NCBI GenBank assembly: GCA_001449105.1 | Contig: LNIY01000045.1 | Location: 1-64,000, forward strand | DNA from: Caulobacter vibrioides | GTDB taxonomy: Bacteria > Pseudomonadota > Alphaproteobacteria > Caulobacterales > Caulobacteraceae | Direction of reading: 5' to 3' | Length of the DNA: 64,000 bases | Shown here: in pieces, positions 1 to 64,000 of the stretch | How the letters are laid out: each line of letters starts with the position of its first letter | How positions within the stretch are numbered: the first letter of the stretch is position 1 | The notes under the pieces: model-generated | Databases searched by the model: none | What the model was told of the DNA's origin: nothing | The model's input: the letters and a program-made list of their open reading frames with translations, nothing else | Translations under genes and position numbers: made by a program

Positions 1-40
1 GGCGGCCGGACCGCCGGTCGCGTTCTGGGTCGTTACTCAC
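1..40 (-). CDS. Possible 5' end of a gene running off the left edge
   Basis: On the minus strand a GTG at position 40 opens a frame reading M-S-N-D-P-E-R-D-R-R-S-G-R that stays open to the window edge. A purine-rich GGAGGGGGG tract lies about 8 bases upstream. That tract belongs to the intergenic repeat at 47-148, so the ribosome site may be coincidental or borrowed from the repeat. Only 13 codons are visible, so no function can be given. The call rests on start, spacing and open frame alone. Confidence 0.3.
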   Translation of the reverse strand, partial: MSNDPERDRRSGR

Positions 41-46
41 CGGGAA

Positions 47-148
47 ACCCCCCTCCGGCCCTCTGGGCCACCTCCCCCAGAGGGGGAGGATTTAAAGCGC
101 CAAGATGCTCCCCCTCTGGGGGAGCTGTCGCGGAGCGACTGAGGGGGT
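47..148. repeat. GC-rich intergenic inverted repeat, family B copy 1
   Basis: Two hairpins in tandem: CCTCCCCCAGAGGGGGAGG (71-89) and GCTCCCCCTCTGGGGGAGC (107-125), flanked by an outer CCCCCTCCGGCC / GACTGAGGGGG pairing. The same elements recur at 56104-56230 and 57803-57908. It ends at the stop codon of the oligoendopeptidase gene, so it lies directly 3' of that gene. Confidence 0.8.
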
Positions 149-149
149 C

Positions 150-1940
150 TCACACCAACGCCTCGAACTCGTCCACCAGCCGCTCCAGCTGCCGGCAGCC
201 GGCCGCCCAGAACGCCTTGTCGCGCGGGTTCAGGCCGAAGGGCTTCAGGGCCTCGACATAGGTGCGGGTGCCGCCGGCGGCGAGCAGGTCCTCGTAGAGC
301 GGGGCGAAGCTTTCCGGATCCTCGCGGCGCTTTTCCATCAGGCCGCGCACCAGCAGGTCGCCGAACGCGTAGGCGTAGACGTAGAACGGCGCGTGCACGA
401 AATGGCTGACATAGGCCCAGTAGTGCTCGTAGCCCTCGTTCAGCACGACGGCGGGGCCCAGGCTCTCGGCCATGGTCTCCAGCCACAGCGCGCCGATCTG
501 GTCGGGCGACAGCTCGCCGTCCTGGCGGGCGGCGTGGAACCTGCGCTCGAAGCGATGGAAGGCGATCTGGCGCACGACGGTGTTCAGCCCGTCCTCGATC
601 TTGCCGGCCAGCAGCCCCTTGCGATCGGCGGGCGTGGCTTCCGCCAGCAGGCGGTCGAACACCAGGCCCTCGCCGAAGATCGAGGCGGTCTCGGCAAGCG
701 TCAGGGGCGTGTCGGCCAGGAGGGTGCCCAGCGGCGCGCACAGGGTCTGGTGCACGGCGTGGCCCAGCTCGTGGGCCAGGGTCAGCACGTCGCGCCGCTC
801 GCCCATGTAGTTCATGAAGACGTACGGGTGGCGGTCGGCGGTGACCGGATGCGAATAGGCGCCCGACTGCTTGCCGGCGCGCGGGCGGGCGTCGATCCAG
901 GGCTGGGTGAAGAAGGTCTGCGCGGTGTCGGCGAACTTCGGGGCCAGGGCCTGGAAGCTTTCCAGCACCACCTCCTTGGCCTCTCCCCAGGGGTAGAGGC
1001 GGGGCTTGGCGGCGTCGAGCGGGGCGTTGCGGTCCCAGTAGTCGAGCGACTTGCGGCCCATGGCCTTGGCCTTGAGCGCATAATAGCGGTGCGACAGGCG
1101 CGGATAGGCCTCGACCACGGCGGCTTCCAGGGCGTCCACCGCGTCGGCGTCGACCTCGTTGGCCAGGTGGCGCGAGTGGGCCGGGTCGTCGTAGCGGCGC
1201 CAGCGGTCCTCGACCTGCTTTTCGAAGGCCAGGGTGTTCATCACCAGGGCCTGGGTGGAGGCGCGCTCGGACAGGGCCTGGGCCAGGCCGTCGGCGGCGG
1301 CCTTGCGGCGGTGCACGTCGGGATCCGACAGGCGGTTCAGCGCCTCGGGCAGGGTCAGCTGCTCCTTGCCGACCTTGGCCGACAGCTTGGCCAGGGTCTC
1401 GTCATAGAGCCGCACCCAGTTGGCCACGGCCGGGCCGCGATCGACGATGTAGCGTTCCAGCTCGGCCGACAGCTCGTGCGGGCGCGACAGGCGCAGGCGC
1501 CGCAGCCACGGCGTCCAGCGGCGGGTCGGCGCATGGGCCTCCAGCGCCGCGTTCAGCTCGGCGTCCTCCAGCTGGTTCAGCTCCAGCGAGAAGAACAGGC
1601 TTTCGGCGGCGATCTGCGAGGAGCGGGCGCGCAGGTCGGCTTCGAACTTGGCCCAGGCCGGGTCGTCGCGGGCGGTCGAGGCGGCCAGGCCCGCATAGGC
1701 GCCCACGCCCCACAGGCCGTTGACGGCCTCCTCGTAGAGCCGGATCCCGCGGTCGAGCAGCTTGCCCAGGCGCGCCGGCTCGCCGCGCGCTTCCAGGAAC
1801 ATGCCCTCCAGCGAGGCCAGTTCGTCGTTGGCGGCCTTGGCGGCGGTCAGGTCGGTTTCGATCCTCGGATCCTCGCGGCCGGCATAGAGGTCGGCGAGGT
1901 TCCACTCGGGAAGGGCGTCGGGCTTGAAGGGCGCGTTCAT
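150..1940 (-). CDS. pepF: M3 family oligoendopeptidase F
   Basis: A 596-residue cytoplasmic zinc metallopeptidase of the M3 (thimet/PepF) family, expected to cleave short peptides during peptide recycling. The zinc motif H-E-L-G-H is at about residue 390 in the context L-A-H-E-L-G-H-A-V-H. The long helical N-terminal region and the length fit bacterial PepF. I chose ATG 1940 (M-N-A-P-F-K-P-D) because residues further upstream in the open frame overlap the divergent-frame MerR gene and have no family character. The stop abuts repeat B1. It lies about 60 bases downstream of the MerR gene on the same strand, with no evidence of a functional link. Confidence 0.93.
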   Translation of the reverse strand: MNAPFKPDALPEWNLADLYAGREDPRIETDLTAAKAANDELASLEGMFLEARGEPARLGKLLDRGIRLYEEAVNGLWGVGAYAGLAASTARDDPAWAKFEADLRARSSQIAAESLFFSLELNQLEDAELNAALEAHAPTRRWTPWLRRLRLSRPHELSAELERYIVDRGPAVANWVRLYDETLAKLSAKVGKEQLTLPEALNRLSDPDVHRRKAAADGLAQALSERASTQALVMNTLAFEKQVEDRWRRYDDPAHSRHLANEVDADAVDALEAAVVEAYPRLSHRYYALKAKAMGRKSLDYWDRNAPLDAAKPRLYPWGEAKEVVLESFQALAPKFADTAQTFFTQPWIDARPRAGKQSGAYSHPVTADRHPYVFMNYMGERRDVLTLAHELGHAVHQTLCAPLGTLLADTPLTLAETASIFGEGLVFDRLLAEATPADRKGLLAGKIEDGLNTVVRQIAFHRFERRFHAARQDGELSPDQIGALWLETMAESLGPAVVLNEGYEHYWAYVSHFVHAPFYVYAYAFGDLLVRGLMEKRREDPESFAPLYEDLLAAGGTRTYVEALKPFGLNPRDKAFWAAGCRQLERLVDEFEALV

Positions 1941-2001
1941 GGCAGCAAGGGATATGGCGTCTGGAGGGCGGGAGGCAATCGGGCGCGGCGGGTTTCTCCG
2001 C

Positions 2002-2418
2002 TCAGGTCTCGAACGCGGCGATGATGGGACAGGGTCCATGATCGTCGGCGCTGCAGGTGTGGAGCAGGCGCGAAAGCCCCGCCCGCGCCGCTTGCAGCTC
2101 CTCGATCCGGCGGTCGAGGTCGGCGATGCGCTCGCGGGCCAGCTCCCGCGCCCGCACCCGATCCTCGCCGGCGTCCAGCGCCAGGAGCTCGCTGATCTGC
2201 TCCAGGGTGAAGCCCGAGCTCTGGGCCGAGCGGATGAAGCGCAGCCTCCGCACCGCCTCGTCTCCATAGCGCCGCACGCCGCCGGACAGGCCGGAACCCT
2301 CGGCCCGCTCGGGCGTCTCCAGCAGGCCTCGGCGCTGGTAGTAGCGGACGGTCTCCACGCCCACCCCGCCGGCCCGGGCCAGGCCCGCGATCGTCGTTCC
2401 GGAAGTCGCCTTCGCCAT
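2002..2418 (-). CDS. MerR-family transcriptional regulator
   Basis: A 138-residue regulator. The N-terminal winged helix has the MerR hallmark V-E-T-V-R-Y-Y-Q-R-R-G-L-L (about residues 20-32), followed by a dimerisation coiled coil and a C-terminal effector loop with two cysteines in C-S-A-D-D-H-G-P-C. Mercury-type MerR uses three cysteines. The first, in the dimerisation helix, is absent here (G-E-D-R-V-R-A-R-E-L instead), so a mercury sensor is not assured and another thiophilic metal or a redox signal is possible. The start ATG at 2418 is 8 bases from an 18-bp palindrome lying in the shared divergent promoter of the glutaredoxin-fusion gene, its likely target. Confidence 0.9.
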   Translation of the reverse strand: MAKATSGTTIAGLARAGGVGVETVRYYQRRGLLETPERAEGSGLSGGVRRYGDEAVRRLRFIRSAQSSGFTLEQISELLALDAGEDRVRARELARERIADLDRRIEELQAARAGLSRLLHTCSADDHGPCPIIAAFET

Positions 2419-2421
2419 CAC

Positions 2422-2452
2422 TTGACTCCGTACCATGGTACGGAATTCATAT
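2422..2452 (+). promoter_or_regulatory. MerR-type operator/promoter with a perfect 18-bp palindrome
   Basis: TTGACT (2422-2427) followed by TCCGTACCATGGTACGGA (2427-2444), a perfect palindrome, and then a -10-like TCATAT (2447-2452). The 19-bp spacer is the long spacer typical of MerR-regulated promoters, with the dyad between the -35 and -10 elements. It points at the glutaredoxin-MauE fusion and sits just upstream of the regulator's own start, so both genes may be controlled from it. The -10 match is weak. Confidence 0.75.
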
Positions 2453-2487
2453 GAGGCGGGTCCCGGTCGCGTACAAGGAGATCCGCC

Positions 2488-3234
2488 GTGAATGCCCCCG
2501 CCAAGAAGGCCGTCCTCTACCGCATGGTGATGGACAAGCACGTCTGTCCCTACGGCCTGAAGGCCAAGCACCTGCTGCGCGCCCGGGGCTATCAGGTCGA
2601 GGACCACCACCTGACCACCCGCGAGGCGACCGACGCCTTCAAGGCCGAGCATGGCGTGAAGACCACGCCCCAGGTGTTCGTCGGCGGCGAGCGGATCGGC
2701 GGGTTCGACGATTTGCGCCGCTGGTTCGGCGGCAAGCCGCGCGATCCCAAGGCCAAGACCTACCAGCCGGTGATCGCCCTCTTCGCCATGACCGCCCTGC
2801 TGGCCCTGGCGGCGACCTACGCGGTGGACGGAACGCCCTTCACCCTGCGCGCCGTCGAGTGGTTCGTCAGCTTTTCCATGGTGGTGCTGGCCATCCAGAA
2901 GCTGCGCGACGTCGAGAGCTTCTCCAGCATGTTCCTGGGCTACGACCTTCTGGCCAAGCGCTGGGTGCCGTACGGCTACGTCTATCCGTTCGCCGAGGGC
3001 CTGGCGGGCGTCCTGATGACGGCCGGGGCCCTGACCTGGTTCTCCGCGCCGCTGGCGCTGGTGATCGGCGGCATCGGCGCGGTGTCGGTGTTCAAGGCGG
3101 TCTATCTCGACAAGCGCGACCTGAAGTGCGCCTGCGTCGGCGGCGACAGCAACGTTCCCCTGGGCTTCATCTCGCTGACCGAGAACGTGATGATGGTGGC
3201 GATGGCGGCGTGGATGCTGGCGCGCCACGGCTGA
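2488..3234 (+). CDS. Glutaredoxin-MauE/DoxX-like membrane fusion protein
   Basis: A 248-residue fusion. Residues 1-85 are a glutaredoxin with active site C20-P-Y-G23 and the cis-proline loop T-T-P-Q-V-F near residue 60. Residues from about 93 onward hold roughly four hydrophobic segments of the MauE/DoxX redox-associated type, with a C-A-C pair at 214-216 on a loop before the last helix. It probably relays thiol-disulfide electrons between cytoplasmic glutathione and a membrane or periplasmic dithiol. The start is GTG 2488, 7 bases after AAGGAG. It diverges from a MerR regulator across the palindromic operator, so thiol-reactive metal or oxidant stress is a reasonable inducer. The exact substrate is unknown. 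Confidence 0.88.
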   Translation: MNAPAKKAVLYRMVMDKHVCPYGLKAKHLLRARGYQVEDHHLTTREATDAFKAEHGVKTTPQVFVGGERIGGFDDLRRWFGGKPRDPKAKTYQPVIALFAMTALLALAATYAVDGTPFTLRAVEWFVSFSMVVLAIQKLRDVESFSSMFLGYDLLAKRWVPYGYVYPFAEGLAGVLMTAGALTWFSAPLALVIGGIGAVSVFKAVYLDKRDLKCACVGGDSNVPLGFISLTENVMMVAMAAWMLARHG

Positions 3235-3334
3235 GCCAGGTTTCGCGCGCCGTTCGGTTATTTCGCCGGAGGCCACTCGACGTTCCAGAACGGCAAAGCT
3301 ACACGACCCAAGGTATTTTCGACTGGGGGTAGTT

Positions 3335-6300
3335 GTGTATCAGTTGAGCGTCTCGCGGTCGCGTGTTCTGCGTCGCAATCTCTTGGGTTGCAGCATCGCG
3401 GTGCTGGCGGCGGCGAGTGCGGGTTCGGCCATGGCGACCTGCACGCCGAACCCCGTCGTGGCCGGCACGCCGACGGTGTGCACCGGAACCACCGTCGGCG
3501 GCGTGGTCGCCTCCACCAGCGGCACGATCAACATCGAGGCCGGCGCGGGCCTGACCCGGGGGGCCACGGACCCCGCCGCGGTGCTGATCACCTCGACCGG
3601 GGTCTATCCGTCGCCGCCCTCGACGGTGACGCTGAACGTGCAGGGCGGCGTGGACGGGGGCGCCGGAACCGGCGTGCTGCTGCGCAACCAGATGACCGGT
3701 GTCTACTACAGCAACACGACCGCCAACATCGTGGTCGGCGCCGACGGGGTCATCACCGGGTCGACGGCCATCCTCCTGGACGGGTCCGGTGCGGCCAGCT
3801 TCCTGACGGGAACCTTCGCCAGCCTGGACAACAGCGGCGAGATCCGTTCGACCTCGGGCGGTCCGGCCATCGTGGCGCTGCCGGTGGATCGGGTGGCCCT
3901 GCGGACGGTGACCAATCGCGCCGGCGGCTTCATCGGCGGCATCCAAGGCACGGTCCAGTCCCTCGACAACGCAGGCGTCATCGACGGCGGGACGGGCTCG
4001 GCCTACAGCTATCCCACGGCGAACAGCTACATCGGCACGGTCGGCGCGGTGACCAACACCGGCACGATGCGCTCGGCCGGCGCCGCGTCGACGATCGACG
4101 CGGGAGGCTATCTGTCGCTCGTCAACAGCGGCCTGATCGCCAACACGTCCGGCGCAGCCATCACCGTGGCCCGCGGCTTCAATGTGGAGAACAAGGCCGG
4201 CGGGATCATCCAGGGCGGCGCGGTGGCCATCGACGGCGGCAGCGGCGGCTGGGGGTTCACCCTCGTCAACCGCGGGACCATCAACGGCTCGGTCCTGGCC
4301 TCTTCGCTCGGCGATGCGGGCGCCAGTGTCGACAACGTGGGCGGGACGATCAACGGCGACCTGCTGTTCGGCAGCGGCCGCGACACCCTGATCGCCGGCT
4401 ACGGCCAGAACGGCGTGGACTACGGCGTGATCACCGGACGGATCGACGGCGGCGGCGGCGTCAACACCGTTCGCGTCGTGATCTCGCAGGACCGGACCGC
4501 CGACGGGTGGCTCTCCAGCCCCGTTCTGCCGACCAACTTTCAGCGCGCCCAGCTCGCCCTGAGCAACGACGCGACCCTGACCTTCAACGGCGACATCGGC
4601 GACGGCCTGTACTTCGCCGGCCAGGGAACCGTACTCACCACCGGCGTGGTCCAGACCACGGGCACGGCCTTCTCAAGCTACTATGCGCCCTTCGACACCG
4701 GCCTGAAGTTCAAGAACACCGGCGAGATCACCGCGCAGCTCGGCGCGCCGATCGGCGGCGGCACCGGTCTCGAGACCGGCTACGCGGTCTATTTCACCGG
4801 CCTGGCGAGCTTCATCAACACCGGCAAGATCACCGGCCTGAACGGCTATGGCGTCTACGCCTCGATCGCGCCGCAGAACTTCCTGAACAGCGGCGAGATC
4901 CTGGCCAGCGGCTACGCGCTGAACGTCAGCGGCGGCTTCGTCAACGACGGCCTGGTGCAGTCGACCCAGGACACGGGGGTGTGGCTGACCCTGGGCGGGG
5001 GCACGGTGCGCAGCATCACCTCGACCAACAACGGCCGGATCCTCGGCGTCACCAACGGCGCGGTCCTGTCGTCCGTCACGCTGGCCAACAACGGCCAGAT
5101 CACCGCTTCCAGCGGCGTGGGCGTGGCGATGGGCCACTACTCGACGCTCTTCAACGGCGCGAAGGGGGTGATCACCGGCTCGACGGCCTCCGTCACCGCC
5201 GGCAGCAGCGCCATCGTGCGCAACGCCGGCACGCTGAACGGCGACGTCAATCTGGCCGGGGTGTTCTCCGACTCCACCGACGTCTACTTCGACGACGGCG
5301 GCGTGCTGAACGGCTCGCTGTATCTGGGCGGCGGCTACGACTTCTTCATCACCGACCTTCACCGCTTCAATGACGGCAAGTTCGCCGGCGTGACCGGGTT
5401 GGTCGATGGCGGCGCCGGCAACGCCGACACGCTGCTGCTGCGGGTCGCCAGCGACACCACCAACACGATCGCCGACGCGGCCGGGTTCGAGCGGCTGGCC
5501 CTGGCGCTGGAGAACGGCGCGGCCGCCAAGCTGACGATCACCAAGCCCTGGAACGACACTCTCTACCTCAGCGGCAAGGGCTCGCTCGATCTGACGGCCG
5601 ACATCAACGCCAACAGCGGGACGAGCTCGATCCTCACGACCAGCGGCCCGGGCGTCAGCCTCACCAACGGCTACAGCTATGCCTGGGACACGCCCGCCCA
5701 GCTGTCGATCGTCAGCCGCGGCGCGCTGGTCATGCGCCAGCCGGTGACGGGCTACGTCAGCTCCGCCATCCAGCTCTCCACCGCATCCAGCTTCGAGAAC
5801 GCCGGCTCGCTGACCGTGCAGGGCCAGAAGACCAGCTACAGCCCCGTCATCGCTATCGACGGCGGCGACCGGGTGATCAACTCCGGCACGATCTCGGTCG
5901 AGAACGCTACGGCCGTGTCGGGCGCCAAGTCGTTCCTCAACACCGGTTCGCTGACCCAGACCGCCGCCAGCAGCTTCGACTACGGCGTCAACAACGTCCT
6001 GACCGTCGAGAACCGTGGCTCCATCTCCACCGTCGGCACGTCGGTCAGGCGCACCGGCTGGGCGGACCAGTCCTTCACGGTCACCAACAGCGGCGCGATC
6101 GCCAGTTCCGCGGGGACCGCCATCGAGTCCTCGAACAGCTGGACGAACACCGTCGTGACCAATGCGAAGGGCGCCACGATCTCGGGCGCGGTCGCGGCCA
6201 TCGACACCGGTTCGGGCGCAGACGTCATCCGTAACGACGGCACGATCACCGGCCTGATCCGCACCGGCTACGGCGACGACCGGATCGAGAACTACGGCGC

Positions 6301-9300
6301 GATCACCGGCCGTGTCGAACTGGGCGACGGCAACGACACCTTCGTCCAGTGGGTGGGCGGTTCGATGACCGGTGTGGTCGACGGCGGCTTCGGCCTCGAC
6401 ACCCTGACGATCGACTCCACGGGCGGCGGCAGGATCACCGGGGCCCAGTTCCTCAACTTCGAGCGCTTCACCCAGATCGGCGACGGCGGCATCACCTATG
6501 CCGGCGCCTTCTCGGCCGACACCATCCGCCTGGAGGGCGGCACGGCGATCGTCGAGGCGGGCAGCTCGGTTTCGACCACCGGCTACGTCTCGGTGTTCAG
6601 CGGCGGCGACGGCAGCGAGCATGTCGTCAACGCCGGCCGCATCGCCGGCAGCGTCAGCCTGGGCGGCGGGACGGATACCGTGGTCAACCGCGGAACCATC
6701 GACGGTTCGGTGCTGCTCGGCGCCGGCGACGACGTCTACACCGAGGGCGCCGGTTCGACGGTGCGCGGGACCATCGACGGCGGCGCCGGTTCGGACACCT
6801 ACATCGTCGAACTGGCGGGCGACCGGGCCGGCCTGAACGCGCGCACCAACTTCGAGCGCCTGGGCGTGCAGGGGACGGGTCGCCTGACCCTGGCCCTCGA
6901 CCAGAACTGGGAAAGCGTCAGCCTCGACGGGACCGCGCTCAACCTGACCGGCGCGGGCTACGCCGTCGGCGCGGTGACCGGCGGCGACAAGGCCGAGGCC
7001 CTGTCGTCGGACATTGACATCGCCACGATCAATCTCGGCGGCGGCGACGACAGCCTGACCCTCGGCGGGACCAGCTTCACCGGGATCAAGCTCGGCGGCG
7101 CGGGCACGGACGTGCTGACCTTCACCAGCGCCGCTCCGGTGACGCTGGGCGGCCAGGTCGGCGGCTTCGAGACCATCAACCTGGCCGGCGGCGCCCTGTC
7201 GGTGACCGGTTCGCTCGGCGCGGCCGGCGACACCATCGCCTTCGGGGCGGGCGTCCAGACCCTGTCGATCCTGGCCGGCGGCACGCTGAACGGGACCGTA
7301 GACCTGGGCGACGGCGACGACGTGCTGCAGCTGGCGGTCGGCGGAACCCTGCTGGGCACGGTGCTGGGCGGCGCGGGTTCGGACCGGGTGAGCATCGACC
7401 TGCTCTCGGACCTCTCGCTGCGCGGCGACCAGCTGCAACAGTTCGAGATCCTTGAGGTCACTGGCACGGGCGCGCTGAACTTCACGGGCGGCGCGGCCAG
7501 GTTCGACCGCCTGATCACCTCCAGCCTGACCCTGTCGGTCGGGGCCGGGTCGAGCGTGGAAGCCGGCGACGTCGTGCTGGGTGCGGGCGACAACATCGTC
7601 ACCGTCGGCGGCGCGTTCCAGGGCCGCCTGGACCTGGGCGCCGGCGACGACGTGCTGCGCCTGACTTCGGCCGCCAGCTTCGGCGGCGCGGCCGAGGGCG
7701 GTTCGGGCCGGGATCGGATCGAGCTGGCCCTGGGCGGCACGGATGCGGCCCCGATCGCGTTCGGCACGGCGGCCTTCACCGGCTTCGAGGACCTGGCGAT
7801 GCAGTCGGGCGTGGCCAGCCTGGCCGGCGACTACGCCTTCGAGACGATCCGTGTGTCGGGCGGCCGCCTGATCGGCCTGGCCGGCTCGCGGATCACCGGC
7901 GCGGTCACGGTCGCCCAGGGCGCGACCTTCGGCTCGGCCGGGGCCGTGGTGGGCGACATCGTCGTCAACGGCACGCTGAGCCCCGGCGCCTCGCCGGGCA
8001 CGATGACGGTGACGGGCAACGTCACCCTGGCGGGCGGCTCGACCAGCCTGTTCGAGTTGACCCCGGCGGCCAGCGACAAGCTGGTGGTCTCGGGCAAGGT
8101 GACGATCGCCCAGGGCGCGAGCCTGAAGCTGACCGGCGCGACGACCAGCCTGACGCCGGGCCGTCGCCTCGACCTGATCGTCGCCAGCGGCGGCATCACC
8201 GGTTCGTACGCCACGACCCAGGGCGGCGAGGGGCTGAACCTGCGTTTCACCCAGTCGGCCACGCGCCTCGAGGCCCTGGGCCTGTTCACGACCAGCGCCG
8301 GCTTCTCGCGCGAGGTGTCGGGCCTGGTCGAGACGCTGAACAACGCCTTCATCGCCGACAAGGCCGGCGCCGCCGCGGTGGCGGCGATGCCGCTGCTGGT
8401 CGACCCGACCACCGGCGCCAGCAACGCCGCCGCCCTGGCCCGGGTGACGCCGCAGGCCTACGCCTCGGCCGCCCAGATGGCGGCCGAGGACGGCCTGGCC
8501 ATCGTCGACACCCTGCGGGTCCAGTCGCGGTTCGCGCCGGACGAGGCCGGACTGTTCGGCTTCGGCCAGGCCTTCACCGGCCGCCGCGACTTCGACGGCG
8601 ACGCCCAGGCGGGGGTCGCCTCGGGCAAGACCGACGGCACGGGCGTGATCAGCGGCGTCGGCTACGGCATGACCTCGGCCTGGGCCGGGGCCTTCGTCGG
8701 CTATGTCGACGGCCGTCAGCGGATCGGCGCCCTGGAGGCTCGCACCGAACTCGACAGCTTCGTGGTCGGGGTCACCGGCCGGGCCGAACTGGGCGGACTG
8801 GCCGTGGCGGCGACGGCGGCTCACGACCGGGCCGACACCCAGACCCGGCGCGTGGCTCCGGGCGGGGTCGAGGCCTTCGGCGACTACAAGCTGAAGAGCT
8901 GGGCCGCCGACGTGAACCTCAGCTATCCGATGGCTCTCAGCGGCGATTGGGCCGTGCGTCCCAGCCTCGGCGCCAGCTACGTCCGCACCAAGCGCAGCGA
9001 CCTGGTCGAGCGCGGCGGCGGCGCCTTCGCCCTGTCCCTGGACGGCGAGACGGTCGACGCCTGGTTCGTCGACGGCCAGGTGGAGCTGCGCGGCGGCCAG
9101 GCGGCCGGCGCCCGCGTCCATCCGTACGTGTCGGCCGGCTTCCGCAGCCGCGTCGGCGGCGACGCGCCGACGGCCACGGCCCGCATCGCCGGGCTCGACG
9201 CCGATCTGACCGGCCAGGGCCTGCGGCGCGAGAGCACGCTGGGCGTTCTGGGCGCGGGTCTTGGCTACGACATCTCCGAGCGCTTGACGGTGTCGACCGC

Positions 9301-9367
9301 CTATACCGGCGAGTTCGGCGACGGCGGCCGCCAGGGGGCGCTGGTCGGCCTGAACTGGAAGTTCTGA
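3335..9367 (+). CDS. Large autotransporter (type Va secreted beta-helix protein)
   Basis: A 2010-residue surface protein. There is a signal peptide of about 34 residues (R-R-N-L-L-G, then a hydrophobic Ala/Val core ending S-A-M-A). A very long passenger follows, built of short beta-helix rungs such as N-x-G-x-I and G-x-G-x-D repeats (L-G-D-G-D-D, G-G-A-G-S-D). After a linker/autochaperone-like stretch near 1570-1640 comes a C-terminal beta-barrel of about 290 residues (from about 1720) ending in the aromatic W-K-F needed for outer-membrane insertion. The likely role is adhesion or biofilm, but no catalytic motif is visible. The start is GTG 3335, preceded by GGGGG. The gene is monocistronic and closed by a strong terminator. 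Confidence 0.9.
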   Translation: MYQLSVSRSRVLRRNLLGCSIAVLAAASAGSAMATCTPNPVVAGTPTVCTGTTVGGVVASTSGTINIEAGAGLTRGATDPAAVLITSTGVYPSPPSTVTLNVQGGVDGGAGTGVLLRNQMTGVYYSNTTANIVVGADGVITGSTAILLDGSGAASFLTGTFASLDNSGEIRSTSGGPAIVALPVDRVALRTVTNRAGGFIGGIQGTVQSLDNAGVIDGGTGSAYSYPTANSYIGTVGAVTNTGTMRSAGAASTIDAGGYLSLVNSGLIANTSGAAITVARGFNVENKAGGIIQGGAVAIDGGSGGWGFTLVNRGTINGSVLASSLGDAGASVDNVGGTINGDLLFGSGRDTLIAGYGQNGVDYGVITGRIDGGGGVNTVRVVISQDRTADGWLSSPVLPTNFQRAQLALSNDATLTFNGDIGDGLYFAGQGTVLTTGVVQTTGTAFSSYYAPFDTGLKFKNTGEITAQLGAPIGGGTGLETGYAVYFTGLASFINTGKITGLNGYGVYASIAPQNFLNSGEILASGYALNVSGGFVNDGLVQSTQDTGVWLTLGGGTVRSITSTNNGRILGVTNGAVLSSVTLANNGQITASSGVGVAMGHYSTLFNGAKGVITGSTASVTAGSSAIVRNAGTLNGDVNLAGVFSDSTDVYFDDGGVLNGSLYLGGGYDFFITDLHRFNDGKFAGVTGLVDGGAGNADTLLLRVASDTTNTIADAAGFERLALALENGAAAKLTITKPWNDTLYLSGKGSLDLTADINANSGTSSILTTSGPGVSLTNGYSYAWDTPAQLSIVSRGALVMRQPVTGYVSSAIQLSTASSFENAGSLTVQGQKTSYSPVIAIDGGDRVINSGTISVENATAVSGAKSFLNTGSLTQTAASSFDYGVNNVLTVENRGSISTVGTSVRRTGWADQSFTVTNSGAIASSAGTAIESSNSWTNTVVTNAKGATISGAVAAIDTGSGADVIRNDGTITGLIRTGYGDDRIENYGAITGRVELGDGNDTFVQWVGGSMTGVVDGGFGLDTLTIDSTGGGRITGAQFLNFERFTQIGDGGITYAGAFSADTIRLEGGTAIVEAGSSVSTTGYVSVFSGGDGSEHVVNAGRIAGSVSLGGGTDTVVNRGTIDGSVLLGAGDDVYTEGAGSTVRGTIDGGAGSDTYIVELAGDRAGLNARTNFERLGVQGTGRLTLALDQNWESVSLDGTALNLTGAGYAVGAVTGGDKAEALSSDIDIATINLGGGDDSLTLGGTSFTGIKLGGAGTDVLTFTSAAPVTLGGQVGGFETINLAGGALSVTGSLGAAGDTIAFGAGVQTLSILAGGTLNGTVDLGDGDDVLQLAVGGTLLGTVLGGAGSDRVSIDLLSDLSLRGDQLQQFEILEVTGTGALNFTGGAARFDRLITSSLTLSVGAGSSVEAGDVVLGAGDNIVTVGGAFQGRLDLGAGDDVLRLTSAASFGGAAEGGSGRDRIELALGGTDAAPIAFGTAAFTGFEDLAMQSGVASLAGDYAFETIRVSGGRLIGLAGSRITGAVTVAQGATFGSAGAVVGDIVVNGTLSPGASPGTMTVTGNVTLAGGSTSLFELTPAASDKLVVSGKVTIAQGASLKLTGATTSLTPGRRLDLIVASGGITGSYATTQGGEGLNLRFTQSATRLEALGLFTTSAGFSREVSGLVETLNNAFIADKAGAAAVAAMPLLVDPTTGASNAAALARVTPQAYASAAQMAAEDGLAIVDTLRVQSRFAPDEAGLFGFGQAFTGRRDFDGDAQAGVASGKTDGTGVISGVGYGMTSAWAGAFVGYVDGRQRIGALEARTELDSFVVGVTGRAELGGLAVAATAAHDRADTQTRRVAPGGVEAFGDYKLKSWAADVNLSYPMALSGDWAVRPSLGASYVRTKRSDLVERGGGAFALSLDGETVDAWFVDGQVELRGGQAAGARVHPYVSAGFRSRVGGDAPTATARIAGLDADLTGQGLRRESTLGVLGAGLGYDISERLTVSTAYTGEFGDGGRQGALVGLNWKF

Positions 9368-9393
9368 TCCACGCCGACGATCGGAAAAAGAAC

Positions 9394-9427
9394 AACCCCG
9401 GGGCGCGAGCCCCGGGGTTTTGCTTTG
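9394..9427 (+). terminator. Rho-independent terminator after the autotransporter
   Basis: A perfect 11-bp stem AACCCCGGGGC / GCCCCGGGGTT with a GCGA loop, followed by TTTGCTTT. It lies 27 bases after the autotransporter stop and just before the convergent acyl-CoA dehydrogenase end, so it may serve both strands. Confidence 0.85.
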
Positions 9428-9454
9428 GTCGGTAAAGGCTTGCCGAAGCGGGGA

Positions 9455-11200
9455 TCAGACCCCCAGCGCCTCCGGCGTCACCGCCGCGAGGTCTTCGGCG
9501 CCCAGGGTGACGGCCGCCAGCTGGCCGGGGACCTGGGCCAGCACGCTTTCGGCGTAGATCCGCAGCAGCTGGCCGCGCAGGGCCTCGGCCTCCGGGGCCA
9601 GGGCGCCCTTGGCCAGCATCCAGCCGCCGACCGTGTCGCCCAGCAGCTTCAGATAGGCCGTCGCGCCGCTGAGGGCGTCGGGCATGGCGCGGGCGCGGCG
9701 GTCGACCAGCCAGGCGGTGGCCGAGGCGGCGGCGTTCAGGGCGGCTTCCAGGCGGCCGGCAACCGGGGTCAGCGAGGCGTCGGCGGCCTTCAGGGCCTCG
9801 ATGGTGTCGCGGATGTCGTCCATCAGGTCGGCCACGGCCTGGCCGTCGGCGAGGCCCAGCTTGCGGCCGATCAGGTCGATGGCCTGGATGCCGTTGGTGC
9901 CCTCGTAGATCGGGGTGATGCGGGCGTCGCGATAGTGCTGGGCCGCGCCCGTCTCCTCGATGAAGCCCATGCCGCCGTGGATCTGCACGCCCAGCGAGGC
10001 GACCTCGACGCCGACGTCGGTCGACCAGGCCTTGGCGATCGGGGTCAGCAGCTCCTCGCGCAGCTTGGCGGCGGCGCGGGTCTCCTCGTCGGCGGCCGCG
10101 TGGGCCAGGTCGGCGGCGACGGCGGTCGACAGGCAGATGCCGCGAGCGGCCTCGATCTTGGCCTTCATCAGCAGCAGCGTGCGGCGCACGTCCGGGTGAT
10201 CGAACAGGCGCGAGGGATAGGCGCCCGTCCAGGCCGAGCGGCCCTGCACGCGCTCCAGGCTGAAGTTCAGGGCCTGTTGGTAGGCGCGCTCGGCGATGGC
10301 CACGCCCTGGGCGCCGACCTGCAGGCGGGCGGCGTTCATCATCGTGAACATGTGCGCCACGCCCTGGTGCAGCTTGCCGACCAGCTCGGCCTTGGCGCCC
10401 TCGAACAGCATCACGCAGGTGGGCGAGCCGTGGATGCCCAGCTTGTGCTCCAGGCCGCCGACCCGCACGTCGTTGCCCGCGCCCATCTTGCCGTCCTCCT
10501 CGACCAGCACCTTGGAGGCCAGGAACAGCGAGACGCCCTTCACGCCGGGAGGGGCGTCGGGGGTGCGGGCCAGAACGAGGTGGACGATGTTGTCGGTCGC
10601 GTCGTGGTCGCCCCAGGTGATGAAGATCTTCTGGCCGCTGATCGTCCAGCCGCCCTGGCCGTCGGGCGTGGCCATGGTGGTCAGGGCCGCCAGGTCCGAG
10701 CCGGCCTGCGGCTCGGTCAGGTTCATGGTGCCGGTCCATTCGCCCGAGACCAGCTTGGGCAGGAACACGTTCTTTTGGCGCTCCGTGCCGTGCAGGGCCA
10801 GGGCCTCGATCGCGCCCAGGCTCAGCATCGGGCACAGGCCGAAGGCCATGTTGGCCGCCTGCACCATCTCCAGCGTGGCGATCTCCAGCGCTTTCGGAAG
10901 GCCTTGGCCGCCGTGGTCGGGCGAGGCCGCTAGGCTGGTCCAGCCGGCCTCGGCGAAGGCCTTGTAGGCGTCGGCGAAGCCCGGGGCGCTGCGCACCACG
11001 CCGTTCTCCAGCTTGGCGCCGACCAGGTCGCCCTGGCGGTTGATCGGGGCCAGCACTTCGGCGGCGAACACGCCCGAGGCCTCGAGCACGGCGTCGACGG
11101 TGTCGGCGTCGGCCTCGGGATAGGCGTCGGCCAGACGCCCGAAATCGGCCACGTGGCGCAGGGAGAAGGCGAGGTCACGGACGGGGGCGCGGAAGGTCAT
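9455..11200 (-). CDS. Acyl-CoA dehydrogenase, C-terminally extended type
   Basis: A 581-residue flavoprotein of the acyl-CoA dehydrogenase superfamily, catalysing alpha,beta-desaturation of an acyl-CoA with electrons passed to ETF. It shows the flavin/substrate signature [10 protein letters not shown] (about 155-165) and the catalytic-base region I-Y-E-G-T-N-G-I-Q with Glu near residue 433. The extra C-terminal domain brings the length to that of the DmdC/FadE-like class annotated as methylthiopropionyl-CoA dehydrogenase, but the substrate cannot be read from sequence and medium or long-chain acyl-CoA is equally likely. ATG 11200 is a clear start. It is monocistronic and divergent from the YceI gene. 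Confidence 0.88.
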
Positions 11201-11364
11201 GGATCGGCCGATCTGTTCAAGCGTCGGTGGCTGTTATGTGATCTCTGTTTAGATGGCGCGGTCGAACACGCCAAGGACCGCCTGTCGATCACGGCTTCGT
11301 GAGGAGACGCCCCTTCAACTGGACGGTGAAGTTCCTAAGTCGGGGTAATCAGCAACCGTCACTA

Positions 11365-11378
11365 TGACAGTTTTGTCA
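11365..11378. promoter_or_regulatory. Small dyad upstream of the YceI gene
   Basis: TGACA-GTTT-TGTCA, a perfect 5-bp dyad with a 4-base centre, 19 bases before the YceI start codon in the 196-base divergent intergenic region. The position suits an operator over the promoter or leader. No cognate regulator is encoded next door, so the call is tentative. Confidence 0.35.
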
Positions 11379-11396
11379 GTTTGGAGATCTGAGACC

Positions 11397-12020
11397 ATGG
11401 CTCGCCCCTTCGCCTACGCCGTTCTGGCCGGCGCCCTTCTCGCCGCTCCCCTCGCGGCCCCGGTCGCCGCCCTGGCGCAACCGGCGACGGATCCCGCCGC
11501 CGCTCCGGCCGGGACCTGGGCCCTGGACAAGCGCCACGCCAGCCTGACCCTGCGCGTGAAGCACTTCGGCACCTCGAACTACACCTTCCGCCTGTCGGGC
11601 CTCGACGGCTCCTACAGCTTCGACCCGGCCAAGCCGCTGGACTCGAAGGTGTCGATCACGGTCGACCCGAAGTCGGTCGACACCGGCCTGCCGAACTTCA
11701 ACAAGGAAATCTCGGACGATCCGAAGTTCTTCGACTCGGCCAAGTATCCGACGATCACCTTCGTCTCGACCAAGATCGAGCAGACCTCGGCGGGCAAGGG
11801 CAAGCTGACCGGCGACCTGACCTTCCGCGGCGTGACCAAGCCGGTGACCCTGGATGTCACCTACAACGGCTTCGCCAAGACCCCGTTCGGCTCGCAGATC
11901 ATGGGCTTCTCGGCCACCGGCAAGATCAAGCGCTCGGAGTTCGGCTTCACCCACCTGGTGCCGATGGTTTCGGACGACGTCGACCTGGCGATCGAAGCCG
12001 AATTCAATCCGAAGAAGTAA
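11397..12020 (+). CDS. yceI: YceI-family periplasmic lipid-binding protein
   Basis: A 207-residue exported protein. The signal peptide starts M-A-R-P-F-A-Y-A-V-L and ends near A-L-A-Q, followed by a YceI lipocalin-like barrel with the typical opening W-x-L-D-x-x-H-A-S-L-x-F/R-V-K-H-F-G. YceI barrels bind long amphiphiles, for example polyisoprenoid chains. ATG 11397 was chosen over an upstream ATG at 11364 because it starts exactly at the signal peptide with GGAG upstream. The next gene, 22 bases downstream, encodes a cytochrome b561 fused to a second YceI domain, so the two are likely cotranscribed and share a ligand such as a quinone-like molecule. Confidence 0.9.
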   Translation: MARPFAYAVLAGALLAAPLAAPVAALAQPATDPAAAPAGTWALDKRHASLTLRVKHFGTSNYTFRLSGLDGSYSFDPAKPLDSKVSITVDPKSVDTGLPNFNKEISDDPKFFDSAKYPTITFVSTKIEQTSAGKGKLTGDLTFRGVTKPVTLDVTYNGFAKTPFGSQIMGFSATGKIKRSEFGFTHLVPMVSDDVDLAIEAEFNPKK

Positions 12021-12042
12021 TCTGCTGAGTTAGGGACGGCCA

Positions 12043-13398
12043 ATGACCGCCGAGACGCATTCCAACCCCGCCTCGGCGGCGGGTCCTGTCCGCTACACGA
12101 CGGTGGCGATCATCCTGCACTGGTTGATCGCCGCCGCTCTGATCTTCCAGGTGATCCTGGGCTGGCGGGCCGACGACGGCCCCAAGGGCGCGGAGACCTT
12201 CGCCCTCTTCCAGCTGCACAAGTCGATCGGCATCACCATCCTGGTGCTGAGCGTCGCGCGCCTGCTGTGGAAGCTGACCCATAAGTCGCCGCCGGCCCCG
12301 GCCGGCCAGCCGACCTGGGAGAAGCTCGCCGCCCACGCGGTGCACGTCGGCTTCTACGCGATCATGATCGGCCTGCCGCTGACCGGCTGGATCATCGTCT
12401 CGACCAGCCGCATCAACATCCCGACCATCCTGTTCGGCGCCATCCCGTGGCCGCACCTGCCGGGCCTGCCCGAGCTGGCCGCCGGGGCCAAGGATACGTG
12501 GAACAACATCGGCCACCTGGGCCACGGCCTGCTGGTCAAGTTCACCTACGTGCTGCTGGCCCTGCACCTGGGCGCGGTGGCCAAGCACCAGATCCTCGAC
12601 CGCGACGAGGTGTTCGGCCACATGGCCGCCGGCGCCAAGCCGGGCCTGAAGGAGCCGCGCCTGTGGCTGGCCGCCGCCGGCTTCGCCGCCGTGGTCGCCG
12701 CCGGCTACCTCTATACCCCGGCCAAGGCGAAGGCCCCGGCGCCCGCTCCCGAGCAGAGCGCCGCCGACGAGCTGGCCCTGCCCGAGGAGGCTCCGGCGCC
12801 CGCCCCGACGACCCCGGCCGCCGCCGCCGCTCCCGGCGCGCCCACCGCTCCGGCCGAGAGCGTCGAGGCCGCGCCGCCCGCCGACAGTGCCCTGAAGGAC
12901 CCGGTCGCCTGGGCGGTGCAGAAGGGCTCGCACCTCGACTTCAACCTGGCCTGGGCCGATACGCCCATCCAGGGCAGGTTCAGCCGCTGGACCGCCGACA
13001 TCCTGTTCTCGCCGGAAGCTCTCGATCGTTCGAAGCTGACCGTCAGCATCGACCTGGCCTCGGCCGGCACGGGCGACGGCCAGCGCGACGAGAGCCTGCA
13101 GGGGCCCGACTTCTTCAACACCTCGGCCAATCCCAAGGCGACCTTCACGGCGACCAAGTTCCGCAAGACCGCCGAGGGCCGCTTCGTGGCCGACGGCGCG
13201 CTGGACCTGCGCGGGGTGAAAAAGCCGCTCAGCCTGCCGTTCAGCCTGAAGATCGACGGCGACACGGCCACGGCGCGCGGTGTAACCACCCTCGACCGGA
13301 CCGCGTTCGGGGTTGGACAGGGCGAATGGGCGTCGACGGATCAGATACCGGCCAAGATCAAGGTGAGCTTCGCGCTCACGGCCAAGAAGAAGTCGTAA
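12043..13398 (+). CDS. Cytochrome b561-YceI fusion protein
   Basis: A 451-residue inner-membrane protein. Residues 15-215 form a four-helix cytochrome b561 of bacterial type, with candidate haem ligands H26 (I-L-H-W) and H59 (Q-L-H-K-S-I-G) and later H-x-G and L-H-L-G-A-V-A-K-H histidines. A fifth hydrophobic segment leads into a long Ala/Pro linker (about 225-285), then a periplasmic YceI domain (about 288-451). The joint architecture suggests electron transfer between quinol and a ligand carried by the YceI barrel. It follows a stand-alone yceI by 22 bases, and the tsaC frame begins inside its 3' end. Function beyond domain level is inferred. Confidence 0.9.
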   Translation: MTAETHSNPASAAGPVRYTTVAIILHWLIAAALIFQVILGWRADDGPKGAETFALFQLHKSIGITILVLSVARLLWKLTHKSPPAPAGQPTWEKLAAHAVHVGFYAIMIGLPLTGWIIVSTSRINIPTILFGAIPWPHLPGLPELAAGAKDTWNNIGHLGHGLLVKFTYVLLALHLGAVAKHQILDRDEVFGHMAAGAKPGLKEPRLWLAAAGFAAVVAAGYLYTPAKAKAPAPAPEQSAADELALPEEAPAPAPTTPAAAAAPGAPTAPAESVEAAPPADSALKDPVAWAVQKGSHLDFNLAWADTPIQGRFSRWTADILFSPEALDRSKLTVSIDLASAGTGDGQRDESLQGPDFFNTSANPKATFTATKFRKTAEGRFVADGALDLRGVKKPLSLPFSLKIDGDTATARGVTTLDRTAFGVGQGEWASTDQIPAKIKVSFALTAKKKS

Positions 13399-14306
13399 GC
13401 CGCGCGGCGCGGGCCCTCGCCGGCGGGGGCCTCGTCCTGCTGCCCACCGAAACCGTCTATGGCCTCGGGGCGGACGCGTCCGACCCGGCGGCCGTGGCGG
13501 CGATCTTCGAGGCCAAGGGCCGTCCGCGCTTCAACCCGCTGATCGCCCACGTCGCCGACGCGGCCGCCGCCGCCCGCATCGCCGCTTTCGACGAGCGGGC
13601 GCGCGCCTTGGCGGAGGCGTTCTGGCCCGGCCCCCTGACCATCGTCGCGCCGGTCGCCGACGCTTCGGCCGTCTGTGATCTCGCCCGCGCGGGGCTGGAG
13701 ACCGTGGCCATCCGCGTGCCCGGCCACCCGCTGGCCCGCGCCGTCCTGGCCGCGTTCGGCGGACCGGTGGTCGCCCCTTCGGCCAACCGCTCGGGCCGTC
13801 CCAGCCCCACCACCTTCCAGGACGCCTTCGCCGAGACCGGCGAGGCGTGCGCGGCCGTGCTCGACGGCGGGCCCTGCCAGGTGGGCCTGGAATCCACCGT
13901 CGTGGCCGTGCTCGACGGTCCCGTGCGCCTGCTGCGCCCCGGCGCCGTCACCCGCGCCCAGCTCGAGACGGTGGTCGGCCCGCTGGCGCAGGCCGACGAC
14001 GACGCCAAGCGCTCGCCGGGGCGCCTGGCCCTGCACTACGCCCCCGACGCGCCGGTGCGGATCAATGCGCGGGCGCCCGGCGCGGGCGAAGCCTTCCTGG
14101 CCTTCGGGCCCTGGCCGGCGGGGGAGGGGGTGTTCAACCTCAGCCCGACGGGCGACCTCGCCGAGGCGGCCGCCAACCTCTTCTCCTACCTGCGAGCCGC
14201 CGACCGCACCGGGCCGACGACCATCGCCGTGGCGCCGATCCCCGACCAGGGGTTGGGTGAGGCCATCAACGACCGTCTGCGCCGGGCCGCCGGCTTCGTC
14301 GGCTAG
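13326..14306 (+). CDS. tsaC: L-threonylcarbamoyladenylate synthase (TsaC/Sua5 type)
   Basis: A protein of about 326 residues that makes threonylcarbamoyl-AMP from threonine, bicarbonate and ATP for t6A37 modification of ANN-decoding tRNAs. The YrdC domain begins at A-R-A-L-A-G-G-G with the hallmark P-T-E-T-V-Y-G-L-G and later S-A-N-R-S-G. A second domain from S-P-G-R-L-A-L-H-Y (about 230 onward) is the Sua5 C-terminal domain. The only good start in frame is ATG 13326, which gives a 73-base overlap with the b561-YceI gene and a short N-terminal lead. A start at a rare codon nearer 13390 is possible. Confidence 0.87.
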   Translation: MGVDGSDTGQDQGELRAHGQEEVVSRAARALAGGGLVLLPTETVYGLGADASDPAAVAAIFEAKGRPRFNPLIAHVADAAAAARIAAFDERARALAEAFWPGPLTIVAPVADASAVCDLARAGLETVAIRVPGHPLARAVLAAFGGPVVAPSANRSGRPSPTTFQDAFAETGEACAAVLDGGPCQVGLESTVVAVLDGPVRLLRPGAVTRAQLETVVGPLAQADDDAKRSPGRLALHYAPDAPVRINARAPGAGEAFLAFGPWPAGEGVFNLSPTGDLAEAAANLFSYLRAADRTGPTTIAVAPIPDQGLGEAINDRLRRAAGFVG

Positions 14307-14369
14307 GCAAGGGTGCGCGGCTGCGGCTAGGGTCTGCGCGAATCTCTAGTCTGGGTTGAAGGGGCGCGT

Positions 14370-14882
14370 ATGGGGGCGAAGGAACCGGTCGAGACGGCCG
14401 CCGAGCAGGAGCTGGCGTGCTGGACCCTGTGGCGCAGGCTGAAGAACGAGTTCCCGGCCTGGAGCTTCGTGCCGTCGTGGTTCTATTCCCCCGGCGCCTA
14501 CGGCTATCTCGGCGTCGACTTCCTCAGCGGCTTTCGCCGCAACAGCTCGACCAAGCGGGCCTTCGCGCTGCTGGACGGCGTGGACGACAAGACCTTCGAC
14601 GCGGTGGCGGCCCTGGCCGCGCTGAATTCGCGCCGCCAGGAACAGATGCTGCGGGCGGTGGTCGTCTTCTACCTGACCGTGCCGGTCTCGGTGACGGCGC
14701 TGGTGGCCGAGATCGTCGGCGACGACCTGGGCACGTTCGTGCGCGACAACACGGTCAACTGCCTGGGCCTGGCCCTGACCCTGGCGGTCGGTCCTCTTTC
14801 GTACCTGGTCAGCACCTGGCGATCCCGCCAGATCGTCGGCGTGCTGGACCTGATCAAGATCGAGCGCGGCGTCCAGTCCTGA
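14370..14882 (+). CDS. Membrane protein of unknown function
   Basis: A 170-residue protein that I do not recognise. The N-terminal half is soluble and tryptophan/phenylalanine-rich (residues 19-50). Two hydrophobic segments, about residues 92-112 and 126-148, would anchor it in the inner membrane, and it ends in a short basic/amphipathic tail. ATG 14370 fits the frame. It stands between tsaC and a TetR gene on the same strand with gaps of about 60 and 105 bases, so operon membership is uncertain. Confidence 0.7.
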   Translation: MGAKEPVETAAEQELACWTLWRRLKNEFPAWSFVPSWFYSPGAYGYLGVDFLSGFRRNSSTKRAFALLDGVDDKTFDAVAALAALNSRRQEQMLRAVVVFYLTVPVSVTALVAEIVGDDLGTFVRDNTVNCLGLALTLAVGPLSYLVSTWRSRQIVGVLDLIKIERGVQS

Positions 14883-14987
14883 GCCGAGCGGCGCAACGGA
14901 TTTCACCTGCTGTCGAACGCTTGTAGGATCGGCCCGCGCGCCGGCCCGGTCGGCGCGCGTGTGCGGACCGGCGTAGGGAGGTGCGAG

Positions 14988-15566
14988 GTGGAGCGAGAGC
15001 GGAAGGCTTCCGCGCAGCGGCGCGACATCCTGGCGGCCGCCACGGCGCATGCCCAGAAGTCCGGTTTCCACTCCACCACCATGGACCAGATCGCGCGGGG
15101 CGCGGGCCTCAGCGTCGGCCAGGTCTATCGCCACTTCGAGAACAAGGACGCGATCATCGGCGCGGTGGCGCAGGCGAGGGCGCGCAAGGTGCTCGACCCG
15201 TTCGAGAAGCACGCCCAGGGCGAGCCGGTGCTGGAGACCCTGCTGCGCGATGCGCCTTCGGCCCTAAGGCAGGCTCGCGACAGCAAGGTGGCGGCGCTGG
15301 ACCTGGAGATCCTGGCCGAGGCCGAGCGCAACGCGGTGGTCGCGGAGGTCGTCCACCACGTCGAGACCGCCCAGCTGGAGCGCGGCGTCGAGGCCTTGGC
15401 GCCGTTCCGCAAGCCGGACTGGACCGACGACGACATGGTCGCCCGCATCGCCTTTCTCGGCCTGATCCTCGACGGGCTGCAATTGCGGGGCGCGCGCGGC
15501 TCCACCGCCGGCCAGACGGCGATGGAGCGCGCCTATCGCGACATCATCGCCGCGCTGTTCGGCTAG
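14988..15566 (+). CDS. TetR-family transcriptional regulator
   Basis: A 192-residue regulator. The N-terminal TetR helix-turn-helix reads T-M-D-Q-I-A-R-G-A-G-L-S-V-G-Q-V-Y-R-H-F-x-N-K (about residues 30-55), followed by an all-helical ligand domain. I chose GTG 14988 because AGGGAGG ends 6 bases upstream, although the frame remains open to a GTG at 14961. No divergent partner lies next to it. The unknown membrane protein upstream or the convergent ABC exporter beyond the repeat are possible targets, the exporter being the commoner kind of TetR target. Confidence 0.9.
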   Translation: MERERKASAQRRDILAAATAHAQKSGFHSTTMDQIARGAGLSVGQVYRHFENKDAIIGAVAQARARKVLDPFEKHAQGEPVLETLLRDAPSALRQARDSKVAALDLEILAEAERNAVVAEVVHHVETAQLERGVEALAPFRKPDWTDDDMVARIAFLGLILDGLQLRGARGSTAGQTAMERAYRDIIAALFG

Positions 15567-15621
15567 GGTTTGGTCGTGGTCGCCTTGCGGCGAAAAGCTA
15601 GGAATTCAAATACTCAAAGAT

Positions 15622-15734
15622 CGTCATCCCGGCCGCAGCGAAGCGGAGAGCCGGGACCCAGGGGCGACAGCACTGCGCCGGCCCCTGGGTCCCGGCTCTA
15701 CGGCCCGCGATGCGGGCCTTCGGCCGGGATGACG
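15622..15734. repeat. Intergenic inverted repeat, family A copy 1
   Basis: Perfect 14-bp termini CGTCATCCCGGCCG / CGGCCGGGATGACG (15622-15635 and 15721-15734) enclose a perfect 19-bp inner pair (15647-15665 with 15681-15699, core CCGGGACCCAGGGG). It fills the gap between two convergent genes, the TetR end and the ABC permease end. Confidence 0.85.
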
Positions 15735-15764
15735 GCCTTCTTAATCATGCACCAACCCCAGCCG

Positions 15765-16522
15765 TCAGTTCTTCAGGCGGTAGCCGGTCTTGAAGACCCA
15801 AGCGATGATCGCCAGGCATAGCAGCAGCACGCCGCAGGTGGCCGCGAGGCTCACGCCGACGCCGACGTCCGACGTGCCGAAGAAGCTCCAGCGGAAGCCG
15901 CTGACCAGATAGACCACCGGATTGAACAGCGAGATCGTCCGCCAAACGCCCGGCAGCATGTCGATCGAGTAGAAGCTGCCGCCCAGGAAGGTCAGCGGGG
16001 TGATCACCAGCAGAGGTACGATCTGCAGCTTCTCGAAGCTGTCGGCCCAGATGCCCAGGATGAAGCCGAACAGGCTGAAGGTCACGGCCGTCAACACCAG
16101 GAAGGCGGCCATGAACAGCGGGTGCTGGATCTCGAACGGCACGAACAGGCGCGCGGTGGCCAGGATGATGACGCCCAGCATCAACGATTTCGACGCGGCG
16201 GCGCCGACATAGCCCAGCACGATCTCGAACGGCGAGACCGGAGCCGACAGCACCTCGTAGATCGTGCCCGACCACTTGGGCATGTAGATGCCGAACGAGG
16301 CGTTCGACAGGCTCTCGGTCAGGATCGACAGCATGATCAGGCCCGGCACGATGAAGGCGCCGTAGGGCACCCCGTCGACGGCGGTCATGCGCGAGCCGAT
16401 GGCCGCGCCGAAGACCACGAAGTAGAGCGAGGTCGACAGCACCGGCGAGGCGATGCTTTGCAGCAGGGTGCGGAAGGTCCGCGCCATCTCGAAGCGGTAG
16501 ATGGCGGCGACGGCGTGAATGT

Positions 16523-16526
<4 letters not shown>
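15765..16526 (-). CDS. ABC-2 type transporter permease
   Basis: A 253-residue inner-membrane permease with about six hydrophobic segments, of the ABC-2/NodJ class that exports lipids, polysaccharides or drugs. The short charged N-terminus followed by [10 protein letters not shown] and the motif F-L-G-G-S-F-Y near the fifth segment are typical. The start ATG 16526 overlaps the ATPase stop by four bases (ATGA), so the two are translationally coupled. The substrate is not evident, and drug or lipid-linked export is the usual inference. Confidence 0.9.
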
Positions 16527-17449
<923 letters not shown>

Positions 17450-17528
17450 CCGTCTGTTCCCTCTCGTGCGTGCGGTCCGCGCCCAGATGGGGGCGCGGGG
17501 CGAAAAGCGCCAGTGGCGAGCGATGCGC

Positions 17529-17888
17529 CTAGTTCGATCCCAGGGCGTCGGTCAGGTGACAGGACTTGCCGGCCTTCAGGTTCTCCAGCCCGATCACGTC
17601 CAGCGCGGCGCCGTCCTCGCCCTCGATCTCGGCGTACTCGCCGATGACCTCGACATAGACGGGGGCCTTCAGGGCCTTGAGCTTCTCGCGCAGCCTGGCG
17701 ACGGGCTTTTCCTGTTCGCCCTCGCGGTCGCGCAGGACGTAGCGGTTGGCCGCCAGGTCGCAGCGGGTCAGGATCACCTGGTCCTTCTTCACCTCCAGCG
17801 TGCCGATATAGAGGTCCTGGGCCAGGGCCGCGCCGGCGCTCGTTCCCAGCAGGAGCGCGCCGACCAGCGCGCAAAGCGATCTCTTCAT
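17529..17888 (-). CDS. Small exported protein of unknown function
   Basis: A 119-residue protein with a clear signal peptide (M-K-R-S-L-C then a hydrophobic core ending A-L-A-Q, about 23 residues). The mature part is about 96 residues, mixed alpha/beta by appearance, with two cysteines (L-T-R-C-D-L and K-S-C-H-L) that could form a disulfide. I chose ATG 17888 over an upstream ATG because it begins at the signal peptide. I do not recognise the family. It is 79 bases upstream of the ABC ATPase on the same strand. Confidence 0.75.
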
Positions 17889-17969
17889 CCGGACTCCGTC
17901 GGGCTGGCGCTGGAAAGCGGCCGGGCTAGGTTGGATCGACATTCAGTATTTTGGTCGCTTCTCACCGAG

Positions 17970-18067
17970 TTTCCCCGCGAAGGCGGGGATCCAAGCTGCC
18001 TTTCAGGAGACGGCGCGGCCGCGAGCGACCCGCAACCTCCGCTTGGGTCCCCGCCTTCGCGGGGAAG
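17970..18067. repeat. Intergenic inverted repeat, family D
   Basis: Arms 17970-17996 and 18041-18067 pair over about 27 bases with about two mismatches. Each arm is itself a hairpin around CCCCGCGAAGGCGGGG / CCCCGCCTTCGCGGGG. It lies 3' of the hybrid histidine kinase (minus strand) and upstream of the small exported protein. Confidence 0.75.
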
Positions 18068-18143
18068 AACCGATTGAGGGCACGGCCGTCGATGAATGTC
18101 GATACGGCTAGCCTGCCGTCGCGCCTGGTTCTGTCAGCAGCCG

Positions 18144-20000
18144 TCAGCCGGGGCGACGGGCCGAGCGGAGCATGCGTCCAAGTTCGCCGATCGAATAGGG
18201 CTTCTGCAGCACCGGAAAGCCGTGATGGGCGTCGTCGGCCAGCACCTGGCTGTAGCCGCTGGTCAGCACCACCGGCAGGCCGGGCCAGCGGCCGCGGATG
18301 CGCCGGGCCAGCTCCAGGCCGCTGATGCCGGGCATGACCACGTCGGTGAACACGTAGTCGAAGGCCTCGCCCCGCTCTTCCAGCACGGCGATGGCGCGCT
18401 GGCCGTTGGCGACCAGGCAGGTCTCGTAGCCTAGGTCCTCGAGAAGCTGGCGGGCGAAGTCGCCGACCTCGGCGTTGTCCTCGACGATCAGGATGGCGCC
18501 GTGCTCGTCGCTGGACGGCTCCACGGCGTCGCTGGCGGCGGTCTTGGTCGGGGCGTCGACCCGCGGCAGGTAGAGGGTGAAGGTCGAGCCCTCGCCCTCG
18601 CGGCTTTCGACATCCACGTCGCCGCCCGACTGCTTGGCGAAGCCGAAGACCTGCGAGAGGCCAAGGCCGGTGCCCTTGCCGACGTCCTTGGTGGTGAAGA
18701 ACGGCTCGAATATCTGGTCCAGCACCCGGGGCGACATGCCCGAGCCGGTGTCGGTGATCGAGACGGCGACGAAGGGCCCTTCGTGGCCGCCCTGTCCCCG
18801 CAGCGCCGGCAGGGACGGCGCCTCGTAGGCGCGGATCAGCAGGTCGCCCTCGCCGTCCATGGCGTCGCGCGCGTTCACGGCCATGTTGACCAGCGCGGTC
18901 TCGAACTGGCTGGCGTCGGCCTCCACGAAGCAGGGTGCCGCGCAGGGGGCGACGGACAGGCGGATGCGTCCGCCCACGATGGCGCCCAGCATGTCGGTGA
19001 CGCTGGCGACCCGCGCGCCGACGTCGAAGGTGGTCGGTTTGAGGGTCTGGCGGCGGGCGAAGGCCAGCAGCTGGGCGGTGAGCTTGGCGGCGCGGTCGGC
19101 CGTGTCGGAGATCGCGTCCAGGTACCGCTCGCGCTTTTCCTCGGGCAGGGAGGGCCGACGCAGCAGTTCGGCCGACGAGCGGATGACCGTCAGCAGGTTG
19201 TTGAAGTCGTGGGCCACGCCGCCGGTCAGCTGGCCGATGGCTTCCAGCTTCTGCATCTGGCGGACCTGGCTTTCGGCGGCCAGCAGCGCGTTGGTGCGCT
19301 CCTGGACGTGGGTTTCCAGCGTCTCGTTGAGGCTGCGCAGCTCGCCCTCGGCCGTGCGCAGGGCGGTGACGGTGCTGGCCAGCTCTTGCTCGCGCCTGCG
19401 CAGCGACTCTTCGGCGATCGTGCGCTCCAGAAGGTCGGCCGCCTGCCGCGCCAGGATGTCGAGCAGTCGCAGGTCGCGTTCGGAAGGGCTGTGGGCCTGG
19501 CTCCAGTGGGTCGAGATCATGCCCAGCAGGCTGCCGTTTCGCGAGCGCAGGGGCGTGGTCTGGGCCGCGCGGATGCCGGTGCGGCGGAAGGCCTGCAGGT
19601 CTTCGGTGCCGGCGATCTCGTCCCAATGCTCGTAGTCGGGAATGACCGCGCGGCTGCCCGTGCGCAGCGCCAGCGTGCAGCTGCTGTGGGCCGACGGGTT
19701 CACCCAGCCCCAGAACGCCACGGCTTCCTGCGGCAGGCCGCGATAGGCCAGAAGCTGCAGCTCGCCGCCATGGCCGGAGGGGTCGCCCTGCGGACACAGC
19801 AGCTGCATCGTACCGAACTGCGAGCGCGTGATCGATACGGCCGCGTCGACGATCTTGCCGTAGAGCTCCAGGCGATCGTGCTCGCCGATCAGCTCGACGC
19901 TGATGCCGTGCAGGAACTCGATGTCGGCGAGATCGTCGTCAGAACGGACCGAGCCGCCGAGAACGGTCTTTGACGGATCGGCGTAGAAGGCGTCGAGCAT
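18144..20000 (-). CDS. Hybrid sensor histidine kinase (GAF-HisKA-HATPase-REC)
   Basis: A 618-residue soluble sensor kinase without membrane segments. Order: GAF-like sensor domain (about 28-190), coiled coil (about 195-250), dimerisation/phosphoacceptor helix with G-G-V-A-H264-D-F-N-N-L-L, ATPase domain with N-M-A-V-N-A-R-D-A-M, D-T-G-S-G-M and K-G-T-G-L-G-L-S, and a C-terminal receiver whose phosphate site is D553 in V-F-T-D-V-V-M-P-G with K-P-Y-S-I near the end. The H-D-F-N-N form is the alphaproteobacterial family that phosphorylates its own receiver. ATG 20000 is the start. It is monocistronic and its signal is unknown. Confidence 0.93.
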   Translation of the reverse strand: MLDAFYADPSKTVLGGSVRSDDDLADIEFLHGISVELIGEHDRLELYGKIVDAAVSITRSQFGTMQLLCPQGDPSGHGGELQLLAYRGLPQEAVAFWGWVNPSAHSSCTLALRTGSRAVIPDYEHWDEIAGTEDLQAFRRTGIRAAQTTPLRSRNGSLLGMISTHWSQAHSPSERDLRLLDILARQAADLLERTIAEESLRRREQELASTVTALRTAEGELRSLNETLETHVQERTNALLAAESQVRQMQKLEAIGQLTGGVAHDFNNLLTVIRSSAELLRRPSLPEEKRERYLDAISDTADRAAKLTAQLLAFARRQTLKPTTFDVGARVASVTDMLGAIVGGRIRLSVAPCAAPCFVEADASQFETALVNMAVNARDAMDGEGDLLIRAYEAPSLPALRGQGGHEGPFVAVSITDTGSGMSPRVLDQIFEPFFTTKDVGKGTGLGLSQVFGFAKQSGGDVDVESREGEGSTFTLYLPRVDAPTKTAASDAVEPSSDEHGAILIVEDNAEVGDFARQLLEDLGYETCLVANGQRAIAVLEERGEAFDYVFTDVVMPGISGLELARRIRGRWPGLPVVLTSGYSQVLADDAHHGFPVLQKPYSIGELGRMLRSARRPG

Positions 20001-20162
20001 GGCGCGTTCCTGTGGGCGCGGACGATATTACAGCACAGCCTGGACGCCTTGGCCGTCTGCTAGACGACATTGCGAGCGTACGGTCGCGGGCGCCGCTGAC
20101 GCCAAGCTTAAGCGTCCGCGCGCATCGTAACGCGCGAAACGGCGAAAGGCGCCGCCGGTTTT

Positions 20163-20615
20163 TCAGCGAACCGTCAGAACCGCGCCGTGCACGCCCACCA
20201 CCGAGACCCGCGTCCCGGTCGCCGGGGCGCTCTCGTCCTCGGATTCGGCCGCCCACTCCTTGCCGTCGACGAAGACCCGGCCGCGGCCGTTCTCGAAGGC
20301 GGACACCACCTCGGCCGGACGGCCCAGGAGGCGCAGGGTGGGGTCGTTGAGGTCAGGATCGGGCCCGGCCAGGGCCGGCCGCAGGAAGCGGCGGGCCAGG
20401 TAGGTGCTGGCGATGGTCAGCACGGCGAAGAGGGCGATCTCCACCGGCAGGTTGGTCGGCAGCAGCAGGGCTGCGACCCCGACCGCCGCCGCCGAGGCGG
20501 CCGGCCACAAGAGCCAGCCGGTGCCGGTGCCTACCTCGATCGCCAGGAACACGGCGGCCGCCGACAGCCACAGCCAGAACGGATGGGCGATATAGAAGTC
20601 GATCAGGCCGGTCAT
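20163..20615 (-). CDS. NfeD-like membrane protein
   Basis: A 150-residue NfeD-family protein. It has two or three hydrophobic segments (about 12-30, 34-52 and 57-75), then a C-terminal OB-fold domain (about 95-150) with G-R-P-A-E-V and G-R-V-F-V-D-G-K-E-W. NfeD proteins partner with SPFH/stomatin proteins in membrane microdomain or protease-quality-control assemblies. Its stop lies downstream of, and its start 4 bases past, the SPFH gene end, so the two form an operon. This is the short NfeD form without the ClpP-like protease domain. Confidence 0.9.
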   Translation of the reverse strand: MTGLIDFYIAHPFWLWLSAAAVFLAIEVGTGTGWLLWPAASAAAVGVAALLLPTNLPVEIALFAVLTIASTYLARRFLRPALAGPDPDLNDPTLRLLGRPAEVVSAFENGRGRVFVDGKEWAAESEDESAPATGTRVSVVGVHGAVLTVR

Positions 20616-20619
20616 GGCG

Positions 20620-21588
20620 TCAGCCTCCCTTGCGCGGCGCGCTGTTCGGCACGGCGGAGCGCGCGGGCGGGGCGGCGTCCGGCCCGCCCAGTGAGCGGAT
20701 CAGTTCGCCGACCCCGGCCACCGTGCCGGTGATGCCGGCGAAGTCGGCCGGCACGATCACGGTCTTGGCGTTGGGCGAGCGGGCGAGATCCCCGAACGCC
20801 TCGACGTATTTCTGGGCCACGAAGTAGTTGATGGCGTTGACGTCGCCGCGGGCGATGGCCTCCGACACGAAGGCGGTGGCTTTCGCTTCGGCCTCGGCTT
20901 CCCGCTCGCGGGCCTCGGCGTCGCGATAGGCGGCTTCGCGTCGGCCCTCGGCCTGAAGGATGGCCGACTGCTTGGCGCCCTCGGCGCGGGCGATCTGGGC
21001 CTGCTTCTCGCCCTCGGCCTCGGTGATCACGGCGCGACGCTCGCGCTCGGCCTTCATCTGGCGGGCCATGGCGTTGGTGATGTCGGCCGGCGGGGTGAGG
21101 TCCTTGATCTCGATGCGGGCGACCTTGACGCCCCAGGGGCCGGTGGCGTCGTCGATGGTGGCCAGCAGGCGCGAGTTGATGTGGTCGCGCTGGCTCAGCA
21201 CCTCGTCCAACTCCATCGAGCCGACCACGGTGCGCAGGTTGGTCTGGGCCAGCTGGGTGATGGCGTAGATCAGGTTGTCGACGCGATAGGCCGCGGCGGC
21301 CGCGTCCATCACCTGGATGAAGACGATGGCGTCGACGGTCACCGACACGTTGTCCTTGGTGATGACCTCCTGCTTGGGGACGTCGAGCACCTGCTCCATC
21401 ATGTTGACCCGCCGGCCGATGGTCTCGACGAACGGGGTCAGGATGCTGATGCCGGGCTTCAGCGTGCGGGTGTAGCGGCCGAAGCGCTCGACGGTGAACT
21501 CGCGGCCCTGGGGCACGATCTTGATGACGTTGACGACCAGCAGGATCGCCAGCACGAGCAGGACCAGGGGAACCAGATAAGCGGCCAA
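20620..21588 (-). CDS. SPFH/band 7 family protein (QmcA/stomatin-like)
   Basis: A 322-residue membrane-anchored SPFH protein. An N-terminal hydrophobic helix (about 3-20) precedes the band 7 domain starting [17 protein letters not shown] long Glu/Ala/Arg-rich coiled coil (about 180-245) mediates ring assembly, and a Pro/Ala tail ends it. The start is TTG 21588. GGGAGG lies about 8 bases upstream and no ATG is better placed. The nfeD gene begins 4 bases past its stop. It is a probable membrane scaffold controlling proteolysis or fluidity. Confidence 0.92.
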
Positions 21589-21763
21589 GTCTACGCCTCC
21601 CGAGAGGGCCGGCCCCGCGGCCTCGCCGCCGATCGCCCGCGCCCATGGGGCGAGGTTAAAGCGTGACAGCCGAAAGTGTGAGCGGTTTCGGCGCCAGTCA
21701 CGCTTTTAGGTTTTAGACTTGAGCCTGCTCCACCTCTTCGGACCTGGTCCGAAGAGGGCGGGC

Positions 21764-22210
21764 TCAACGCGCCCCTCGCCCGTCCGCCACGGAATCCGGC
21801 GCAGCTTGCTCCGGATCGTTGGTCACCACCGTCTGCGACAGCTTGGAGGCCAGGGCGCGGCCGCGCTGGGCGGCCTGGCGCTCGGCCCGGCGGCTCTCGG
21901 GGCTGCAGCCCTCGGGATGGCCGGCCTGGCTGGCCGCGAAGCCGCCGTTGAAGCGGTCGCGCAGCTTGTCGGTGAAGGCCGCGTCGGACTGCTCCACGTC
22001 GATCAGCCGCATCATCCGGGCGCGCCAGAACTGGTCGCCGGCGCCCTCGCAGGCCTGGCGCAGGGCGTGGCTCTGGCCCAGCGCGTAGGCCAGGTCCAGC
22101 AGCCGCTGGCGATCGGCCGGCTCGCGCTCCTGGGCGTGCGCGGGCAGGGCCGCGGGGGCGGTCAGCAAAAGGGCCGCCAGGGCCGGGACGAGGGCGCGCG
22201 CGCGAAGCAT
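21764..22210 (-). CDS. TIGR02301-like exported protein
   Basis: A 148-residue protein with a signal peptide (M-L-R-A-R-A-L-V-P-A-L then a hydrophobic core to A-H-A-Q). The mature helical domain has R-L-L-D-L-A-Y-A-L-G-Q-S-H-A-L-R-Q-A-C and a second Cys in P-E-G-C. The pattern matches, from memory, the alphaproteobacterial conserved family TIGR02301 of unknown function. ATG 22210 was chosen for the signal peptide, since the frame extends further upstream without coding character. It is monocistronic. Confidence 0.8.
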   Translation of the reverse strand: MLRARALVPALAALLLTAPAALPAHAQEREPADRQRLLDLAYALGQSHALRQACEGAGDQFWRARMMRLIDVEQSDAAFTDKLRDRFNGGFAASQAGHPEGCSPESRRAERQAAQRGRALASKLSQTVVTNDPEQAAPDSVADGRGAR

Positions 22211-22421
22211 GGAGCCATTATCGCCGCAAGGGCGCCGCCTGTCATCGCCGCGCCCGCGCCGGGCGAACTGCGCCGTTTCATCCACAGCCGCGCTTGCCCT
22301 TTTGGAGTCGAAACTTCGACTCTTCAGGGCCTTGCTATCAACAAGGATAGGCGTCAGGCTGTGGATAAGTCAGGGGCGGCGAGAAACGACCACTCCGACA
22401 GCGCAGAAGGGAGGACGTGTC

Positions 22422-22631
22422 ATGGCCGAAGTGCATTACGGCGTCGTCCAGGTGGGCGACCGGTGGACCATCATCGGCGATCAGCTCCGGTTCGGGGCCT
22501 ACCGCAACCGCCACGAGGCCGAGCGCGCCGCCACCCGGCTGGCACAGCAGGCCGCGGGTCTGGGACTGCCGGTGCGCATGCACCTGCAGGACGAAACCGG
22601 CCAGCTTCACAGGCCCACCCTCCTGAGCTGA
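22422..22631 (+). CDS. Small DUF2188-like protein
   Basis: A 69-residue cytoplasmic protein. The pattern of a short beta strand pair (Y-G-V-V-Q-V-G-D-R-W-T-I-I-G) followed by a helix rich in Glu/Ala/Arg (H-E-A-E-R-A-A-T-R-L-A) resembles the DUF2188 fold, in which a strand-rich start is followed by an 'EA..A' helix. The assignment is by pattern only. ATG 22422 has an excellent upstream site (AAGGGAGG, about 8 bases). It precedes the Crp/Fnr gene by 70 bases. Confidence 0.7.
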   Translation: MAEVHYGVVQVGDRWTIIGDQLRFGAYRNRHEAERAATRLAQQAAGLGLPVRMHLQDETGQLHRPTLLS

Positions 22632-22700
22632 CGGGTTCACGCAACGAAAGGCGGCCTCCGCGCGCTTAACGGTGAGCAAGCGCCGCCGTTGGATGCCGTC

Positions 22701-23465
22701 ATGGCCGACTCCGCAGAACCCACTTCCGATCGTGAGACCCGCGCCGAGCGGGTGTCGCAGGCCTATGCGGGCAATCGCCTGCTGCAGGCCATGCCCGAAG
22801 AGGCCCGCGCGGCCCTGAAATCGACGATGTCGATGACCGCCCTGGCGCGCGGCCACGTGCTGTTCGACGTCGGCGAGGACGTGCGCAACACCTACCTGCC
22901 GTGCCGGCCGACCATGGTCGCCCTCCTGGTGGTCACCGCCGAGGGGCGCGAGGTCGAGGCCGCCACCATCGGCTGGGAGGGCGCGCTGGGCGGCATCGTC
23001 AGCGGCGGGCTGAAACCCGCCTACGGCCGTGCCGTCGTGCAGGCTCCTGGGCCGGCCTTCATCGTGCCCACCGCGCGGCTGGACGAGATGCGCCAGCGCT
23101 TCCCGGCCATGGGCGACCTCTTCACCCGCTACGCCGACGCCCTGATCGCCCAGATGATGCAGTCGGTGGCCTGCAACGCCCTGCACACCATCGAGCAGCG
23201 CTGCTGCCGCTGGCTGCTGTCGGCCCACGACCGCTCGGGCGAAGACGTCGTGCGCCTGACCCAGGAGGCCCTGGCCGATATGATGGGCGTGCAGCGCACC
23301 ACCGTCACCGCCGCGGCCAAGGTGCTGCAGGCCGACGGCATCATCCAGACCCGCCGGGGCCGCGTCGAGATCCTCGACCGCCGCAAGCTCGAGCGCCGCG
23401 CCTGCGAGTGCTACGCCCAGGTCGAGGCGCATTTCTCGCGCCTGCTGCCCGAGATCAAAGACTAG
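22701..23465 (+). CDS. Crp/Fnr-family transcriptional regulator
   Basis: A 254-residue regulator. The N-terminal cyclic-nucleotide-binding-like beta-barrel covers about 25-140, followed by the dimer helix and a winged helix with L-T-Q-E-A-L-A-D-M-M-G-V-Q-R-T-T-V-T (about 195-212) and the wing R-R-G-R-V-E-I-L-D. It lacks the N-terminal FNR four-cysteine cluster and the cAMP arginine/serine pocket of CRP is not obvious, so the ligand is unknown. Several cysteines sit in the middle (A-C-N, R-C-C-R-W). ATG 22701 is used, and an in-frame TTG at 22689 is an alternative. The AraC gene follows by 78 bases. Confidence 0.88.
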   Translation: MADSAEPTSDRETRAERVSQAYAGNRLLQAMPEEARAALKSTMSMTALARGHVLFDVGEDVRNTYLPCRPTMVALLVVTAEGREVEAATIGWEGALGGIVSGGLKPAYGRAVVQAPGPAFIVPTARLDEMRQRFPAMGDLFTRYADALIAQMMQSVACNALHTIEQRCCRWLLSAHDRSGEDVVRLTQEALADMMGVQRTTVTAAAKVLQADGIIQTRRGRVEILDRRKLERRACECYAQVEAHFSRLLPEIKD

Positions 23466-23543
23466 CCTCCGCTCTCCCCACGATTGCGCCGACCGGCGTT
23501 ACGCGACACTCTCCGCGCCGTTTTCATTCGGGTGCTGGGGAAC

Positions 23544-24680
23544 ATGGCCGATACTGTGGTGCTGATCCTGGCCTCGGCGGGGGCGGGCGTCGGGCTGTTC
23601 GCCGCCGCGCAGTTGGGCGCGCGCCGCGACTGGCGCACCGCGCCCTCGACGGCCCTGGCGGTGTTCCTGCTGCTCAGCGCCCTTTCGGGCCTGGACCTGG
23701 TGCTCGACCGCTCCGGCGCCTATGCCGCAGCGCCCTGGGCGACGGGGATCCTGTGGGTCACGTCGCTGGGCCTGGGGCCGGCGATCCTGGCCTATGTGCT
23801 GGCCATGACCGGCGATCCCGAGCAGGGCTGGACCCCGGCCCGGCTGGCCCGCATCGGCTGGCCGGCCGCCCTGGCCATGCTGCTGGTCCTGCCGTTCTTC
23901 CTGCTGCCCATCTCCACCCGGCTGGCGATCTATACCGGCGTGGGCGCGGAGGCCGATCCGCTGGCCGGACCGCTGCAGCTGGTCTTCGTGGCGCTGTTCC
24001 TGGCCGTGACCCTGGGCTATCTCGCCGCCGCCTTCGCCGTGCTGGGCCGCCACGTGCGGCGGGTGCGCGACCTGTTCTCCAACCTCGAGGACCGCACGCT
24101 GAGCTGGCTGCGGGCCCTTCTGCTGGTGATGCTGGCGGCCTGGCTGTGGGGCGCGGTGAAGTCGGCCCTGGCCGCCGGCGCCGCCCACGAGGGCTGGCTG
24201 GACGCGGCGGCCGCCGCTGTCGAGCTGGCCTGGACCGCCGCCATCGGCCTCTTTGGGCTGTCGCAGAAGCCGATCTACACCCCCCAGACCGAGACGCCGC
24301 AAGTGCTGCCGGCGGCGGGGAAGTACGCCCGCTCGGCCATGCCCGAGGCGCGCCAGGCCGAGATCGCCGCCCGCCTGGAGCAGGCGATGCGAAGCCAGGC
24401 GCTCTACCGCGATCCGCTGCTGTCGCTCAGCGGCCTGGCGGGGCGCATCGGCGTCACGCCCAACCACCTGTCGCAGGTGCTGAACGAGCACCTGGGCCAG
24501 AGCTTCTTCGACTACGTCAACCGCTGGCGGGTCGAGGAGGCGGTGGCGCGCATCGGCGCCTCCGACGAGCCGATCCTGGCCATCGCCTACGAGGTCGGCT
24601 TCAATTCGCGCTCGACCTTCAACGCCGCCGTCAAGAAGCACGCCGGCCGGCCGCCCAGCGCCTTCCGCCCGGTCGCCTGA
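23544..24680 (+). CDS. AraC-family regulator with a membrane-embedded N-terminal domain
   Basis: A 378-residue protein. Residues 1-255 contain about seven hydrophobic segments, and residues 275-378 are an AraC/XylS double helix-turn-helix (L-S-L-S-G-L-A-G-R-I-G-V-T-P-N-H-L-S-Q-V-L-N and later I-A-Y-E-V-G-F-N-S-R-S-T-F-N). This is the integral-membrane sensor plus cytoplasmic AraC design, which likely senses an envelope signal. ATG 23544 follows GGGG; the open frame reaches back to 23484. The MipA/OmpV gene and a CPBP gene follow, and a 15-bp dyad lies just after the stop, a plausible binding site. Confidence 0.88.
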   Translation: MADTVVLILASAGAGVGLFAAAQLGARRDWRTAPSTALAVFLLLSALSGLDLVLDRSGAYAAAPWATGILWVTSLGLGPAILAYVLAMTGDPEQGWTPARLARIGWPAALAMLLVLPFFLLPISTRLAIYTGVGAEADPLAGPLQLVFVALFLAVTLGYLAAAFAVLGRHVRRVRDLFSNLEDRTLSWLRALLLVMLAAWLWGAVKSALAAGAAHEGWLDAAAAAVELAWTAAIGLFGLSQKPIYTPQTETPQVLPAAGKYARSAMPEARQAEIAARLEQAMRSQALYRDPLLSLSGLAGRIGVTPNHLSQVLNEHLGQSFFDYVNRWRVEEAVARIGASDEPILAIAYEVGFNSRSTFNAAVKKHAGRPPSAFRPVA

Positions 24681-24694
24681 CCTCTCCGACCATG

Positions 24695-24709
24695 TCCTGA
24701 CCGGCAGGA
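24695..24709. promoter_or_regulatory. Inverted repeat between araC-type regulator and mipA-like gene
   Basis: TCCTG-ACCGG-CAGGA, a perfect 5-bp dyad with a 5-base centre, 15 bases after the regulator stop and about 100 bases upstream of the MipA/OmpV gene. The following CGGACG is repeated about 30 bases downstream. The position suits a regulator-binding site for the downstream operon. The binding protein is an inference. Confidence 0.4.
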
Positions 24710-24809
24710 TCGGACGCCTTGCTGCTCCGGGCCTGCCCGTTCGGACGACGCCCGCCGCCGCCTTGGCCAGGGTCGTGACCGTCCTCCCCACGTTCGAAAG
24801 AGAACCGTC

Positions 24810-25595
24810 ATGATCGATCGCCTGTGCGGCGCCGCCCTGCTGGCCGGCTGCCTGCTGGTCGCCTTCGCCCCTTCCGCCCGCGCCGAGGAGGAGCCTGAGC
24901 GGCTGTTCCTGCTGGGCGCCGGCGCCTACGCCGCCTCCAACCCCTACGAGAGCGCCAAGGACAAGACCGGGACCGGCGTGCTGCCGCTGTTCTTCTACCA
25001 GGACCGCCGCCTCACCGCCGACCTCAACGGCCTGGCGGTCAAGGCCTACGGGAACGAGCGCTTCACCCTGGAAGGGCGGATCGCGCCGCGTTTCCAGCTG
25101 GTCGATCCGAAGGAGACGCGGAACTTCGCCTTCCTGGAGCGCGACGTCGGCGTCGATGTCGGCGGCCGGGCCAGCGCCGTCTTCGGTCCGGCCACGGTCA
25201 GCCTCGAATACCTGGCCGACGTGTCCGGCGAGACCAAGGGCCAGGAGCTCAATCTCGACCTGACCCTGGCGGCCGCGCCGACCGAGCGCCTGACGCTGGA
25301 GGCCATGGCCGGGCTGTCGTGGAAGGACGAGAAGCTGGCCACCTGGCTCTACGGCCTCAAGACCAGCGAGGTCGGTGCGGGGCGAGCCTACGAGTTTGGC
25401 CGCACGAGCGGCGCGCCGTCGGGCGGGGTGGTCGTGCCGTCGCTGGGCGCGCAGGCCCGCTATCGGATCGGCGAGCGGACCTATGTGATCGCCGCCGCCG
25501 AGGTCGAGCTGTTCGACGAGGACATCACCAACAGTCCCCTGGTCGCCAAGAAGAGCGCCGCCGCCGGCTTCGTCGGCCTGGTCCGCCGGTTCTAG
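24810..25595 (+). CDS. MipA/OmpV-family outer-membrane protein
   Basis: A 261-residue outer-membrane barrel. The signal peptide (residues 1-24, ending A-R-A) is followed by a MipA/OmpV-like sequence: an early G-A-G-A-Y-A-A-S-N-P-Y-E, alternating hydrophobic strands, and a C-terminal R-R-F with final phenylalanine for BAM recognition. Members act as MltA-interacting scaffolds or substrate-inducible pores. It is placed directly after the membrane-anchored AraC regulator and only 1 base before the CPBP gene, so the two downstream genes are likely one transcript under that regulator. Confidence 0.87.
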   Translation: MIDRLCGAALLAGCLLVAFAPSARAEEEPERLFLLGAGAYAASNPYESAKDKTGTGVLPLFFYQDRRLTADLNGLAVKAYGNERFTLEGRIAPRFQLVDPKETRNFAFLERDVGVDVGGRASAVFGPATVSLEYLADVSGETKGQELNLDLTLAAAPTERLTLEAMAGLSWKDEKLATWLYGLKTSEVGAGRAYEFGRTSGAPSGGVVVPSLGAQARYRIGERTYVIAAAEVELFDEDITNSPLVAKKSAAAGFVGLVRRF

Positions 25596-25596
25596 C

Positions 25597-26400
25597 GTGG
25601 CCCCGGTGCACGCGACCCTGATCTCGCCCGGCGTGCCGGCCCGGCTCGTCGCGGTCGGGCGGACGGCGGCGATCCTGCTGATCTGGCTGGCCGCGGTCGC
25701 GCCGATGGCGGTGCTGGCCTGGATCGTCACGCCCCGGCTGATCGCGCCCGGCGATCCGCTGCCGGGCCTGGTCTTCTGGCGGATGATGGTGCTGGGCATG
25801 GCCTGGCAGCTGGTGTTGTCGCTGATGGTGCTGAAGCTGGAGGGCGTGGCCCTGCGCTGGCCCGACCTGCGCCGGCGCCTGTGGTTGACCCCGCCGGTCT
25901 GGCGCTCGACCGGGCGGCCGTTCGTCGGCGCCTTCCTGCTGGTCCCGCTGTTCGTCGCCCTGGGTTTCCTCGGCGACGAGGCCGCCACCCTGCTGTTCCA
26001 GGCCACGCCCCTGGGCGAGCGGCTGGCGGCCCAGGCGCCGGCCTTCGCGATGATCGAGCACCTGATCACGCCCGAGGCCCGGGGGCGATGGGACATCCTG
26101 GGCCTCGCCCTGGTCTCCAGCCTGTTCAACTACGTCCTGGGCGAGGCGCTGCTGTTCCACGGCGTGCTGCTGCCGCGCATGGAGCGGGCCTGGGGGCGGT
26201 GGGCGTGGCTGGGCAACGGGCTGCTGTTCACCGCCTATCACGTCCACAAGTTCTGGCTGATGCCGGGCCTGCTTATCAGCTGCCTCTGCTACGCCCTGCC
26301 GGCCCAGGCCTTCCGGTCCAACTGGCTGGCGGCGGCGGTCCATGGCGTGGAGGGCCTGGTGCTGATCGCCGCCGTGCTGGTGGTGATCCTGCAGCCGTAG
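25597..26400 (+). CDS. CPBP-like (CAAX/Abi family) membrane protein with altered active site
   Basis: A 267-residue multi-pass protein (about seven hydrophobic segments) of CPBP/Abi appearance. The segment around residue 183 reads L-G-E-A-L-L-F-H-G-V-L-L-P-R-M, aligning with the family E-E-x-x-F-R-G but with only one glutamate and His instead of Arg. A second motif has Y-H-V-H near 215 and a third H-G-V-E-G near 250. The loss of the paired Glu makes intramembrane protease activity uncertain. The gene begins one base after the MipA/OmpV stop with a GTG start. Its partner role may be envelope stress. Confidence 0.75.
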   Translation: MAPVHATLISPGVPARLVAVGRTAAILLIWLAAVAPMAVLAWIVTPRLIAPGDPLPGLVFWRMMVLGMAWQLVLSLMVLKLEGVALRWPDLRRRLWLTPPVWRSTGRPFVGAFLLVPLFVALGFLGDEAATLLFQATPLGERLAAQAPAFAMIEHLITPEARGRWDILGLALVSSLFNYVLGEALLFHGVLLPRMERAWGRWAWLGNGLLFTAYHVHKFWLMPGLLISCLCYALPAQAFRSNWLAAAVHGVEGLVLIAAVLVVILQP

Positions 26401-26458
26401 GGGGCGACCTGTAGCGCGTGGCCTCAATTGGGCGGCGTATCGGATCCAGCTATTTTCT

Positions 26459-26572
26459 CGTCATCCCGGAAAGCCCGAAGGGCTTATCCGGGACCCAGTG
26501 GCCGGCGCACTGCAGGTGACCCCTGGGTCCCGGCTCTACGGCCCGCTACGCGGCCCTTCGGCAGGGATGACG
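26459..26572. repeat. Intergenic inverted repeat, family A copy 2
   Basis: Termini CGTCATCCC (26459-26467) and GGGATGACG (26564-26572) with an inner CCGGGACCCAG / CTGGGTCCCGG pairing. It lies between convergent genes, the CPBP end and the lipoprotein end. Confidence 0.8.
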
Positions 26573-26605
26573 CGTAAAAAGTATTCACGCAATCGAGTTC
26601 GACCC

Positions 26606-27130
26606 CTACGGCTTGGCCGGCGCTTCCGGCACCGGCGCGGTGGAGGGATCGGCGGGCTTGCCGGCGGCGAACAGGTGGGTCTCGGGGGCGCCGGCCTTCA
26701 CCTTGGCGGCGTCCTCGCAGAACTGGGCCTTGTCCTCGATGTGCGAGCCGATCATCGCCCCGCTGGCCATGCCCAGGAACATGATCACCGCGTCGCGCTG
26801 GTGGGCCTTCTCGGCGTCGGTCTGCTCGGGCGGGCCCAGCGTCAGGACGGCGTCGACGGCGCGGCCCATCTTCAGGGGATCGACCGCCAGGTCGGCGCAC
26901 AGCGACGAGGCGGCCATGAAGTATCCCATGTTGAGGATGCGGCCCTGCTGTTCGCCCGTGAAGGTCGGCGACATCAGGTCGGCCAGCAACTCGCCGGTCT
27001 CCTGGTGGGCGGCGTCCTTGCCGACCGGCGCGGGGGCGGTGGCGGCCTCCTTGGTCTCGGGCTTGGGCGTGCAGCCGGCGACGAGGGCGGTCGCGGCCAG
27101 GGCGAACGTTAGGGTGCGGAGGGTCTGCAT
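26606..27130 (-). CDS. Lipoprotein of unknown function
   Basis: A 174-residue lipoprotein. The signal reads M-Q-T-L-R-T-L-T-F-A-L-A and ends in the lipobox L-V-A-G-C. The mature part is Ala/Pro/Glu-rich at both ends with a helical core (G-E-L-L-A-D-L-M-S and M-G-Y-F-M-A-A-S-S-L-C) and a second Cys. I chose ATG 27130 because GGGAGG lies 6 bases upstream; an ATG at 27136 abuts the ribosome site. The family is not recognised. A glycine-zipper protein and an RcnB-like protein precede it on the same strand. Confidence 0.8.
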   Translation of the reverse strand: MQTLRTLTFALAATALVAGCTPKPETKEAATAPAPVGKDAAHQETGELLADLMSPTFTGEQQGRILNMGYFMAASSLCADLAVDPLKMGRAVDAVLTLGPPEQTDAEKAHQRDAVIMFLGMASGAMIGSHIEDKAQFCEDAAKVKAGAPETHLFAAGKPADPSTAPVPEAPAKP

Positions 27131-27147
27131 GGTCATCCTCCCGAGCC

Positions 27148-27678
27148 TCAGTACCGATAGCCGAATTCGCGCGACGTCCACGACGGCGAATAGCCGCGTC
27201 CGCGCTCGTAGCAGGCTCGCTGCGAGGGGTAGCAGTCGACGCCCCGGGCGGGCGAGTAGGGCGGGTCGCGGCGGCGGTCGTCGTCGTCGCGGTAGCGGTC
27301 GTCCTCGTGCTTCTTCTTCGACGAGGCGGCCGCCGCGGCCAGGATGCCGATGGCCAGGGCCCCGGCGACGATGGCCCCGGTGTTGTCCTTCTTGCCGCCG
27401 CGCCCGGCGTTGCATTCCGAGGTCGGCCGCCGGTCGATGGTGTCGTAGCGGCCGTCGTCGACGAACAGGTTGATGCACTCGCGGTCGCCCGGGTGCCACC
27501 AGTACTGCACGCCGCCGTCGGTGTGATCGAGTTGGTAGCCGCGCGAGCGCAGGCTGTTCTCGCCCTGGCCGGCGCGGGCGCCGACCAGGTCGCGCGGCTG
27601 GGCGGCGGCGGCCAGCGAGGTCGCCAGCACGCTGAAGCCCGCGAGGGCCGCCACGGCGGCCTTCGTCGTCTTGCTCAT
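27148..27678 (-). CDS. Exported glycine-zipper-like protein
   Basis: A 176-residue protein with a signal peptide (M-S-K-T-T-K-A-A, hydrophobic, ending A-A-A-Q). A globular part has three tryptophan/cysteine features (Y-W-W-H-P-G-D-R-E-C). A single hydrophobic glycine/alanine segment (A-I-V-A-G-A-L-A-I-G-I-L-A) is followed by a charged Lys/Asp/Arg stretch and a C-terminal domain with two cysteines. ATG 27678 is at the signal peptide; upstream codons lack coding character. It is 17 bases upstream of the lipoprotein. Function unknown. Confidence 0.75.
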   Translation of the reverse strand: MSKTTKAAVAALAGFSVLATSLAAAAQPRDLVGARAGQGENSLRSRGYQLDHTDGGVQYWWHPGDRECINLFVDDGRYDTIDRRPTSECNAGRGGKKDNTGAIVAGALAIGILAAAAASSKKKHEDDRYRDDDDRRRDPPYSPARGVDCYPSQRACYERGRGYSPSWTSREFGYRY

Positions 27679-27704
27679 CTGGGTCTCCGGGCTTGGAGGC
27701 GGGA

Positions 27705-28373
27705 TCAGTAGAATGCGCCGTAGATCACGTCGACGACGCGGCCGGTGCGCCACTCGACCAGCAGCAGGTCGGGTCCGTAGCGCACCCAGCGATAGCCGTA
27801 GGGCGGGCCGCCCAGGCCCAGGCGCCAGTAGTCCTCGTAGACATAGCCGGAGCTCAGGAACAGCGCGGGCAGGATCCCGCCGATCGTCCAGCGGCGATAG
27901 CGCTGGCCGGGCGGATAGCGCCAGCGGCCGCCCTGGACGGGTCGGAAGCCGGGCGGGCGGCCGCCGCCCGGACGGTGCGGACCGGTCGGCGGATTGGGGC
28001 CCGGACGATTGGGCGGACGTTGCGACGACGGCGGCCGCGTGGACGGCGGGCGCGAGGGCGAGCCGCCGCCGCCGGGACGGCCCGGCTGGGATCCGCCGCC
28101 GGGATGCCCCGGACCATGCCCCTGGCCGGGACCGCCCGAGCCGTGCCCCGGACCTTGTCCCGATCCCTGGCCGGGCGGACGTCCGCCGGGCCCTGCGCCG
28201 CCGGAGCCCTGGCCGGGGCGTTGTCCCTGGCCCTGTCCCTGGCCCTGTCCGGGACCCTGGTTGCCGGGGCCCTGGCCTCCGGGCCCGTGGCCGCCATGGC
28301 CTTGGCCCTGGGCCTGGGCCAATCCTGGGAAAGCGGCCAGCAGGCCGAAGGCGAGCAGTTTGCGGCGGTCCAT
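27705..28373 (-). CDS. RcnB-like exported protein with Gly/Pro/Gln low-complexity region
   Basis: A 222-residue protein. After a signal peptide (M-D-R-R-K-L-L-A-F-G-L ending A-Q-A) it has about 100 residues of GQG, GPG, GHG and PPG repeats, then a conserved C-terminal domain (about 145-222) with R-W-R-Y-P-P-G-Q-R-Y-R-R-W, L-G-x-P-P-Y-G-Y-R-W-V-R-Y-G and D-x-x-L-V. That domain matches RcnB/YohN-like proteins linked to nickel/cobalt homeostasis. Low-complexity DNA over the tract is coding, not a separate repeat. It is 27 bases upstream of the zipper protein. Confidence 0.82.
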   Translation of the reverse strand: MDRRKLLAFGLLAAFPGLAQAQGQGHGGHGPGGQGPGNQGPGQGQGQGQGQRPGQGSGGAGPGGRPPGQGSGQGPGHGSGGPGQGHGPGHPGGGSQPGRPGGGGSPSRPPSTRPPSSQRPPNRPGPNPPTGPHRPGGGRPPGFRPVQGGRWRYPPGQRYRRWTIGGILPALFLSSGYVYEDYWRLGLGGPPYGYRWVRYGPDLLLVEWRTGRVVDVIYGAFY

Positions 28374-28526
28374 TGGCGGCTCCTGGAAAGCGGGAGGAAG
28401 GACGTCATCGCGCCGGCCATGGCCGGGTAGAGGGCTAGCAAAGACCCAAACAGGCCCAGCTTCAACCCATGGTGTGGTGCAGGCGCACGATTTCGCGCGA
28501 AACCGGCAAGGCGGGACGCGAGCCGT

Positions 28527-29339
28527 TCAATGCGGGCCGACGACGGCGTGGGTCGCCGGCGGCGAAGCCTGCTCCAGCGATCGCACCAGGCGCTGCATCG
28601 GTCCCTGGTCGATACGGATCGAGCCGCTGCGGGCCCGGTCCAGATCCAGGATCAGCGTCATGGCCAGGGTCAGCAGCAGGAACAGCAGGCCCGAGACCAG
28701 CCGATGCTGATGGTGCGCGGCCGGCAGGGTGTAGCCGAGCACGGCCGCGACCACGACGGCGTAGGTGACCAGCACCACGATCACGGTAGTCGGCAGCGGG
28801 GCGTTGTGGGCCGCCTCGCGCTCGACGCCGATCGCCAGGGCGTCGTTGACCCCCTGCACCACCAGCGGGGCGAAGGCCCGGTCGCGGACGTTGCGGGCCG
28901 CGTGCAGGGTCTCGGCCTGGATCTTCTTGCGCAGGGCCGCCGAGCGCTCGGCGTGGGGCGGCTTCTCGGCGGAATCGGCCAGGCCGTACAGCAGGCGGGT
29001 TTCGGCGTACTCGCGGACCAGGACCACCAGCCGTCCCGACGCCGGCTGGTCGAGCAGCCGCACCCGCATGTCGGCGGTGTTCAGGGCGGCGGCCTCGGCC
29101 ACCAGCAGGTTGTAGCGGGTCTCGTAGCGGTCCAGCGCCAGGCCGAAGGTGAAGGCGATCAGCAGGGCCAGAAGGCCCAGCACGCCCGACAGCACATAGC
29201 CCGGCTCGGCGATGACATGCCGCTCGCCCGACAGCCGCCGCGCCAGCCAGGAGGCGCCCTCGCGCGCGGCCACCAGCAGGGCGAACAGGCCCGCGGCGAT
29301 GACGATCAGCGATTCCTGGTTGAAGAACCGGTCCATCAT
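28527..29339 (-). CDS. DUF4239-type membrane protein
   Basis: A 270-residue membrane protein. Hydrophobic segments near 10-28, 45-68, 180-205 and 210-230 flank a soluble loop (about 70-175) rich in Arg/Glu. The layout resembles DUF4239 (bestrophin-like) proteins. The call is by architecture rather than diagnostic residues. The D-lactate dehydrogenase gene is 3 bases upstream on the same strand, so the two are likely cotranscribed. Confidence 0.72.
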   Translation of the reverse strand: MMDRFFNQESLIVIAAGLFALLVAAREGASWLARRLSGERHVIAEPGYVLSGVLGLLALLIAFTFGLALDRYETRYNLLVAEAAALNTADMRVRLLDQPASGRLVVLVREYAETRLLYGLADSAEKPPHAERSAALRKKIQAETLHAARNVRDRAFAPLVVQGVNDALAIGVEREAAHNAPLPTTVIVVLVTYAVVVAAVLGYTLPAAHHQHRLVSGLLFLLLTLAMTLILDLDRARSGSIRIDQGPMQRLVRSLEQASPPATHAVVGPH

Positions 29340-29342
29340 CGA

Positions 29343-30359
29343 TCAGCCCGCCGGCCGCACCAGCAGCGCCGTCACCCGGTTGGTCGGCGGCTGGCCGGCC
29401 TCGATCTGCGACAGGCTGGCCAGGGTGGTTTCGGCGATGGCCGACAGCGCCTCCTCGGTGAGGAAGGCCTGGTGGCCGGTGATCAGCACGTTGGGGAAGG
29501 TCAGCAGCCGCTGGAAGACGTCGTCCTGGACGATCTCGTTCGACAGGTCTTCGAAGAACAGGTCGGCCTCCTGCTCGTAGACGTCCAGCGCCCCCCCGCC
29601 GATCTTGCGGCTCTTGAGGCCCTCGATCAGGGCGGCGGTGTCGATCAGCGCGCCGCGGCTGGTGTTGACGATGGTCAGGCCGTCACGGGCGGCGGCGATG
29701 GCGGCGGCGTCGATCAGGTAGCGGGTCTGCGGGGTGAGCGGGCAGTGCAGAGTGACGATGTCGGCCTGGCGCAGCAGGGCCTGGCGGTCGACGTACTCCA
29801 CGCCGATGGCCAGCAGATCGGGATCCTCGACCATGTCGCTGGCCAGCACCCGGCAGTTGAAGCCCAGCCGCAGGCTGCGGGCCACCAGGGCGCCGATGCG
29901 GCCCGTGCCGACCACGCCGACGGTGCGGCTCGACAGGTTGCGGCCCATCAGGCCGTCGAGGGCGAAGTTGTTCTCGCGCACCCGGCCCCAGGCGCGGGCG
30001 ATGTTGCGGTCCAGGGCCAGCAGCAGGCCGACGGTGAACTCGGCCACCGCCTCGGGCGAATAGGCCGGCACCCGCACCACCGTGATCGACAGCCGCTCGG
30101 CCTCGGCCAGGTCGACATTGTTGTATCCGGCGCAGCGCAGGGCCACGGCCCGCGTGCCGCCCGCCGCCAGGATCCTCAGCGTCGCCGCGTCCAGCCGGTC
30201 GTTGACGAAGACGCAGACGGCCGGATAGCCGGCCGCCAGGGCGGCGGTGGTCGCGTCCAGCCGGGCCTCGAAATAGTCGATGGCGTGGCCGCCGTCGGCG
30301 TTGGCCCGGTCGAGGAAGCGGCGATCATAGGCCTTGGTCGAGAACACGGCGACGCGCAC
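29343..30359 (-). CDS. ldhA: D-lactate dehydrogenase (2-hydroxyacid dehydrogenase family)
   Basis: A 338-residue NAD-dependent D-2-hydroxyacid dehydrogenase resembling E. coli LdhA, reducing pyruvate to D-lactate. The nucleotide motif is V-G-V-V-G-T-G-R-I-G (about 145-154). The catalytic Arg is in N-T-S-R-G-A-L-I-D-T (near 235), the Glu in the D-V-Y-E-Q-E region (near 264) and the His in T-G-H-Q-A-F-L-T-E-E-A (near 296). The F-F-E-D insertion and length are typical of LdhA. ATG 30359. It heads a likely operon with the DUF4239 protein. A different 2-hydroxyacid as substrate cannot be excluded. Confidence 0.9.
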   Translation of the reverse strand: MRVAVFSTKAYDRRFLDRANADGGHAIDYFEARLDATTAALAAGYPAVCVFVNDRLDAATLRILAAGGTRAVALRCAGYNNVDLAEAERLSITVVRVPAYSPEAVAEFTVGLLLALDRNIARAWGRVRENNFALDGLMGRNLSSRTVGVVGTGRIGALVARSLRLGFNCRVLASDMVEDPDLLAIGVEYVDRQALLRQADIVTLHCPLTPQTRYLIDAAAIAAARDGLTIVNTSRGALIDTAALIEGLKSRKIGGGALDVYEQEADLFFEDLSNEIVQDDVFQRLLTFPNVLITGHQAFLTEEALSAIAETTLASLSQIEAGQPPTNRVTALLVRPAG

Positions 30360-30471
30360 GGGAAAGCTCCAGACTGTGGAATGCGCCGACTATCGGTGGT
30401 TCGTGCGATTGCGCCTAGCCCGTGGCTCAACCTATCCTCGCTGCGAGGCCTTCGCCGCCCAGGAGATCGAC

Positions 30472-30867
30472 ATGTTCGCCCGCACGCTCGCCGCCCTCTG
30501 CCTGCTCGCCGCGGTTCCCGCCATGGCGCAGGACGGCGCCCGCACCGAGACGGTGCATTTCGCCAAGGGAACCTCGGCCAAGACCATCAAGGGCTCGATC
30601 AAGGGCTACGCGGCCGTGAACTACAAGGTCGGGGTCGCGGCCGGCCAGACCCTGAAGGTCGACTTCAAGCCGACCAACGCCTCGGCCTATTTCAACATCA
30701 CCGCCCCCGGGGCGGACGCGGCCCTGTTCGTCGGCTCGACCTCGGGCAACAGCGCCTCGGTGAAGATCCCCTCCAGCGGCGACTACACCGTGCAGGTCTA
30801 TCTGATGCGCAACGCCGCGCGCCGCAACGAGACCGCCGGCTACAGCCTGACCATCGCCGCCAAATGA
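30472..30867 (+). CDS. Small exported beta-sandwich protein
   Basis: A 131-residue protein: signal peptide (M-F-A-R-T-L-A-A-L to A-M-A-Q), then a domain of about 110 residues with F-A-K-G-T-S-A, I-K-G-S-I-K-G-Y and G-D-Y-T-V-Q-V-Y-L-M-R-N-A-A-R-R-N-E. The layout resembles PPC-like beta-sandwich periplasmic proteins, some of which are labelled g-type lysozyme inhibitors in databases. If so, it would protect peptidoglycan in the periplasm. That family link is from memory. ATG 30472 has AGGAG about 7 bases upstream, and the stop overlaps the next gene's start (ATGA). Confidence 0.75.
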   Translation: MFARTLAALCLLAAVPAMAQDGARTETVHFAKGTSAKTIKGSIKGYAAVNYKVGVAAGQTLKVDFKPTNASAYFNITAPGADAALFVGSTSGNSASVKIPSSGDYTVQVYLMRNAARRNETAGYSLTIAAK

Positions 30868-31874
30868 GCCTTTCGAGACGCGAGCTGGCTCTCGCCCTGG
30901 CCGCCGTCGGCCTGATCGCGCCCGGCGCGGCGCTGGCCCAGGGCGCCAAGGCCAGTTCGGCCGTGGAACTGGCCCGCACCGGCGAGACCCTCAAGCCCGG
31001 CCAGTGGGTGTGGGCTCCGCAGATCGCGCCCAAGGGGCCGGTCGTGGTGCATGTCGACCTGTCGCGGCAGCTGGCCACGGTCTACCGCAACGGCGTTCGG
31101 ATCGCCGTCTCGACCGTGTCCAGCGGCAAGGAGGGCCACGAGACCCCCACCGGGGTGTTCACGATCCTGCAGAAGGACGTCGACCACCGGTCCAGCCTCT
31201 ACAACAGCGCGCCCATGCCCTATCAGCAGCGACTGACCTGGGACGGGGTGGCGCTGCACGCGGGCGGCCTGCCGGGCTATCCGGAAAGCCACGGCTGCGT
31301 GCACCTGCCGATGGGCTTCGCCAAGCTGTTGTTCGGCATCACGCCGATGGGCGGCACGGTGATCGTGGTCGGCAAGGCCGGCGACCCGCCCGCCGACATG
31401 CCCAGCGCCGCCGGGGTCCTGGGCATGCCGATGAACGCCGGCCACGACCAGGGGGCCGAGCCGCCGCCCTACGGGGAGGATAACTGGCGCTGGGCGCCGG
31501 AGGCCTCGCCGACGGGTCCCGTCACCATCATCGCCTCGCGCAGCGACAGCCGGGCGGTGGTGCTGCGCAACGGCGTCGAGATCGGCCGCGCCGGCGTCGT
31601 CTTCCCCGACGAGGACTTCCAGACCCACGTGCTGGTCTGCACGGTGGTCGAGGACGGCGTGCCGCGCTGGGCCTATGTCGGGGCGCCCGGCCATGAGGAC
31701 GAGGCCGACCGGCCGCTCGATCCGGAACTGATGGCCAAGACCAGGATGCCCGACGGCTTCCGCAAGGCGGTGCGCACGGTGATCGTCCCCGGCACGACGA
31801 TCCTGGCCACCCAGTCGCCGGTGCTGCCCGACACGACCGGCAAGCATCTGACGGTGCTGTCGTCGGGGCGGTAG
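30864..31874 (+). CDS. L,D-transpeptidase (YkuD domain), exported
   Basis: A 336-residue periplasmic L,D-transpeptidase. A signal peptide (M-S-L-S-R-R-E-L-A-L-A-L, ending A-L-A-Q) precedes a YkuD domain that opens V-V-V-H-V-D-L-S-R-Q and carries H132 in L-H-A-G-G and the catalytic C145 in S-H-G-C-V-H-L-P. This enzyme cross-links peptidoglycan or attaches proteins to it. A second region (about 210-336) is unlike a peptidoglycan-binding repeat. It overlaps the preceding small exported protein by four bases (ATGA), and pairing a cell-wall enzyme with a possible lysozyme inhibitor fits a shared envelope role. Confidence 0.92.
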   Translation: MSLSRRELALALAAVGLIAPGAALAQGAKASSAVELARTGETLKPGQWVWAPQIAPKGPVVVHVDLSRQLATVYRNGVRIAVSTVSSGKEGHETPTGVFTILQKDVDHRSSLYNSAPMPYQQRLTWDGVALHAGGLPGYPESHGCVHLPMGFAKLLFGITPMGGTVIVVGKAGDPPADMPSAAGVLGMPMNAGHDQGAEPPPYGEDNWRWAPEASPTGPVTIIASRSDSRAVVLRNGVEIGRAGVVFPDEDFQTHVLVCTVVEDGVPRWAYVGAPGHEDEADRPLDPELMAKTRMPDGFRKAVRTVIVPGTTILATQSPVLPDTTGKHLTVLSSGR

Positions 31875-31897
31875 GGCTATTGCCCACTACACTCCAT

Positions 31898-32048
31898 CGT
31901 CATCCCGGCCGGAGCGGGCAGCGCGGAGAGCCGGGACCCAGGGGCCGCCGCAGTGCGCCAGTTGCTGTCTGGTTGGGTGATCTGGATGCCGCGCCCGGTC
32001 CTCTGGGTCCCGGGTCTGCGGCGCTTTGCGCCTTCGCCCGGGATGACG
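31898..32048. repeat. Intergenic inverted repeat, family A copy 3
   Basis: The termini are CGTCATCCCGG and CCGGGATGACG with an inner CCGGGACCCAGGGG / CTCTGGGTCCCGG pairing, extended by a longer central loop than copy 1. It lies between the convergent L,D-transpeptidase and nitronate monooxygenase genes. Confidence 0.8.
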
Positions 32049-32085
32049 ACTTGGGGGCGTTGGAGGATGCTGCGCTTAGTTTCCC

Positions 32086-33051
32086 TCACGCAACCAGCGC
32101 CGCGCTGCGGCGGATGGCCGCCTCGGCCTCGGCGACGAGGTCGGCGACGATTCGCCCGGCCGGCAGCACCTGGCGGATCCCGCCGGCGCTCTGGCCCATG
32201 GCCAGGCACGAGCGGTCGGGGTCGAGGCCCTCGGTCTGGCCGCCGATGCCGCCCAGCACGCCGGCCTGAACGCTGGCCATGGCCTGCAGCGGGAAGGGCT
32301 GGATCTCGCCCGGCCGGGTCTCCCAGTCGTCGACATAGGCGTTGGCGCGCACCCGCATCGGCTTGCCCGAGTAGCAGCGGGTGCGGACGGTGTCCTCGTC
32401 GCGGGCGGCCAGCACGGCGTCACGATAGATATCGCCCGCATGGGCCTCGTGGCTGGCGATGAAGCGGGTTCCCATCCACACGCCCTGCGCGCCCAGGGCC
32501 AGGGCGGCCGCCAGGCCCCGTCCGTCATAGAGGCCGCCGGCGGCGATCACGGGGATGTCGACGGCCTCGACCGCCTGGGCGATCAGCGGCAGGGCGCCGA
32601 CCAGGCCCGTGTGGCCGCCGCCTTCGCCGCCCTGGCAGATCACCGCGTCGCAGCCGGCGTCCTGGGCCTTCTGGGCGTGGCGCACCGTGCCGCAAACCAC
32701 CATCACCTTCAGTCCCGCCGCGTGCAGCCGCGCGATGATCGGCGAGGGCACGCCCAGGCCGGCGACGAAGGCGCTGGCGCCCTCCTCGATGATCACCTCG
32801 ACGCTGGCGGTCAGGGCGTCGGGTGTGGCGGCCAGCAGGTCGACGCCGAACGGCCTGTCGGTCAGGGCGCGCACCTGACGCATCTGCTGGCGGATGAAGT
32901 CCGGCGAGGTCCCGGCCATGCCCAGCACGCCGTAGCCGCCCGCCGCCGACACGGCCGCGGCCAGCGGGGCGTAGGATACGCCGCCCATGCCGGCCAGCAG
33001 GATCGGGTGCTCGACGTGCAGCAGGTCGCACAGCGGCGTGCGCAGGGCCAT
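32086..33051 (-). CDS. Nitronate monooxygenase/enoyl-reductase-II-like flavoprotein
   Basis: A 321-residue FMN TIM barrel of the NMO/2-nitropropane dioxygenase family, which oxidises alkyl nitronates such as propionate-3-nitronate. Visible features: P-I-L-L-A-G-M-G-G-V near the start, C-Q-G-G-E-G-G-G-H-T-G (about 138-148) for the flavin phosphate, A-A-G-G-L-Y-D-G-R-G and G-T-R-F. The class shares its fold with FabK-like reductases, so the reaction is not fixed by sequence alone. ATG 33051, monocistronic. Confidence 0.88.
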   Translation of the reverse strand: MALRTPLCDLLHVEHPILLAGMGGVSYAPLAAAVSAAGGYGVLGMAGTSPDFIRQQMRQVRALTDRPFGVDLLAATPDALTASVEVIIEEGASAFVAGLGVPSPIIARLHAAGLKVMVVCGTVRHAQKAQDAGCDAVICQGGEGGGHTGLVGALPLIAQAVEAVDIPVIAAGGLYDGRGLAAALALGAQGVWMGTRFIASHEAHAGDIYRDAVLAARDEDTVRTRCYSGKPMRVRANAYVDDWETRPGEIQPFPLQAMASVQAGVLGGIGGQTEGLDPDRSCLAMGQSAGGIRQVLPAGRIVADLVAEAEAAIRRSAALVA

Positions 33052-33248
33052 GGCGGGTCTCCCTCTCTATCTGTGTTCTGAAGCGGCCCTCGAGCGGAGC
33101 CTTCGCGGTGAGTGTGCGCCTCGGCCGCCGGGCGGCAATCCTTCCGCGAGGGCATGCGTCCAATGCGAGTGTGATTGTTCACTCACTTTTCTGTGGCGCG
33201 CGAAGCTCGCCCGTGTTCTCCTCCCTGGGGTGGATCTGGGAGGCCCGC

Positions 33249-34307
33249 ATGACCAGGCGGATCGGACTTGCGACGGCCCTGGCCGCGCTGCTGCTGGCGC
33301 CGAGCGGGGCGGAGGCGGGAGAGGCCGCCGTCGGCGACCTGATCGGCCTTTCCCCCGTCGAGGTCCGGGCCCGGCTGACCGGGGCGCCGGCCGACATGCC
33401 GCTGGCGCGCGCCTTCGAGGTCGTCCGCGACGGCGGGACGGACGCCTATTTCACGCTCGACGACCTGGTCGCCGATCCCCGCGCGCTTCATCGCCGGATG
33501 CTCCAGCGCACCCATGGCGACGAGCCCTACGACCCCGACGTCCCGATCTGCCGGTCGAGGCTGGCCTCCGACCCGAGGCCTCCGGCGGTCGGCGATCCGG
33601 TGCTGGCGTTCCGGGACGAGCGGCTGGCGGCGGTCCTGCGTCCCGCGCGGCGGCCGCCTCGGCCGCCGGGGCCGTCGATGGACGATCGCAGGGCCTACGA
33701 GCGCTGGATCCGCCAGGCGCCGGCCGGGCCGTTCCAGGCCGGCTTCGATCAGTTGCCGCTGGAGGACGGGTCGGGCTTCCTGGACCGCTGGGAGGCCGGG
33801 CGCCTGGCGCGGTCGGATTGGCTGTCGGTAGACTGCGCCCCCTTGCCCCGGCGTCCGCCTATCGCGCCTTCCGCCAGGCGTCGGTCCCTCGACAGCAGCG
33901 ACATGCAGGGCCTGGCCCTGCTGCCCTTCGCGGTGCAGCTGCCGGGCATGAACCGCGACCGGGCGCAGGCTCGCCGGCAGGGCGCGGCGACGCTGGCGGG
34001 CTTGAGCGTCGGCCGGCGCCTGCCCCAGGATCCGAAGACCTTGTCGCGACGTCGGGAGGGGCTGCGCTGGCACGCCTCGGCGCGACCCGGCTACGGCGTG
34101 ATGACGGTCGACCTGGGCGGCGGGAAGACCCGCAATCTCTCGGACGCTCGTGACGCGGCGCTGGTCGGCGTGCAGGACGGAATGGTGGTCTGGATCTCGC
34201 CGCCGGACGGGGCGGGCCCCCGCGCGAGCCTGCTGTGCGTCGACGCGAAAGGTCTCGCCGGAACGCCGCGTCCCGGCTGCCATGGTTGGGGAAACTATCG
34301 GCCCTAG
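33249..34307 (+). CDS. Exported protein of unknown function
   Basis: A 352-residue protein with a signal peptide (M-T-R-R-I-G-L-A-T-A-L-A-A-L-L-L ending A-E-A). The mature part is Pro/Arg-rich with no recognised domain. It has few cysteines and ends D-A-K-G-L-A-G-T-P-R-P-G-C-H-G-W-G-N-Y-R-P. Codon use is GC-rich and unbroken over 350 codons, which supports coding. ATG 33249 sits at the signal peptide; the frame runs on upstream to 33108. A 46-residue ORF lies convergently, 4 bases past its end. Confidence 0.7.
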   Translation: MTRRIGLATALAALLLAPSGAEAGEAAVGDLIGLSPVEVRARLTGAPADMPLARAFEVVRDGGTDAYFTLDDLVADPRALHRRMLQRTHGDEPYDPDVPICRSRLASDPRPPAVGDPVLAFRDERLAAVLRPARRPPRPPGPSMDDRRAYERWIRQAPAGPFQAGFDQLPLEDGSGFLDRWEAGRLARSDWLSVDCAPLPRRPPIAPSARRRSLDSSDMQGLALLPFAVQLPGMNRDRAQARRQGAATLAGLSVGRRLPQDPKTLSRRREGLRWHASARPGYGVMTVDLGGGKTRNLSDARDAALVGVQDGMVVWISPPDGAGPRASLLCVDAKGLAGTPRPGCHGWGNYRP

Positions 34308-34311
34308 GGCC

Positions 34312-34452
34312 CTAGCGGCGCTCGTCGTCGAGGATGCGCTCGGGATCCAGTTCCGGGGTCCAGAAGCAGGCGGCCATGGTCGACAGCATCAGCGCGATCA
34401 TCACCAGAAGTCCGCGCGGCGGGGCCAGGCCCACGATGTCTTGCGGGGTCAT
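34312..34452 (-). CDS. Small 46-residue membrane protein
   Basis: A 46-residue ORF starting at ATG 34452 with GAGAGAG just upstream. One hydrophobic helix (L-L-V-M-I-A-L-M-L-S-T-M-A-A) is flanked by P-P-R and an acidic tail (E-L-D-P-E-R-I-L-D-D-E-R-R), a typical single-pass small protein. It lies between an exported protein and the phosphoesterase. Coding status is likely but not certain at this size. Confidence 0.55.
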   Translation of the reverse strand: MTPQDIVGLAPPRGLLVMIALMLSTMAACFWTPELDPERILDDERR

Positions 34453-34593
34453 CTCTCTCGTTTCCTCGTGAACCGGCGCCGCGCTCTGACGTCGAGGCTG
34501 CCGATCACGAGGAAAGCGTCTCACCGAAGCGAAGGTTCGACAAGTCCATAAAATTCAGAGGCTTATTCTGGACTTTCGGGTCCAGAATTGGCT

Positions 34594-36519
34594 TCAGGAA
34601 GGTACGCCCGGCTGAGCGGCCTGCTGCGCGGCGGCCTGGGCGGCGCGGGCCTGCTGAGCCCTGGCCGTCACGTCCTGGGCGTAGGCCTGCAGTTCGCCGC
34701 GCGTCTGGATGGCCGCGACCCGGGCCTGCACCGCCGCCGCCGCCGCGGGCGTGTCGCCGTTCAGGTCGAGGTCGATCTTGGCCAGGCTTTGCAGCAGGCC
34801 CTGGGCGTTGCCGTTCTGCGGCAGGGGATCGTTCGGCGAGGCCGGCGCCGCCTGCGGCGGGGCGGGCGCGGAGACGGGCTGGGGCAGGGTGGTCGGGCAG
34901 TCGGTGCGCGGCGAGGCTTCGGTCAGCAGCGACAGCACCGTGTTGGCCGCCTTGTCGCGCTGGGTCAGGAACGTCAGGCCGAACAGCGCCTCCAGCGTCG
35001 CCGGCACCGAGGCGTGGTCGTAGAGGGTGGGGTCGACCGCGCCCTTTGCGATCAGGGGCGAGACGATCACGGCCGGCACGCGCACGCCGTACCAGTCGAA
35101 CAGGAAGCCGCCCTTGTTGATCGAGGAGTCCTGCTTGGCGCCGTCGTCGGGCGGCGGCGCCGCGCCCGGCGCGACGCTGTCGTAGAAGCCGCCGTGTTCG
35201 TCGTAGGTGACGATCAGCAGGCTGCGCTCCCAGACCGGCGAGTTGCGGATCGCCTCGTAGGTCGCCTTGATCAGGGCCTCGCCCCGGGTCATCGAGTCCA
35301 TCGGATGCTGGGACGAGCCGCCGGCGTAGGTGTTGAAGATGATGTCGCCGTAGTTGGGCTCGATGAAGGTGTAGGCGTACGGATAGGGGCCCTGCAGGTC
35401 GGTGGCGAGCGACGTGAACGGCTTGATGTCGGTGAAGTAGACCCGCTTGATCGCCGAGACCTGCGGCGTGCCGCCGAAGGGCGGGCCCTCCTGGTCGGCA
35501 TAGACCACCCAGTTGAGCTTGGCGTCCGACAGCCGGTCGAAGATCGACGCGCCGCTGGGATATTCGAAGCCCAGGCCCTTGGTCCATTCGGCCGACTGCG
35601 GCCCGCTGGGCGAGTCGGTCCAGCCGCCCGACGAGGCGCCGTGCACGAAGAAGCGGTTGGGCCAGGTCGGGCCGGGCAGGGACGAGTGCCAAGCGTCGCA
35701 GACGGCGAAGTTGGTCGCCAGGGCGTGGATCACCGGCAGCTGGTTGGGCGTGTCGAAGCCCAGCATGATGTCGCCGATCTGGCCCGCGGTCGGCAGGTCC
35801 TGGCCGAAGACCGGCTTCTCCGACGTGGTGGTCGAGTAGTTGGAGGCGAAGCCTGAATTGAGGATCGGCTGGTTGTAGGGCGCCCAGAGGGTCTGGCGCT
35901 GGGCGTTGTCGGGCCCGCACAGCTGCTCCAGCACGTCGAAGAACTCATGGCCCGGGTCGGTCGGCATGGCGATCGGCGCGGGCGAGGCGACCGGATAGGT
36001 CTGGTCGCCGATCTTGTTGAAGTCGGCGGTGGTGGCCACCCGCAGGCCGGAAATGCCCGAGAAGGCGAAGATGTTGTCGAACGAATGGTTCTCCAGCATC
36101 AGCACGAAGACGTGGTCGACGGCGGCGTAGGGGCCGGTGCGCACCATGCTTCCCTGGCAGCCGCCCGAGGGCAGGGCGATGTCGAGCGAGGTGGTGGTCG
36201 CCGTAAGCGTGATGGTCTGGCCCGCGTCGTCCGACCGCAGCTGGCACTCCTTCCAGCTGCTGAACGGGCCGCTGCTCATGTAGACGCCGGCCGAAGGCCC
36301 GCTCTGAACCGCCAGCTTGACGCCCCAGTAGTCCTGGACGGTAAGCGAGCCGATGCCGGTGTTGAAGTGCACGGTCAGCGGGCCCACCGTGCCCTGGGGC
36401 GGGGCCGTCCAGGTCTGGCTTTCGGTCCCGTAGTCGGAATTGTTGTGCCAGAGGGTGATCACGGCGGGGCCGTCGGTGGCGTTCTTCACCAGGATCTGGG
36501 CGGTCTGGGGCGTCGACAT
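34594..36519 (-). CDS. Phosphoesterase/phospholipase C-type enzyme with an N-terminal beta domain
   Basis: A 641-residue enzyme of the phosphoesterase family (PF04185-like, phospholipase C/AcpA). The catalytic region (about 132-545) opens V-F-V-L-M-L-E-N-H-S-F-D, the hallmark with the acidic/His ligands, and has later G-P-T-W-P-N-R-F-F-V-H, E-P-N-Y-G-D and V-T-Y-D-E-H-G-G-F-Y-D. Residues 1-125 look like a separate beta-sandwich, and a C-terminal Ala/Gln tail ends it. No clear signal peptide is seen from ATG 36519. An upstream in-frame ATG (36591) would add a short hydrophobic lead, so export is open. The substrate, phospholipid or phosphomonoester, is unknown. Confidence 0.88.
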   Translation of the reverse strand: MSTPQTAQILVKNATDGPAVITLWHNNSDYGTESQTWTAPPQGTVGPLTVHFNTGIGSLTVQDYWGVKLAVQSGPSAGVYMSSGPFSSWKECQLRSDDAGQTITLTATTTSLDIALPSGGCQGSMVRTGPYAAVDHVFVLMLENHSFDNIFAFSGISGLRVATTADFNKIGDQTYPVASPAPIAMPTDPGHEFFDVLEQLCGPDNAQRQTLWAPYNQPILNSGFASNYSTTTSEKPVFGQDLPTAGQIGDIMLGFDTPNQLPVIHALATNFAVCDAWHSSLPGPTWPNRFFVHGASSGGWTDSPSGPQSAEWTKGLGFEYPSGASIFDRLSDAKLNWVVYADQEGPPFGGTPQVSAIKRVYFTDIKPFTSLATDLQGPYPYAYTFIEPNYGDIIFNTYAGGSSQHPMDSMTRGEALIKATYEAIRNSPVWERSLLIVTYDEHGGFYDSVAPGAAPPPDDGAKQDSSINKGGFLFDWYGVRVPAVIVSPLIAKGAVDPTLYDHASVPATLEALFGLTFLTQRDKAANTVLSLLTEASPRTDCPTTLPQPVSAPAPPQAAPASPNDPLPQNGNAQGLLQSLAKIDLDLNGDTPAAAAAVQARVAAIQTRGELQAYAQDVTARAQQARAAQAAAQQAAQPGVPS

Positions 36520-36616
36520 GGCAGGCCTCGCGCTGGGGATCGCGCAGGCAAGAATGACGGCGCGGAACGACGGTTCCGCGAACCTCCGCAAAAATCAATC
36601 TTAAGTTTATCTGGTT

Positions 36617-37048
36617 CTAACGCCGAAACAGCGCGTAGGTCTGCTCGATGACCTGGCGGGTCAGGTCCCATTCGACGGCGGCCATGGCTTCCTCGCGGGT
36701 GAAGAAGCGGGCGTCGGCGGCGTCGTCGCCGGCGTGGGGCTCGCCGCCGGTCCATTCGGCGGCGTAGTCGAACATCACGAAGTGGCGGGTGGTCTCGCCG
36801 GTCTCGCGCGAGGTGAAGACGCCGTCGACCACGTCGATGAGGCCCAGAAGCTTGGCTTCGACGCCCGTCTCCTCGCGCAGTTCGCGCAGGGCGGCGGCTT
36901 CGGCGGTCTCGCCGAACTCGATGCGTCCGCCCGGCAGGCTCCACTGGCCCAGGCGCGGGGGCGTGCCGCGCTTGATGAGCAGCACCTCATGCCCCCGCAG
37001 GCAGATGACGCCGGCGGTGGGGGAAGGGGTCGGAGCGGGGGTAATCAT
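36617..37048 (-). CDS. Nudix hydrolase
   Basis: A 143-residue Nudix-family hydrolase. The Nudix box G-x5-E-x7-R-E-x-x-E-E-x-G is seen as [23 protein letters not shown] (about 40-62). The fold starts P-T-A-G-V-I-C-L-R. The pattern suits a small (d)NTP or nucleotide-sugar pyrophosphohydrolase, with ADP-ribose or 8-oxo-dGTP as candidates. Its start (ATG 37048) overlaps the patatin stop by four bases, so it is coupled to that gene. Confidence 0.88.
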
Positions 37049-38106
37049 GCGAAACCAGACTTCAGATCTACCGTCGAGCGCTCGCCCACCTGGGACATGC
37101 ACTCGCCGAGCCAGTCTTCCGCCGCCTTGCGCCCGCGGGCCTTGAGGTCGGTCAGGAAGCTCCACTCGGTATTGAACTTGGACGCCAGCGACAGGTCGGC
37201 CAGCGGCCCGTCGGCCTTGATGGCGTGAACGAGCATGCGCCGATAGCGCCCCCGGGCATTGTCTTTCAAGAGGCCTTCGTCGAGCAGCTTCTGCACGAAG
37301 CCGATGGCGCGAAGCTCCGAGGACAACGCCGCGTTGAAGGTGATCTCGTTCAGGCGGTCCATGATCTCGCCCGGCGACTTGGGCGTCTCGTCGCGGACGA
37401 AGGGGTTGAGGCTGACCAGCAGGATGTCGTCGGGCGTCTGGTCGTAGAACAGCGGCCACAGCGGCGGGTTGGCCAGGAAGCCGCCGTCCCAGTAGGGCTC
37501 GCCGTCGATCTCGACCGCCTGGAACACCTGCGGCAGGCAGGCGCTGGCCATCACGTGGCGGGCGGTCAGTTCGGTCTCGCGGAACACCTTGGCCTTGCTG
37601 GTCCGCACCGCCGTGGCCGAGATGTAGAGCTTGACCGGCGAGCGCTCGCGCAGGGCGGCAAAGTCGATCGTCTCGTCTAGGATGTCGTGCAGCGGGTTCA
37701 GGTTGAACGGATTGAACTCGTAGGGGCTGAGCGACAGGGCCAGCGTCTCGGCCATCCGCCAGCCGGGGGTGTTCTTGATCCAGTCGGTCGCGCCCCCGAA
37801 GGCGCTGGTCCAGATGCTGGTGTCGCCGAAGACGTTGCGGCCGCCCTGGCGGTTGACCTGCTTCCAGAAGTCGTCGAGCGAGGCCCTGGCCCCGTCGCGC
37901 CCGCCGGCGATCAGGCCCGAGGTGAAGGCCACCGCGTTCATCGCCCCGGCCGAGGCGGCGGTGATGGCCTGGATCTCCAGGCCCTCTTCCTCCAGCAGGC
38001 GGTCGATGACGCCCCACTCGAAGGCGCCGTGCGCGCCGCCGCCCTGCAGCGCCAGGCTGATCGGGCGCGGCCCCTTGGGCTTCCTTCTGAGCGGCGCGAT
38101 GGGCAT
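37045..38106 (-). CDS. Patatin-like phospholipase
   Basis: A 353-residue serine hydrolase with a Ser-Asp dyad. The oxyanion loop is G-G-G-A-H-G (22-27), the nucleophile S52 in A-A-S-A-G-A, and D207 in Y-W-D-G-G. The usual first glycine of G-x-S-x-G is alanine here, a tolerated variant in bacterial patatins. The expected reaction is acyl-ester hydrolysis of phospholipids in the cytoplasm, as no signal peptide is present. It is followed by a four-base-overlapping Nudix gene. A repeat (family C) lies just upstream. Confidence 0.9.
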
Positions 38107-38125
38107 GGGGGCCTCGGTGCTTGAT

Positions 38126-38211
38126 CCTCGTCCTTCGACAAGCTCAGGATGAGGATCAGGTGCAGGCTCGGCGCTAGAAAAACCTCATCCTGAGCCTGTC
38201 GAAGGACGAGG
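38126..38211. repeat. Intergenic inverted repeat, family C
   Basis: Arms of 29 bases, CCTCGTCCTTCGACAAGCTC... (38126-38154) and its complement (38183-38211), match at 28 of 29 positions, with a 28-base loop. The same motif CTTCGACAGGCTCAGGATGAG is a known type of dispersed alphaproteobacterial intergenic repeat. It lies 3' of bdhA and 5' of the patatin gene. Confidence 0.85.
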
Positions 38212-38237
38212 TTTTCGTCTCAGGCGCGGAGAGGCGG

Positions 38238-39035
38238 CTACTGGGCCGTCCAGCCGCCGTCGATCGTGAAGGCCGCGCCGTTGGCCGAGGCCCCCAGGTC
38301 GCTGACCAAGTAGAGCAGCTGGCCGGCCAGCTGCTCGACGGTGACGAACTGCTTGGTCGGCTGGGCGGCCAGGATCACGTCCTTCATCACCGCCTCCTGG
38401 CTGATGCCGCGGGCCTTGGCCTGGTCGGCGATCTGGGCCTCGACCAGCGGGGTCTTCACGAAGCCGGGGCAGATGGCGTTGCAGGTGATCCCCTGCTGGG
38501 CCACCTCCAGGGCGATGGTCTTGGTCAGGCCCAGTATGCCGTGCTTGGCGGCCACGTAGGCCGACTTGTAGGGCGAGGCGACCAGGCCGTGGGCCGAGGC
38601 GATGTTGACGATCCGCCCGCGGCCCTGCTCCTTCATGATCGGGATCGCCGCCTTGGCGGCGTGGAACGCCGACGACAGGTTGATGGCGATGATCAGGTCC
38701 CACTTGTCGTCGGGAAACTCGTCGACCGGGGCCACGTGCTGAACGCCGGCGTTGTTGACCAGGATGTCCAGCTCGCCGAACTCGGCCTTGGCGGCGCGCA
38801 CCATGTCGGCGATCTCGACCGGCTTGGTCATGTCGGCGCCGTGGTACAGCACCTCGACGCCGTGCTTTTCGGCCAGTTCCGAGCGGGTGCGCTCGATGGC
38901 GTTCATCTCGCCCAGGCCGTTGAGCACGATGTTGACGCCCTGGCCGGCGAGCGCGTCGGCCAGGGCGTGGCCGATGCCGCTGGTCGAGCCCGTGACGATC
39001 GCGACCTGCCCCTGCAACCCGAAATCCACCGCCAT
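38238..39035 (-). CDS. bdhA: 3-hydroxybutyrate dehydrogenase
   Basis: A 265-residue short-chain dehydrogenase that interconverts D-3-hydroxybutyrate and acetoacetate with NAD in polyhydroxybutyrate or ketone-body catabolism. The cofactor motif is T-G-S-T-S-G-I-G (about 15-21), the structural motif N-N-A-G-V-Q-H (about 92-98), the active site Ser in N-I-A-S-A-H-G, and Y-x-x-x-K in S-A-Y-V-A-A-K-H-G. The sequence closely resembles known BdhA enzymes. ATG 39035 has AGGAGA upstream. It is monocistronic, with family C repeat 27 bases downstream. Confidence 0.93.
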   Translation of the reverse strand: MAVDFGLQGQVAIVTGSTSGIGHALADALAGQGVNIVLNGLGEMNAIERTRSELAEKHGVEVLYHGADMTKPVEIADMVRAAKAEFGELDILVNNAGVQHVAPVDEFPDDKWDLIIAINLSSAFHAAKAAIPIMKEQGRGRIVNIASAHGLVASPYKSAYVAAKHGILGLTKTIALEVAQQGITCNAICPGFVKTPLVEAQIADQAKARGISQEAVMKDVILAAQPTKQFVTVEQLAGQLLYLVSDLGASANGAAFTIDGGWTAQ

Positions 39036-39139
39036 GGCGCTCTCCTGCCGGCCTCGCGGGCCGCTTGAATTGTTGCAACGCAACATATAGCCCGCCGTTG
39101 CGAAAGAACGAGAGGCTATAAATTCATCGATAGATGAAT

Positions 39140-39907
39140 TCAGGGCTGCGGGCGAGCGAAAACCCAGTCTGCGTCGGTGGAGAGGTCCGGGCGGAAGCGA
39201 TAGCCGTCCAGGTCGAAGGCCTTCAGGTCCTGCGCCTTCTCGACGCGGCCCTCGATGGCGTAGCGGGCCATGCGGCCACGCGCCTTCTTGGCGTAGAAGC
39301 CCAGCACCTTCAGGGCTCCGGCCTTCTCTTCCTTGAAGTGGCAGGTGACGACCGGCAGCTTCAGGGCCTTGGCGTCGACGGCGCCGAAATATTCCTGGCT
39401 GGCCAGGTTCACCAGCGTCGGGTCGGCGTGGTCGGCGGCGGCCTCGTTCAGGGTCTTGGCGATGGTCTCGCCCCAGAAGTCGTAGAGGTTGGCGCCGCGC
39501 TTGGTCTTCAGGCGGGTGCCCATCTCCAGGCGGTAGGGCTGCAGGGCGTCCAGCGGCCTCAGCACGCCGTACAGGCCCGACAGGATCCGCAGGCTGCCCT
39601 GCGCCCATTCCAGGGCCGGACGGTCCAGCTCGCGGGCGGCCAGGCCGGCATAGACGTCGCCGTTGAAGGCGATCACGGCCTGGAGCCCGTCCTCGACCTC
39701 GGGGTCGAAATGCTGGAAGCGCTCGCGGTTCAGGTCGGCCAGCTTCTCGGAGATGTGCATCAGCCGGCGCAGGTCGGCGGCCGTCAGCTTGCGGGCGACC
39801 TTGGCCAGTTCCGCGATCTGCGGCTTCAGGGCCGGGGTGGTCAGGGGCAGGACCTGATCCGGGGCGGTGAAGTCTAGCGACTTGGCGGGAGAGATGACCA
39901 TCAGCAT
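39140..39907 (-). CDS. yaaA: YaaA-family peroxide-stress protein
   Basis: A 255-residue YaaA (UPF0246) protein, linked in enterobacteria to lowering free iron under peroxide stress. Visible signatures are M-V-I-S-P-A-K-S-L-D-F at the start, A-F-N-G-D-V-Y-A-G-L (about 76-85), L-S-G-L-Y-G-V-L-R-P-L-D and R-L-E-M-G-T-R-L, and the F-x-x-x-K-A-R-G region. Length matches the family's usual 255-260. ATG 39907 (L-M-V-I-S-P) is the family-typical start. It is preceded by the family A4 repeat region. Confidence 0.93.
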   Translation of the reverse strand: MLMVISPAKSLDFTAPDQVLPLTTPALKPQIAELAKVARKLTAADLRRLMHISEKLADLNRERFQHFDPEVEDGLQAVIAFNGDVYAGLAARELDRPALEWAQGSLRILSGLYGVLRPLDALQPYRLEMGTRLKTKRGANLYDFWGETIAKTLNEAAADHADPTLVNLASQEYFGAVDAKALKLPVVTCHFKEEKAGALKVLGFYAKKARGRMARYAIEGRVEKAQDLKAFDLDGYRFRPDLSTDADWVFARPQP

Positions 39908-39994
39908 GGGGGTGCAGATAGAGGCTTTGGTCCCGCTTCGCCAGCATTGGGGGTGCACGACGGGCCCGTAAGGGGGGTATTGCGACCCTCAGCT

Positions 39995-40134
39995 CGTCAT
40001 CCCGGAAAGCGCACAGCGCTTATCCGGGACCCAGGGGATTGGGTGTGGCGGTTGAGGCCTGCGCCCGCAGCACATGCGACCTCGCTGCGGTGGCCCCTGG
40101 GTCCCGGCTCTACGCTTCGCTTCGCCCGGGATGA
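39995..40134. repeat. Intergenic inverted repeat, family A copy 4
   Basis: CGTCATCCCGGA at the left end and CCCGGGATGA at the right, with inner CCGGGACCCAGGGG / CCCCTGGGTCCCGG arms. It sits directly 3' of the methionine aminopeptidase gene and upstream of yaaA (both minus strand), the only family A copy here not between convergent genes. Confidence 0.8.
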
Positions 40135-40169
40135 AGATGAGTTTTGCGGTGAGGAGGAGTGAGCAGACC

Positions 40170-40916
40170 TCACGCCAAGGTCAGCACCAGCGGTCCATTC
40201 CGGGTCGCCACCAGGGTGTGCTCGTACTGCACCGTGGCCTCGCGGCCCGGCGGGCGCAGCGTCCAGCCGTCGTCCAGTTCCTCGACCCAGTCCGCGCCCA
40301 GCGACAGGAACGGCTCGATGGTGAAGACCAGGCCCTCGGTGATCACCCGGCGGTCGCGCGGCTCGTGCCAGGTGGGGATCTCCTTGGGCGCGTCGTGCAG
40401 CGAGCGGCCGACCCCGTGGCTGGCGAGGTTGCGCACCAGGCTGTAGCCGTTCCTGCCGGCGAAGGCCTCGATCTGGCGGCCGACCTCGTTCAGGCGACCG
40501 CCCGGCCGGACGGCCCGGATGCCGGCCCACATCGCCCGTCGGCCGTCGCGGCACAGGCGTTCGATGCGCTTGGTCGTCGGCGGCACGGAAAAGCTGGCGC
40601 CGGTGTCGCCGAAATAGCCGTCCAGCTCGGCCGAGACGTCGATGTTGATCAGGTCGCCGGCCTTGATCACCGTGTCGCCGGGTATGCCGTGGGCGCAGTC
40701 GGGACCCACCGAGATGCAGGTCGCGCCGGGGAAGTCGTAGGTCAGCTCCGGCGCCGAGCGGGCGCCGTCCTGCTCCAGCAGGGCGCGGCCGATGTCGTCC
40801 AGCTCCTTGGTGGTCATGCCCGGCTCCAGCGCCGCGCCCATGGCCGTCAGCGTGCGGGCCACCAGGGCGCCTACCGCGCGCAGCCTGTCCAGCTGGTCTT
40901 CGTTGTCGATCGTCAT
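40170..40916 (-). CDS. map: Type I methionine aminopeptidase (second, ParD-linked copy type)
   Basis: A 248-residue M24 metallopeptidase. The metal ligands are intact: D-D pair in N-I-D-V-S-A-E-L-D-G-Y-F-G-D-T (about 93-107), His in A-S-H-G-V-G-R-S-L-H-D (about 168-178), Glu in F-T-I-E-P-F (about 200), Glu in V-Q-Y-E-H-T (near 235), and H-G-I-P upstream. It should remove N-terminal Met. The start overlaps the upstream ParD-like gene's stop by four bases (ATGA), an arrangement seen for accessory MetAP genes rather than the housekeeping map next to ribosomal protein genes. Confidence 0.92.
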   Translation of the reverse strand: MTIDNEDQLDRLRAVGALVARTLTAMGAALEPGMTTKELDDIGRALLEQDGARSAPELTYDFPGATCISVGPDCAHGIPGDTVIKAGDLINIDVSAELDGYFGDTGASFSVPPTTKRIERLCRDGRRAMWAGIRAVRPGGRLNEVGRQIEAFAGRNGYSLVRNLASHGVGRSLHDAPKEIPTWHEPRDRRVITEGLVFTIEPFLSLGADWVEELDDGWTLRPPGREATVQYEHTLVATRNGPLVLTLA

Positions 40917-41137
40917 GGGGCGCTGGGCGCCAGGGCGGATGTCAGGTCCGGCGCGTCGACGCCGGCCTCCTTCAGCTCGCGCGCCACCAGCTCCTGGAAG
41001 GTCAGGCCGGGGTTGAGCTCGCTGAGCATGCCGATCCTGATCCAGAACGCCGCCTGGCCGTTGATCGAACGGTAGGAGGCCTTGCTGGCCCGTCGCAGCT
41101 GCTCGTGCAGCTCGTCCTCGATGTTGACGATGCCCAT
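40913..41137 (-). CDS. ParD-like antitoxin-type protein
   Basis: A 74-residue protein. The short N-terminal beta/helix pattern (V-N-I-E-D-E-L-H-E-Q-L-R-R-A-S-K-A-S-Y-R-S-I-N-G) resembles the ParD-like ribbon-helix-helix family, expected to bind DNA as a dimer. It is translationally coupled to a methionine aminopeptidase rather than to a ParE toxin. No toxin of known type follows. Upstream of its start (ATG 41137) lies the AT-rich triple repeat at 41150-41180, a plausible self-regulation site. Confidence 0.75.
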   Translation of the reverse strand: MGIVNIEDELHEQLRRASKASYRSINGQAAFWIRIGMLSELNPGLTFQELVARELKEAGVDAPDLTSALAPSAP

Positions 41138-41149
41138 GGGATGCTCGTG

Positions 41150-41180
41150 GAATATATGAATTGCATATGAAGTATATGCT
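41150..41180. promoter_or_regulatory. AT-rich direct-repeat operator upstream of the ParD-like/map pair
   Basis: In a GC-rich context this stretch is AT-rich and carries three ATATG units starting at 41154, 41165 and 41174, spaced 11 and 9 bases apart, about one helical turn. The first two extend to ATATGAA. It begins about 13 bases before the ParD-like start codon (minus strand), as expected for a ribbon-helix-helix autoregulatory operator. The binder is inferred. Confidence 0.5.
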
Positions 41181-41293
41181 CCTCGTGGGGCGTGCAAGCG
41201 TCGCGCCTTCCGCGAACCCGGCGTTGAGCCTTCGAAGGGGGCGCGCTATCGACATCCAGGCGCCGGAGCGTCTGGCGGGATCGCGGGGGCGTC

Positions 41294-42079
41294 ATGGAAA
41301 TCTTGTATGGGAAAGCCGGCTTGCTGGCGGTCTGCGCCGGAGCCGTGGTCCTGACGCTGTCGACGGGAGCCGACGCGGCGCGGGCCCAGGACGCGGCCGC
41401 ATCCCAGCCTGCCGCGCGGTCGCCGGCCCCGCTCGCCGTCCTCGAGGCCCTGCTGTTTCCGCCAGGGCAGGAGCAGGTCGTCCGCTTCGACGAGCCGATC
41501 GTCGGCGGCGCGCGCATCCTGACGCCGACCCGGTGGGACGCGCCCGGCGTGCGCACCCCGGAATCGCACCCGATCCGGACCTTGCTGAAGGGCGACTTCT
41601 CGACCGAGGGGACGGGACTGGCCAAGGGGCGCCCGGCCAATCTCGTCCAGCTGTACGCCGCCTCCCTGGAACCCTTCTTCGGCCATCCCGACCTCGTGCT
41701 GAGGACGGCCTTCGACGCTCCTCCCGCCGCGGGCGAGCAGTTGATGGTGGTGGAGCGGCCGGACTGCATCGTCGTCGCCAGCCACAGGCAGGGCCGCATC
41801 AGCCGCATGGCCAGCGTGTCGAACGCCGAGGCTCTGGGCGCCGTGGGTGGAGAAAGCGCGGGCGACCGCGACTGCCGCACGCGCACTGGCGCCGCTGCGG
41901 TCGGCGCGTGGGGTGTCTTCCATCCGCCGGGCGCGGCGGTGGTCCAGAAGGAGGGCTGGACGCCTCCCGCCGGCCCGAGCGCCGGCCTGTTCGATCCGCC
42001 CCTGTCGGAGACCTTGCCCAGGATCGAGCCGGGCCTTTCGAGGCAGGGCTTCCACGACCTGACCGCCGGCCTTCGCTGA
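41294..42079 (+). CDS. Exported protein of unknown function
   Basis: A 261-residue protein. A signal peptide-like start (M-E-I-L-Y-G-K-A-G-L-L-A-V-C-A-G, core, ending A-R-A-Q near residue 32) leads into an Ala/Pro-rich lead and a globular part with no recognised motif. It has cysteines near 165 and 205. ATG 41294 and unbroken GC-rich codon use support coding. It is convergent with the class 3 lipase, 9 bases apart. Confidence 0.7.
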   Translation: MEILYGKAGLLAVCAGAVVLTLSTGADAARAQDAAASQPAARSPAPLAVLEALLFPPGQEQVVRFDEPIVGGARILTPTRWDAPGVRTPESHPIRTLLKGDFSTEGTGLAKGRPANLVQLYAASLEPFFGHPDLVLRTAFDAPPAAGEQLMVVERPDCIVVASHRQGRISRMASVSNAEALGAVGGESAGDRDCRTRTGAAAVGAWGVFHPPGAAVVQKEGWTPPAGPSAGLFDPPLSETLPRIEPGLSRQGFHDLTAGLR

Positions 42080-42088
42080 TCGGCTGGC

Positions 42089-43246
42089 CTACTCGGCCGC
42101 CGCCGTCGCCGGGGTCTGCGCCTTGGCCGCCGCCGTCAGGCGCTTGGCGTGGGTCTGCACCTGGCGCAGCGTCGCGCGGGTCATGGCCGCGGTGGTCTCG
42201 GTCAGGGCGTCGTCCACGCCGACATAGGTGGGATAGGCCGCCAGGTGGTTGGCGACGATCAGGCCGAAATAGCCCTGCAGGCTGGTGTAGTCGACGTCCG
42301 GCGGATCGGCCGCGAAGGTCTGGTGGGCGATCGGCTGGTAGGTGTTGAAGCCGATCAGGCCGTGGGCCAGTCCGTCCAGCGAGGCCAGCAGGGCGTCCAT
42401 CGCCAGCTTGAAGGCCAGGTCGCCGGTGTTGGTGAAGAAGCCCGTCAGCTTCACGTCGTTCCAGGCCGTGGGCACGACGTCGTGGACGTTCACGAGGTCG
42501 GTGTTGAACGGCACGGGGCCGGCGTTGGCCGAGCCCGCCGCCGGGGCCGGGAAGAAGTGGGTGTAGAGAGCCGCGAAATCGGGATTGCCCGGCGTCGGGC
42601 CCGCGCTGGGCAGGGTCAGCAGGGTGGTGCTGGCGAACGGTCCGCCGTTCTGGCTCACGGCCGCCATGGCCAGGCTGGGCGACAGGGCGCCGCCCAGGCT
42701 GTGGCCGCTGAAGATCACCGTGCCGCCGGGATTGGCCTTGGTCCAGCCGCTCACGAAGGCCTGGATCCCGCCGGCCTTGGGATCGGCCAGGGCCAGCAGG
42801 GCGGCGATCCCGGTCGCCGTGGCGTGCGAGATTTTGGGCGTCGCGGCCCCGTCAAAGCCGCCGTTGCCGTAGGGCCAGTCGATCTGCCGCACGATCGAGA
42901 AGTCTTCGGCCAGCCAGTCGTAGGCGTCGTCCTCGTTGGTGCCGGCCATGGCCACCACCAGGCAGGGCGCGCCGTCCAACGAGGCGGAGGCCGCGTACAG
43001 CATGTTGTCGGCGTAGTAGAGCGCGGTCGGATCGGCGCCCTCGTGGCTCGACGCCACGGGACCCCAGGCGATCGACCAGTCGGCGATCCGGCCGGCGTTG
43101 TCGGCCAGGAAGGTCTGCACCGACTGGCGCACGTGGGCTTCCAGGTTGGCCAGGGTGTCGACCTTGTCGGAGGCGGCGTTCGACAGCCACGACAGGCAGA
43201 AGGCCTGCTGCTGGAGGGTCAGGCTGGTCGCGGCGGTCTGCGGCAT
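42089..43246 (-). CDS. Class 3 lipase-like alpha/beta hydrolase
   Basis: A 385-residue lipase. The nucleophile elbow G-H-S-L-G-G-A near residue 180 is the class 3 (Rhizomucor-type) form, preceded by V-V-A-M-A-G-T-N (about 96-103), the usual lid/oxyanion region, and followed by H-D-V-V-P for the acid/His region. There is no signal peptide. The N-terminus reads M-P-Q-T-A-A-T-S-L-T-L-Q-Q-Q. It probably hydrolyses acylglycerols or PHB-type polyesters in the cytoplasm, but the substrate is not certain. It is convergent with the upstream unknown protein. Confidence 0.88.
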   Translation of the reverse strand: MPQTAATSLTLQQQAFCLSWLSNAASDKVDTLANLEAHVRQSVQTFLADNAGRIADWSIAWGPVASSHEGADPTALYYADNMLYAASASLDGAPCLVVAMAGTNEDDAYDWLAEDFSIVRQIDWPYGNGGFDGAATPKISHATATGIAALLALADPKAGGIQAFVSGWTKANPGGTVIFSGHSLGGALSPSLAMAAVSQNGGPFASTTLLTLPSAGPTPGNPDFAALYTHFFPAPAAGSANAGPVPFNTDLVNVHDVVPTAWNDVKLTGFFTNTGDLAFKLAMDALLASLDGLAHGLIGFNTYQPIAHQTFAADPPDVDYTSLQGYFGLIVANHLAAYPTYVGVDDALTETTAAMTRATLRQVQTHAKRLTAAAKAQTPATAAAE

Positions 43247-43345
43247 GGTCGCCTCCGGTGGCTGGCTCTTGCGGGCGTCGGCGGCGACCGTATCACGCCT
43301 TCAACTTCAAGATGTGATCGGCCGCACAAGGCGGCGCGCGACATC

Positions 43346-43414
43346 ACTTTCCATCATGGAAAGTTTTCACTTGCCGAGTTGGAAAGTGGTCATTAGCTTT
43401 CCGGTATGGAAAGT
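43346..43414. promoter_or_regulatory. Tandem CTTTCC/GGAAAG operators
   Basis: ACTTTCCA-tca-TGGAAAGT (43346-43364) is a perfect 8-bp dyad. A second half-site TGGAAAGT is at 43380-43387, and AGCTTTCC-ggta-TGGAAAGT at 43395-43414 forms another near-perfect dyad. The last element ends 13 bases before the membrane-protein start. This is a classic double-operator layout, likely bound by the winged-helix regulator encoded downstream. Confidence 0.7.
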
Positions 43415-43426
43415 AAGGAAGCGCCC

Positions 43427-43900
43427 ATGAGCCCCGCTCAACCCCCGCCGATCGGTCCGGCCGACGCCGCCCGCATGCTGGCCGAGGTCGAAACCGCCAA
43501 CGCCGATCTGGCCCGCCGCGCCCGCGCGCCCCTCTGGTACCACCCGGCCCTCGGCCTGCTGGTCGGCGCCGTGGCGGCGGTGCAGGGCCAGGCGATCCCG
43601 CTGATGCTGGGCGTCTACGCCGTGTTCGTGGTGGGCCTCCTGCTGCTGGTGAAGGCCTACAAGCGCCGCACCGGCCTGTGGGTCAGCGGCTATCGCGCGG
43701 GACGCACGCGCTGGGTCGCCGTCGGACTTGCGGTCGTCACCGCCCTGGCCGTGCTCGGCTCGGCCCTGCTGGCGCGTGAACACGGCCTGACCGCGGCGCC
43801 GTTCGTCCTCGGCGCCGTCGTGGCGGCGATCGTCACCGTCGGCGGCTTCGTCTGGGAGGCCGCGTTCCGCCGCGACCTGCGTGACGGCGGCGCCCTGTGA
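43427..43900 (+). CDS. Membrane protein cotranscribed with a regulator
   Basis: A 157-residue protein with four hydrophobic segments (about 38-55, 58-78, 97-117 and 123-143) following a short soluble N-terminus that contains a conserved-looking A-A-R-M-L-A-E-V-E-T-A. ATG 43427 has AAGGAAG upstream; another in-frame ATG is at 43406 inside the operator. It overlaps the winged-helix regulator by four bases (GTGA). The tandem operators end just upstream. This membrane protein/wHTH pairing is found in many bacteria, but its role is unknown. Confidence 0.8.
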   Translation: MSPAQPPPIGPADAARMLAEVETANADLARRARAPLWYHPALGLLVGAVAAVQGQAIPLMLGVYAVFVVGLLLLVKAYKRRTGLWVSGYRAGRTRWVAVGLAVVTALAVLGSALLAREHGLTAAPFVLGAVVAAIVTVGGFVWEAAFRRDLRDGGAL

Positions 43901-44205
43901 GCGGGGGTGTGAGCGGGGGCCTCGATCCGGTGATCCACGCCCCTAACCGGCTGCAGATCTGCTGCATGCTGGCCGGCGTCGACACCATCGACTTCGCCAC
44001 CCTGCGCGAGGCGCTGGACGTCTCGGAATCGGTGCTCTCCAAGCACATCAAGACGCTGGAGGAGGCCGGCTACCTGAAGGTCAGCAAGAGTCCGTCCGAC
44101 GGCCGGGTGCGCACCTGGACATCCCTGACCGGCGCCGGCCGCAAGGCGCTGAAGGACCACCTGGCGGCGCTGAAGGCGATGATGGCCGGCGTGCCGGAGG
44201 CCTGA
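43897..44205 (+). CDS. Winged-helix transcriptional regulator (MarR/ArsR-like)
   Basis: A 102-residue winged-helix DNA-binding protein with no ligand domain. The recognition region is F-A-T-L-R-E-A-L-D-V-S-E-S-V-L-S-K-H-I-K-T-L-E-E-A-G-Y-L (about 33-60), with a wing G-R-V-R-T-W-T-S-L-T near 70-80 and A-L-K-D-H-L-A-A-L at the end. It matches the 'transcriptional regulator, winged-helix' class often encoded beside a small membrane protein. GTG 43897 overlaps the membrane gene (GTGA). Autoregulation at the tandem operators is the natural inference. Confidence 0.85.
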   Translation: MSGGVSGGLDPVIHAPNRLQICCMLAGVDTIDFATLREALDVSESVLSKHIKTLEEAGYLKVSKSPSDGRVRTWTSLTGAGRKALKDHLAALKAMMAGVPEA

Positions 44206-44260
44206 GGTGTATTGTCAAGCTTTGCAGGTTTGGGTTCTGCTGGGCGGACGGAGTTTTCCC

Positions 44261-44757
44261 ATGCGCCCCATCCTCGTTTTCGTCTTCGCCTTCGCCCTGG
44301 GTCTGGCGCCCGGGGCGGCGCTCGCCGGCTGGGAGGCCACCGAGTGGGGCATGACGCCCGAGCAGGCCCAGGCCGCCATGCCGGCGCTGAAGCCCGTGAA
44401 GTCCGGCGAGAAACTCGACGTCGGCCAGGCCAAGAGCGCGGGGGTGGTCAAGCTGGAAGGCGTGAGGGGCAGGGCGGTACTCTACTACGGGCCCGCCGGG
44501 CTCGGATGGTCCAGGTGTCGCTGCCTGGCCAGTCCTGCAAGGCCGTCGGAGGGGCCATCCTGCGCCGGCTCGGCAAGCCGCTGAAGGTCTCCGACCAGGT
44601 CCTGTTCTGGCTGCTCATCTGGCACGACGAGCCGAGTCAGACCCGCATACGCCAGATGCTCAGCCCCCAGGCCGGACTCTGCGCGGTTCATTTCGAGCGC
44701 CTGTCGACCTATCGCGATCACGACCTCGACACCGCGGCCGACAAGGCCGCGCCCTGA
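44261..44757 (+). pseudogene. Frameshifted gene for an exported protein
   Basis: One frame gives M-R-P-I-L-V-F-V-F-A-F with a signal peptide to A-L-A-G and a domain through A-V-L-Y-Y-G-P-A-G-L. At about 44504 the coding pattern jumps to a second frame that continues M-V-Q-V-S-L-P-G-Q-S-C-K to the stop at 44757. One missing base (for example a T or G in CTCGGATGG) restores a continuous protein of about 165 residues. The restored pattern with G-L-(W/G)-M-V-Q-V resembles small exported proteins I know only generally. It is either a true pseudogene or a sequencing/assembly error. Confidence 0.75.
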
Positions 44758-44803
44758 GCGGTTGGCGGCTTTTCTTTCCCGCGCCGGTCGCTAGGAAGAT
44801 CGC

Positions 44804-45112
44804 ATGAACGAAACCCTCGCCCTCGCGGCCGCCCTGGCCTGGCCGCTGCCGATGATCGTGGCCCTCTATTTCGTGGCCCGCACCCGGACGCTCAAGCTGC
44901 GCCTCATCTGGGCCGTGCTGTGCTTCGTCGGCGTCGGCGTGCTGTGGATGCACACGGCGACCGGCAAGTGGGGCGTCGTGCCCTTCGCGGTCAACATCCT
45001 GGGTCCCGGCCAGCAACCGGGCGTCCTGAAGTCGACCTTCCCGGCCGGCGCGCTGCTGTCGCTGATCGCCGTCTACTTCGCCCGCCGCAAGGCCAAGTCG
45101 GCGCAAGCGTGA
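44804..45112 (+). CDS. Small membrane protein of unknown function
   Basis: A 102-residue protein with three hydrophobic segments (about 5-25, 34-52 and 82-96) and no recognised motif. It ends in basic residues R-R-K-A-K-S, consistent with an inner-membrane protein with a cytoplasmic tail. ATG 44804 is 15 bases after GGAAGAT. Its stop overlaps the next gene's GTG by three bases, so the two are coupled. Confidence 0.75.
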   Translation: MNETLALAAALAWPLPMIVALYFVARTRTLKLRLIWAVLCFVGVGVLWMHTATGKWGVVPFAVNILGPGQQPGVLKSTFPAGALLSLIAVYFARRKAKSAQA

Positions 45113-45939
45113 GCCTGGTAGCCGCCATCGCCCTGTCCCTGGCGGCGGCTTCGAGCTGTCCGGCGGAGCCGGCGCTGGCGCGGCTGACGGCGGCGTCCGA
45201 TCGCATAGTCGTCGGAACGTTCACGACGCCCGAGGCTCTGGATCGCGAGGCGGCCCGTTCGAGCCCCGACTCTGTCGACCTGCCGCTGTTGGTTTCCCGC
45301 GCGCTCAAGGGCCAGGCGCCCGCTCCTGACGCGGTGCTCGTCTATTCTAAGGCGGCGCCGCACCAGCCCGACGCAGCGGCGCTGAAAGCCCGTGCGGGGA
45401 CGCCGGCCATCCTGTTCGTGGCCGATGCCGAAGAGGGTCCCAGGGGTTTCCATTTCGCCGGCTATACGCCCCAGGCCCTGCAGGCTGCGAGCCCCGAGCG
45501 CGTGGCGGCGGTCACTGCCGAGGTCGCTCGCCAGCAGCGCCTGCTCGCGGCCTGGAAGCCGGATCGCAAGAGCCCGCACTTCAAGGAAGTCCGCAGGCTC
45601 GTCGCCAGGCTCGGCAGGGTGTCCGGCGCCGAGCAGCAGCAGGCGTTCAGCTATCTGGAGTCGCTCGGTCCGGACGCCGTGCCGGCCATCGTCGCGGTCA
45701 TGGACGACCGGCGGCGCGTGAAGTTCGGCCACGTCTCCCTGGCAGGCGTATCGCCGGACGGCTTGGCGATCTCCACGCGCTATAGCGTCGATCAGGTGGT
45801 CGACGCCCTTTCGGCCGTTCTCAGCCAGATCACCGGCGAGAACTTGGGCAGGATCGGCGCCTCTTCCGACCGCGAGCGCGCGCTGACCGTATCGGTCTGG
45901 CGCGTCTACACCGCCGACCTGGCCTGCGGGACGCCCTAG
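45109..45939 (+). CDS. Exported protein of unknown function
   Basis: A 276-residue protein. The start GTG 45109 overlaps the preceding gene's stop. The N-terminus (S-L-V-A-A-I-A-L-S-L-A-A-A) is a short signal-like segment followed by C-P-A-E. Two regions stand out: a beta-rich N-terminal half (D-R-I-V-V-G-T-F) and a helical part from about 150 (Q-Q-R-L-L-A-A-W, E-V-R-R-L-V-A-R-L). I do not recognise a family. It is coupled to the membrane protein and convergent with the FAD dehydrogenase, stops overlapping. Confidence 0.7.
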   Translation: MSLVAAIALSLAAASSCPAEPALARLTAASDRIVVGTFTTPEALDREAARSSPDSVDLPLLVSRALKGQAPAPDAVLVYSKAAPHQPDAAALKARAGTPAILFVADAEEGPRGFHFAGYTPQALQAASPERVAAVTAEVARQQRLLAAWKPDRKSPHFKEVRRLVARLGRVSGAEQQQAFSYLESLGPDAVPAIVAVMDDRRRVKFGHVSLAGVSPDGLAISTRYSVDQVVDALSAVLSQITGENLGRIGASSDRERALTVSVWRVYTADLACGTP

Positions 45940-47345
45940 AACAGCACGCGCGGGTTCATGATCCGCTGGGGGTCGAGCGCGGCGCGGATGGCGCGCAGGG
46001 CGGCGACCTCGACGGGGTCCTTGTAGGCCAGGGCCTCGACCGACTTCATCGCGCCCAGGCCGTGCTCGGCGCTGATCGAGCCGTGGAAGCCGGCGGCGAT
46101 GTCGTGGACGATGCGGGCGCCGGCTTCGCGCTCGGCGTCATGGGCGTCGTCATCGCCGCCCTGGGGTTTCAGCACGTCGTAGTGGACGTTGCCGTCGCCG
46201 ACGTGGCCGAAGGCGACGATGCGGGTTCCGGGAAAGGCCCTGGCGATCGCCGCGTCGGCCTGGCTGATGAAGTCGGGGATCTTGGAGACCGGCACGCTGA
46301 CGTCGTGCTTCCACACCGCGCCCTCCGGCTTCTGCCCGGCCGAGTGGCCTTCGCGGATGTGCCAGAAGTCCTTCATCTGGGTCTGCGTCTGGGCCACCGC
46401 CGCGTCGGCGATCAGGCCGCTTTCCAGGGCGCCGGCCAGGAGGCGTTCCAGCGCCGCCTCGGCCGCGCCGGGCTCGCCGCTGGCGATCTCGATCAGCACG
46501 TACCAGGGATGCTCCGTGGGCAGAGGATCGCGCAGGCCCGGCACGTTCTTCACGGTCAAGGCAAAGCCCAGCCGGCCCATCAGCTCGAAGGCCTCGACCG
46601 CGCCGCCGGTCTCGTCCTTGGCGCGGGCGAGCAACTGGATGGCGTCGGACGGCGAGGCCAGCCCCACGATCGTCACGGCCCGCGAGGCCAGCGGCGCGTG
46701 CAGCTTGAGGGCCGCGGCGGTGACGATCCCCAGCGTGCCCTCGGCTCCGATCAGCAGCTGCTTGAGGTCGTAGCCGGTGTTGTCCTTGCGCAGGCGCTTG
46801 AGGCCGTTCCAGATCTCGCCGTTGGGCAGCACCGCCTCGATCCCCAGCACCTGCTCGCGCATCATGCCGTAGCGCAGCACGGCCGTGCCGCCCGCGTTGG
46901 TCGAGATCAGGCCGCCGATGGTGCACGAGCCTTCCGAGGCGACCCCGACCGTGAACCGCCGGCCGACCGCTGCGGCCTGCTGGTGGGCCTCGTAGAGAGT
47001 GACGCCGGCTTCCAGCACCATGACGTCGTCCAGGGCGTCGACGTCGCGCACGGCGCGCAGCTTCTCGGTCGACAGCAGGATCTCGCCCTGCGGGATCTGG
47101 CCGGCGACCAGGCCGGTGTTGCCGCCCTGGGGCGTGATCGCCACGTCCTCGGCCGCGCAGATCCCCACGATAGCCGCAACCTCCGCGGTGTTGCGCGGCG
47201 TGACCAGCAGCGGCGTCTCGCCCTTCCAGCGTCCCCGCCATTCGACGAGCTTGGGCGCCAGGCGTTCGGGATCCTGGCTCCACCCGCCCTCGCCCAGCAC
47301 GGACTTCAGGCGCGAGACGACATCGGCGGGAACGGGCTTGGTCAT
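45936..47345 (-). CDS. FAD-linked D-2-hydroxyacid (D-lactate/2-hydroxyglutarate) dehydrogenase
   Basis: A 469-residue flavoprotein of the GlcD/D-2-hydroxyglutarate dehydrogenase family. The FAD domain has T-P-R-N-T-A-E-V, Q-G-G-N-T-G-L-V-A-G (about 75-85), S-E-G-S-C-T-I-G-G-L-I-S-T-N-A-G-G and G-A-E-G-T-L-G-I-V-T. The substrate cap ends with F-G-H-V-G-D-G-N-V-H-Y (about 377-387) and the final S-A-E-H-G-L-G with N-P. It most likely oxidises D-lactate or D-2-hydroxyglutarate, with electrons to a quinone or ETF. ATG 47345. Substrate assignment is inferred. Confidence 0.9.
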   Translation of the reverse strand: MTKPVPADVVSRLKSVLGEGGWSQDPERLAPKLVEWRGRWKGETPLLVTPRNTAEVAAIVGICAAEDVAITPQGGNTGLVAGQIPQGEILLSTEKLRAVRDVDALDDVMVLEAGVTLYEAHQQAAAVGRRFTVGVASEGSCTIGGLISTNAGGTAVLRYGMMREQVLGIEAVLPNGEIWNGLKRLRKDNTGYDLKQLLIGAEGTLGIVTAAALKLHAPLASRAVTIVGLASPSDAIQLLARAKDETGGAVEAFELMGRLGFALTVKNVPGLRDPLPTEHPWYVLIEIASGEPGAAEAALERLLAGALESGLIADAAVAQTQTQMKDFWHIREGHSAGQKPEGAVWKHDVSVPVSKIPDFISQADAAIARAFPGTRIVAFGHVGDGNVHYDVLKPQGGDDDAHDAEREAGARIVHDIAAGFHGSISAEHGLGAMKSVEALAYKDPVEVAALRAIRAALDPQRIMNPRVLF

Positions 47346-47421
47346 GGCCCGGGAGGATAGGCCGGAACGGGGGAGGGGTGAAGGCGGCGGGCGCTTCAAG
47401 CATCGTCAGTTTTGATATATG

Positions 47422-47447
47422 TTGGACAAAATCGAATTTTGTTGGAC
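47422..47447. promoter_or_regulatory. Palindromic operator of the VapBC-like pair
   Basis: ACAAAAT-CGA-ATTTTGT (47426-47442), a perfect 7-bp dyad, is nested between two direct TTGGAC copies (47422-47427 and 47442-47447). It ends 10 bases before the antitoxin start codon ATG 47457. It is AT-rich in a GC-rich genome and placed as expected for antitoxin autoregulation. Confidence 0.6.
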
Positions 47448-47456
47448 GGAAGCGAC

Positions 47457-47771
47457 ATGGCCAGGAGCGGACGTGGAATGACGGAGGCTTCCGGCGCACC
47501 CGCGCCTGTTCCACCGCGATCGTCGAGCGGCCGGTTCGTCGCCGTAATGACCAGCGCTCAGCGCTCCGGCCTTATGACCGAAAAGGACGGCCGCATTGGC
47601 GGTCGTCTCAGCGCCGCGCTGATCGAGCGCGCCAAGGCCAATACGGGCATCGCCAGCGATACCGAACTGCTTGAGTTCGCCCTGGCCAACCTGGCGCTCG
47701 AAGATCGGTTCGCTGAGGCCTTCGAAGCGGTGGGGGCGACCGTGGATCGGGACCTCAAGCTGGGCTTCTGA
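47457..47771 (+). CDS. VapB-like antitoxin-type protein
   Basis: A 104-residue protein. The N-terminal 45 residues are Pro/Ser/Arg-rich, followed by a ribbon-helix-helix-like stretch (D-G-R-I-G-G-R-L-S-A-A-L-I-E-R-A-K-A-N-T-G-I) and a C-terminal tail that could clasp the toxin (L-E-F-A-L-A-N-L-A-L-E-D-R-F). ATG 47457 is 10 bases after the operator, though the frame opens at an upstream TTG. It is followed one base later by the PIN-domain gene, the standard antitoxin-first order. Confidence 0.7.
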   Translation: MARSGRGMTEASGAPAPVPPRSSSGRFVAVMTSAQRSGLMTEKDGRIGGRLSAALIERAKANTGIASDTELLEFALANLALEDRFAEAFEAVGATVDRDLKLGF

Positions 47772-47772
47772 G

Positions 47773-48339
47773 GTGGCAGGCTTCGATTTCGACGCCGCCC
47801 GCCGCTGGGCGCGCTTCGATCCTGGCCGCACCCTGGCCCGCCGCAAGGACGCCGAGCTGCCCTTCGCCGACGAGGGGGAACTGGCCGGCGCGGCCCTGCT
47901 GCTCGACACCTGCGTCTATATCGACCGGATGCAGGGCCGCGCGCCCGGCGTCGTCAGCTGCCTCGTCGCGACCCGGCAGGTCAACCACTCCACAGTGGCC
48001 GTACAGGAGCTGATGCACACGGTCGGGGTGCTGCGGCCCGACGATCCGCGCACGGTCGTCGCGATCGGGGCCATCGAGCAGCAGGTCAAGGCCATGCCGG
48101 ACCATCGCCTGTTCGAGCCCGACGCCGAGGTGCTGGGCCGCGCCGCCCTGCTGGCCGGAATGCTGTGTCGCCTGCAAGGCTATCGCGACGACGCCCGCCT
48201 CAAGGCCCTGCAGGACAGCGTGCTGTTCCTGCAGGCGCTGAAGCTTGGCCTCACCGTGCTGACGGCGAATGCGCGGGAGTTCGATCTTTTGCTGCAGCTC
48301 GTCCCGACGGGGCGCGTGCTGTTCTACCGCAAGGCCTAG
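47773..48339 (+). CDS. PIN-domain toxin (VapC-like)
   Basis: A 188-residue PIN-domain protein. Candidate acidic metal ligands are D45 (L-L-L-D-T-C), E79 (V-Q-E-L), D148 (L-Q-D-S-V) and D171 (E-F-D-L-L), the order of a VapC-like ribonuclease of the type that cleaves tRNA or rRNA. The start is GTG 47773, one base after the antitoxin stop. At 188 residues it is longer than the usual 130-140, with an N-terminal extension of about 40 residues before the first strand. It runs convergently with pheA, overlapping its stop by four bases. Confidence 0.82.
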   Translation: MAGFDFDAARRWARFDPGRTLARRKDAELPFADEGELAGAALLLDTCVYIDRMQGRAPGVVSCLVATRQVNHSTVAVQELMHTVGVLRPDDPRTVVAIGAIEQQVKAMPDHRLFEPDAEVLGRAALLAGMLCRLQGYRDDARLKALQDSVLFLQALKLGLTVLTANAREFDLLLQLVPTGRVLFYRKA

Positions 48340-49184
48340 CCCCGATCGCGGAACGGATCGGCCGGATACACGCCCAGGATCTCGAAACGCTCGGAGAAGA
48401 ACTTCAGCTCGTCGAAGGCCAAAGCGAGGCTGCGGTCCTCGGGGCGGCCGTCGACCTCGGCGTAGAAGAAGGTGGCCGTGAAGGCGCCGTTCTCCATGTA
48501 GCTTTCCAGCTTGGTCATGTTGACGCCGTTGGTGGCGAAGCCGCCCAGCGCCTTGTAGAGCGCGGCCGGCAGGTTGCGCACCCGGAAGACGAAGCTGGTC
48601 ACGCAGCGGTGGGTGAAAGACGGGGCCGGCGGGTTCGGGTCGGCCGTCATCACCAGGAAGCGGGTGGTGTTGTGGCGCTCGTCCTCGATGTCGCGGGCCA
48701 GGATGTCGAGGTCGTAGATCTCGGCGGCCAGGGCCGGGGCGACGGCGGCGCGGGTCGGGTCGGGCTTGGCGGCCAGGGTCTTTGCGGCGCCGGCGGTGTC
48801 GCCCGCGCCCTCGGTCGAGAGGCCCAGGCGCTTGAGGCTATGGCGGCACTGGGAAAGCGCGATCGGCATCGAGACGGCGGTCTTGACGCTGTCCAGCGTC
48901 ACGCCCTTGTTGGCCATCAGCTGGAAGCGGATCGGCTTGAAGCGCTCGCCGATGATCTTCAGGCCCGACGCGGGCAGCAGGTGGTGCACGTCGGCGACGC
49001 GGCCGGCGATCGAGTTCTCGATCGGGATCATGCCCAGCTGGGCCGCGCCGGTCTTGATGGCCTCGAACGCCTCTTCGAAGGTGGCGCAGGGCAGCACTTC
49101 GTAGTCGGGGAAATAGGTGCGGCACGCCTCGTGGCTGTTGGCGCCGAGTTCGCCCTGGAAGGCGATGGTCTTGAGGGTGCTCAT
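48336..49184 (-). CDS. pheA: Prephenate dehydratase
   Basis: A 282-residue monofunctional prephenate dehydratase (prephenate to phenylpyruvate, last steps to phenylalanine). The PDT domain (1-185) opens I-A-F-Q-G-E-L-G-A-N-S-H-E-A and contains I-P-I-E-N-S-I-A-G-R and the catalytic T-T-R-F. The ACT domain (about 198-275) contains G-x-L-Y-K-A-L-G-x-F-A-x-N-x-V-N-M-T-K-L-E-S for Phe feedback. ATG 49184. It lies 8 bases downstream of kdsB, and both belong to the conserved cytochrome c-kdsB-pheA cluster of alphaproteobacteria. The last bases overlap the VapC-like gene. Confidence 0.95.
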   Translation of the reverse strand: MSTLKTIAFQGELGANSHEACRTYFPDYEVLPCATFEEAFEAIKTGAAQLGMIPIENSIAGRVADVHHLLPASGLKIIGERFKPIRFQLMANKGVTLDSVKTAVSMPIALSQCRHSLKRLGLSTEGAGDTAGAAKTLAAKPDPTRAAVAPALAAEIYDLDILARDIEDERHNTTRFLVMTADPNPPAPSFTHRCVTSFVFRVRNLPAALYKALGGFATNGVNMTKLESYMENGAFTATFFYAEVDGRPEDRSLALAFDELKFFSERFEILGVYPADPFRDRG

Positions 49185-49192
49185 CTAGCTCT

Positions 49193-49939
49193 TCAGTTCT
49201 TTTCGGCGTGGTCGCGCGCGGCCTGCAGGTCGGAAGGATTGTCGACGGAGATCGGGGCCACGGCGGCCACGGCGGCGCGGATGGTCAGGCCCAGCTCCAT
49301 GGCCCGCAGCTGCTCCAGCTTCTCGCGCTGCTCCAGCGGCGAAGGGGCGGCGGCGTTGAAGGCCTCCAGCGCGGCGCGGCGATAGCCGTAGATGCCGATG
49401 TGGCGCCAGACCGGCGCGTCGCCGTACAGCGTCGAGCGGGTGAAATAGAGGGCGCGGCCGCCCTGAGGGCTCCCTTGGCCGCCCGGATCCATGGCCAGCA
49501 CCGCCTTGACCACGTCGGGGTTGGCGCGGTCGGCGCTCGAGGCCTCGGGCGCGACGACGGTGGCGATGTCGGCGTCGGCATGGGCTTCCAGCTGGCCGGC
49601 GCAGGCGCTCAGCACGGCGGGATCGACGAACGGCATGTCGCCCTGCAGGTTGATGATCACGTCGTGAGCGCCGTCCGGATCCAGCACCGCCAGCGCCGCC
49701 AGGATGCGGTCCGAGCCCGAGGGCAGGGCCGGATCGGTCAGCACGGCGCGGCCGCCGGCGGCCTCCACCGCGGCGACGATCTCGGGATCGCCGGCGGCCA
49801 CGGCCACGGGGCCGATGCCCGCGGCTTCCGCCTGGCGCAGCACGCGCACGATCATCGGCAGCCCGCCGATGTCGGCCAGCGGCTTGTTGGGCAGGCGGGT
49901 GGCCGCCATGCGGGCGGGGATGAGGACGATCGGGTTCAT
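49193..49939 (-). CDS. kdsB: 3-deoxy-manno-octulosonate cytidylyltransferase
   Basis: A 248-residue CMP-Kdo synthetase, activating Kdo for lipid A-core assembly. Start reads M-N-P-I-V-L-I-P-A-R-M-A-A-T-R-L-P-N-K-P-L, the nucleotide-binding loop of this family. Later N-L-Q-G-D-M-P-F (about 95-102) and Y-F-T-R-S (about 160) are typical, with H-I-G-I-Y-G-Y near 185. ATG 49939. It is the middle gene of the conserved cluster; divergent from the cytochrome c, 8 bases from pheA. Confidence 0.95.
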   Translation of the reverse strand: MNPIVLIPARMAATRLPNKPLADIGGLPMIVRVLRQAEAAGIGPVAVAAGDPEIVAAVEAAGGRAVLTDPALPSGSDRILAALAVLDPDGAHDVIINLQGDMPFVDPAVLSACAGQLEAHADADIATVVAPEASSADRANPDVVKAVLAMDPGGQGSPQGGRALYFTRSTLYGDAPVWRHIGIYGYRRAALEAFNAAAPSPLEQREKLEQLRAMELGLTIRAAVAAVAPISVDNPSDLQAARDHAEKN

Positions 49940-50108
49940 GGTGTCACGTCTGGAAGGCGAAACGCGGTTCGCCCGGGTTGCGCACGGGGCGGTAGCGTGT
50001 CAGAGACCGGAGCGCAACACGCGCGTGGGGAGACCATGGGGGGACCCGCGCTCATAAATCGGCTCCGTCCACGCAAGACGGGTCTATAAAGAGGCTGACA
50101 AGGCTGAG

Positions 50109-50813
50109 ATGAGCGACCTTACGTTCAACAAGATTTTCGGCGGCGTGCTTCTGACCGGTCTGGTCATCTTCGGTCTGCGCGAGGCCTCCGACATCGTCTT
50201 CAAGAAGCACGAAGTCGAAAAGCCCGGCTACGCGATCGCCGTCGAGGAAGACACCGGCGGCGAGGGCGCTCCGGCCGCCGAGGTGCCGCCGGACTGGGGT
50301 TCGGTGCTGCTGCTTCCCGCCAACATCGAGGCCGGCAAGACCGTCTCGGCCAAGTGCGCTTCGTGCCACACCTTCACGTCGGGCGGTCCGAACGGCACCG
50401 GTCCCAACCTCTTCGGCACCCTGGGCAAGAAGCCGGGCACGCACCCGGGCTTCGGCTATTCGGGCTCGATGACCGACTTCGGGGCCAAGAACCCGGTGTG
50501 GGACTACGACCACGTCGACCAGTTCCTGAAGGCCCCGGGCAAGTACATCTCGGGCACCAAGATGACCTTCGCGGGCCTGAAGAAGCAGGAAGACCGCATC
50601 GCCATCATCGCCTACCTGCACAGCCTGGGTTCGACCCTGCCGGTGCCGGCGCCCAAGCCCGCCGCCGCAGCCGCTCCGGCCGCCGACGCGGCTGCTGCTC
50701 CGGCCGCTGAAGGCGCCGCCGCTCCCGCCGCCGGCGCTCCGGCTTCGGCCGCGGCGACCGCCCCGGCGCCGGCCACGGCCGACAAGCCGGCTGCGACGCC
50801 CGCCAAGCCGTAA
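50109..50813 (+). CDS. cycM: Membrane-anchored cytochrome c (CycM-like)
   Basis: A 234-residue c-type cytochrome, anchored by an N-terminal hydrophobic helix (about 8-25) with the haem domain in the periplasm. The haem site is C83-A-S-C86-H87. The haem-binding methionine is in G-T-K-M-T-F-A-G-L near 152. A C-terminal 60-residue Ala/Pro tail follows. This is the CycM/cytochrome c552-type electron carrier between bc1 and oxidase. ATG 50109 is preceded by AAGGCTGAG. It diverges from kdsB and ends in a clear terminator. Confidence 0.92.
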   Translation: MSDLTFNKIFGGVLLTGLVIFGLREASDIVFKKHEVEKPGYAIAVEEDTGGEGAPAAEVPPDWGSVLLLPANIEAGKTVSAKCASCHTFTSGGPNGTGPNLFGTLGKKPGTHPGFGYSGSMTDFGAKNPVWDYDHVDQFLKAPGKYISGTKMTFAGLKKQEDRIAIIAYLHSLGSTLPVPAPKPAAAAAPAADAAAAPAAEGAAAPAAGAPASAAATAPAPATADKPAATPAKP

Positions 50814-50838
50814 GGCCGGCCGCGACGACTGAAACGAG

Positions 50839-50874
50839 AAGGCCGCGGGGCTCGGGCTCCGCGGCCTTTTCTTT
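50839..50874 (+). terminator. Rho-independent terminator after the cytochrome c gene
   Basis: A 10-bp perfect stem AAGGCCGCGG / CCGCGGCCTT (50839-50848 with 50859-50868) with a 10-base loop, followed by TTTTCTTT, 25 bases after the cytochrome stop. Confidence 0.85.
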
Positions 50875-50922
50875 GCCCGGCCGCGCGATAGGGTGGCCCT
50901 CCGTTCCGGGGGAAACCACGCC

Positions 50923-51825
50923 ATGCGTCGTCGACTGTTCCTGCTTTCCGTCGCCGCCGGCGCGCTGATGGGCGGCGCCGTCCAGGCCCGCCAGCAGGAG
51001 GCCGATTCGGGCGCGGACCTGACGGTCGCCCATCCCGCCTTCGCGCCGGACAAGGGACCGCGCCTGGCCATCGACCAGGGGCACAACAACTTCCACACGG
51101 TGGACGGCCGGTTCGCGCCGTTCGCGGCGGTGGCCCGCGCCGACGGCTACCGGGTCTCGGGCCTGGGGATGCGCTTCAACAGGATCGCCCTCTCGGAGGT
51201 CGACCTGCTGGTGGTCGCCAATCCGCTGGCGGCGGTGAATCTGGGCAACTGGAACCTGCCGACGCCCGGCGCCTACACGCCCCAAGAGGTCGCCGAGGTG
51301 AAGGCCTGGGTCGAGGCCGGGGGCGCCCTGCTGCTGATCGCCGACCACATGCCCTTCCCCGGCGGCGCCGAGCCGCTGGCCAAGGCCTTCGGCTTCGACT
51401 TCGACAACGGCTTCGCCCAGAAGGCCGGCGGCGGGCCGGAGTTCTTCCAGCGCGCCGACGGCTCGATGCTCGACCATCCGATCACGCGCGGGATCGACCG
51501 TGTACAGAGCTTCACCGGCTCGTCGTTCCGCGCGCCGCCGCAGGCCCAGCCGCTCCTGGTGCTGCGCGGCGGCTGGAGCGTGGCTATGCCGGATAAGGCC
51601 TGGGCGTTCGACGACAAGACGCCCCGCCACGACGGCGAGGGCCTGCTGCGCGGCGCAGCCTTGAGCGTCGGCAAGGGCCGGGTGGTGGTGATGGGCGAGG
51701 CGGCGATGTTCACCGCCCAGGTCGCTGGGCCTCAGAAGCGCAAGATGGGCTTCAACGCCCCGACCGCGCCGCAGAACAAGGCGTTCCTGCTCAACGTGCT
51801 GCACTGGCTTACTCCTCCCCCGTGA
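50923..51825 (+). CDS. Exported GATase-like (DUF4350-type) protein
   Basis: A 300-residue protein with a signal peptide (M-R-R-R-L-F-L-L-S-V-A-A-G-A-L ending V-Q-A). The body has a Rossmann-like pattern: L-A-I-D-Q-G-H-N-N-F-H, D-L-L-V-V-A-N-P-L, V-A-E-V-K-A-W-V-E-A-G-G-A-L-L-L-I-A-D-H, and G-K-G-R-V-V-V-M-G-E-A-A-M-F. This is the layout of GldG/DUF4350-like periplasmic domains. ATG 50923 follows GGGGGA; an in-frame start exists upstream at 50893. The C-terminal T-P-P-P and stop are encoded by the left arm of repeat B4. Function unknown. Confidence 0.8.
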   Translation: MRRRLFLLSVAAGALMGGAVQARQQEADSGADLTVAHPAFAPDKGPRLAIDQGHNNFHTVDGRFAPFAAVARADGYRVSGLGMRFNRIALSEVDLLVVANPLAAVNLGNWNLPTPGAYTPQEVAEVKAWVEAGGALLLIADHMPFPGGAEPLAKAFGFDFDNGFAQKAGGGPEFFQRADGSMLDHPITRGIDRVQSFTGSSFRAPPQAQPLLVLRGGWSVAMPDKAWAFDDKTPRHDGEGLLRGAALSVGKGRVVVMGEAAMFTAQVAGPQKRKMGFNAPTAPQNKAFLLNVLHWLTPPP

Positions 51826-51947
51826 AACGGGGGAGGGGGACCACGAAGTGGTGGAGGGGGCGAGACTGGGCGCCGAGGAAGCGGTCGCCCCCTCCGTCAC
51901 GGTGCGTATCCGCACCGCGCCACCTCCCCCGTTTCACGGGGGAGGAG
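51812..51947. repeat. Intergenic inverted repeat, family B-type copy 4, overlapping a gene 3' end
   Basis: A perfect 25-bp inverted pair (51812-51836 with 51923-51947, core CTCCTCCCCCGTGAAACGGGGG). The left arm encodes the last residues T-P-P-P and the TGA stop of the exported GATase-like protein. The right arm ends 4 bases before the stop of the convergent enoyl-CoA hydratase. The core sequence differs from copies 1-3, but the CCTCCCCC/GGGGGAGG build is shared. Confidence 0.85.
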
Positions 51948-51950
51948 CAA

Positions 51951-52721
51951 TCACCCCACCTTGCTGAAGTCCGGCGCGCGGCGTTCGGCGAAGGCCATGA
52001 AGGCTTCGCGGGCCTCGGCGGTCTGCAGGCGTTCGGCGAAAAGGGCGCCTTCCTTGTCCATCAGGGCGGCGATGGCCTCGGCGTCGCGCATCAGGCCCTT
52101 GGTGACGGTCAGGGCGCCCAGCGGACGCTTGGCCAGTTGGTCGGCGGCGGCGCGGGCACGCTCGCGCAGCTCATCGACCGGGACCACGGCGTTGGCCAGG
52201 CCCCAGGCGGCGGCGGTCGCGCCATCCACCGCCTCGCCCAGGGCGAACATGGCGTAGGCGCGGGCGTGGCCGATGCGGGCCGGCAGCAGCCAGCTGGAGG
52301 CGGCCTCCGGCGCCAGGGCCAGGTTGACGAACGGCACGGTCAGGCGGGCGTCCGGCGCCACGAAGACCAGGTCGCAGTGCAGCAGCATGGTCGTGCCCAC
52401 GCCTACGGCCTGGCCGTGGACGGCGGCGACCAGCGGCCGGGTGGCGTTGGCCAGGGCCTTGAGGAACCGCCACACGTGGCGCTCCTCGGTGAAGGCGCCG
52501 GTGGCCTGGGCCACGAAGTCGCCCAGGTCGTTGCCGGCGCTGAAGCTGTCGCCGTCGGCCTGGAACACCACCACCCGGATCTCCGGATCGGTCTCGGCGC
52601 CTTCCAGGGCGTCGGCCAGGGCGCCGTACATGGCGTTGCTGAGCGCGTTCTTCTTTTCGGGGCGCGACAGGGTGATGGTCAGCACGCCGGCCTCGAGGCT
52701 GGTCTTCACGTGCTCGGTCAT
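51951..52721 (-). CDS. Enoyl-CoA hydratase/isomerase family protein
   Basis: A 256-residue crotonase-fold enzyme. Features: S-R-P-E-K-K-N-A-L-S-N-A-M-Y (about 18-31), the oxyanion region F-S-A-G-N-D-L-G-D-F (about 59-68), A-A-V-H-G-Q-A-V-G-V-G-T-T-M (about 98-111) and the usual C-terminal helices. The G-N-D-L type is close to the enoyl-CoA hydratase subgroup in which one of the two catalytic Glu may differ. The substrate is unknown. Its start overlaps the MarR regulator's stop (ATGA), so it is coupled. The stop touches the B4 repeat. Confidence 0.9.
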   Translation of the reverse strand: MTEHVKTSLEAGVLTITLSRPEKKNALSNAMYGALADALEGAETDPEIRVVVFQADGDSFSAGNDLGDFVAQATGAFTEERHVWRFLKALANATRPLVAAVHGQAVGVGTTMLLHCDLVFVAPDARLTVPFVNLALAPEAASSWLLPARIGHARAYAMFALGEAVDGATAAAWGLANAVVPVDELRERARAAADQLAKRPLGALTVTKGLMRDAEAIAALMDKEGALFAERLQTAEAREAFMAFAERRAPDFSKVG

Positions 52722-53176
52722 ACGGAATCTCCCTTGGGGAACTTGGTTTGCAGGCTCGAGAGCCAGCGGGCGACCACGGCGATCTCGTCGTCCGTGAAGC
52801 CCTCGGTGAGGTGGGCGTTGAGATGGGCTAGGCCCGCCTTGGCCTCCGCGCGGGCGGCGCGGCCGTGGTCGGTCAGGTGCAGGCGCAGGGCCCGGCCGTC
52901 CCTGGGGTCGGGCCGACGCTCGACGAGGCCGGCGCGGGTCATGCGGTCGATCAGGCCCGTCATGGCCGAGGGCGCCAGGTCCAGGGCCTCGGCCGCCTCG
53001 CCGATCAGGGCGCCGTCGGCGGAGCCGAGATAGAACAGCACGCCCGACTGGGCCGAGGTCAGGCCGCCGCCCTCGGTCGCCAGCCTGGCCTCGATCCAGC
53101 GCTGCACGCGTCGATGGCCGGCGGCGAGCAGGAAGACGAAGCGTCTGTCCGGAGCGGGGGCGGGTGGTGGCGACAT
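52718..53176 (-). CDS. MarR-family transcriptional regulator
   Basis: A 152-residue MarR protein. The winged helix includes L-I-G-E-A-A-E-A-L-D-L-A-P-S-A-M-T-G-L-I-D-R-M-T-R-A-G-L-V-E-R-R-P-D-P-R-D-G-R-A (about 60-98) with the D-x-R wing. It is immediately upstream of and coupled to the enoyl-CoA hydratase, so it probably represses a small aromatic or acyl-CoA degradation unit. The ATG 53176 is the start. Confidence 0.92.
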   Translation of the reverse strand: MSPPPAPAPDRRFVFLLAAGHRRVQRWIEARLATEGGGLTSAQSGVLFYLGSADGALIGEAAEALDLAPSAMTGLIDRMTRAGLVERRPDPRDGRALRLHLTDHGRAARAEAKAGLAHLNAHLTEGFTDDEIAVVARWLSSLQTKFPKGDSV

Positions 53177-53256
53177 CCGCCGACTATATGCTTCGCGTGC
53201 GAAATATCAAACGGTTGTTTTGGCGTCGCGCGGCCGCGGCCTCCCGGCGCCGGTGT

Positions 53257-53403
53257 CTAGGACTTGCGGTTGTTGAACGTGAAGATGCCGGCCCCCAGGG
53301 CCAGGCCGAGCAGGATGCCGATGGCCATGTTGTCGATGATCGCGCCGACGATGACGCCGACGATCAGTCCCATGGGAAAGCCCAACGCAGCGGTTTTCTT
53401 CAT
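53257..53403 (-). CDS. Small 48-residue glycine-zipper membrane protein
   Basis: Reading from ATG 53403: a short charged start M-K-K-T-A-A-L-G-F-P-M-G followed by L-I-V-G-V-I-V-G-A-I-I-D-N-M-A-I-G-I-L-L-G-L-A-L-G-A-G-I-F, a glycine-spaced helix pair, ending F-N-N-R-K-S. GAGGGG lies upstream. It is 48 residues and lacks relatives I can name. It lies between the MarR regulator and the MBL hydrolase, all on one strand. Confidence 0.7.
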   Translation of the reverse strand: MKKTAALGFPMGLIVGVIVGAIIDNMAIGILLGLALGAGIFTFNNRKS

Positions 53404-53467
53404 CGAGCGCCCCTCGCACCTTCGTCCAGCCCCGGACGCCGCATGAACCGCGAGCCCGTGCTCCAGG

Positions 53468-54547
53468 TCAAGCCGTCCGGTACCAGGCCACGCCGTCGCC
53501 GTCGACCGAGCGCACGGCCTGTCCGCGGGCGATCAGGCAGTTGAGGTGGGCCAGGGCCTCGCCGGTGGCCATGCCCAGGAGGTCGGGCCCGATCGGGCGG
53601 GCGAACAGCGCGCCGAAGGTGTCGACCGCCCGGCGCGGTTCCTCCAGCTTGCCCCGCAGGCGCGACAGCCCCCGCTCGTGGCCGGCGATCAGCTGGTCGA
53701 TGCGGGCGTGCAGGCCCCTGAACGGGGCGTTGTGGGCCGGCAGCACCAGCACCTCGTCGGGGACGGCGGCCTTGACCTTGGCCAGCGAGGTCAGCCAGTC
53801 GGCCAGCGGGTCGGCGTCGGGCTCGGTGGGAAACACCGAGACGTTCGACGATATCTTCGGCAGCACCTGGTCGCCGGAGATCAGGAGGCCCAGCGACGGC
53901 GACCACAGGCAGGCATGGTCGGGCGAGTGACCCTGGCCCGTCACCACCGTCCAGTCGTGCTCGCCGATGCGGAAGGTCTCGCCGTCGGTCATGCGGCGAT
54001 AGCTGTCGGGCAGGGCGTGGACCGCGCGGCCGAAGCCCCCGAAGCGGGTCTTGTAGTTGTCGATGGCGTCGTCGTCCCAGCCGGCGGCGTGGAAGAACCG
54101 CACGCCGTCCTCGGGCGCCTCGCGGCCGGTGTCGGCCACCAGCATCCGGCACTGGAAGTATTCCAGCCGCGTCATCCACAGGCGGCAGTCGAAGCGGCGG
54201 GTCAGCCAGCCGGCCAGGCCCACATGGTCGGGGTGCAGGTGCGTGACGATGACGCGGGTGACGGGCTTTCCCTGCAGGGCGCCGGCGAAGGCGGCCTTCC
54301 AGGCGGCGCTGGTGTCCTTGGTGGCCATGCCGGTGTCGACGACGGCCCAGCCCTCGCCGTCCTCCAGCGCCCAGACGTTGATGAAGCCCAGCGACCCGCC
54401 CAGGGGCTGGCGCAGCCACAGGACGCCCGGCGCGACCTCGACCGCCTGGCCCGAGCCGGGCTCGGGCTCGACCTCGAACGGATAGGCCAGGCGCGGCCGG
54501 CGCGGGGCTTCGCTGTCGCCCGCCGTCTCCTCGAACCCGTCGCTCAT
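53468..54547 (-). CDS. MBL-fold metallo-hydrolase
   Basis: A 359-residue metallo-beta-lactamase-fold hydrolase. The metal motif is T-H-L-H-P-D-H (about 108-114), with D-T-G in W-A-V-V-D-T-G-M, a later G-H-S-P-D-H region (about 207-212), G-D-Q-V-L near 225 and P-A-H-N near 274. It resembles glyoxalase II/lactonase-type enzymes. A C-terminal helical extension is present. I chose ATG 54547; the frame runs further up to about 54621. Substrate unknown. Confidence 0.88.
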   Translation of the reverse strand: MSDGFEETAGDSEAPRRPRLAYPFEVEPEPGSGQAVEVAPGVLWLRQPLGGSLGFINVWALEDGEGWAVVDTGMATKDTSAAWKAAFAGALQGKPVTRVIVTHLHPDHVGLAGWLTRRFDCRLWMTRLEYFQCRMLVADTGREAPEDGVRFFHAAGWDDDAIDNYKTRFGGFGRAVHALPDSYRRMTDGETFRIGEHDWTVVTGQGHSPDHACLWSPSLGLLISGDQVLPKISSNVSVFPTEPDADPLADWLTSLAKVKAAVPDEVLVLPAHNAPFRGLHARIDQLIAGHERGLSRLRGKLEEPRRAVDTFGALFARPIGPDLLGMATGEALAHLNCLIARGQAVRSVDGDGVAWYRTA

Positions 54548-54644
54548 CGCCGCTTCACTCCCCTTGCCGCGTCTCCTGGACGTCTCGCCAGCCCATTTTT
54601 CATGGTCAAGCCGCGCCATGATTGCGCCCCCGTCGGACGACATC

Positions 54645-54675
54645 TTGACCCTCGATGCAAGGGGGGGCTTAAGTC
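54645..54675 (+). promoter_or_regulatory. Putative promoter upstream of the five-repeat Cys protein
   Basis: TTGACCC (54645-54651), then a spacer of about 15 bases, then GCTTAAGTC (54667-54675), close to the Caulobacter housekeeping consensus TTGACGS-N10-14-GCTANAWC apart from a longer spacer. It lies about 35-60 bases before ATG 54711. Confidence 0.4.
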
Positions 54676-54710
54676 CGCCCCGAGGAATCCACCCCCAGGA
54701 GACTACAGAC

Positions 54711-56045
54711 ATGAGGCCATTCGCGATCGGCCTGACGGCCGCCCTCGCGGTCGCCGCGCTCGTTCCGGCCGCCGCTTTCGCGGCGCCGAAGGATGCCAAG
54801 CCCGCCGCCGCCGCCGTCGACGCCAAGTCGCGTGAAGCCGGTATGAAGGACGCTCCGCCCCTGCTCACCCAGGCCGGCGTGGCCTGCCAGGTGTCGGACG
54901 CCCGCCTGATCGGCGCCGACAAGAAGTCCAGCACCTCCTACTACGAAGTGGCCTGCCAAGAGGGCATGGGCTACGCGCTGGTGGCCAAGAAGGACGCGGC
55001 TCCGCAGGCCTTCTCGTGCGTCGAAACCGGCCAGCCCGGCGCCGACGGCAAGGAATCGGGCCTGAAGTGCCAGCTTCCGGCCAACGCCGACCCCAAGCAG
55101 GGCCTGAAGCCGTACCTGACCAAGGCCGGCGCGGCTTGCGACCTGCAGAACGCCCGCGCCATCGGCACCGGCAACAACAACTCGTTCTTCGAAGTCTCCT
55201 GCGCCGGCGGCTCGGGCTACATCCTGCAGATCCCGGTGCCGATGAAGGTCGAGGGCACGGTGGCCAACAGCTGCCTGCTGTACGATGAAAGCGGCAACAT
55301 CTCGTGCAAGCTGACCGACCGCGCCTCGCAGCTGCAGGTCGTCGACACCCTGGCGGCCGCCGCCAAGAACAACTGCACGGTCAAGGATCGCCGCTACATC
55401 CTGACCACCAAGACCGACAACTACTTCGAAGTCGCGTGCCAGGACGGCAAGGGCTACGTGCTGCAGCAGGCCACGGCCAACGGCGCCTTCATCCGCGCCA
55501 TCGACTGCGCCAACGCTCCGGGCGGCGCCGAGTGCACCCTGACCGACAGCCGCGCGGCCAAGACCGAGCAGGCAGGCCTCTACACCAGCCTGGCCAAGAA
55601 GGCCGGCTACGACTGCAAGGTCGAGCAGTACGGCCTGTTCCCGTCGCAGGACCCCAAGAAGGAAATCGTCGAGCTGAAGTGCTCGAACAATCCCAAGGGC
55701 GGCATCGGCGTGTTCTCGGTCGCCGAGAACCGCGTCTACGACTGCATCACCGGTGAACTGAACGGCTTCCGCTGCAGCTACACCAAGCCGGACGTCGAGT
55801 TCACGCGTCTGTGGGACGACCTGAAGAGCTACAACAAGGCCGGTTGCCAGGTTTCGGGCGCGCGCATCATCGGCCGCACCGACACCAGCGGCTTCGTCGA
55901 AGTGGCCTGCTCCGACGGCCTGCCGGGCTGGGTGCTGTCCTACCCGCTGAACCAGGCTTCGCCCAAGCCGAACGAACTCCTGTCCTGCCTGCAGGCCAAG
56001 GGCGTCGGCGGCGGCTGCAAACTGCCGACCAACATCAAGAAGTAA
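54711..56045 (+). CDS. Exported protein with five cysteine-paired repeats
   Basis: A 444-residue protein with signal peptide (M-R-P-F-A-I-G-L-T-A-A-L-A-V-A-A ending A-F-A-A). The mature part contains five units of about 75-80 residues, each with the form C-x(2)-V/L-x-x-A/R-x-I/L-I/L-G then Y/F-x-E-V-A/S-C-x-x-G-x-G-Y/W-x-L (seen at C-Q-V-S-D-A-R, C-D-L-Q-N-A-R, C-T-V-K-D-R-R, C-K-V-E-Q-Y-G, C-Q-V-S-G-A-R). Each unit carries cysteines that could form disulfides. I do not know the family. The gene is monocistronic between a possible promoter and a terminator. Confidence 0.85.
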   Translation: MRPFAIGLTAALAVAALVPAAAFAAPKDAKPAAAAVDAKSREAGMKDAPPLLTQAGVACQVSDARLIGADKKSSTSYYEVACQEGMGYALVAKKDAAPQAFSCVETGQPGADGKESGLKCQLPANADPKQGLKPYLTKAGAACDLQNARAIGTGNNNSFFEVSCAGGSGYILQIPVPMKVEGTVANSCLLYDESGNISCKLTDRASQLQVVDTLAAAAKNNCTVKDRRYILTTKTDNYFEVACQDGKGYVLQQATANGAFIRAIDCANAPGGAECTLTDSRAAKTEQAGLYTSLAKKAGYDCKVEQYGLFPSQDPKKEIVELKCSNNPKGGIGVFSVAENRVYDCITGELNGFRCSYTKPDVEFTRLWDDLKSYNKAGCQVSGARIIGRTDTSGFVEVACSDGLPGWVLSYPLNQASPKPNELLSCLQAKGVGGGCKLPTNIKK

Positions 56046-56070
56046 GGGCTTCCAGCAAGCTCTGAAGAAG

Positions 56071-56100
56071 CCCGCCGGGAGCGATCCCGGCGGGTTTTTT
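56071..56100 (+). terminator. Rho-independent terminator after the five-repeat protein
   Basis: A 10-bp perfect stem CCCGCCGGGA / TCCCGGCGGG with a GCGA loop followed by six T, 25 bases after the stop. The family B2 repeat begins 3 bases later. Confidence 0.9.
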
Positions 56101-56103
56101 AAT

Positions 56104-56230
56104 CCTCCCCCTCTGGGGGAGGTGGCCCGGAGGGCCGGAGGGGGGACGTTTTCAGCTTCCGTGACGCAGGCCGGCTTGGCGGCTGCTTCCCCCTCAGTCG
56201 CTTCGCGACAGCTCCCCCTTCAGGGGGAGC
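56104..56230. repeat. GC-rich intergenic inverted repeat, family B copy 2
   Basis: Hairpin elements CCTCCCCCTCTGGGGGAGG (56104-56122) and GCTCCCCCTTCAGGGGGAGC (56211-56230) plus internal GGCCCGGAGGGCC and GTCGCTTCGCGAC pairings. It fills the gap between convergent genes. Confidence 0.8.
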
Positions 56231-56237
56231 ATCTTTT

Positions 56238-57776
56238 TCAAAGCGCCGCCTCGATCAGCCGCGGGCCCTTGCCGGCCATCGCCTGCTCGAAGGCCGCGTC
56301 GAAGGCTTCGGCGGTCTCGACGCGCTGCGCCGGCACGCCCACCCCTTCCGAGACCGCCACCCAGTCGATGCGGGGATCGCCGATGTCGAGCAGCTTGCTC
56401 GCCGCCGGACCGGGATTACCGGCCCCCGTCCGCCCCAGCTCGATGCCGAGGATGCGGTAGACGTGATTGGCGAAGACCACGACGACGACGTCCAGCCGTT
56501 CGCGGGCGATCGTCCAAAGGCCCTGCACCGTGTACATGCCCGCCCCGTCGCCGGTCAGGGCCAGGACCTTGGCGTCGGGACGCGCCACCGCCGCGCCGAT
56601 GGCCAGCGGGATGCCCTGGCCGATGGCGCCGCCGGTCAGCGACAGCCAGTCGTGGGCGCGGGCGGCGCGGGTCTGGGTGAAGATCGGCAGGCCGGCGGTC
56701 ACCGCGTCGTCGGAGATCACCGTGTCCGTGGGCATGTGGCGGGCGATGGCCGCGCCGATCGCCCAGGCGTCCAGCTTGCCGTTCGGCGCGGGCGGCGGGG
56801 CGTAGTGTTCTGCGGGGCCGGCGGCGGGGGCCTCCAGGGCGTCGGCCAGGGCGTTCAGCGCCGCCGCGGCGTCGACCTCGCGGCCGCACAGGGTCTCCAG
56901 CCCGCAGTGCTCGGGCACGAGCACGCTGGGCCGATCAGGATAGGCGAAGAAGGCCACCGGCCGCTCGGTGGCGACCAGCACCATCAGGTCGGCGCCGTCG
57001 AGGTCCTTCAGGGCCTGCTCGCCGAAATAGGGCAGCTTGTCGGGGCGAAAGCGCCCCTCACCGCGCGCCTGGCGGGCGGTGAAGGTGTCGGTCAGCACGC
57101 GGATCCCCAGGCTCGCGAGGCGCCCGGCGGCGGCGATCCCGTCCTCGCGGCAGGCGCCCGAGCCCAGCAGCAGCACCGGCGCCTTGGCCGCCTTCACCGC
57201 GTGGGCGACGGCCGCGACGGTCTCGGCGTCGGGCGCGGCGGGGACGGGAACCTCGGCGACGCCGCCGTGCACCGTCGCCTCGTTCCAGGCCGCGTCGGCC
57301 GGCAGGATCAGGCAGGCGTTACCTCCAGGCGTCCCGTAGCTGGCGGTGATCGCCTCGGCCGCCAGCGGCCCGACGCTGTCGGCGCTCTCGGCCGACTTGA
57401 CCCACAGCGAGTTGGGCGCGGCCAGGGCGGCGATATCGCTGTTGAGCGGCGCGTCGAAGCCCCGGTGATAGGTGGCGTGGTCGCCGACGACGTTGACGAT
57501 CGGGGTGAAGGCCCGGCGGGCGTTGTGCAGGTTGGCCGCGCCGTTGGCGTAGCCGGGGCCCAGGTGCAGCAGGGTGCAGGCCGGCTTGCCGGCGATGCGG
57601 CCGTAGCCGTCGGCCGCCCCCGTCGCCACGCCCTCGAACAGGCAGAGGATCGAGCGCATGCGCGGCTCGCGGTCCAGGGCCGAGACGAACTGCATCTCGC
57701 TGGTGCCCGGATTGGCGAAGCACGCGGTGACGCCGTTGTCGGCCAGGGTGGTGATCAGGGCGTCGGCGCCGTTCAT
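56238..57776 (-). CDS. Thiamine-diphosphate-dependent enzyme (acetolactate synthase-like)
   Basis: A 512-residue ThDP enzyme of the IlvB/BFDC-like superfamily. N-terminal P-G-T-S-E (about 25-29), catalytic-type Glu in L-F-E-G-V-A-T-G-A-A-D-G-Y-G-R (about 48-62), and the ThDP-pyrophosphate motif G-D-G-A-G-M-Y-T near 415 followed by A-N-H. It lacks the usual C-terminal extension of acetolactate synthase large subunits, and there is no IlvN-type small subunit nearby, so a decarboxylase or carboligase role is as likely. ATG 57776 has GGAG 9 bases upstream. The feruloyl-CoA-synthetase-like gene precedes it on the same strand. Confidence 0.85.
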   Translation of the reverse strand: MNGADALITTLADNGVTACFANPGTSEMQFVSALDREPRMRSILCLFEGVATGAADGYGRIAGKPACTLLHLGPGYANGAANLHNARRAFTPIVNVVGDHATYHRGFDAPLNSDIAALAAPNSLWVKSAESADSVGPLAAEAITASYGTPGGNACLILPADAAWNEATVHGGVAEVPVPAAPDAETVAAVAHAVKAAKAPVLLLGSGACREDGIAAAGRLASLGIRVLTDTFTARQARGEGRFRPDKLPYFGEQALKDLDGADLMVLVATERPVAFFAYPDRPSVLVPEHCGLETLCGREVDAAAALNALADALEAPAAGPAEHYAPPPAPNGKLDAWAIGAAIARHMPTDTVISDDAVTAGLPIFTQTRAARAHDWLSLTGGAIGQGIPLAIGAAVARPDAKVLALTGDGAGMYTVQGLWTIARERLDVVVVVFANHVYRILGIELGRTGAGNPGPAASKLLDIGDPRIDWVAVSEGVGVPAQRVETAEAFDAAFEQAMAGKGPRLIEAAL

Positions 57777-57802
57777 TGTTCTGTTCTCCATCCCTACTTC
57801 AG

Positions 57803-57908
57803 ATGCTCCCCCTCTGGGGGAGCTGTCGCGGAGCGACTGAGGGGGCCGCCGAAGGCGGTGCAGGCCCCCTCCGGCCCTCTGGGCCACCTCCCCCAGAGGG
57901 GGAGGATC
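57803..57908. repeat. GC-rich intergenic inverted repeat, family B copy 3
   Basis: The same elements as copy 1 in reverse order: GCTCCCCCTCTGGGGGAGC near the left end and CCACCTCCCCCAGAGGGGGAGG near the right, with a GGGGGCC / GGCCCCC pairing in between. It lies 3' of the acyl-CoA ligase and just 5' of the thiamine-diphosphate gene. Confidence 0.8.
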
Positions 57909-57915
57909 TTGCTCG

Positions 57916-59706
57916 CTAGAACACCATAACGTCCTCGCCCGGCTCGGGGGCGAACAGGCGTTCCAGTTCGACCGGCCGTCGCTCCCGCGCCAGGGCCTGG
58001 TTGATGTAGCCCTTGTCGGTCAGCTCGCCGCTGGCCGCGTCGGGGGCGCCGGGCAGGATCAGGGCGCGGGCGACCTTGCCGGTTCCGCCCTTGGCCGTCG
58101 CGTTGAAGCGTTCCAGCCCGGCGCGCACCACTGCCCGGGCGGCGTCGGCGCCGCCCAGGGCCTCGCAGGTCCGGGGCTCGAGGAACAGCATCAGGCCCAC
58201 GCCGTCGCGGCCCTCGCCGCAGACCACGGCGTCGCTCGCCGCCCCGCCGATGGCCGAGATCGCCGCCACCCGCAGGGCGCCGGCGGCCACGAAGGCGCCG
58301 CTGGCCAGCTTGAAGTTCTCCACCAGGCGTCCGTCGAAGACGAGACCGGCGTCGGGATCCTCGGGATCGGCCAGGCGGGCGGCGTCGCCCAGGCGGTAGA
58401 AGCCGTCCTCGTCGAAGGCCTGGGCCGTGGCCTCCGGCTGGTCGAGATAGCCGGGCGAGACCTGCGGCCCCTTCACCCGGATCTCGAACTTGCCGCCGTC
58501 GCCGGCCGGGACCAGCTTCACCGCCGTGCCGGGCGTGGGCAGGCCGACCATGCCCGAGCGGGCGTTCAGCCAGTGGATGTTGCAGGCGGTCGGGCCGGTC
58601 TCGGTGGCGCCGTAGCCGGCCGCGAAGGTGATGCGCTGGCCTGTCGTGGCCAGGGCCGCGGCCTGCACCCGGTCGAGGATCGACTGGGCCATCGACGCGC
58701 CGCCGTACTGCAGCACCCGCACGCGCGAAAAGAAGGTCCGCGCCAGGGCCTGATCGCGCTCCAGCTCGCCGACCAGCAGTCCCCAGCCGGCGGGGACCAT
58801 GTTGTGATAGGTCGGCGAGACCTCGTGCAGATTGCGCAGCGTCTCGCCGAAACGTCCCGGCACGGGCTGGCCGGCGTCGATATGCAGCGTGCCGCCCCGG
58901 TGCAGCACCATGTGCAGGATGGCGTTGGCCCCCAGGCTGTGGCTCCAGGGCGCGGAATTGACCAGCACCGGCGGTTCGGGGTCGGCGTAGCAGGCCTCGA
59001 TCTGGGCGGCGTTCAGCGCGATGTTGGCGTGGGTGCAGATCACCGCCTTGGGCCGCCCGGTCGAGCCCGAGGTCAGCAGCAGCTTGGCGACGTCTTCGGC
59101 CTGCGCCACGTCGGCCGCCGGCGGACTGGCCAGCAGCGCCGCGAACGGCTGGTCGCCGAGGCGCGGGTTGCGGCTGGCGATCACCGGCAGGCCGTCCAGA
59201 CAGTCATGGTCGAGCGCGCCGGCGAAGGCGGCCGCGTCGTCGACATAGACCGCCGCCGGCTTGATCCGCTCCACCGCCTGGACCAGACGCGACAGATCCG
59301 CGCCCGAAAGGCCGTACTGCGGCGAGACCGGCGCGGCCGGCGCGCCCAGGCTCATGGCGGCGTAGGCGATCAGGGCGTGGTCGACGCCGTTGCGGGCCAG
59401 GATCAGCAGCGGCCGGCCGCGCGACAGGCCAAGGCTCGCCAGGCCGCCGGCCAGGGCGGCCACGCGCGAGGCGGCCTCGCCGTAGGTCACCGTCCGCCAG
59501 CCCTCGTGGCCCTCGGCCCGCTCGGCCAGCCAGACCCGATCCGGCGCCTGCCCGGCCCAGCGGGCGAGGGGGGCGGTGACGGTCCGCACCGCGCCGGAAT
59601 AGGGCATGGGGTTGCGCAGGATCAGCGCTTGCCCGTGACGTTCGACCTCCAGGGCGCGCGGAGCGTAGCGGGCGTCGCGGAAGGGGGCGTCGTCGAGGGA
59701 TTCCAT
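57916..59706 (-). CDS. Feruloyl-CoA synthetase-like acyl-CoA/aryl-CoA ligase
   Basis: A 596-residue ANL-superfamily adenylating ligase. The core AMP motif L-L-T-S-G-S-T-G-R-P-K (about 207-217) and Y-G-A-T-E-T-G-P-T (about 365-373) are clear. A C-terminal K region, G-E-L-T-D-K-G-Y-I-N-Q near 560, carries the A10 lysine. The overall layout resembles feruloyl-CoA synthase used in hydroxycinnamate catabolism, but the substrate is inferred. The thiamine-diphosphate gene lies downstream on the same strand, 140 bases away across repeat B3. Confidence 0.85.
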   Translation of the reverse strand: MESLDDAPFRDARYAPRALEVERHGQALILRNPMPYSGAVRTVTAPLARWAGQAPDRVWLAERAEGHEGWRTVTYGEAASRVAALAGGLASLGLSRGRPLLILARNGVDHALIAYAAMSLGAPAAPVSPQYGLSGADLSRLVQAVERIKPAAVYVDDAAAFAGALDHDCLDGLPVIASRNPRLGDQPFAALLASPPAADVAQAEDVAKLLLTSGSTGRPKAVICTHANIALNAAQIEACYADPEPPVLVNSAPWSHSLGANAILHMVLHRGGTLHIDAGQPVPGRFGETLRNLHEVSPTYHNMVPAGWGLLVGELERDQALARTFFSRVRVLQYGGASMAQSILDRVQAAALATTGQRITFAAGYGATETGPTACNIHWLNARSGMVGLPTPGTAVKLVPAGDGGKFEIRVKGPQVSPGYLDQPEATAQAFDEDGFYRLGDAARLADPEDPDAGLVFDGRLVENFKLASGAFVAAGALRVAAISAIGGAASDAVVCGEGRDGVGLMLFLEPRTCEALGGADAARAVVRAGLERFNATAKGGTGKVARALILPGAPDAASGELTDKGYINQALARERRPVELERLFAPEPGEDVMVF

Positions 59707-59737
59707 CCCCCTGTTATGTCCCGCCGCAAACGAGCGT

Positions 59738-60967
59738 TCAATCCTGGGCGAGCATCGTTCGGCGGCGTTCCAGCCACAGCCGCTCGGCGGGGGCGGGATC
59801 GAGGGCGAGGGCGTGGTCGTAGGCGGCGCGGGCCTCCCGCGGGCGCGACAGCCGGGCCAGCAGGTCGGCGCGCAGGGCGTGGAACGGACGGAAGGCCCGC
59901 AGGCGCTCGGCGTCCAGCCGGTCGACCTCGGCCAGGGCGACTTCGGGGCCGGCGATCTCGGCCAGGGCCACGGCGCGGTTGAGGCGCACCACGGCGTCGT
60001 CGCGCCAGGCCAGCAGGGCGTCGTAGAGCGCCAGCACCGCGCCCCAGCGGGGCGGTTCGCGCAGGCTGTGGCGGCCGCACCAGACGGCGTGGACGGCGGC
60101 CTGCAACTGGCGGGGCCCCGGCCGGTTCAGATCGGCGGCGCGGCGCAGATAGGCCTCGGCCTGCTCGATCAGGGGGCGGCGCCAGAGGGCGGGGTCCTGT
60201 TGCGACAGCGGCGCCATGGCCCCCGTCTCGTCGAGCCGCGCCGGGCGCCTGGCCTCGGCGTAGCGGACCAGCGCGGCCAGGGCCAGGCATTCGGCCTCGC
60301 CCGGGGCCAGCTCGGCCAGCGCCGCCGTCAGGTCGAGGATCTCGCGGGCGTAGGCGGCGTGGGCCCCGGCCCCGGCGGCGTCCTCGTGGGCCTTGGAGTA
60401 GGCGACCTCCAGCGTCGAGAGCACCGCCGACAGCCGCTCGGGCCAGGCCTCGGGGCCGGGGACCTCGAAGGCCACGCCCGCCTGCGCGATCTTCCTCTTG
60501 GCGCGGGTCAGGCGCTGGAGCATCGCCGCCTCGGTCACCAGGAAGGCGCGGGCGATCTCCTGCACCGACAGCCCGCAGACAAGACGCAGGGTCAGGGCCG
60601 CCCGCGACTCCGGGGCCACGGCCGGATGGCAGCAGACGAAGATCAGCCGCAGGCGCTCGTCGGGGATCAGCCGCTCGTCCGAGGCCATGGCGTCCTCGAC
60701 GGTCGGTTCCGGCTCGGGCGCGTCGGGCGCCAGGCGCGAGCGGACGGCCCGCCTGCGCAGCGCGTCGAGGGCGCAGCGGCGGGCGGCGGCGTACAGCCAG
60801 GCCGCCGGTTGGCGCGGAACGCCGTCGCGCGGCCAGGTCGCGGCCGCGCGGGCGCAGGCCTCGGCGAAGCCCTCCTCGGCAAGGTCCAGGTCGCGGAAGC
60901 TCGCGGCCAGGGCGGCGATGATCCGGCCCCCGGCTTCGCGCGCCGCCCGGTCCAGCTCGGGGATCAC
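59738..60967 (-). CDS. ECF sigma factor, ECF42-like with long C-terminal extension
   Basis: A 409-residue sigma factor. The N-terminal region has sigma-2 (D-L-A-E-E-G-F-A-E-A-C-A-R-A) and sigma-4 (G-L-S-V-Q-E-I-A-R-A-F-L-V-T-E-A-A-M-L-Q-R-L-T-R-A-K) elements. The remaining 230 residues are a helical extension with A-E-A-Y-L-R-R-A-A-D-L-N-R and L-N-R-A-V-A-L-A-E repeats (TPR-like), as in the ECF42 group. It has no anti-sigma factor nearby, and it is coupled to a DGPF/YCII protein (start/stop overlap ATGA), which matches the known ECF42-DGPF linkage. Confidence 0.87.
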   Translation of the reverse strand: MIPELDRAAREAGGRIIAALAASFRDLDLAEEGFAEACARAAATWPRDGVPRQPAAWLYAAARRCALDALRRRAVRSRLAPDAPEPEPTVEDAMASDERLIPDERLRLIFVCCHPAVAPESRAALTLRLVCGLSVQEIARAFLVTEAAMLQRLTRAKRKIAQAGVAFEVPGPEAWPERLSAVLSTLEVAYSKAHEDAAGAGAHAAYAREILDLTAALAELAPGEAECLALAALVRYAEARRPARLDETGAMAPLSQQDPALWRRPLIEQAEAYLRRAADLNRPGPRQLQAAVHAVWCGRHSLREPPRWGAVLALYDALLAWRDDAVVRLNRAVALAEIAGPEVALAEVDRLDAERLRAFRPFHALRADLLARLSRPREARAAYDHALALDPAPAERLWLERRRTMLAQD

Positions 60968-61278
60968 GCGGCCTCGGCCAGGGGGCGCACCTCGACCGCG
61001 CCCTCGCCCAGCGGCAGGCGGCGGGCCCAGGCCAGGGCCGCGTCCAGGTCGCCGGCCTCGATCAGGTAGAGGCCGGCCAGCGGCTCGCCCGCCTCCAGGT
61101 GCGGGCCGTCGTGCAGGGGGCTGTCGCGCCGTAGGGTGGTGGCGGTGTCCGGGCTCCTCAGCGCCGCCTGGCCCCGCAGCACCCCCGCCGTCGCCAGGGC
61201 GGCGGCGAAGGTTCGACGGACCGGGGCCAGAGAGGACGAGGCGGCCTCGTCCTCGTAGATCAGCAGGACGTAGCGCAC
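60964..61278 (-). CDS. YCII/DGPF-family protein A
   Basis: A 104-residue YCII-related protein starting R-Y-V-L-L-I-Y-E-D-E-A. The usual D-G-P-F motif appears as D-G-P-H (H-D-G-P-H-L-E-A-G-E-P-L-A-G-L-Y-L-I-E), a variant. Proteins of this family form small ferredoxin-like folds, often with a histidine at the active centre. It overlaps the sigma factor by four bases and lies 3 bases from a second YCII gene. Together they form an ECF42-type unit. Confidence 0.85.
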   Translation of the reverse strand: MRYVLLIYEDEAASSSLAPVRRTFAAALATAGVLRGQAALRSPDTATTLRRDSPLHDGPHLEAGEPLAGLYLIEAGDLDAALAWARRLPLGEGAVEVRPLAEAA

Positions 61279-61281
61279 GGC

Positions 61282-61629
61282 CTAGCCGCAGTTCTCGCCC
61301 GCGGGACGGATCTCGATCTTGCCGCCGGGCGACAGCGGGATCTTGCGGGCCCAGTTCACCGCCGCCTCGCGGTCGGCCACGTCGACCAGGTAGAAGCCGC
61401 CCAGCTGCTCGTGGGTCTCGGCGAACGGGCCGTCGTGCACGACGCCGTCCTGGGTCAGGGTCGAGGCCGAGGCGGTGGCGGCCAGCTCCGAGCCGCTCCA
61501 GTCGACGCCGGCCGCCTGCAATTCGTCGGTGAACCGCATGTGGCCGGCGATGACGTCGGCCAGCAGCTTTTCCCCCGCCTGGCCGGCGTAGTGGATCTCG
61601 GTCTCGTAGATCAGCAGCATGTACTTCAT
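61282..61629 (-). CDS. YCII/DGPF-family protein B
   Basis: A 115-residue YCII protein. It opens M-K-Y-M-L-L-I-Y-E-T-E and carries the intact motif H-D-G-P-F-A-E-T-H-E-Q-L-G-G-F-Y-L-V. ATG 61629 is the start; the frame extends upstream without meaning. It is first in the operon ycii-B, ycii-A, sigma. The pair of unequal YCII proteins, one with a changed DGPF, could form a heteromer. The ECF42 promoter is expected upstream but I see no diagnostic motif. Confidence 0.88.
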   Translation of the reverse strand: MKYMLLIYETEIHYAGQAGEKLLADVIAGHMRFTDELQAAGVDWSGSELAATASASTLTQDGVVHDGPFAETHEQLGGFYLVDVADREAAVNWARKIPLSPGGKIEIRPAGENCG

Positions 61630-61809
61630 GGCGGGTCTCCGTCCGGCGGCCGCCCTGTGCGCCGCCTTCGAAGGAGAGACGCGCCGGACAGGCCGCATTC
61701 GACAGCGCCGACGAAAAAAGTCGAGCCCCCGGGACCTCGCCGCGCCGCGTTTACCTGGAGCTTTGGCGCCGGTAAGTTCGCGCAAAGGTCGCATCTGGGG
61801 AGGGCGAAC

Positions 61810-63339
61810 ATGATCCGGCTGGCGGTGTTCTGCGATGGCACCTGGAACGGGCTGCAGATGCAGAATCTGACGAACGTCGCGCGCCTGGCGCGATCGGTGG
61901 TCCGCGATCCGCCGGGCGGCGGCGCGCCGCAGGTGGTCTATTACGACGAGGGCGTGGGCACCGCGACCGGGGTCAGTCGAACCAGCGACCGCCTGGAGGC
62001 CATTCTCGGCGGAGCCTTCGGGGCCGGCCTCGACCGCAAGATCGAGCAGGCCTACCGCTTCATCGTCCTGAACTACAAGGAGCCGGACGACGAGATATTC
62101 ATCTTCGGCTTCAGCCGCGGGGCCTATACCGCGCGCAGCCTGTGCGGCCTGATCCGCAAGTGCGGCATCCTGCGGCCAGAGCACCTGCAGCGGGTGCCCG
62201 AGGCCCTGAAGCTCTATCGCAACCGCAAGATCCATCCCGCCGGCCCCGAATGCCAGGAGTTCCGCGACCGCTATTCCCGGCGCGAGGTGGTGGGCAGCGA
62301 GGACCTGCGTCGAAAGGTCGGCGAGACCGCGCCCCGGCGCGCGGCCGGCGCGCCCGACGACGAGGCGTGCCTGCTGACCGACGACGTGCGCCGCAGGCGC
62401 GCCGTCCGCATCCGCTATCTGGGCCTCTGGGACACGGTGGGCTCGCTGGGCGTGCCCGATCGCTTCTGGCTTTTGTCGGCCTTCAACAAGCGCTTCCGCT
62501 TTCACGACACCGAGGCCTCCAAGCTGATCGAGAGCCTGCGCCACGCCATCGCCGCCGACGAGGACCGCCGCACCTTCAGCGCCACGCCCTTCTCGAACAT
62601 CCGTGATCTGAACATCACCGCCACCGAGGAGCTGAACGTCGAGATCAAGGCCGCCAACGCGCGGGCGTCCAAGGCCGGCCGGGCGACCGCGCCCCTGGCC
62701 CAGGTGGTCGACCGCAAGGCGCCCGGCTACGTGCCCTACGACCAGCGGCGCTATCAGCAGAAGTGGTTTCCCGGCGACCATGGGGCGGTGGGCGGCGGCA
62801 ATTTCGAGCCGGGCCTGTCCAGCGCCGCCCTGCTGTGGGTGGCGCAGGGGGCCAAGGCGGCGGGCCTGGTGTTCGACGAGCGGCCGGAGGGCGAGCTGGC
62901 CCAGGCCGCGGACCTGGCCAATCCGATGGTCGACTGGCGGATCGGGCGCCGGCCCGGAACCCTGCGGCCGGCCTGGGCCACGGACCTGCTGGGCATGATC
63001 GGCGGCTATCGCTCGCGGGCCTGCACGATCGGGCGTGACGAGGTGCATCCGGGCGCGCGCCTGCGCTGGATGCGGATGGCCGGCTATCGGCCCAAGGTGT
63101 TCGCGCCGTTCACCGGCGAGGTTCGGCTGGGCCCGCACCGCTATGTCGAGCTGGTGACCGGGCCGCCCTTCCGGCTGCTGTTCGTGCTGGCGCTGATCGC
63201 CGGCGCCCTGCTGGTCGTATGGCTGCTGGGCGTGGTCGCGCACGAGATCCTGCGCCTGCTGCCTTTCGGCATGGGCGGGCCGGCGGCCGACGTCCTGGCG
63301 GGCGCCGGCGCCTGGGTGCGCGGTCTCTTCGGCGGTTAG
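61810..63339 (+). CDS. DUF2235 alpha/beta hydrolase (Tle1-like) with C-terminal membrane segment
   Basis: A 509-residue protein. DUF2235 hallmarks: R-L-A-V-F-C-D-G-T-W-N at the start and the nucleophile G-F-S102-R-G-A-Y-T-A-R, with W-D-T-V-G-S-L-G and P-G-D-H-G-A-V-G-G-G later. This fold is shared with type VI secretion lipase effectors of the Tle1 group, but no T6SS genes, immunity gene or signal peptide are nearby. A hydrophobic stretch at about 454-482 (F-R-L-L-F-V-L-A-L-I-A) suggests membrane anchoring. ATG 61810. Its stop overlaps that of the convergent dihydroorotase. Confidence 0.88.
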   Translation: MIRLAVFCDGTWNGLQMQNLTNVARLARSVVRDPPGGGAPQVVYYDEGVGTATGVSRTSDRLEAILGGAFGAGLDRKIEQAYRFIVLNYKEPDDEIFIFGFSRGAYTARSLCGLIRKCGILRPEHLQRVPEALKLYRNRKIHPAGPECQEFRDRYSRREVVGSEDLRRKVGETAPRRAAGAPDDEACLLTDDVRRRRAVRIRYLGLWDTVGSLGVPDRFWLLSAFNKRFRFHDTEASKLIESLRHAIAADEDRRTFSATPFSNIRDLNITATEELNVEIKAANARASKAGRATAPLAQVVDRKAPGYVPYDQRRYQQKWFPGDHGAVGGGNFEPGLSSAALLWVAQGAKAAGLVFDERPEGELAQAADLANPMVDWRIGRRPGTLRPAWATDLLGMIGGYRSRACTIGRDEVHPGARLRWMRMAGYRPKVFAPFTGEVRLGPHRYVELVTGPPFRLLFVLALIAGALLVVWLLGVVAHEILRLLPFGMGGPAADVLAGAGAWVRGLFGG

Positions 63340-64000
63340 TGCGCGAGGGTTTCGAGGAAGCGCACCGGCTCGCCGCGGCCCTCGGCGACGATCTCGTCGT
63401 CGCGCATGACCACGATGCCGCGGACGATGGTCGCCACCGGCCAGGCCTTGGCCTCGAAGCCGTCGAACGGGGTCCAGCCAGCGCGGTTGGCCATCTGCTC
63501 GTGGGTGATGACCTTGCGGGCCTTCATGTCGACGATGGTGAAATCGGCGTCGAAGCCTTCGGCCAGGCGCCCCTTGTCGGCCAGGCCGAACACGCGGTTG
63601 ACGCCATGGCTGGTCAGGTCGACGAAGCGCTCGAGGGACAGCTTGCCGTCCACCACGTGGGTCAGCATCACCGGCACCAGGGTCTGCACGCCCGGCATGC
63701 CCGACGGCGAGGCCGGGTAGGGGCGGGCCTTCTCCTCGCGGGTGTGCGGCGCGTGGTCGCTGCCCAGAACGTCGGCGATGCCGGCCTCGATGCCGCGCCA
63801 GACGCCGGCCACGTGATAGGCGTCGCGGATCGGCGGGGTCATCTGGGCGAAGCCCTTGAGGCGCTCATAGGCCTCCGGCGCGACCAGGGTCAGGTGCTGG
63901 GGCGTGACCTCGACGCTGGCGACGTCCTTGTTCAGCGCCAGGAAGTCGATCTCTTCCTTGGTGGTGACGTGCAGCACGTGGATGCGCTTGCCCAGGTTCT
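63336..64000 (-). CDS. pyrC: Dihydroorotase (3' part; gene continues beyond the right edge)
   Basis: The last 221 codons or so of a class I dihydroorotase, which cyclises carbamoyl aspartate in pyrimidine synthesis. Visible parts: H-V-L-H-V-T-T-K near the visible start, P-Q-H-L-T (metal-region), and G-S-D-H-A-P-H-T-R-E-E-K (about 90-101 of the visible part), a catalytic Asp region conserved in dihydroorotase and allantoinase. The C-terminal G-x-D-A-D-F-T-I-V-D and P-F-x-G fit. The 5' part lies outside the window, so length and partner pyrB cannot be checked. Confidence 0.88.
   Translation of the reverse strand, partial: NLGKRIHVLHVTTKEEIDFLALNKDVASVEVTPQHLTLVAPEAYERLKGFAQMTPPIRDAYHVAGVWRGIEAGIADVLGSDHAPHTREEKARPYPASPSGMPGVQTLVPVMLTHVVDGKLSLERFVDLTSHGVNRVFGLADKGRLAEGFDADFTIVDMKARKVITHEQMANRAGWTPFDGFEAKAWPVATIVRGIVVMRDDEIVAEGRGEPVRFLETLAH

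Follow-up and report, generated by a model that had tools for sequence, protein, structure and literature searches.

Analysis of a 64,000-nt stretch of a Caulobacter vibrioides contig (hereafter the window) uncovered a two-gene unit on the minus strand, in which a 74-aa ParD-like protein (40913..41137; start ATG at 41137, stop at 40915-40913) is encoded directly ahead of a 248-aa type I methionine aminopeptidase (MetAP; 40170..40916) of the kind we call type A. The two frames share an ATGA stop/start at 40913..40916 (-4 overlap). Profile searches place the small protein in PF11903, of the ribbon-helix-helix clan (72.4 bits vs. a gathering cut-off of 23), and the enzyme in TIGR00500 (240 bits vs. 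a cut-off of 171.35, passing the equivalog threshold) and PF00557 (134.5 bits). The initial annotation, which described a 74-residue ParD-like gene overlapping a full-length MetAP by ATGA, was exact in this respect, although the range it assigned to the unit, 40913-41180, takes in the ParD-like gene and the operator but not the MetAP. All five metal ligands of the enzyme are in place (D97, D108, H171, E204, and E235 in E. coli numbering), H79 and H178 are also present, and its closest PDB match is the S. aureus MetAP 1qxw. The neighbor of the ParD-like gene is thus a MetAP and not a toxin of the ParE/RelE fold, and the layout resembles an antitoxin-first operon with a candidate operator in front.

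The host genome carries four PF00557 genes, including a housekeeping MetAP on contig C135 that is 33% identical to the window enzyme, and PF11903 occurs in it a single time. The upstream neighbor at 41294-42079 has no Pfam match; an Rfam search at gathering thresholds and PADLOC returned nothing, and PHROGs gave two weak matches, neither with a function. The interval between yaaA and the MetAP gene contains a dispersed 166-bp repeat (39985-40150), which includes a 44-nt inverted repeat and has 42 BLAST matches in the same genome including itself, the other copies being 73-88% identical.

Structure prediction for the ParD-like monomer with AlphaFold2 gave helices at residues 8-22, 25-41, and 47-57 (mean pLDDT 80) and no ribbon strand; a ribbon requires a dimer. 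A Foldseek search found no PDB match at E ≤0.001. The assignment to the ribbon-helix-helix fold therefore rests on membership of PF11903, a family listed in the Met_repress clan (PMC7354421).

The pairing proved to be as recurrent across genomes as had been supposed. Among the named genomes, of which the best 80 of 116 relatives were kept, a MetAP sequence lies downstream on the same strand in 80 of 80 loci, with the -4 overlap in 74. PF11903 matches were found in 109 of 398 Pseudomonadota genomes and yielded 115 loci, the window and genome G042 excluded, which separate for the most part into two clades of ParD-like proteins. All 46 fetched loci of clade I, to which the window protein belongs, are followed immediately by a MetAP (gap -8 to +103), and none of the 62 clade II loci has a same-strand MetAP in the stretch. 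Seven loci were assigned to neither clade: six (L241, L249-L253) gave no ParD match to our own profile, and L219 is of clade II type with a MetAP 778 nt away. In a set of 61 relatives, 11 clade I loci besides that of the window's own genome all have the MetAP and four clade II loci do not, so that clade I has a patchy distribution (12 of 61, own genome counted). Apart from the small size of the gene, nothing favors chance neighbors or an annotation artefact, a reading that is refuted by the linkage in all examined clade I matches of two genome collections and by the conserved operator described below, and to which we assign a negligible probability.

Within clade I genomes, 47 of 48 hold exactly two TIGR00500 MetAPs (E up to 1e-30) and one (G378) holds three, which makes the linked MetAP an additional copy. 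With a profile of the commonest linked form, type B, 34 genes of the 398 genomes scored no less than 394 bits, the next match reaching 336 bits; 33 of the 34 are in clade I genomes. Clustering of neighbors in the 80 named loci, which is noisy in GC-rich DNA, revealed no third conserved gene. An ABC-ATPase cluster near the pair in eight of these loci was judged to be chance, because such genes are abundant. In Brevundimonas abyssalis (L035 5001-5946), the MetAP frame is in two pieces beside an intact ParD-like gene, which may be a sequencing error. RefSeq-type annotation lists the ParD-like and MetAP genes side by side, and the pairing is therefore visible in databases, but apparently without a dedicated study in the open-access literature, where we found no paper on it among those listed; in the single article that mentions both MetAP and ribbon-helix-helix proteins, the two stand in separate ORFs.

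The AT-rich tract with three repeat units at about one-turn spacing, noted earlier upstream of the pair, was recovered as a putative operator of three CATAT half-sites on the minus strand (41178-41154), spaced by 9 and 11 bp. This three-part pattern has one mismatch-free match in the 64-kb window, against 0.04 expected from shuffles with three mismatches allowed. Comparison of 140 upstream regions, 131 of them distinct, identified a common motif close to ATATATGAAtCATATACGAATCGTATA. An earlier score, with 129 of 131 regions above the 99% null, came from a profile built on the very regions that it scored, and a held-out test takes its place, in which one part of the loci supplies the profile and the other part is scored. 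Built from 45 regions (L104 and above), the profile gave all 86 named and relative upstream regions scores over the 99% point of the resampled set; in the reverse direction, 43 of 45 exceeded it. Of the 131 regions, 103 contain TATA half-sites separated by 9-11 bp, compared with a mean of 2.3 and a largest value of 6 in 100 Markov resamplings. The motif is retained with linked MetAPs of all three types defined below (A, B, and C), with ParDs carrying either N5 or K5, and across alpha, beta, and gamma groups.

A possible -10 element (TATACT, 41171..41176, minus strand) lies inside the operator, and a weak possible -35 element (TTGCAC, 41192..41197, minus strand) precedes it by 15 nt; both are read from sequence. 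A scan of the window itself for a sigma-70 consensus promoter gave no match. Across the upstream regions, a promoter pattern of the TTG-15..18-TATA type is present in 95 of 131, vs. a mean of 10.7 and a largest value of 18 in resampled sequences, and the operator therefore probably covers the -10 element. A wider regulon was sought in the host genome with a half-operator pattern, looser than the full operator, which had seven matches compared with nine for a reversed control and so gave no indication of further targets. Autorepressors of the MetJ/Arc/CopG ribbon-helix-helix type recognize half-sites repeated in tandem, roughly a helical turn apart, close to a promoter. The predicted operator shares this arrangement, but here the regulator precedes a MetAP, and no added ligand domain is seen in its 74 aa.

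PF11903 proteins are not tied to one type of partner. The antitoxin-Zeta toxin pair Rv0367c-Rv0366c of M. tuberculosis (PMC6362051) belongs to this family, and PF11903-Zeta pairs are also reported in TASmania (PMC6504116) and in PMC5728571. A downstream ORF was found for 61 of our 66 clade II loci: 10 encode Zeta-type P-loop proteins, 45 carry a ParE-like motif, and six are without assignment; Pfam tests of five such partners returned Zeta_toxin (two) and the ParE-like toxin family PF15781 (three). The clade II genes that precede Zeta-type P-loop genes in Proteobacteria (L015, L017, L022, L023, L185, L236-L239, and L243) resemble the mycobacterial pair. The PF11903-Zeta systems share with the window unit the Pfam family, the small gene in first position, and the effector gene directly downstream, but the partner is a Zeta-type kinase and clade II lacks the MGI start. 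The PF11903-PF15781 pairs have the same gene order and overlap as the window pair, but encode a toxin of some 90 aa where the window has a MetAP. The initial statement that ParD-like proteins normally pair with ParE therefore holds for ParE-like partners in clade II but is incomplete, since PF11903 has three partner classes here. Because its clade II relatives mostly precede genes of toxin type, the clade I MetAP occupies the toxin slot: the unit has a ribbon-helix-helix-regulated, toxin-antitoxin-like layout with a protein-maturation enzyme in that slot.

Such a layout could mean a type II toxin-antitoxin system with a new class of toxin, in which the MetAP would trim the wrong N-termini and the ParD-like protein would neutralize it by binding. 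The Zeta-type or ParE-like genes found in the same slot in clade II, the antitoxin-first order, the overlap, the patchy spread, and the presence on plasmids all speak for it, as does the remodeled pocket of type B. Yet the catalytic residues are kept in the linked MetAPs: metal ligands, H79, and H178 are intact in all of them except one type B gene with Asn at position 108 (G013; rows L019 and L255). The linked enzymes thus have the family, the metal ligands, and the catalytic histidines in common with housekeeping type I MetAPs (TIGR00500), and differ in being a second copy behind a ParD-like gene and in a P1 pocket that is changed in type B and different in type A.

In order to compare these pockets, we used the P1-subsite residues of E. 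coli MetAP given in Table 2 of PMC10724148 (Cys59, Tyr62, Tyr65, Cys70, Phe177, and Trp221); in the row counts that follow, some loci appear more than once because they were fetched repeatedly. Type B shows S59, Q62, Y/F65, N70, and M177 in 117 of 117 rows (116 labeled as such plus L010, a type B linked gene labeled solo), and the remaining 81 solo rows that are not type A lack Q62, N70, and M177 altogether. Because housekeeping enzymes vary at position 59, type B is distinguished by 62, 70, and 177 alone; in this commonest form, three P1-pocket residues conserved in housekeeping enzymes are replaced. Whether linked or solo, type A enzymes have P59, T62, F65, C70, and L177 (20/20 rows). Type C has N59, Y62, Y177, and A or G at position 99 (17/17 rows), and mostly C70, and its pocket resembles that of some housekeeping enzymes save for the A/G at 99; L309 and L310, labeled B, are type C genes that repeat L110 and L105. 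Since type C resembles housekeeping enzymes and type A has the same pocket also when solo, an altered pocket is not a general feature of the unit. The window enzyme, with T62, C70, and L177, does not match the P1 set of the examined Pseudomonadota housekeeping MetAPs (Y62, C70, F/Y177); this is no argument against MetAP activity, because in an alignment the S. aureus MetAP also differs from that of E. coli. The net charge of the 204-235 stretch was discarded as a marker (medians -6 for A, -2 for B, -1 for C, and 0 for housekeeping enzymes), the type B range of -6 to 4 overlapping the other types.

The MetAPs of types A and B are only 32-39% identical, but the ParDs of type A loci nest within a group of B-linked ParDs (95-97) in a ParD tree built from few columns by a quick method, with many open forks, a midpoint root, and long branches among the Zeta-linked rows. 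Nearly the same ParD thus appears, from these comparisons, to carry very different MetAPs, which counts against neutralization by binding. Independent recruitment of the A, B, and C enzymes, considered from the MetAP tree, was dropped because a single clade remained acceptable in AU tests both for A+B (p 0.65) and for B+C with L306 (p 0.54).

MetAPs of the linked types also occur alone. Solo type A enzymes with the same pocket signature are encoded in four genomes without a PF11903 match (G002, G030, G032, and G035, the last with the gene at a contig end), and in G451 a fifth has no ParD in the 3.7 kb fetched, the only stretch covered. The A-linked Caulobacter loci L024-L028 have the order FAD oxidase, 102-aa protein, lipase-like protein, ParD, MetAP, YaaA, and SDR, and the FAD oxidase/102-aa pair lies near ParD-MetAP in five of six A-linked loci of at least 6.9 kb, being absent in L257 (G027). 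In G030 and G032, the solo MetAP adjoins the FAD oxidase and 102-aa genes; the other three solo loci do not have this arrangement. No operator was found upstream of the solo genes in L244, L246, and L247 (scores near -31). These observations suggest that the ParD-like gene and operator were inserted before a resident MetAP; clean loss of ParD in the solo lines is a possible alternative. G337, which has no PF11903 match in its genome, encodes an intact type B MetAP with its catalytic residues kept (90% identity to the G401 enzyme). Just before this gene, at about 1400-1510 of L333 (G337:C1:1599300-1602600), is a weak remnant resembling the operator, whose score of 5.7 exceeds the 99% null point of 2.4 but not the highest null value of 15.6; it marks a probable natural loss of the ParD-like gene.

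Two plasmids depart from the usual layout. The MetAP and ParD-like genes of the Sulfitobacter plasmid pDSM110093_b (L323 2032-3207) are divergent around a 114-bp region with the operator, and the Aureimonas plasmid pAU20b (L327 2440-3155) has a clade I ParD with operator followed by a short unrelated ORF, with no annotated MetAP within 2.5 kb of the ParD-like gene. Exchanged partners, solo copies, and divergent order fit regulation better than neutralization. The earlier proposal of the MetAP as a toxin or antitoxin partner thus gains from the toxin-type genes in the clade II slot, but is weakened by the solo MetAPs of types A and B, the differing partners, and the divergent plasmid genes, and we consider it improbable. 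Its other suggestion, a regulated N-terminal-processing module, holds up as far as anatomy goes: a conserved operator near a promoter, near-obligate pairing, and a MetAP that is an extra copy.

Together, these results make a regulatory cassette of two genes the likely reading of the unit, with a repressor from an antitoxin family dedicated to a spare MetAP whose substrate pocket is altered in most relatives, and make a classical toxin-antitoxin pair less likely. The computed basis consists of the anatomy, the conservation of pair and operator, the extra copy, the pocket changes, the differing MetAPs, the solo copies, and one divergent order; type II toxin-antitoxin gene order and overlap, together with the toxin-type partners of clade II, count against this reading and leave some probability for direct ParD-MetAP binding. 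In the proposed mechanism, the ParD-like protein would bind the TATA-rich operator with its three parts, located at the promoter of the unit, and would repress both its own gene and the overlapping spare MetAP gene, until some signal lifts repression and the cell makes a second MetAP alongside the housekeeping enzyme. A type B enzyme might then keep working under inhibition of the housekeeping MetAP or take other N-termini; either role would fit the replacement of three P1-pocket residues (62, 70, and 177).

A special form of this repressor model would make the repressor's own Met-Gly start the signal. Removal of Met1 would allow the ribbon to bind the operator; where excision fails, Met1 would stay, repression would be lost, and the spare MetAP, which may be insensitive to inhibitors, would be made, with the repressor acting as a sensor of MetAP activity. 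A set of 130 distinct clade I proteins shows no variation at M1, G2, H11, R15, R23, S24, N26, Q28, A29, W32, G36, and E40, and all 140 rows start with [MVL]-G, GTG and TTG starts being counted as M (the window protein starts MGIVNI). Given the alternation of side chains along a strand, Met1, Ile3, and Asn/Lys5 would be expected on the DNA-facing side, and such sensing would explain why different MetAPs can be the partner. However, clade II proteins, with toxin-type partners, also mostly have cleavable starts (Met-Ala/Ser/Pro/Thr), so that the MetAP-linked clade stands apart only in its invariant Gly; the argument from Gly2 to N-terminal sensing is weakened accordingly, and for this reason we hold the sensor idea to be unlikely. 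An extension of it, a mobile, inducible target-bypass cassette in which a Met-Gly-sensing repressor controls an exchangeable spare MetAP with a changed pocket, stepping in upon failure or inhibition of the housekeeping enzyme, strikes us as equally doubtful.

The spare MetAP may instead have another substrate, for example oxidized or non-Met N-termini, with the operon answering oxidative or nutritional stress. This is compatible with the repressor model and we rate it as slightly less doubtful, though still unlikely. Type B carries Ser59, Gln62, Asn70, and Met177 at positions that form the E. coli P1 subsite (PMC10724148), and on a Pantoea sp. At-9b plasmid (L332 2501-4135), msrA, encoding methionine sulfoxide reductase, lies 76 bp behind the MetAP gene on the same strand. 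The msrA case is a single one, however, and the 80 named loci have no third conserved gene.

MetAP is essential in many bacteria and is a drug target. A widespread and partly plasmid-borne spare MetAP that follows a repressor-like gene of its own, with a changed pocket in type B, could offer a ready bypass of MetAP inhibitors. To our knowledge, no dedicated control of N-terminal methionine excision was known earlier, and this could be the first. An antitoxin family has apparently been turned to plain regulation here, an enzyme taking the place of the toxin, and finding 'ParD-like' in an annotation is no guarantee that a toxin lies beside the gene.

The two-gene unit is real, widespread, and mobile. 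A relative of the ParD-like protein is present in 161 plasmid records, of which 40 were among the matches listed (30 of 190 in a further list). Phage records contained no match, and E. coli complete genomes gave no megablast match to the pair of a Klebsiella plasmid. Thirteen of 15 plasmid regions examined have an annotated MetAP beside the ParD-like gene, one of them in the divergent order; the other two are the Aureimonas region without a MetAP and a Vibrio record that is unannotated there, with a MetAP adjacent by coordinates. The Klebsiella plasmid, a conjugative IncFII element, carries the pair near IS26, and an Acinetobacter plasmid with a ParD-like relative also bears blaOXA-58.
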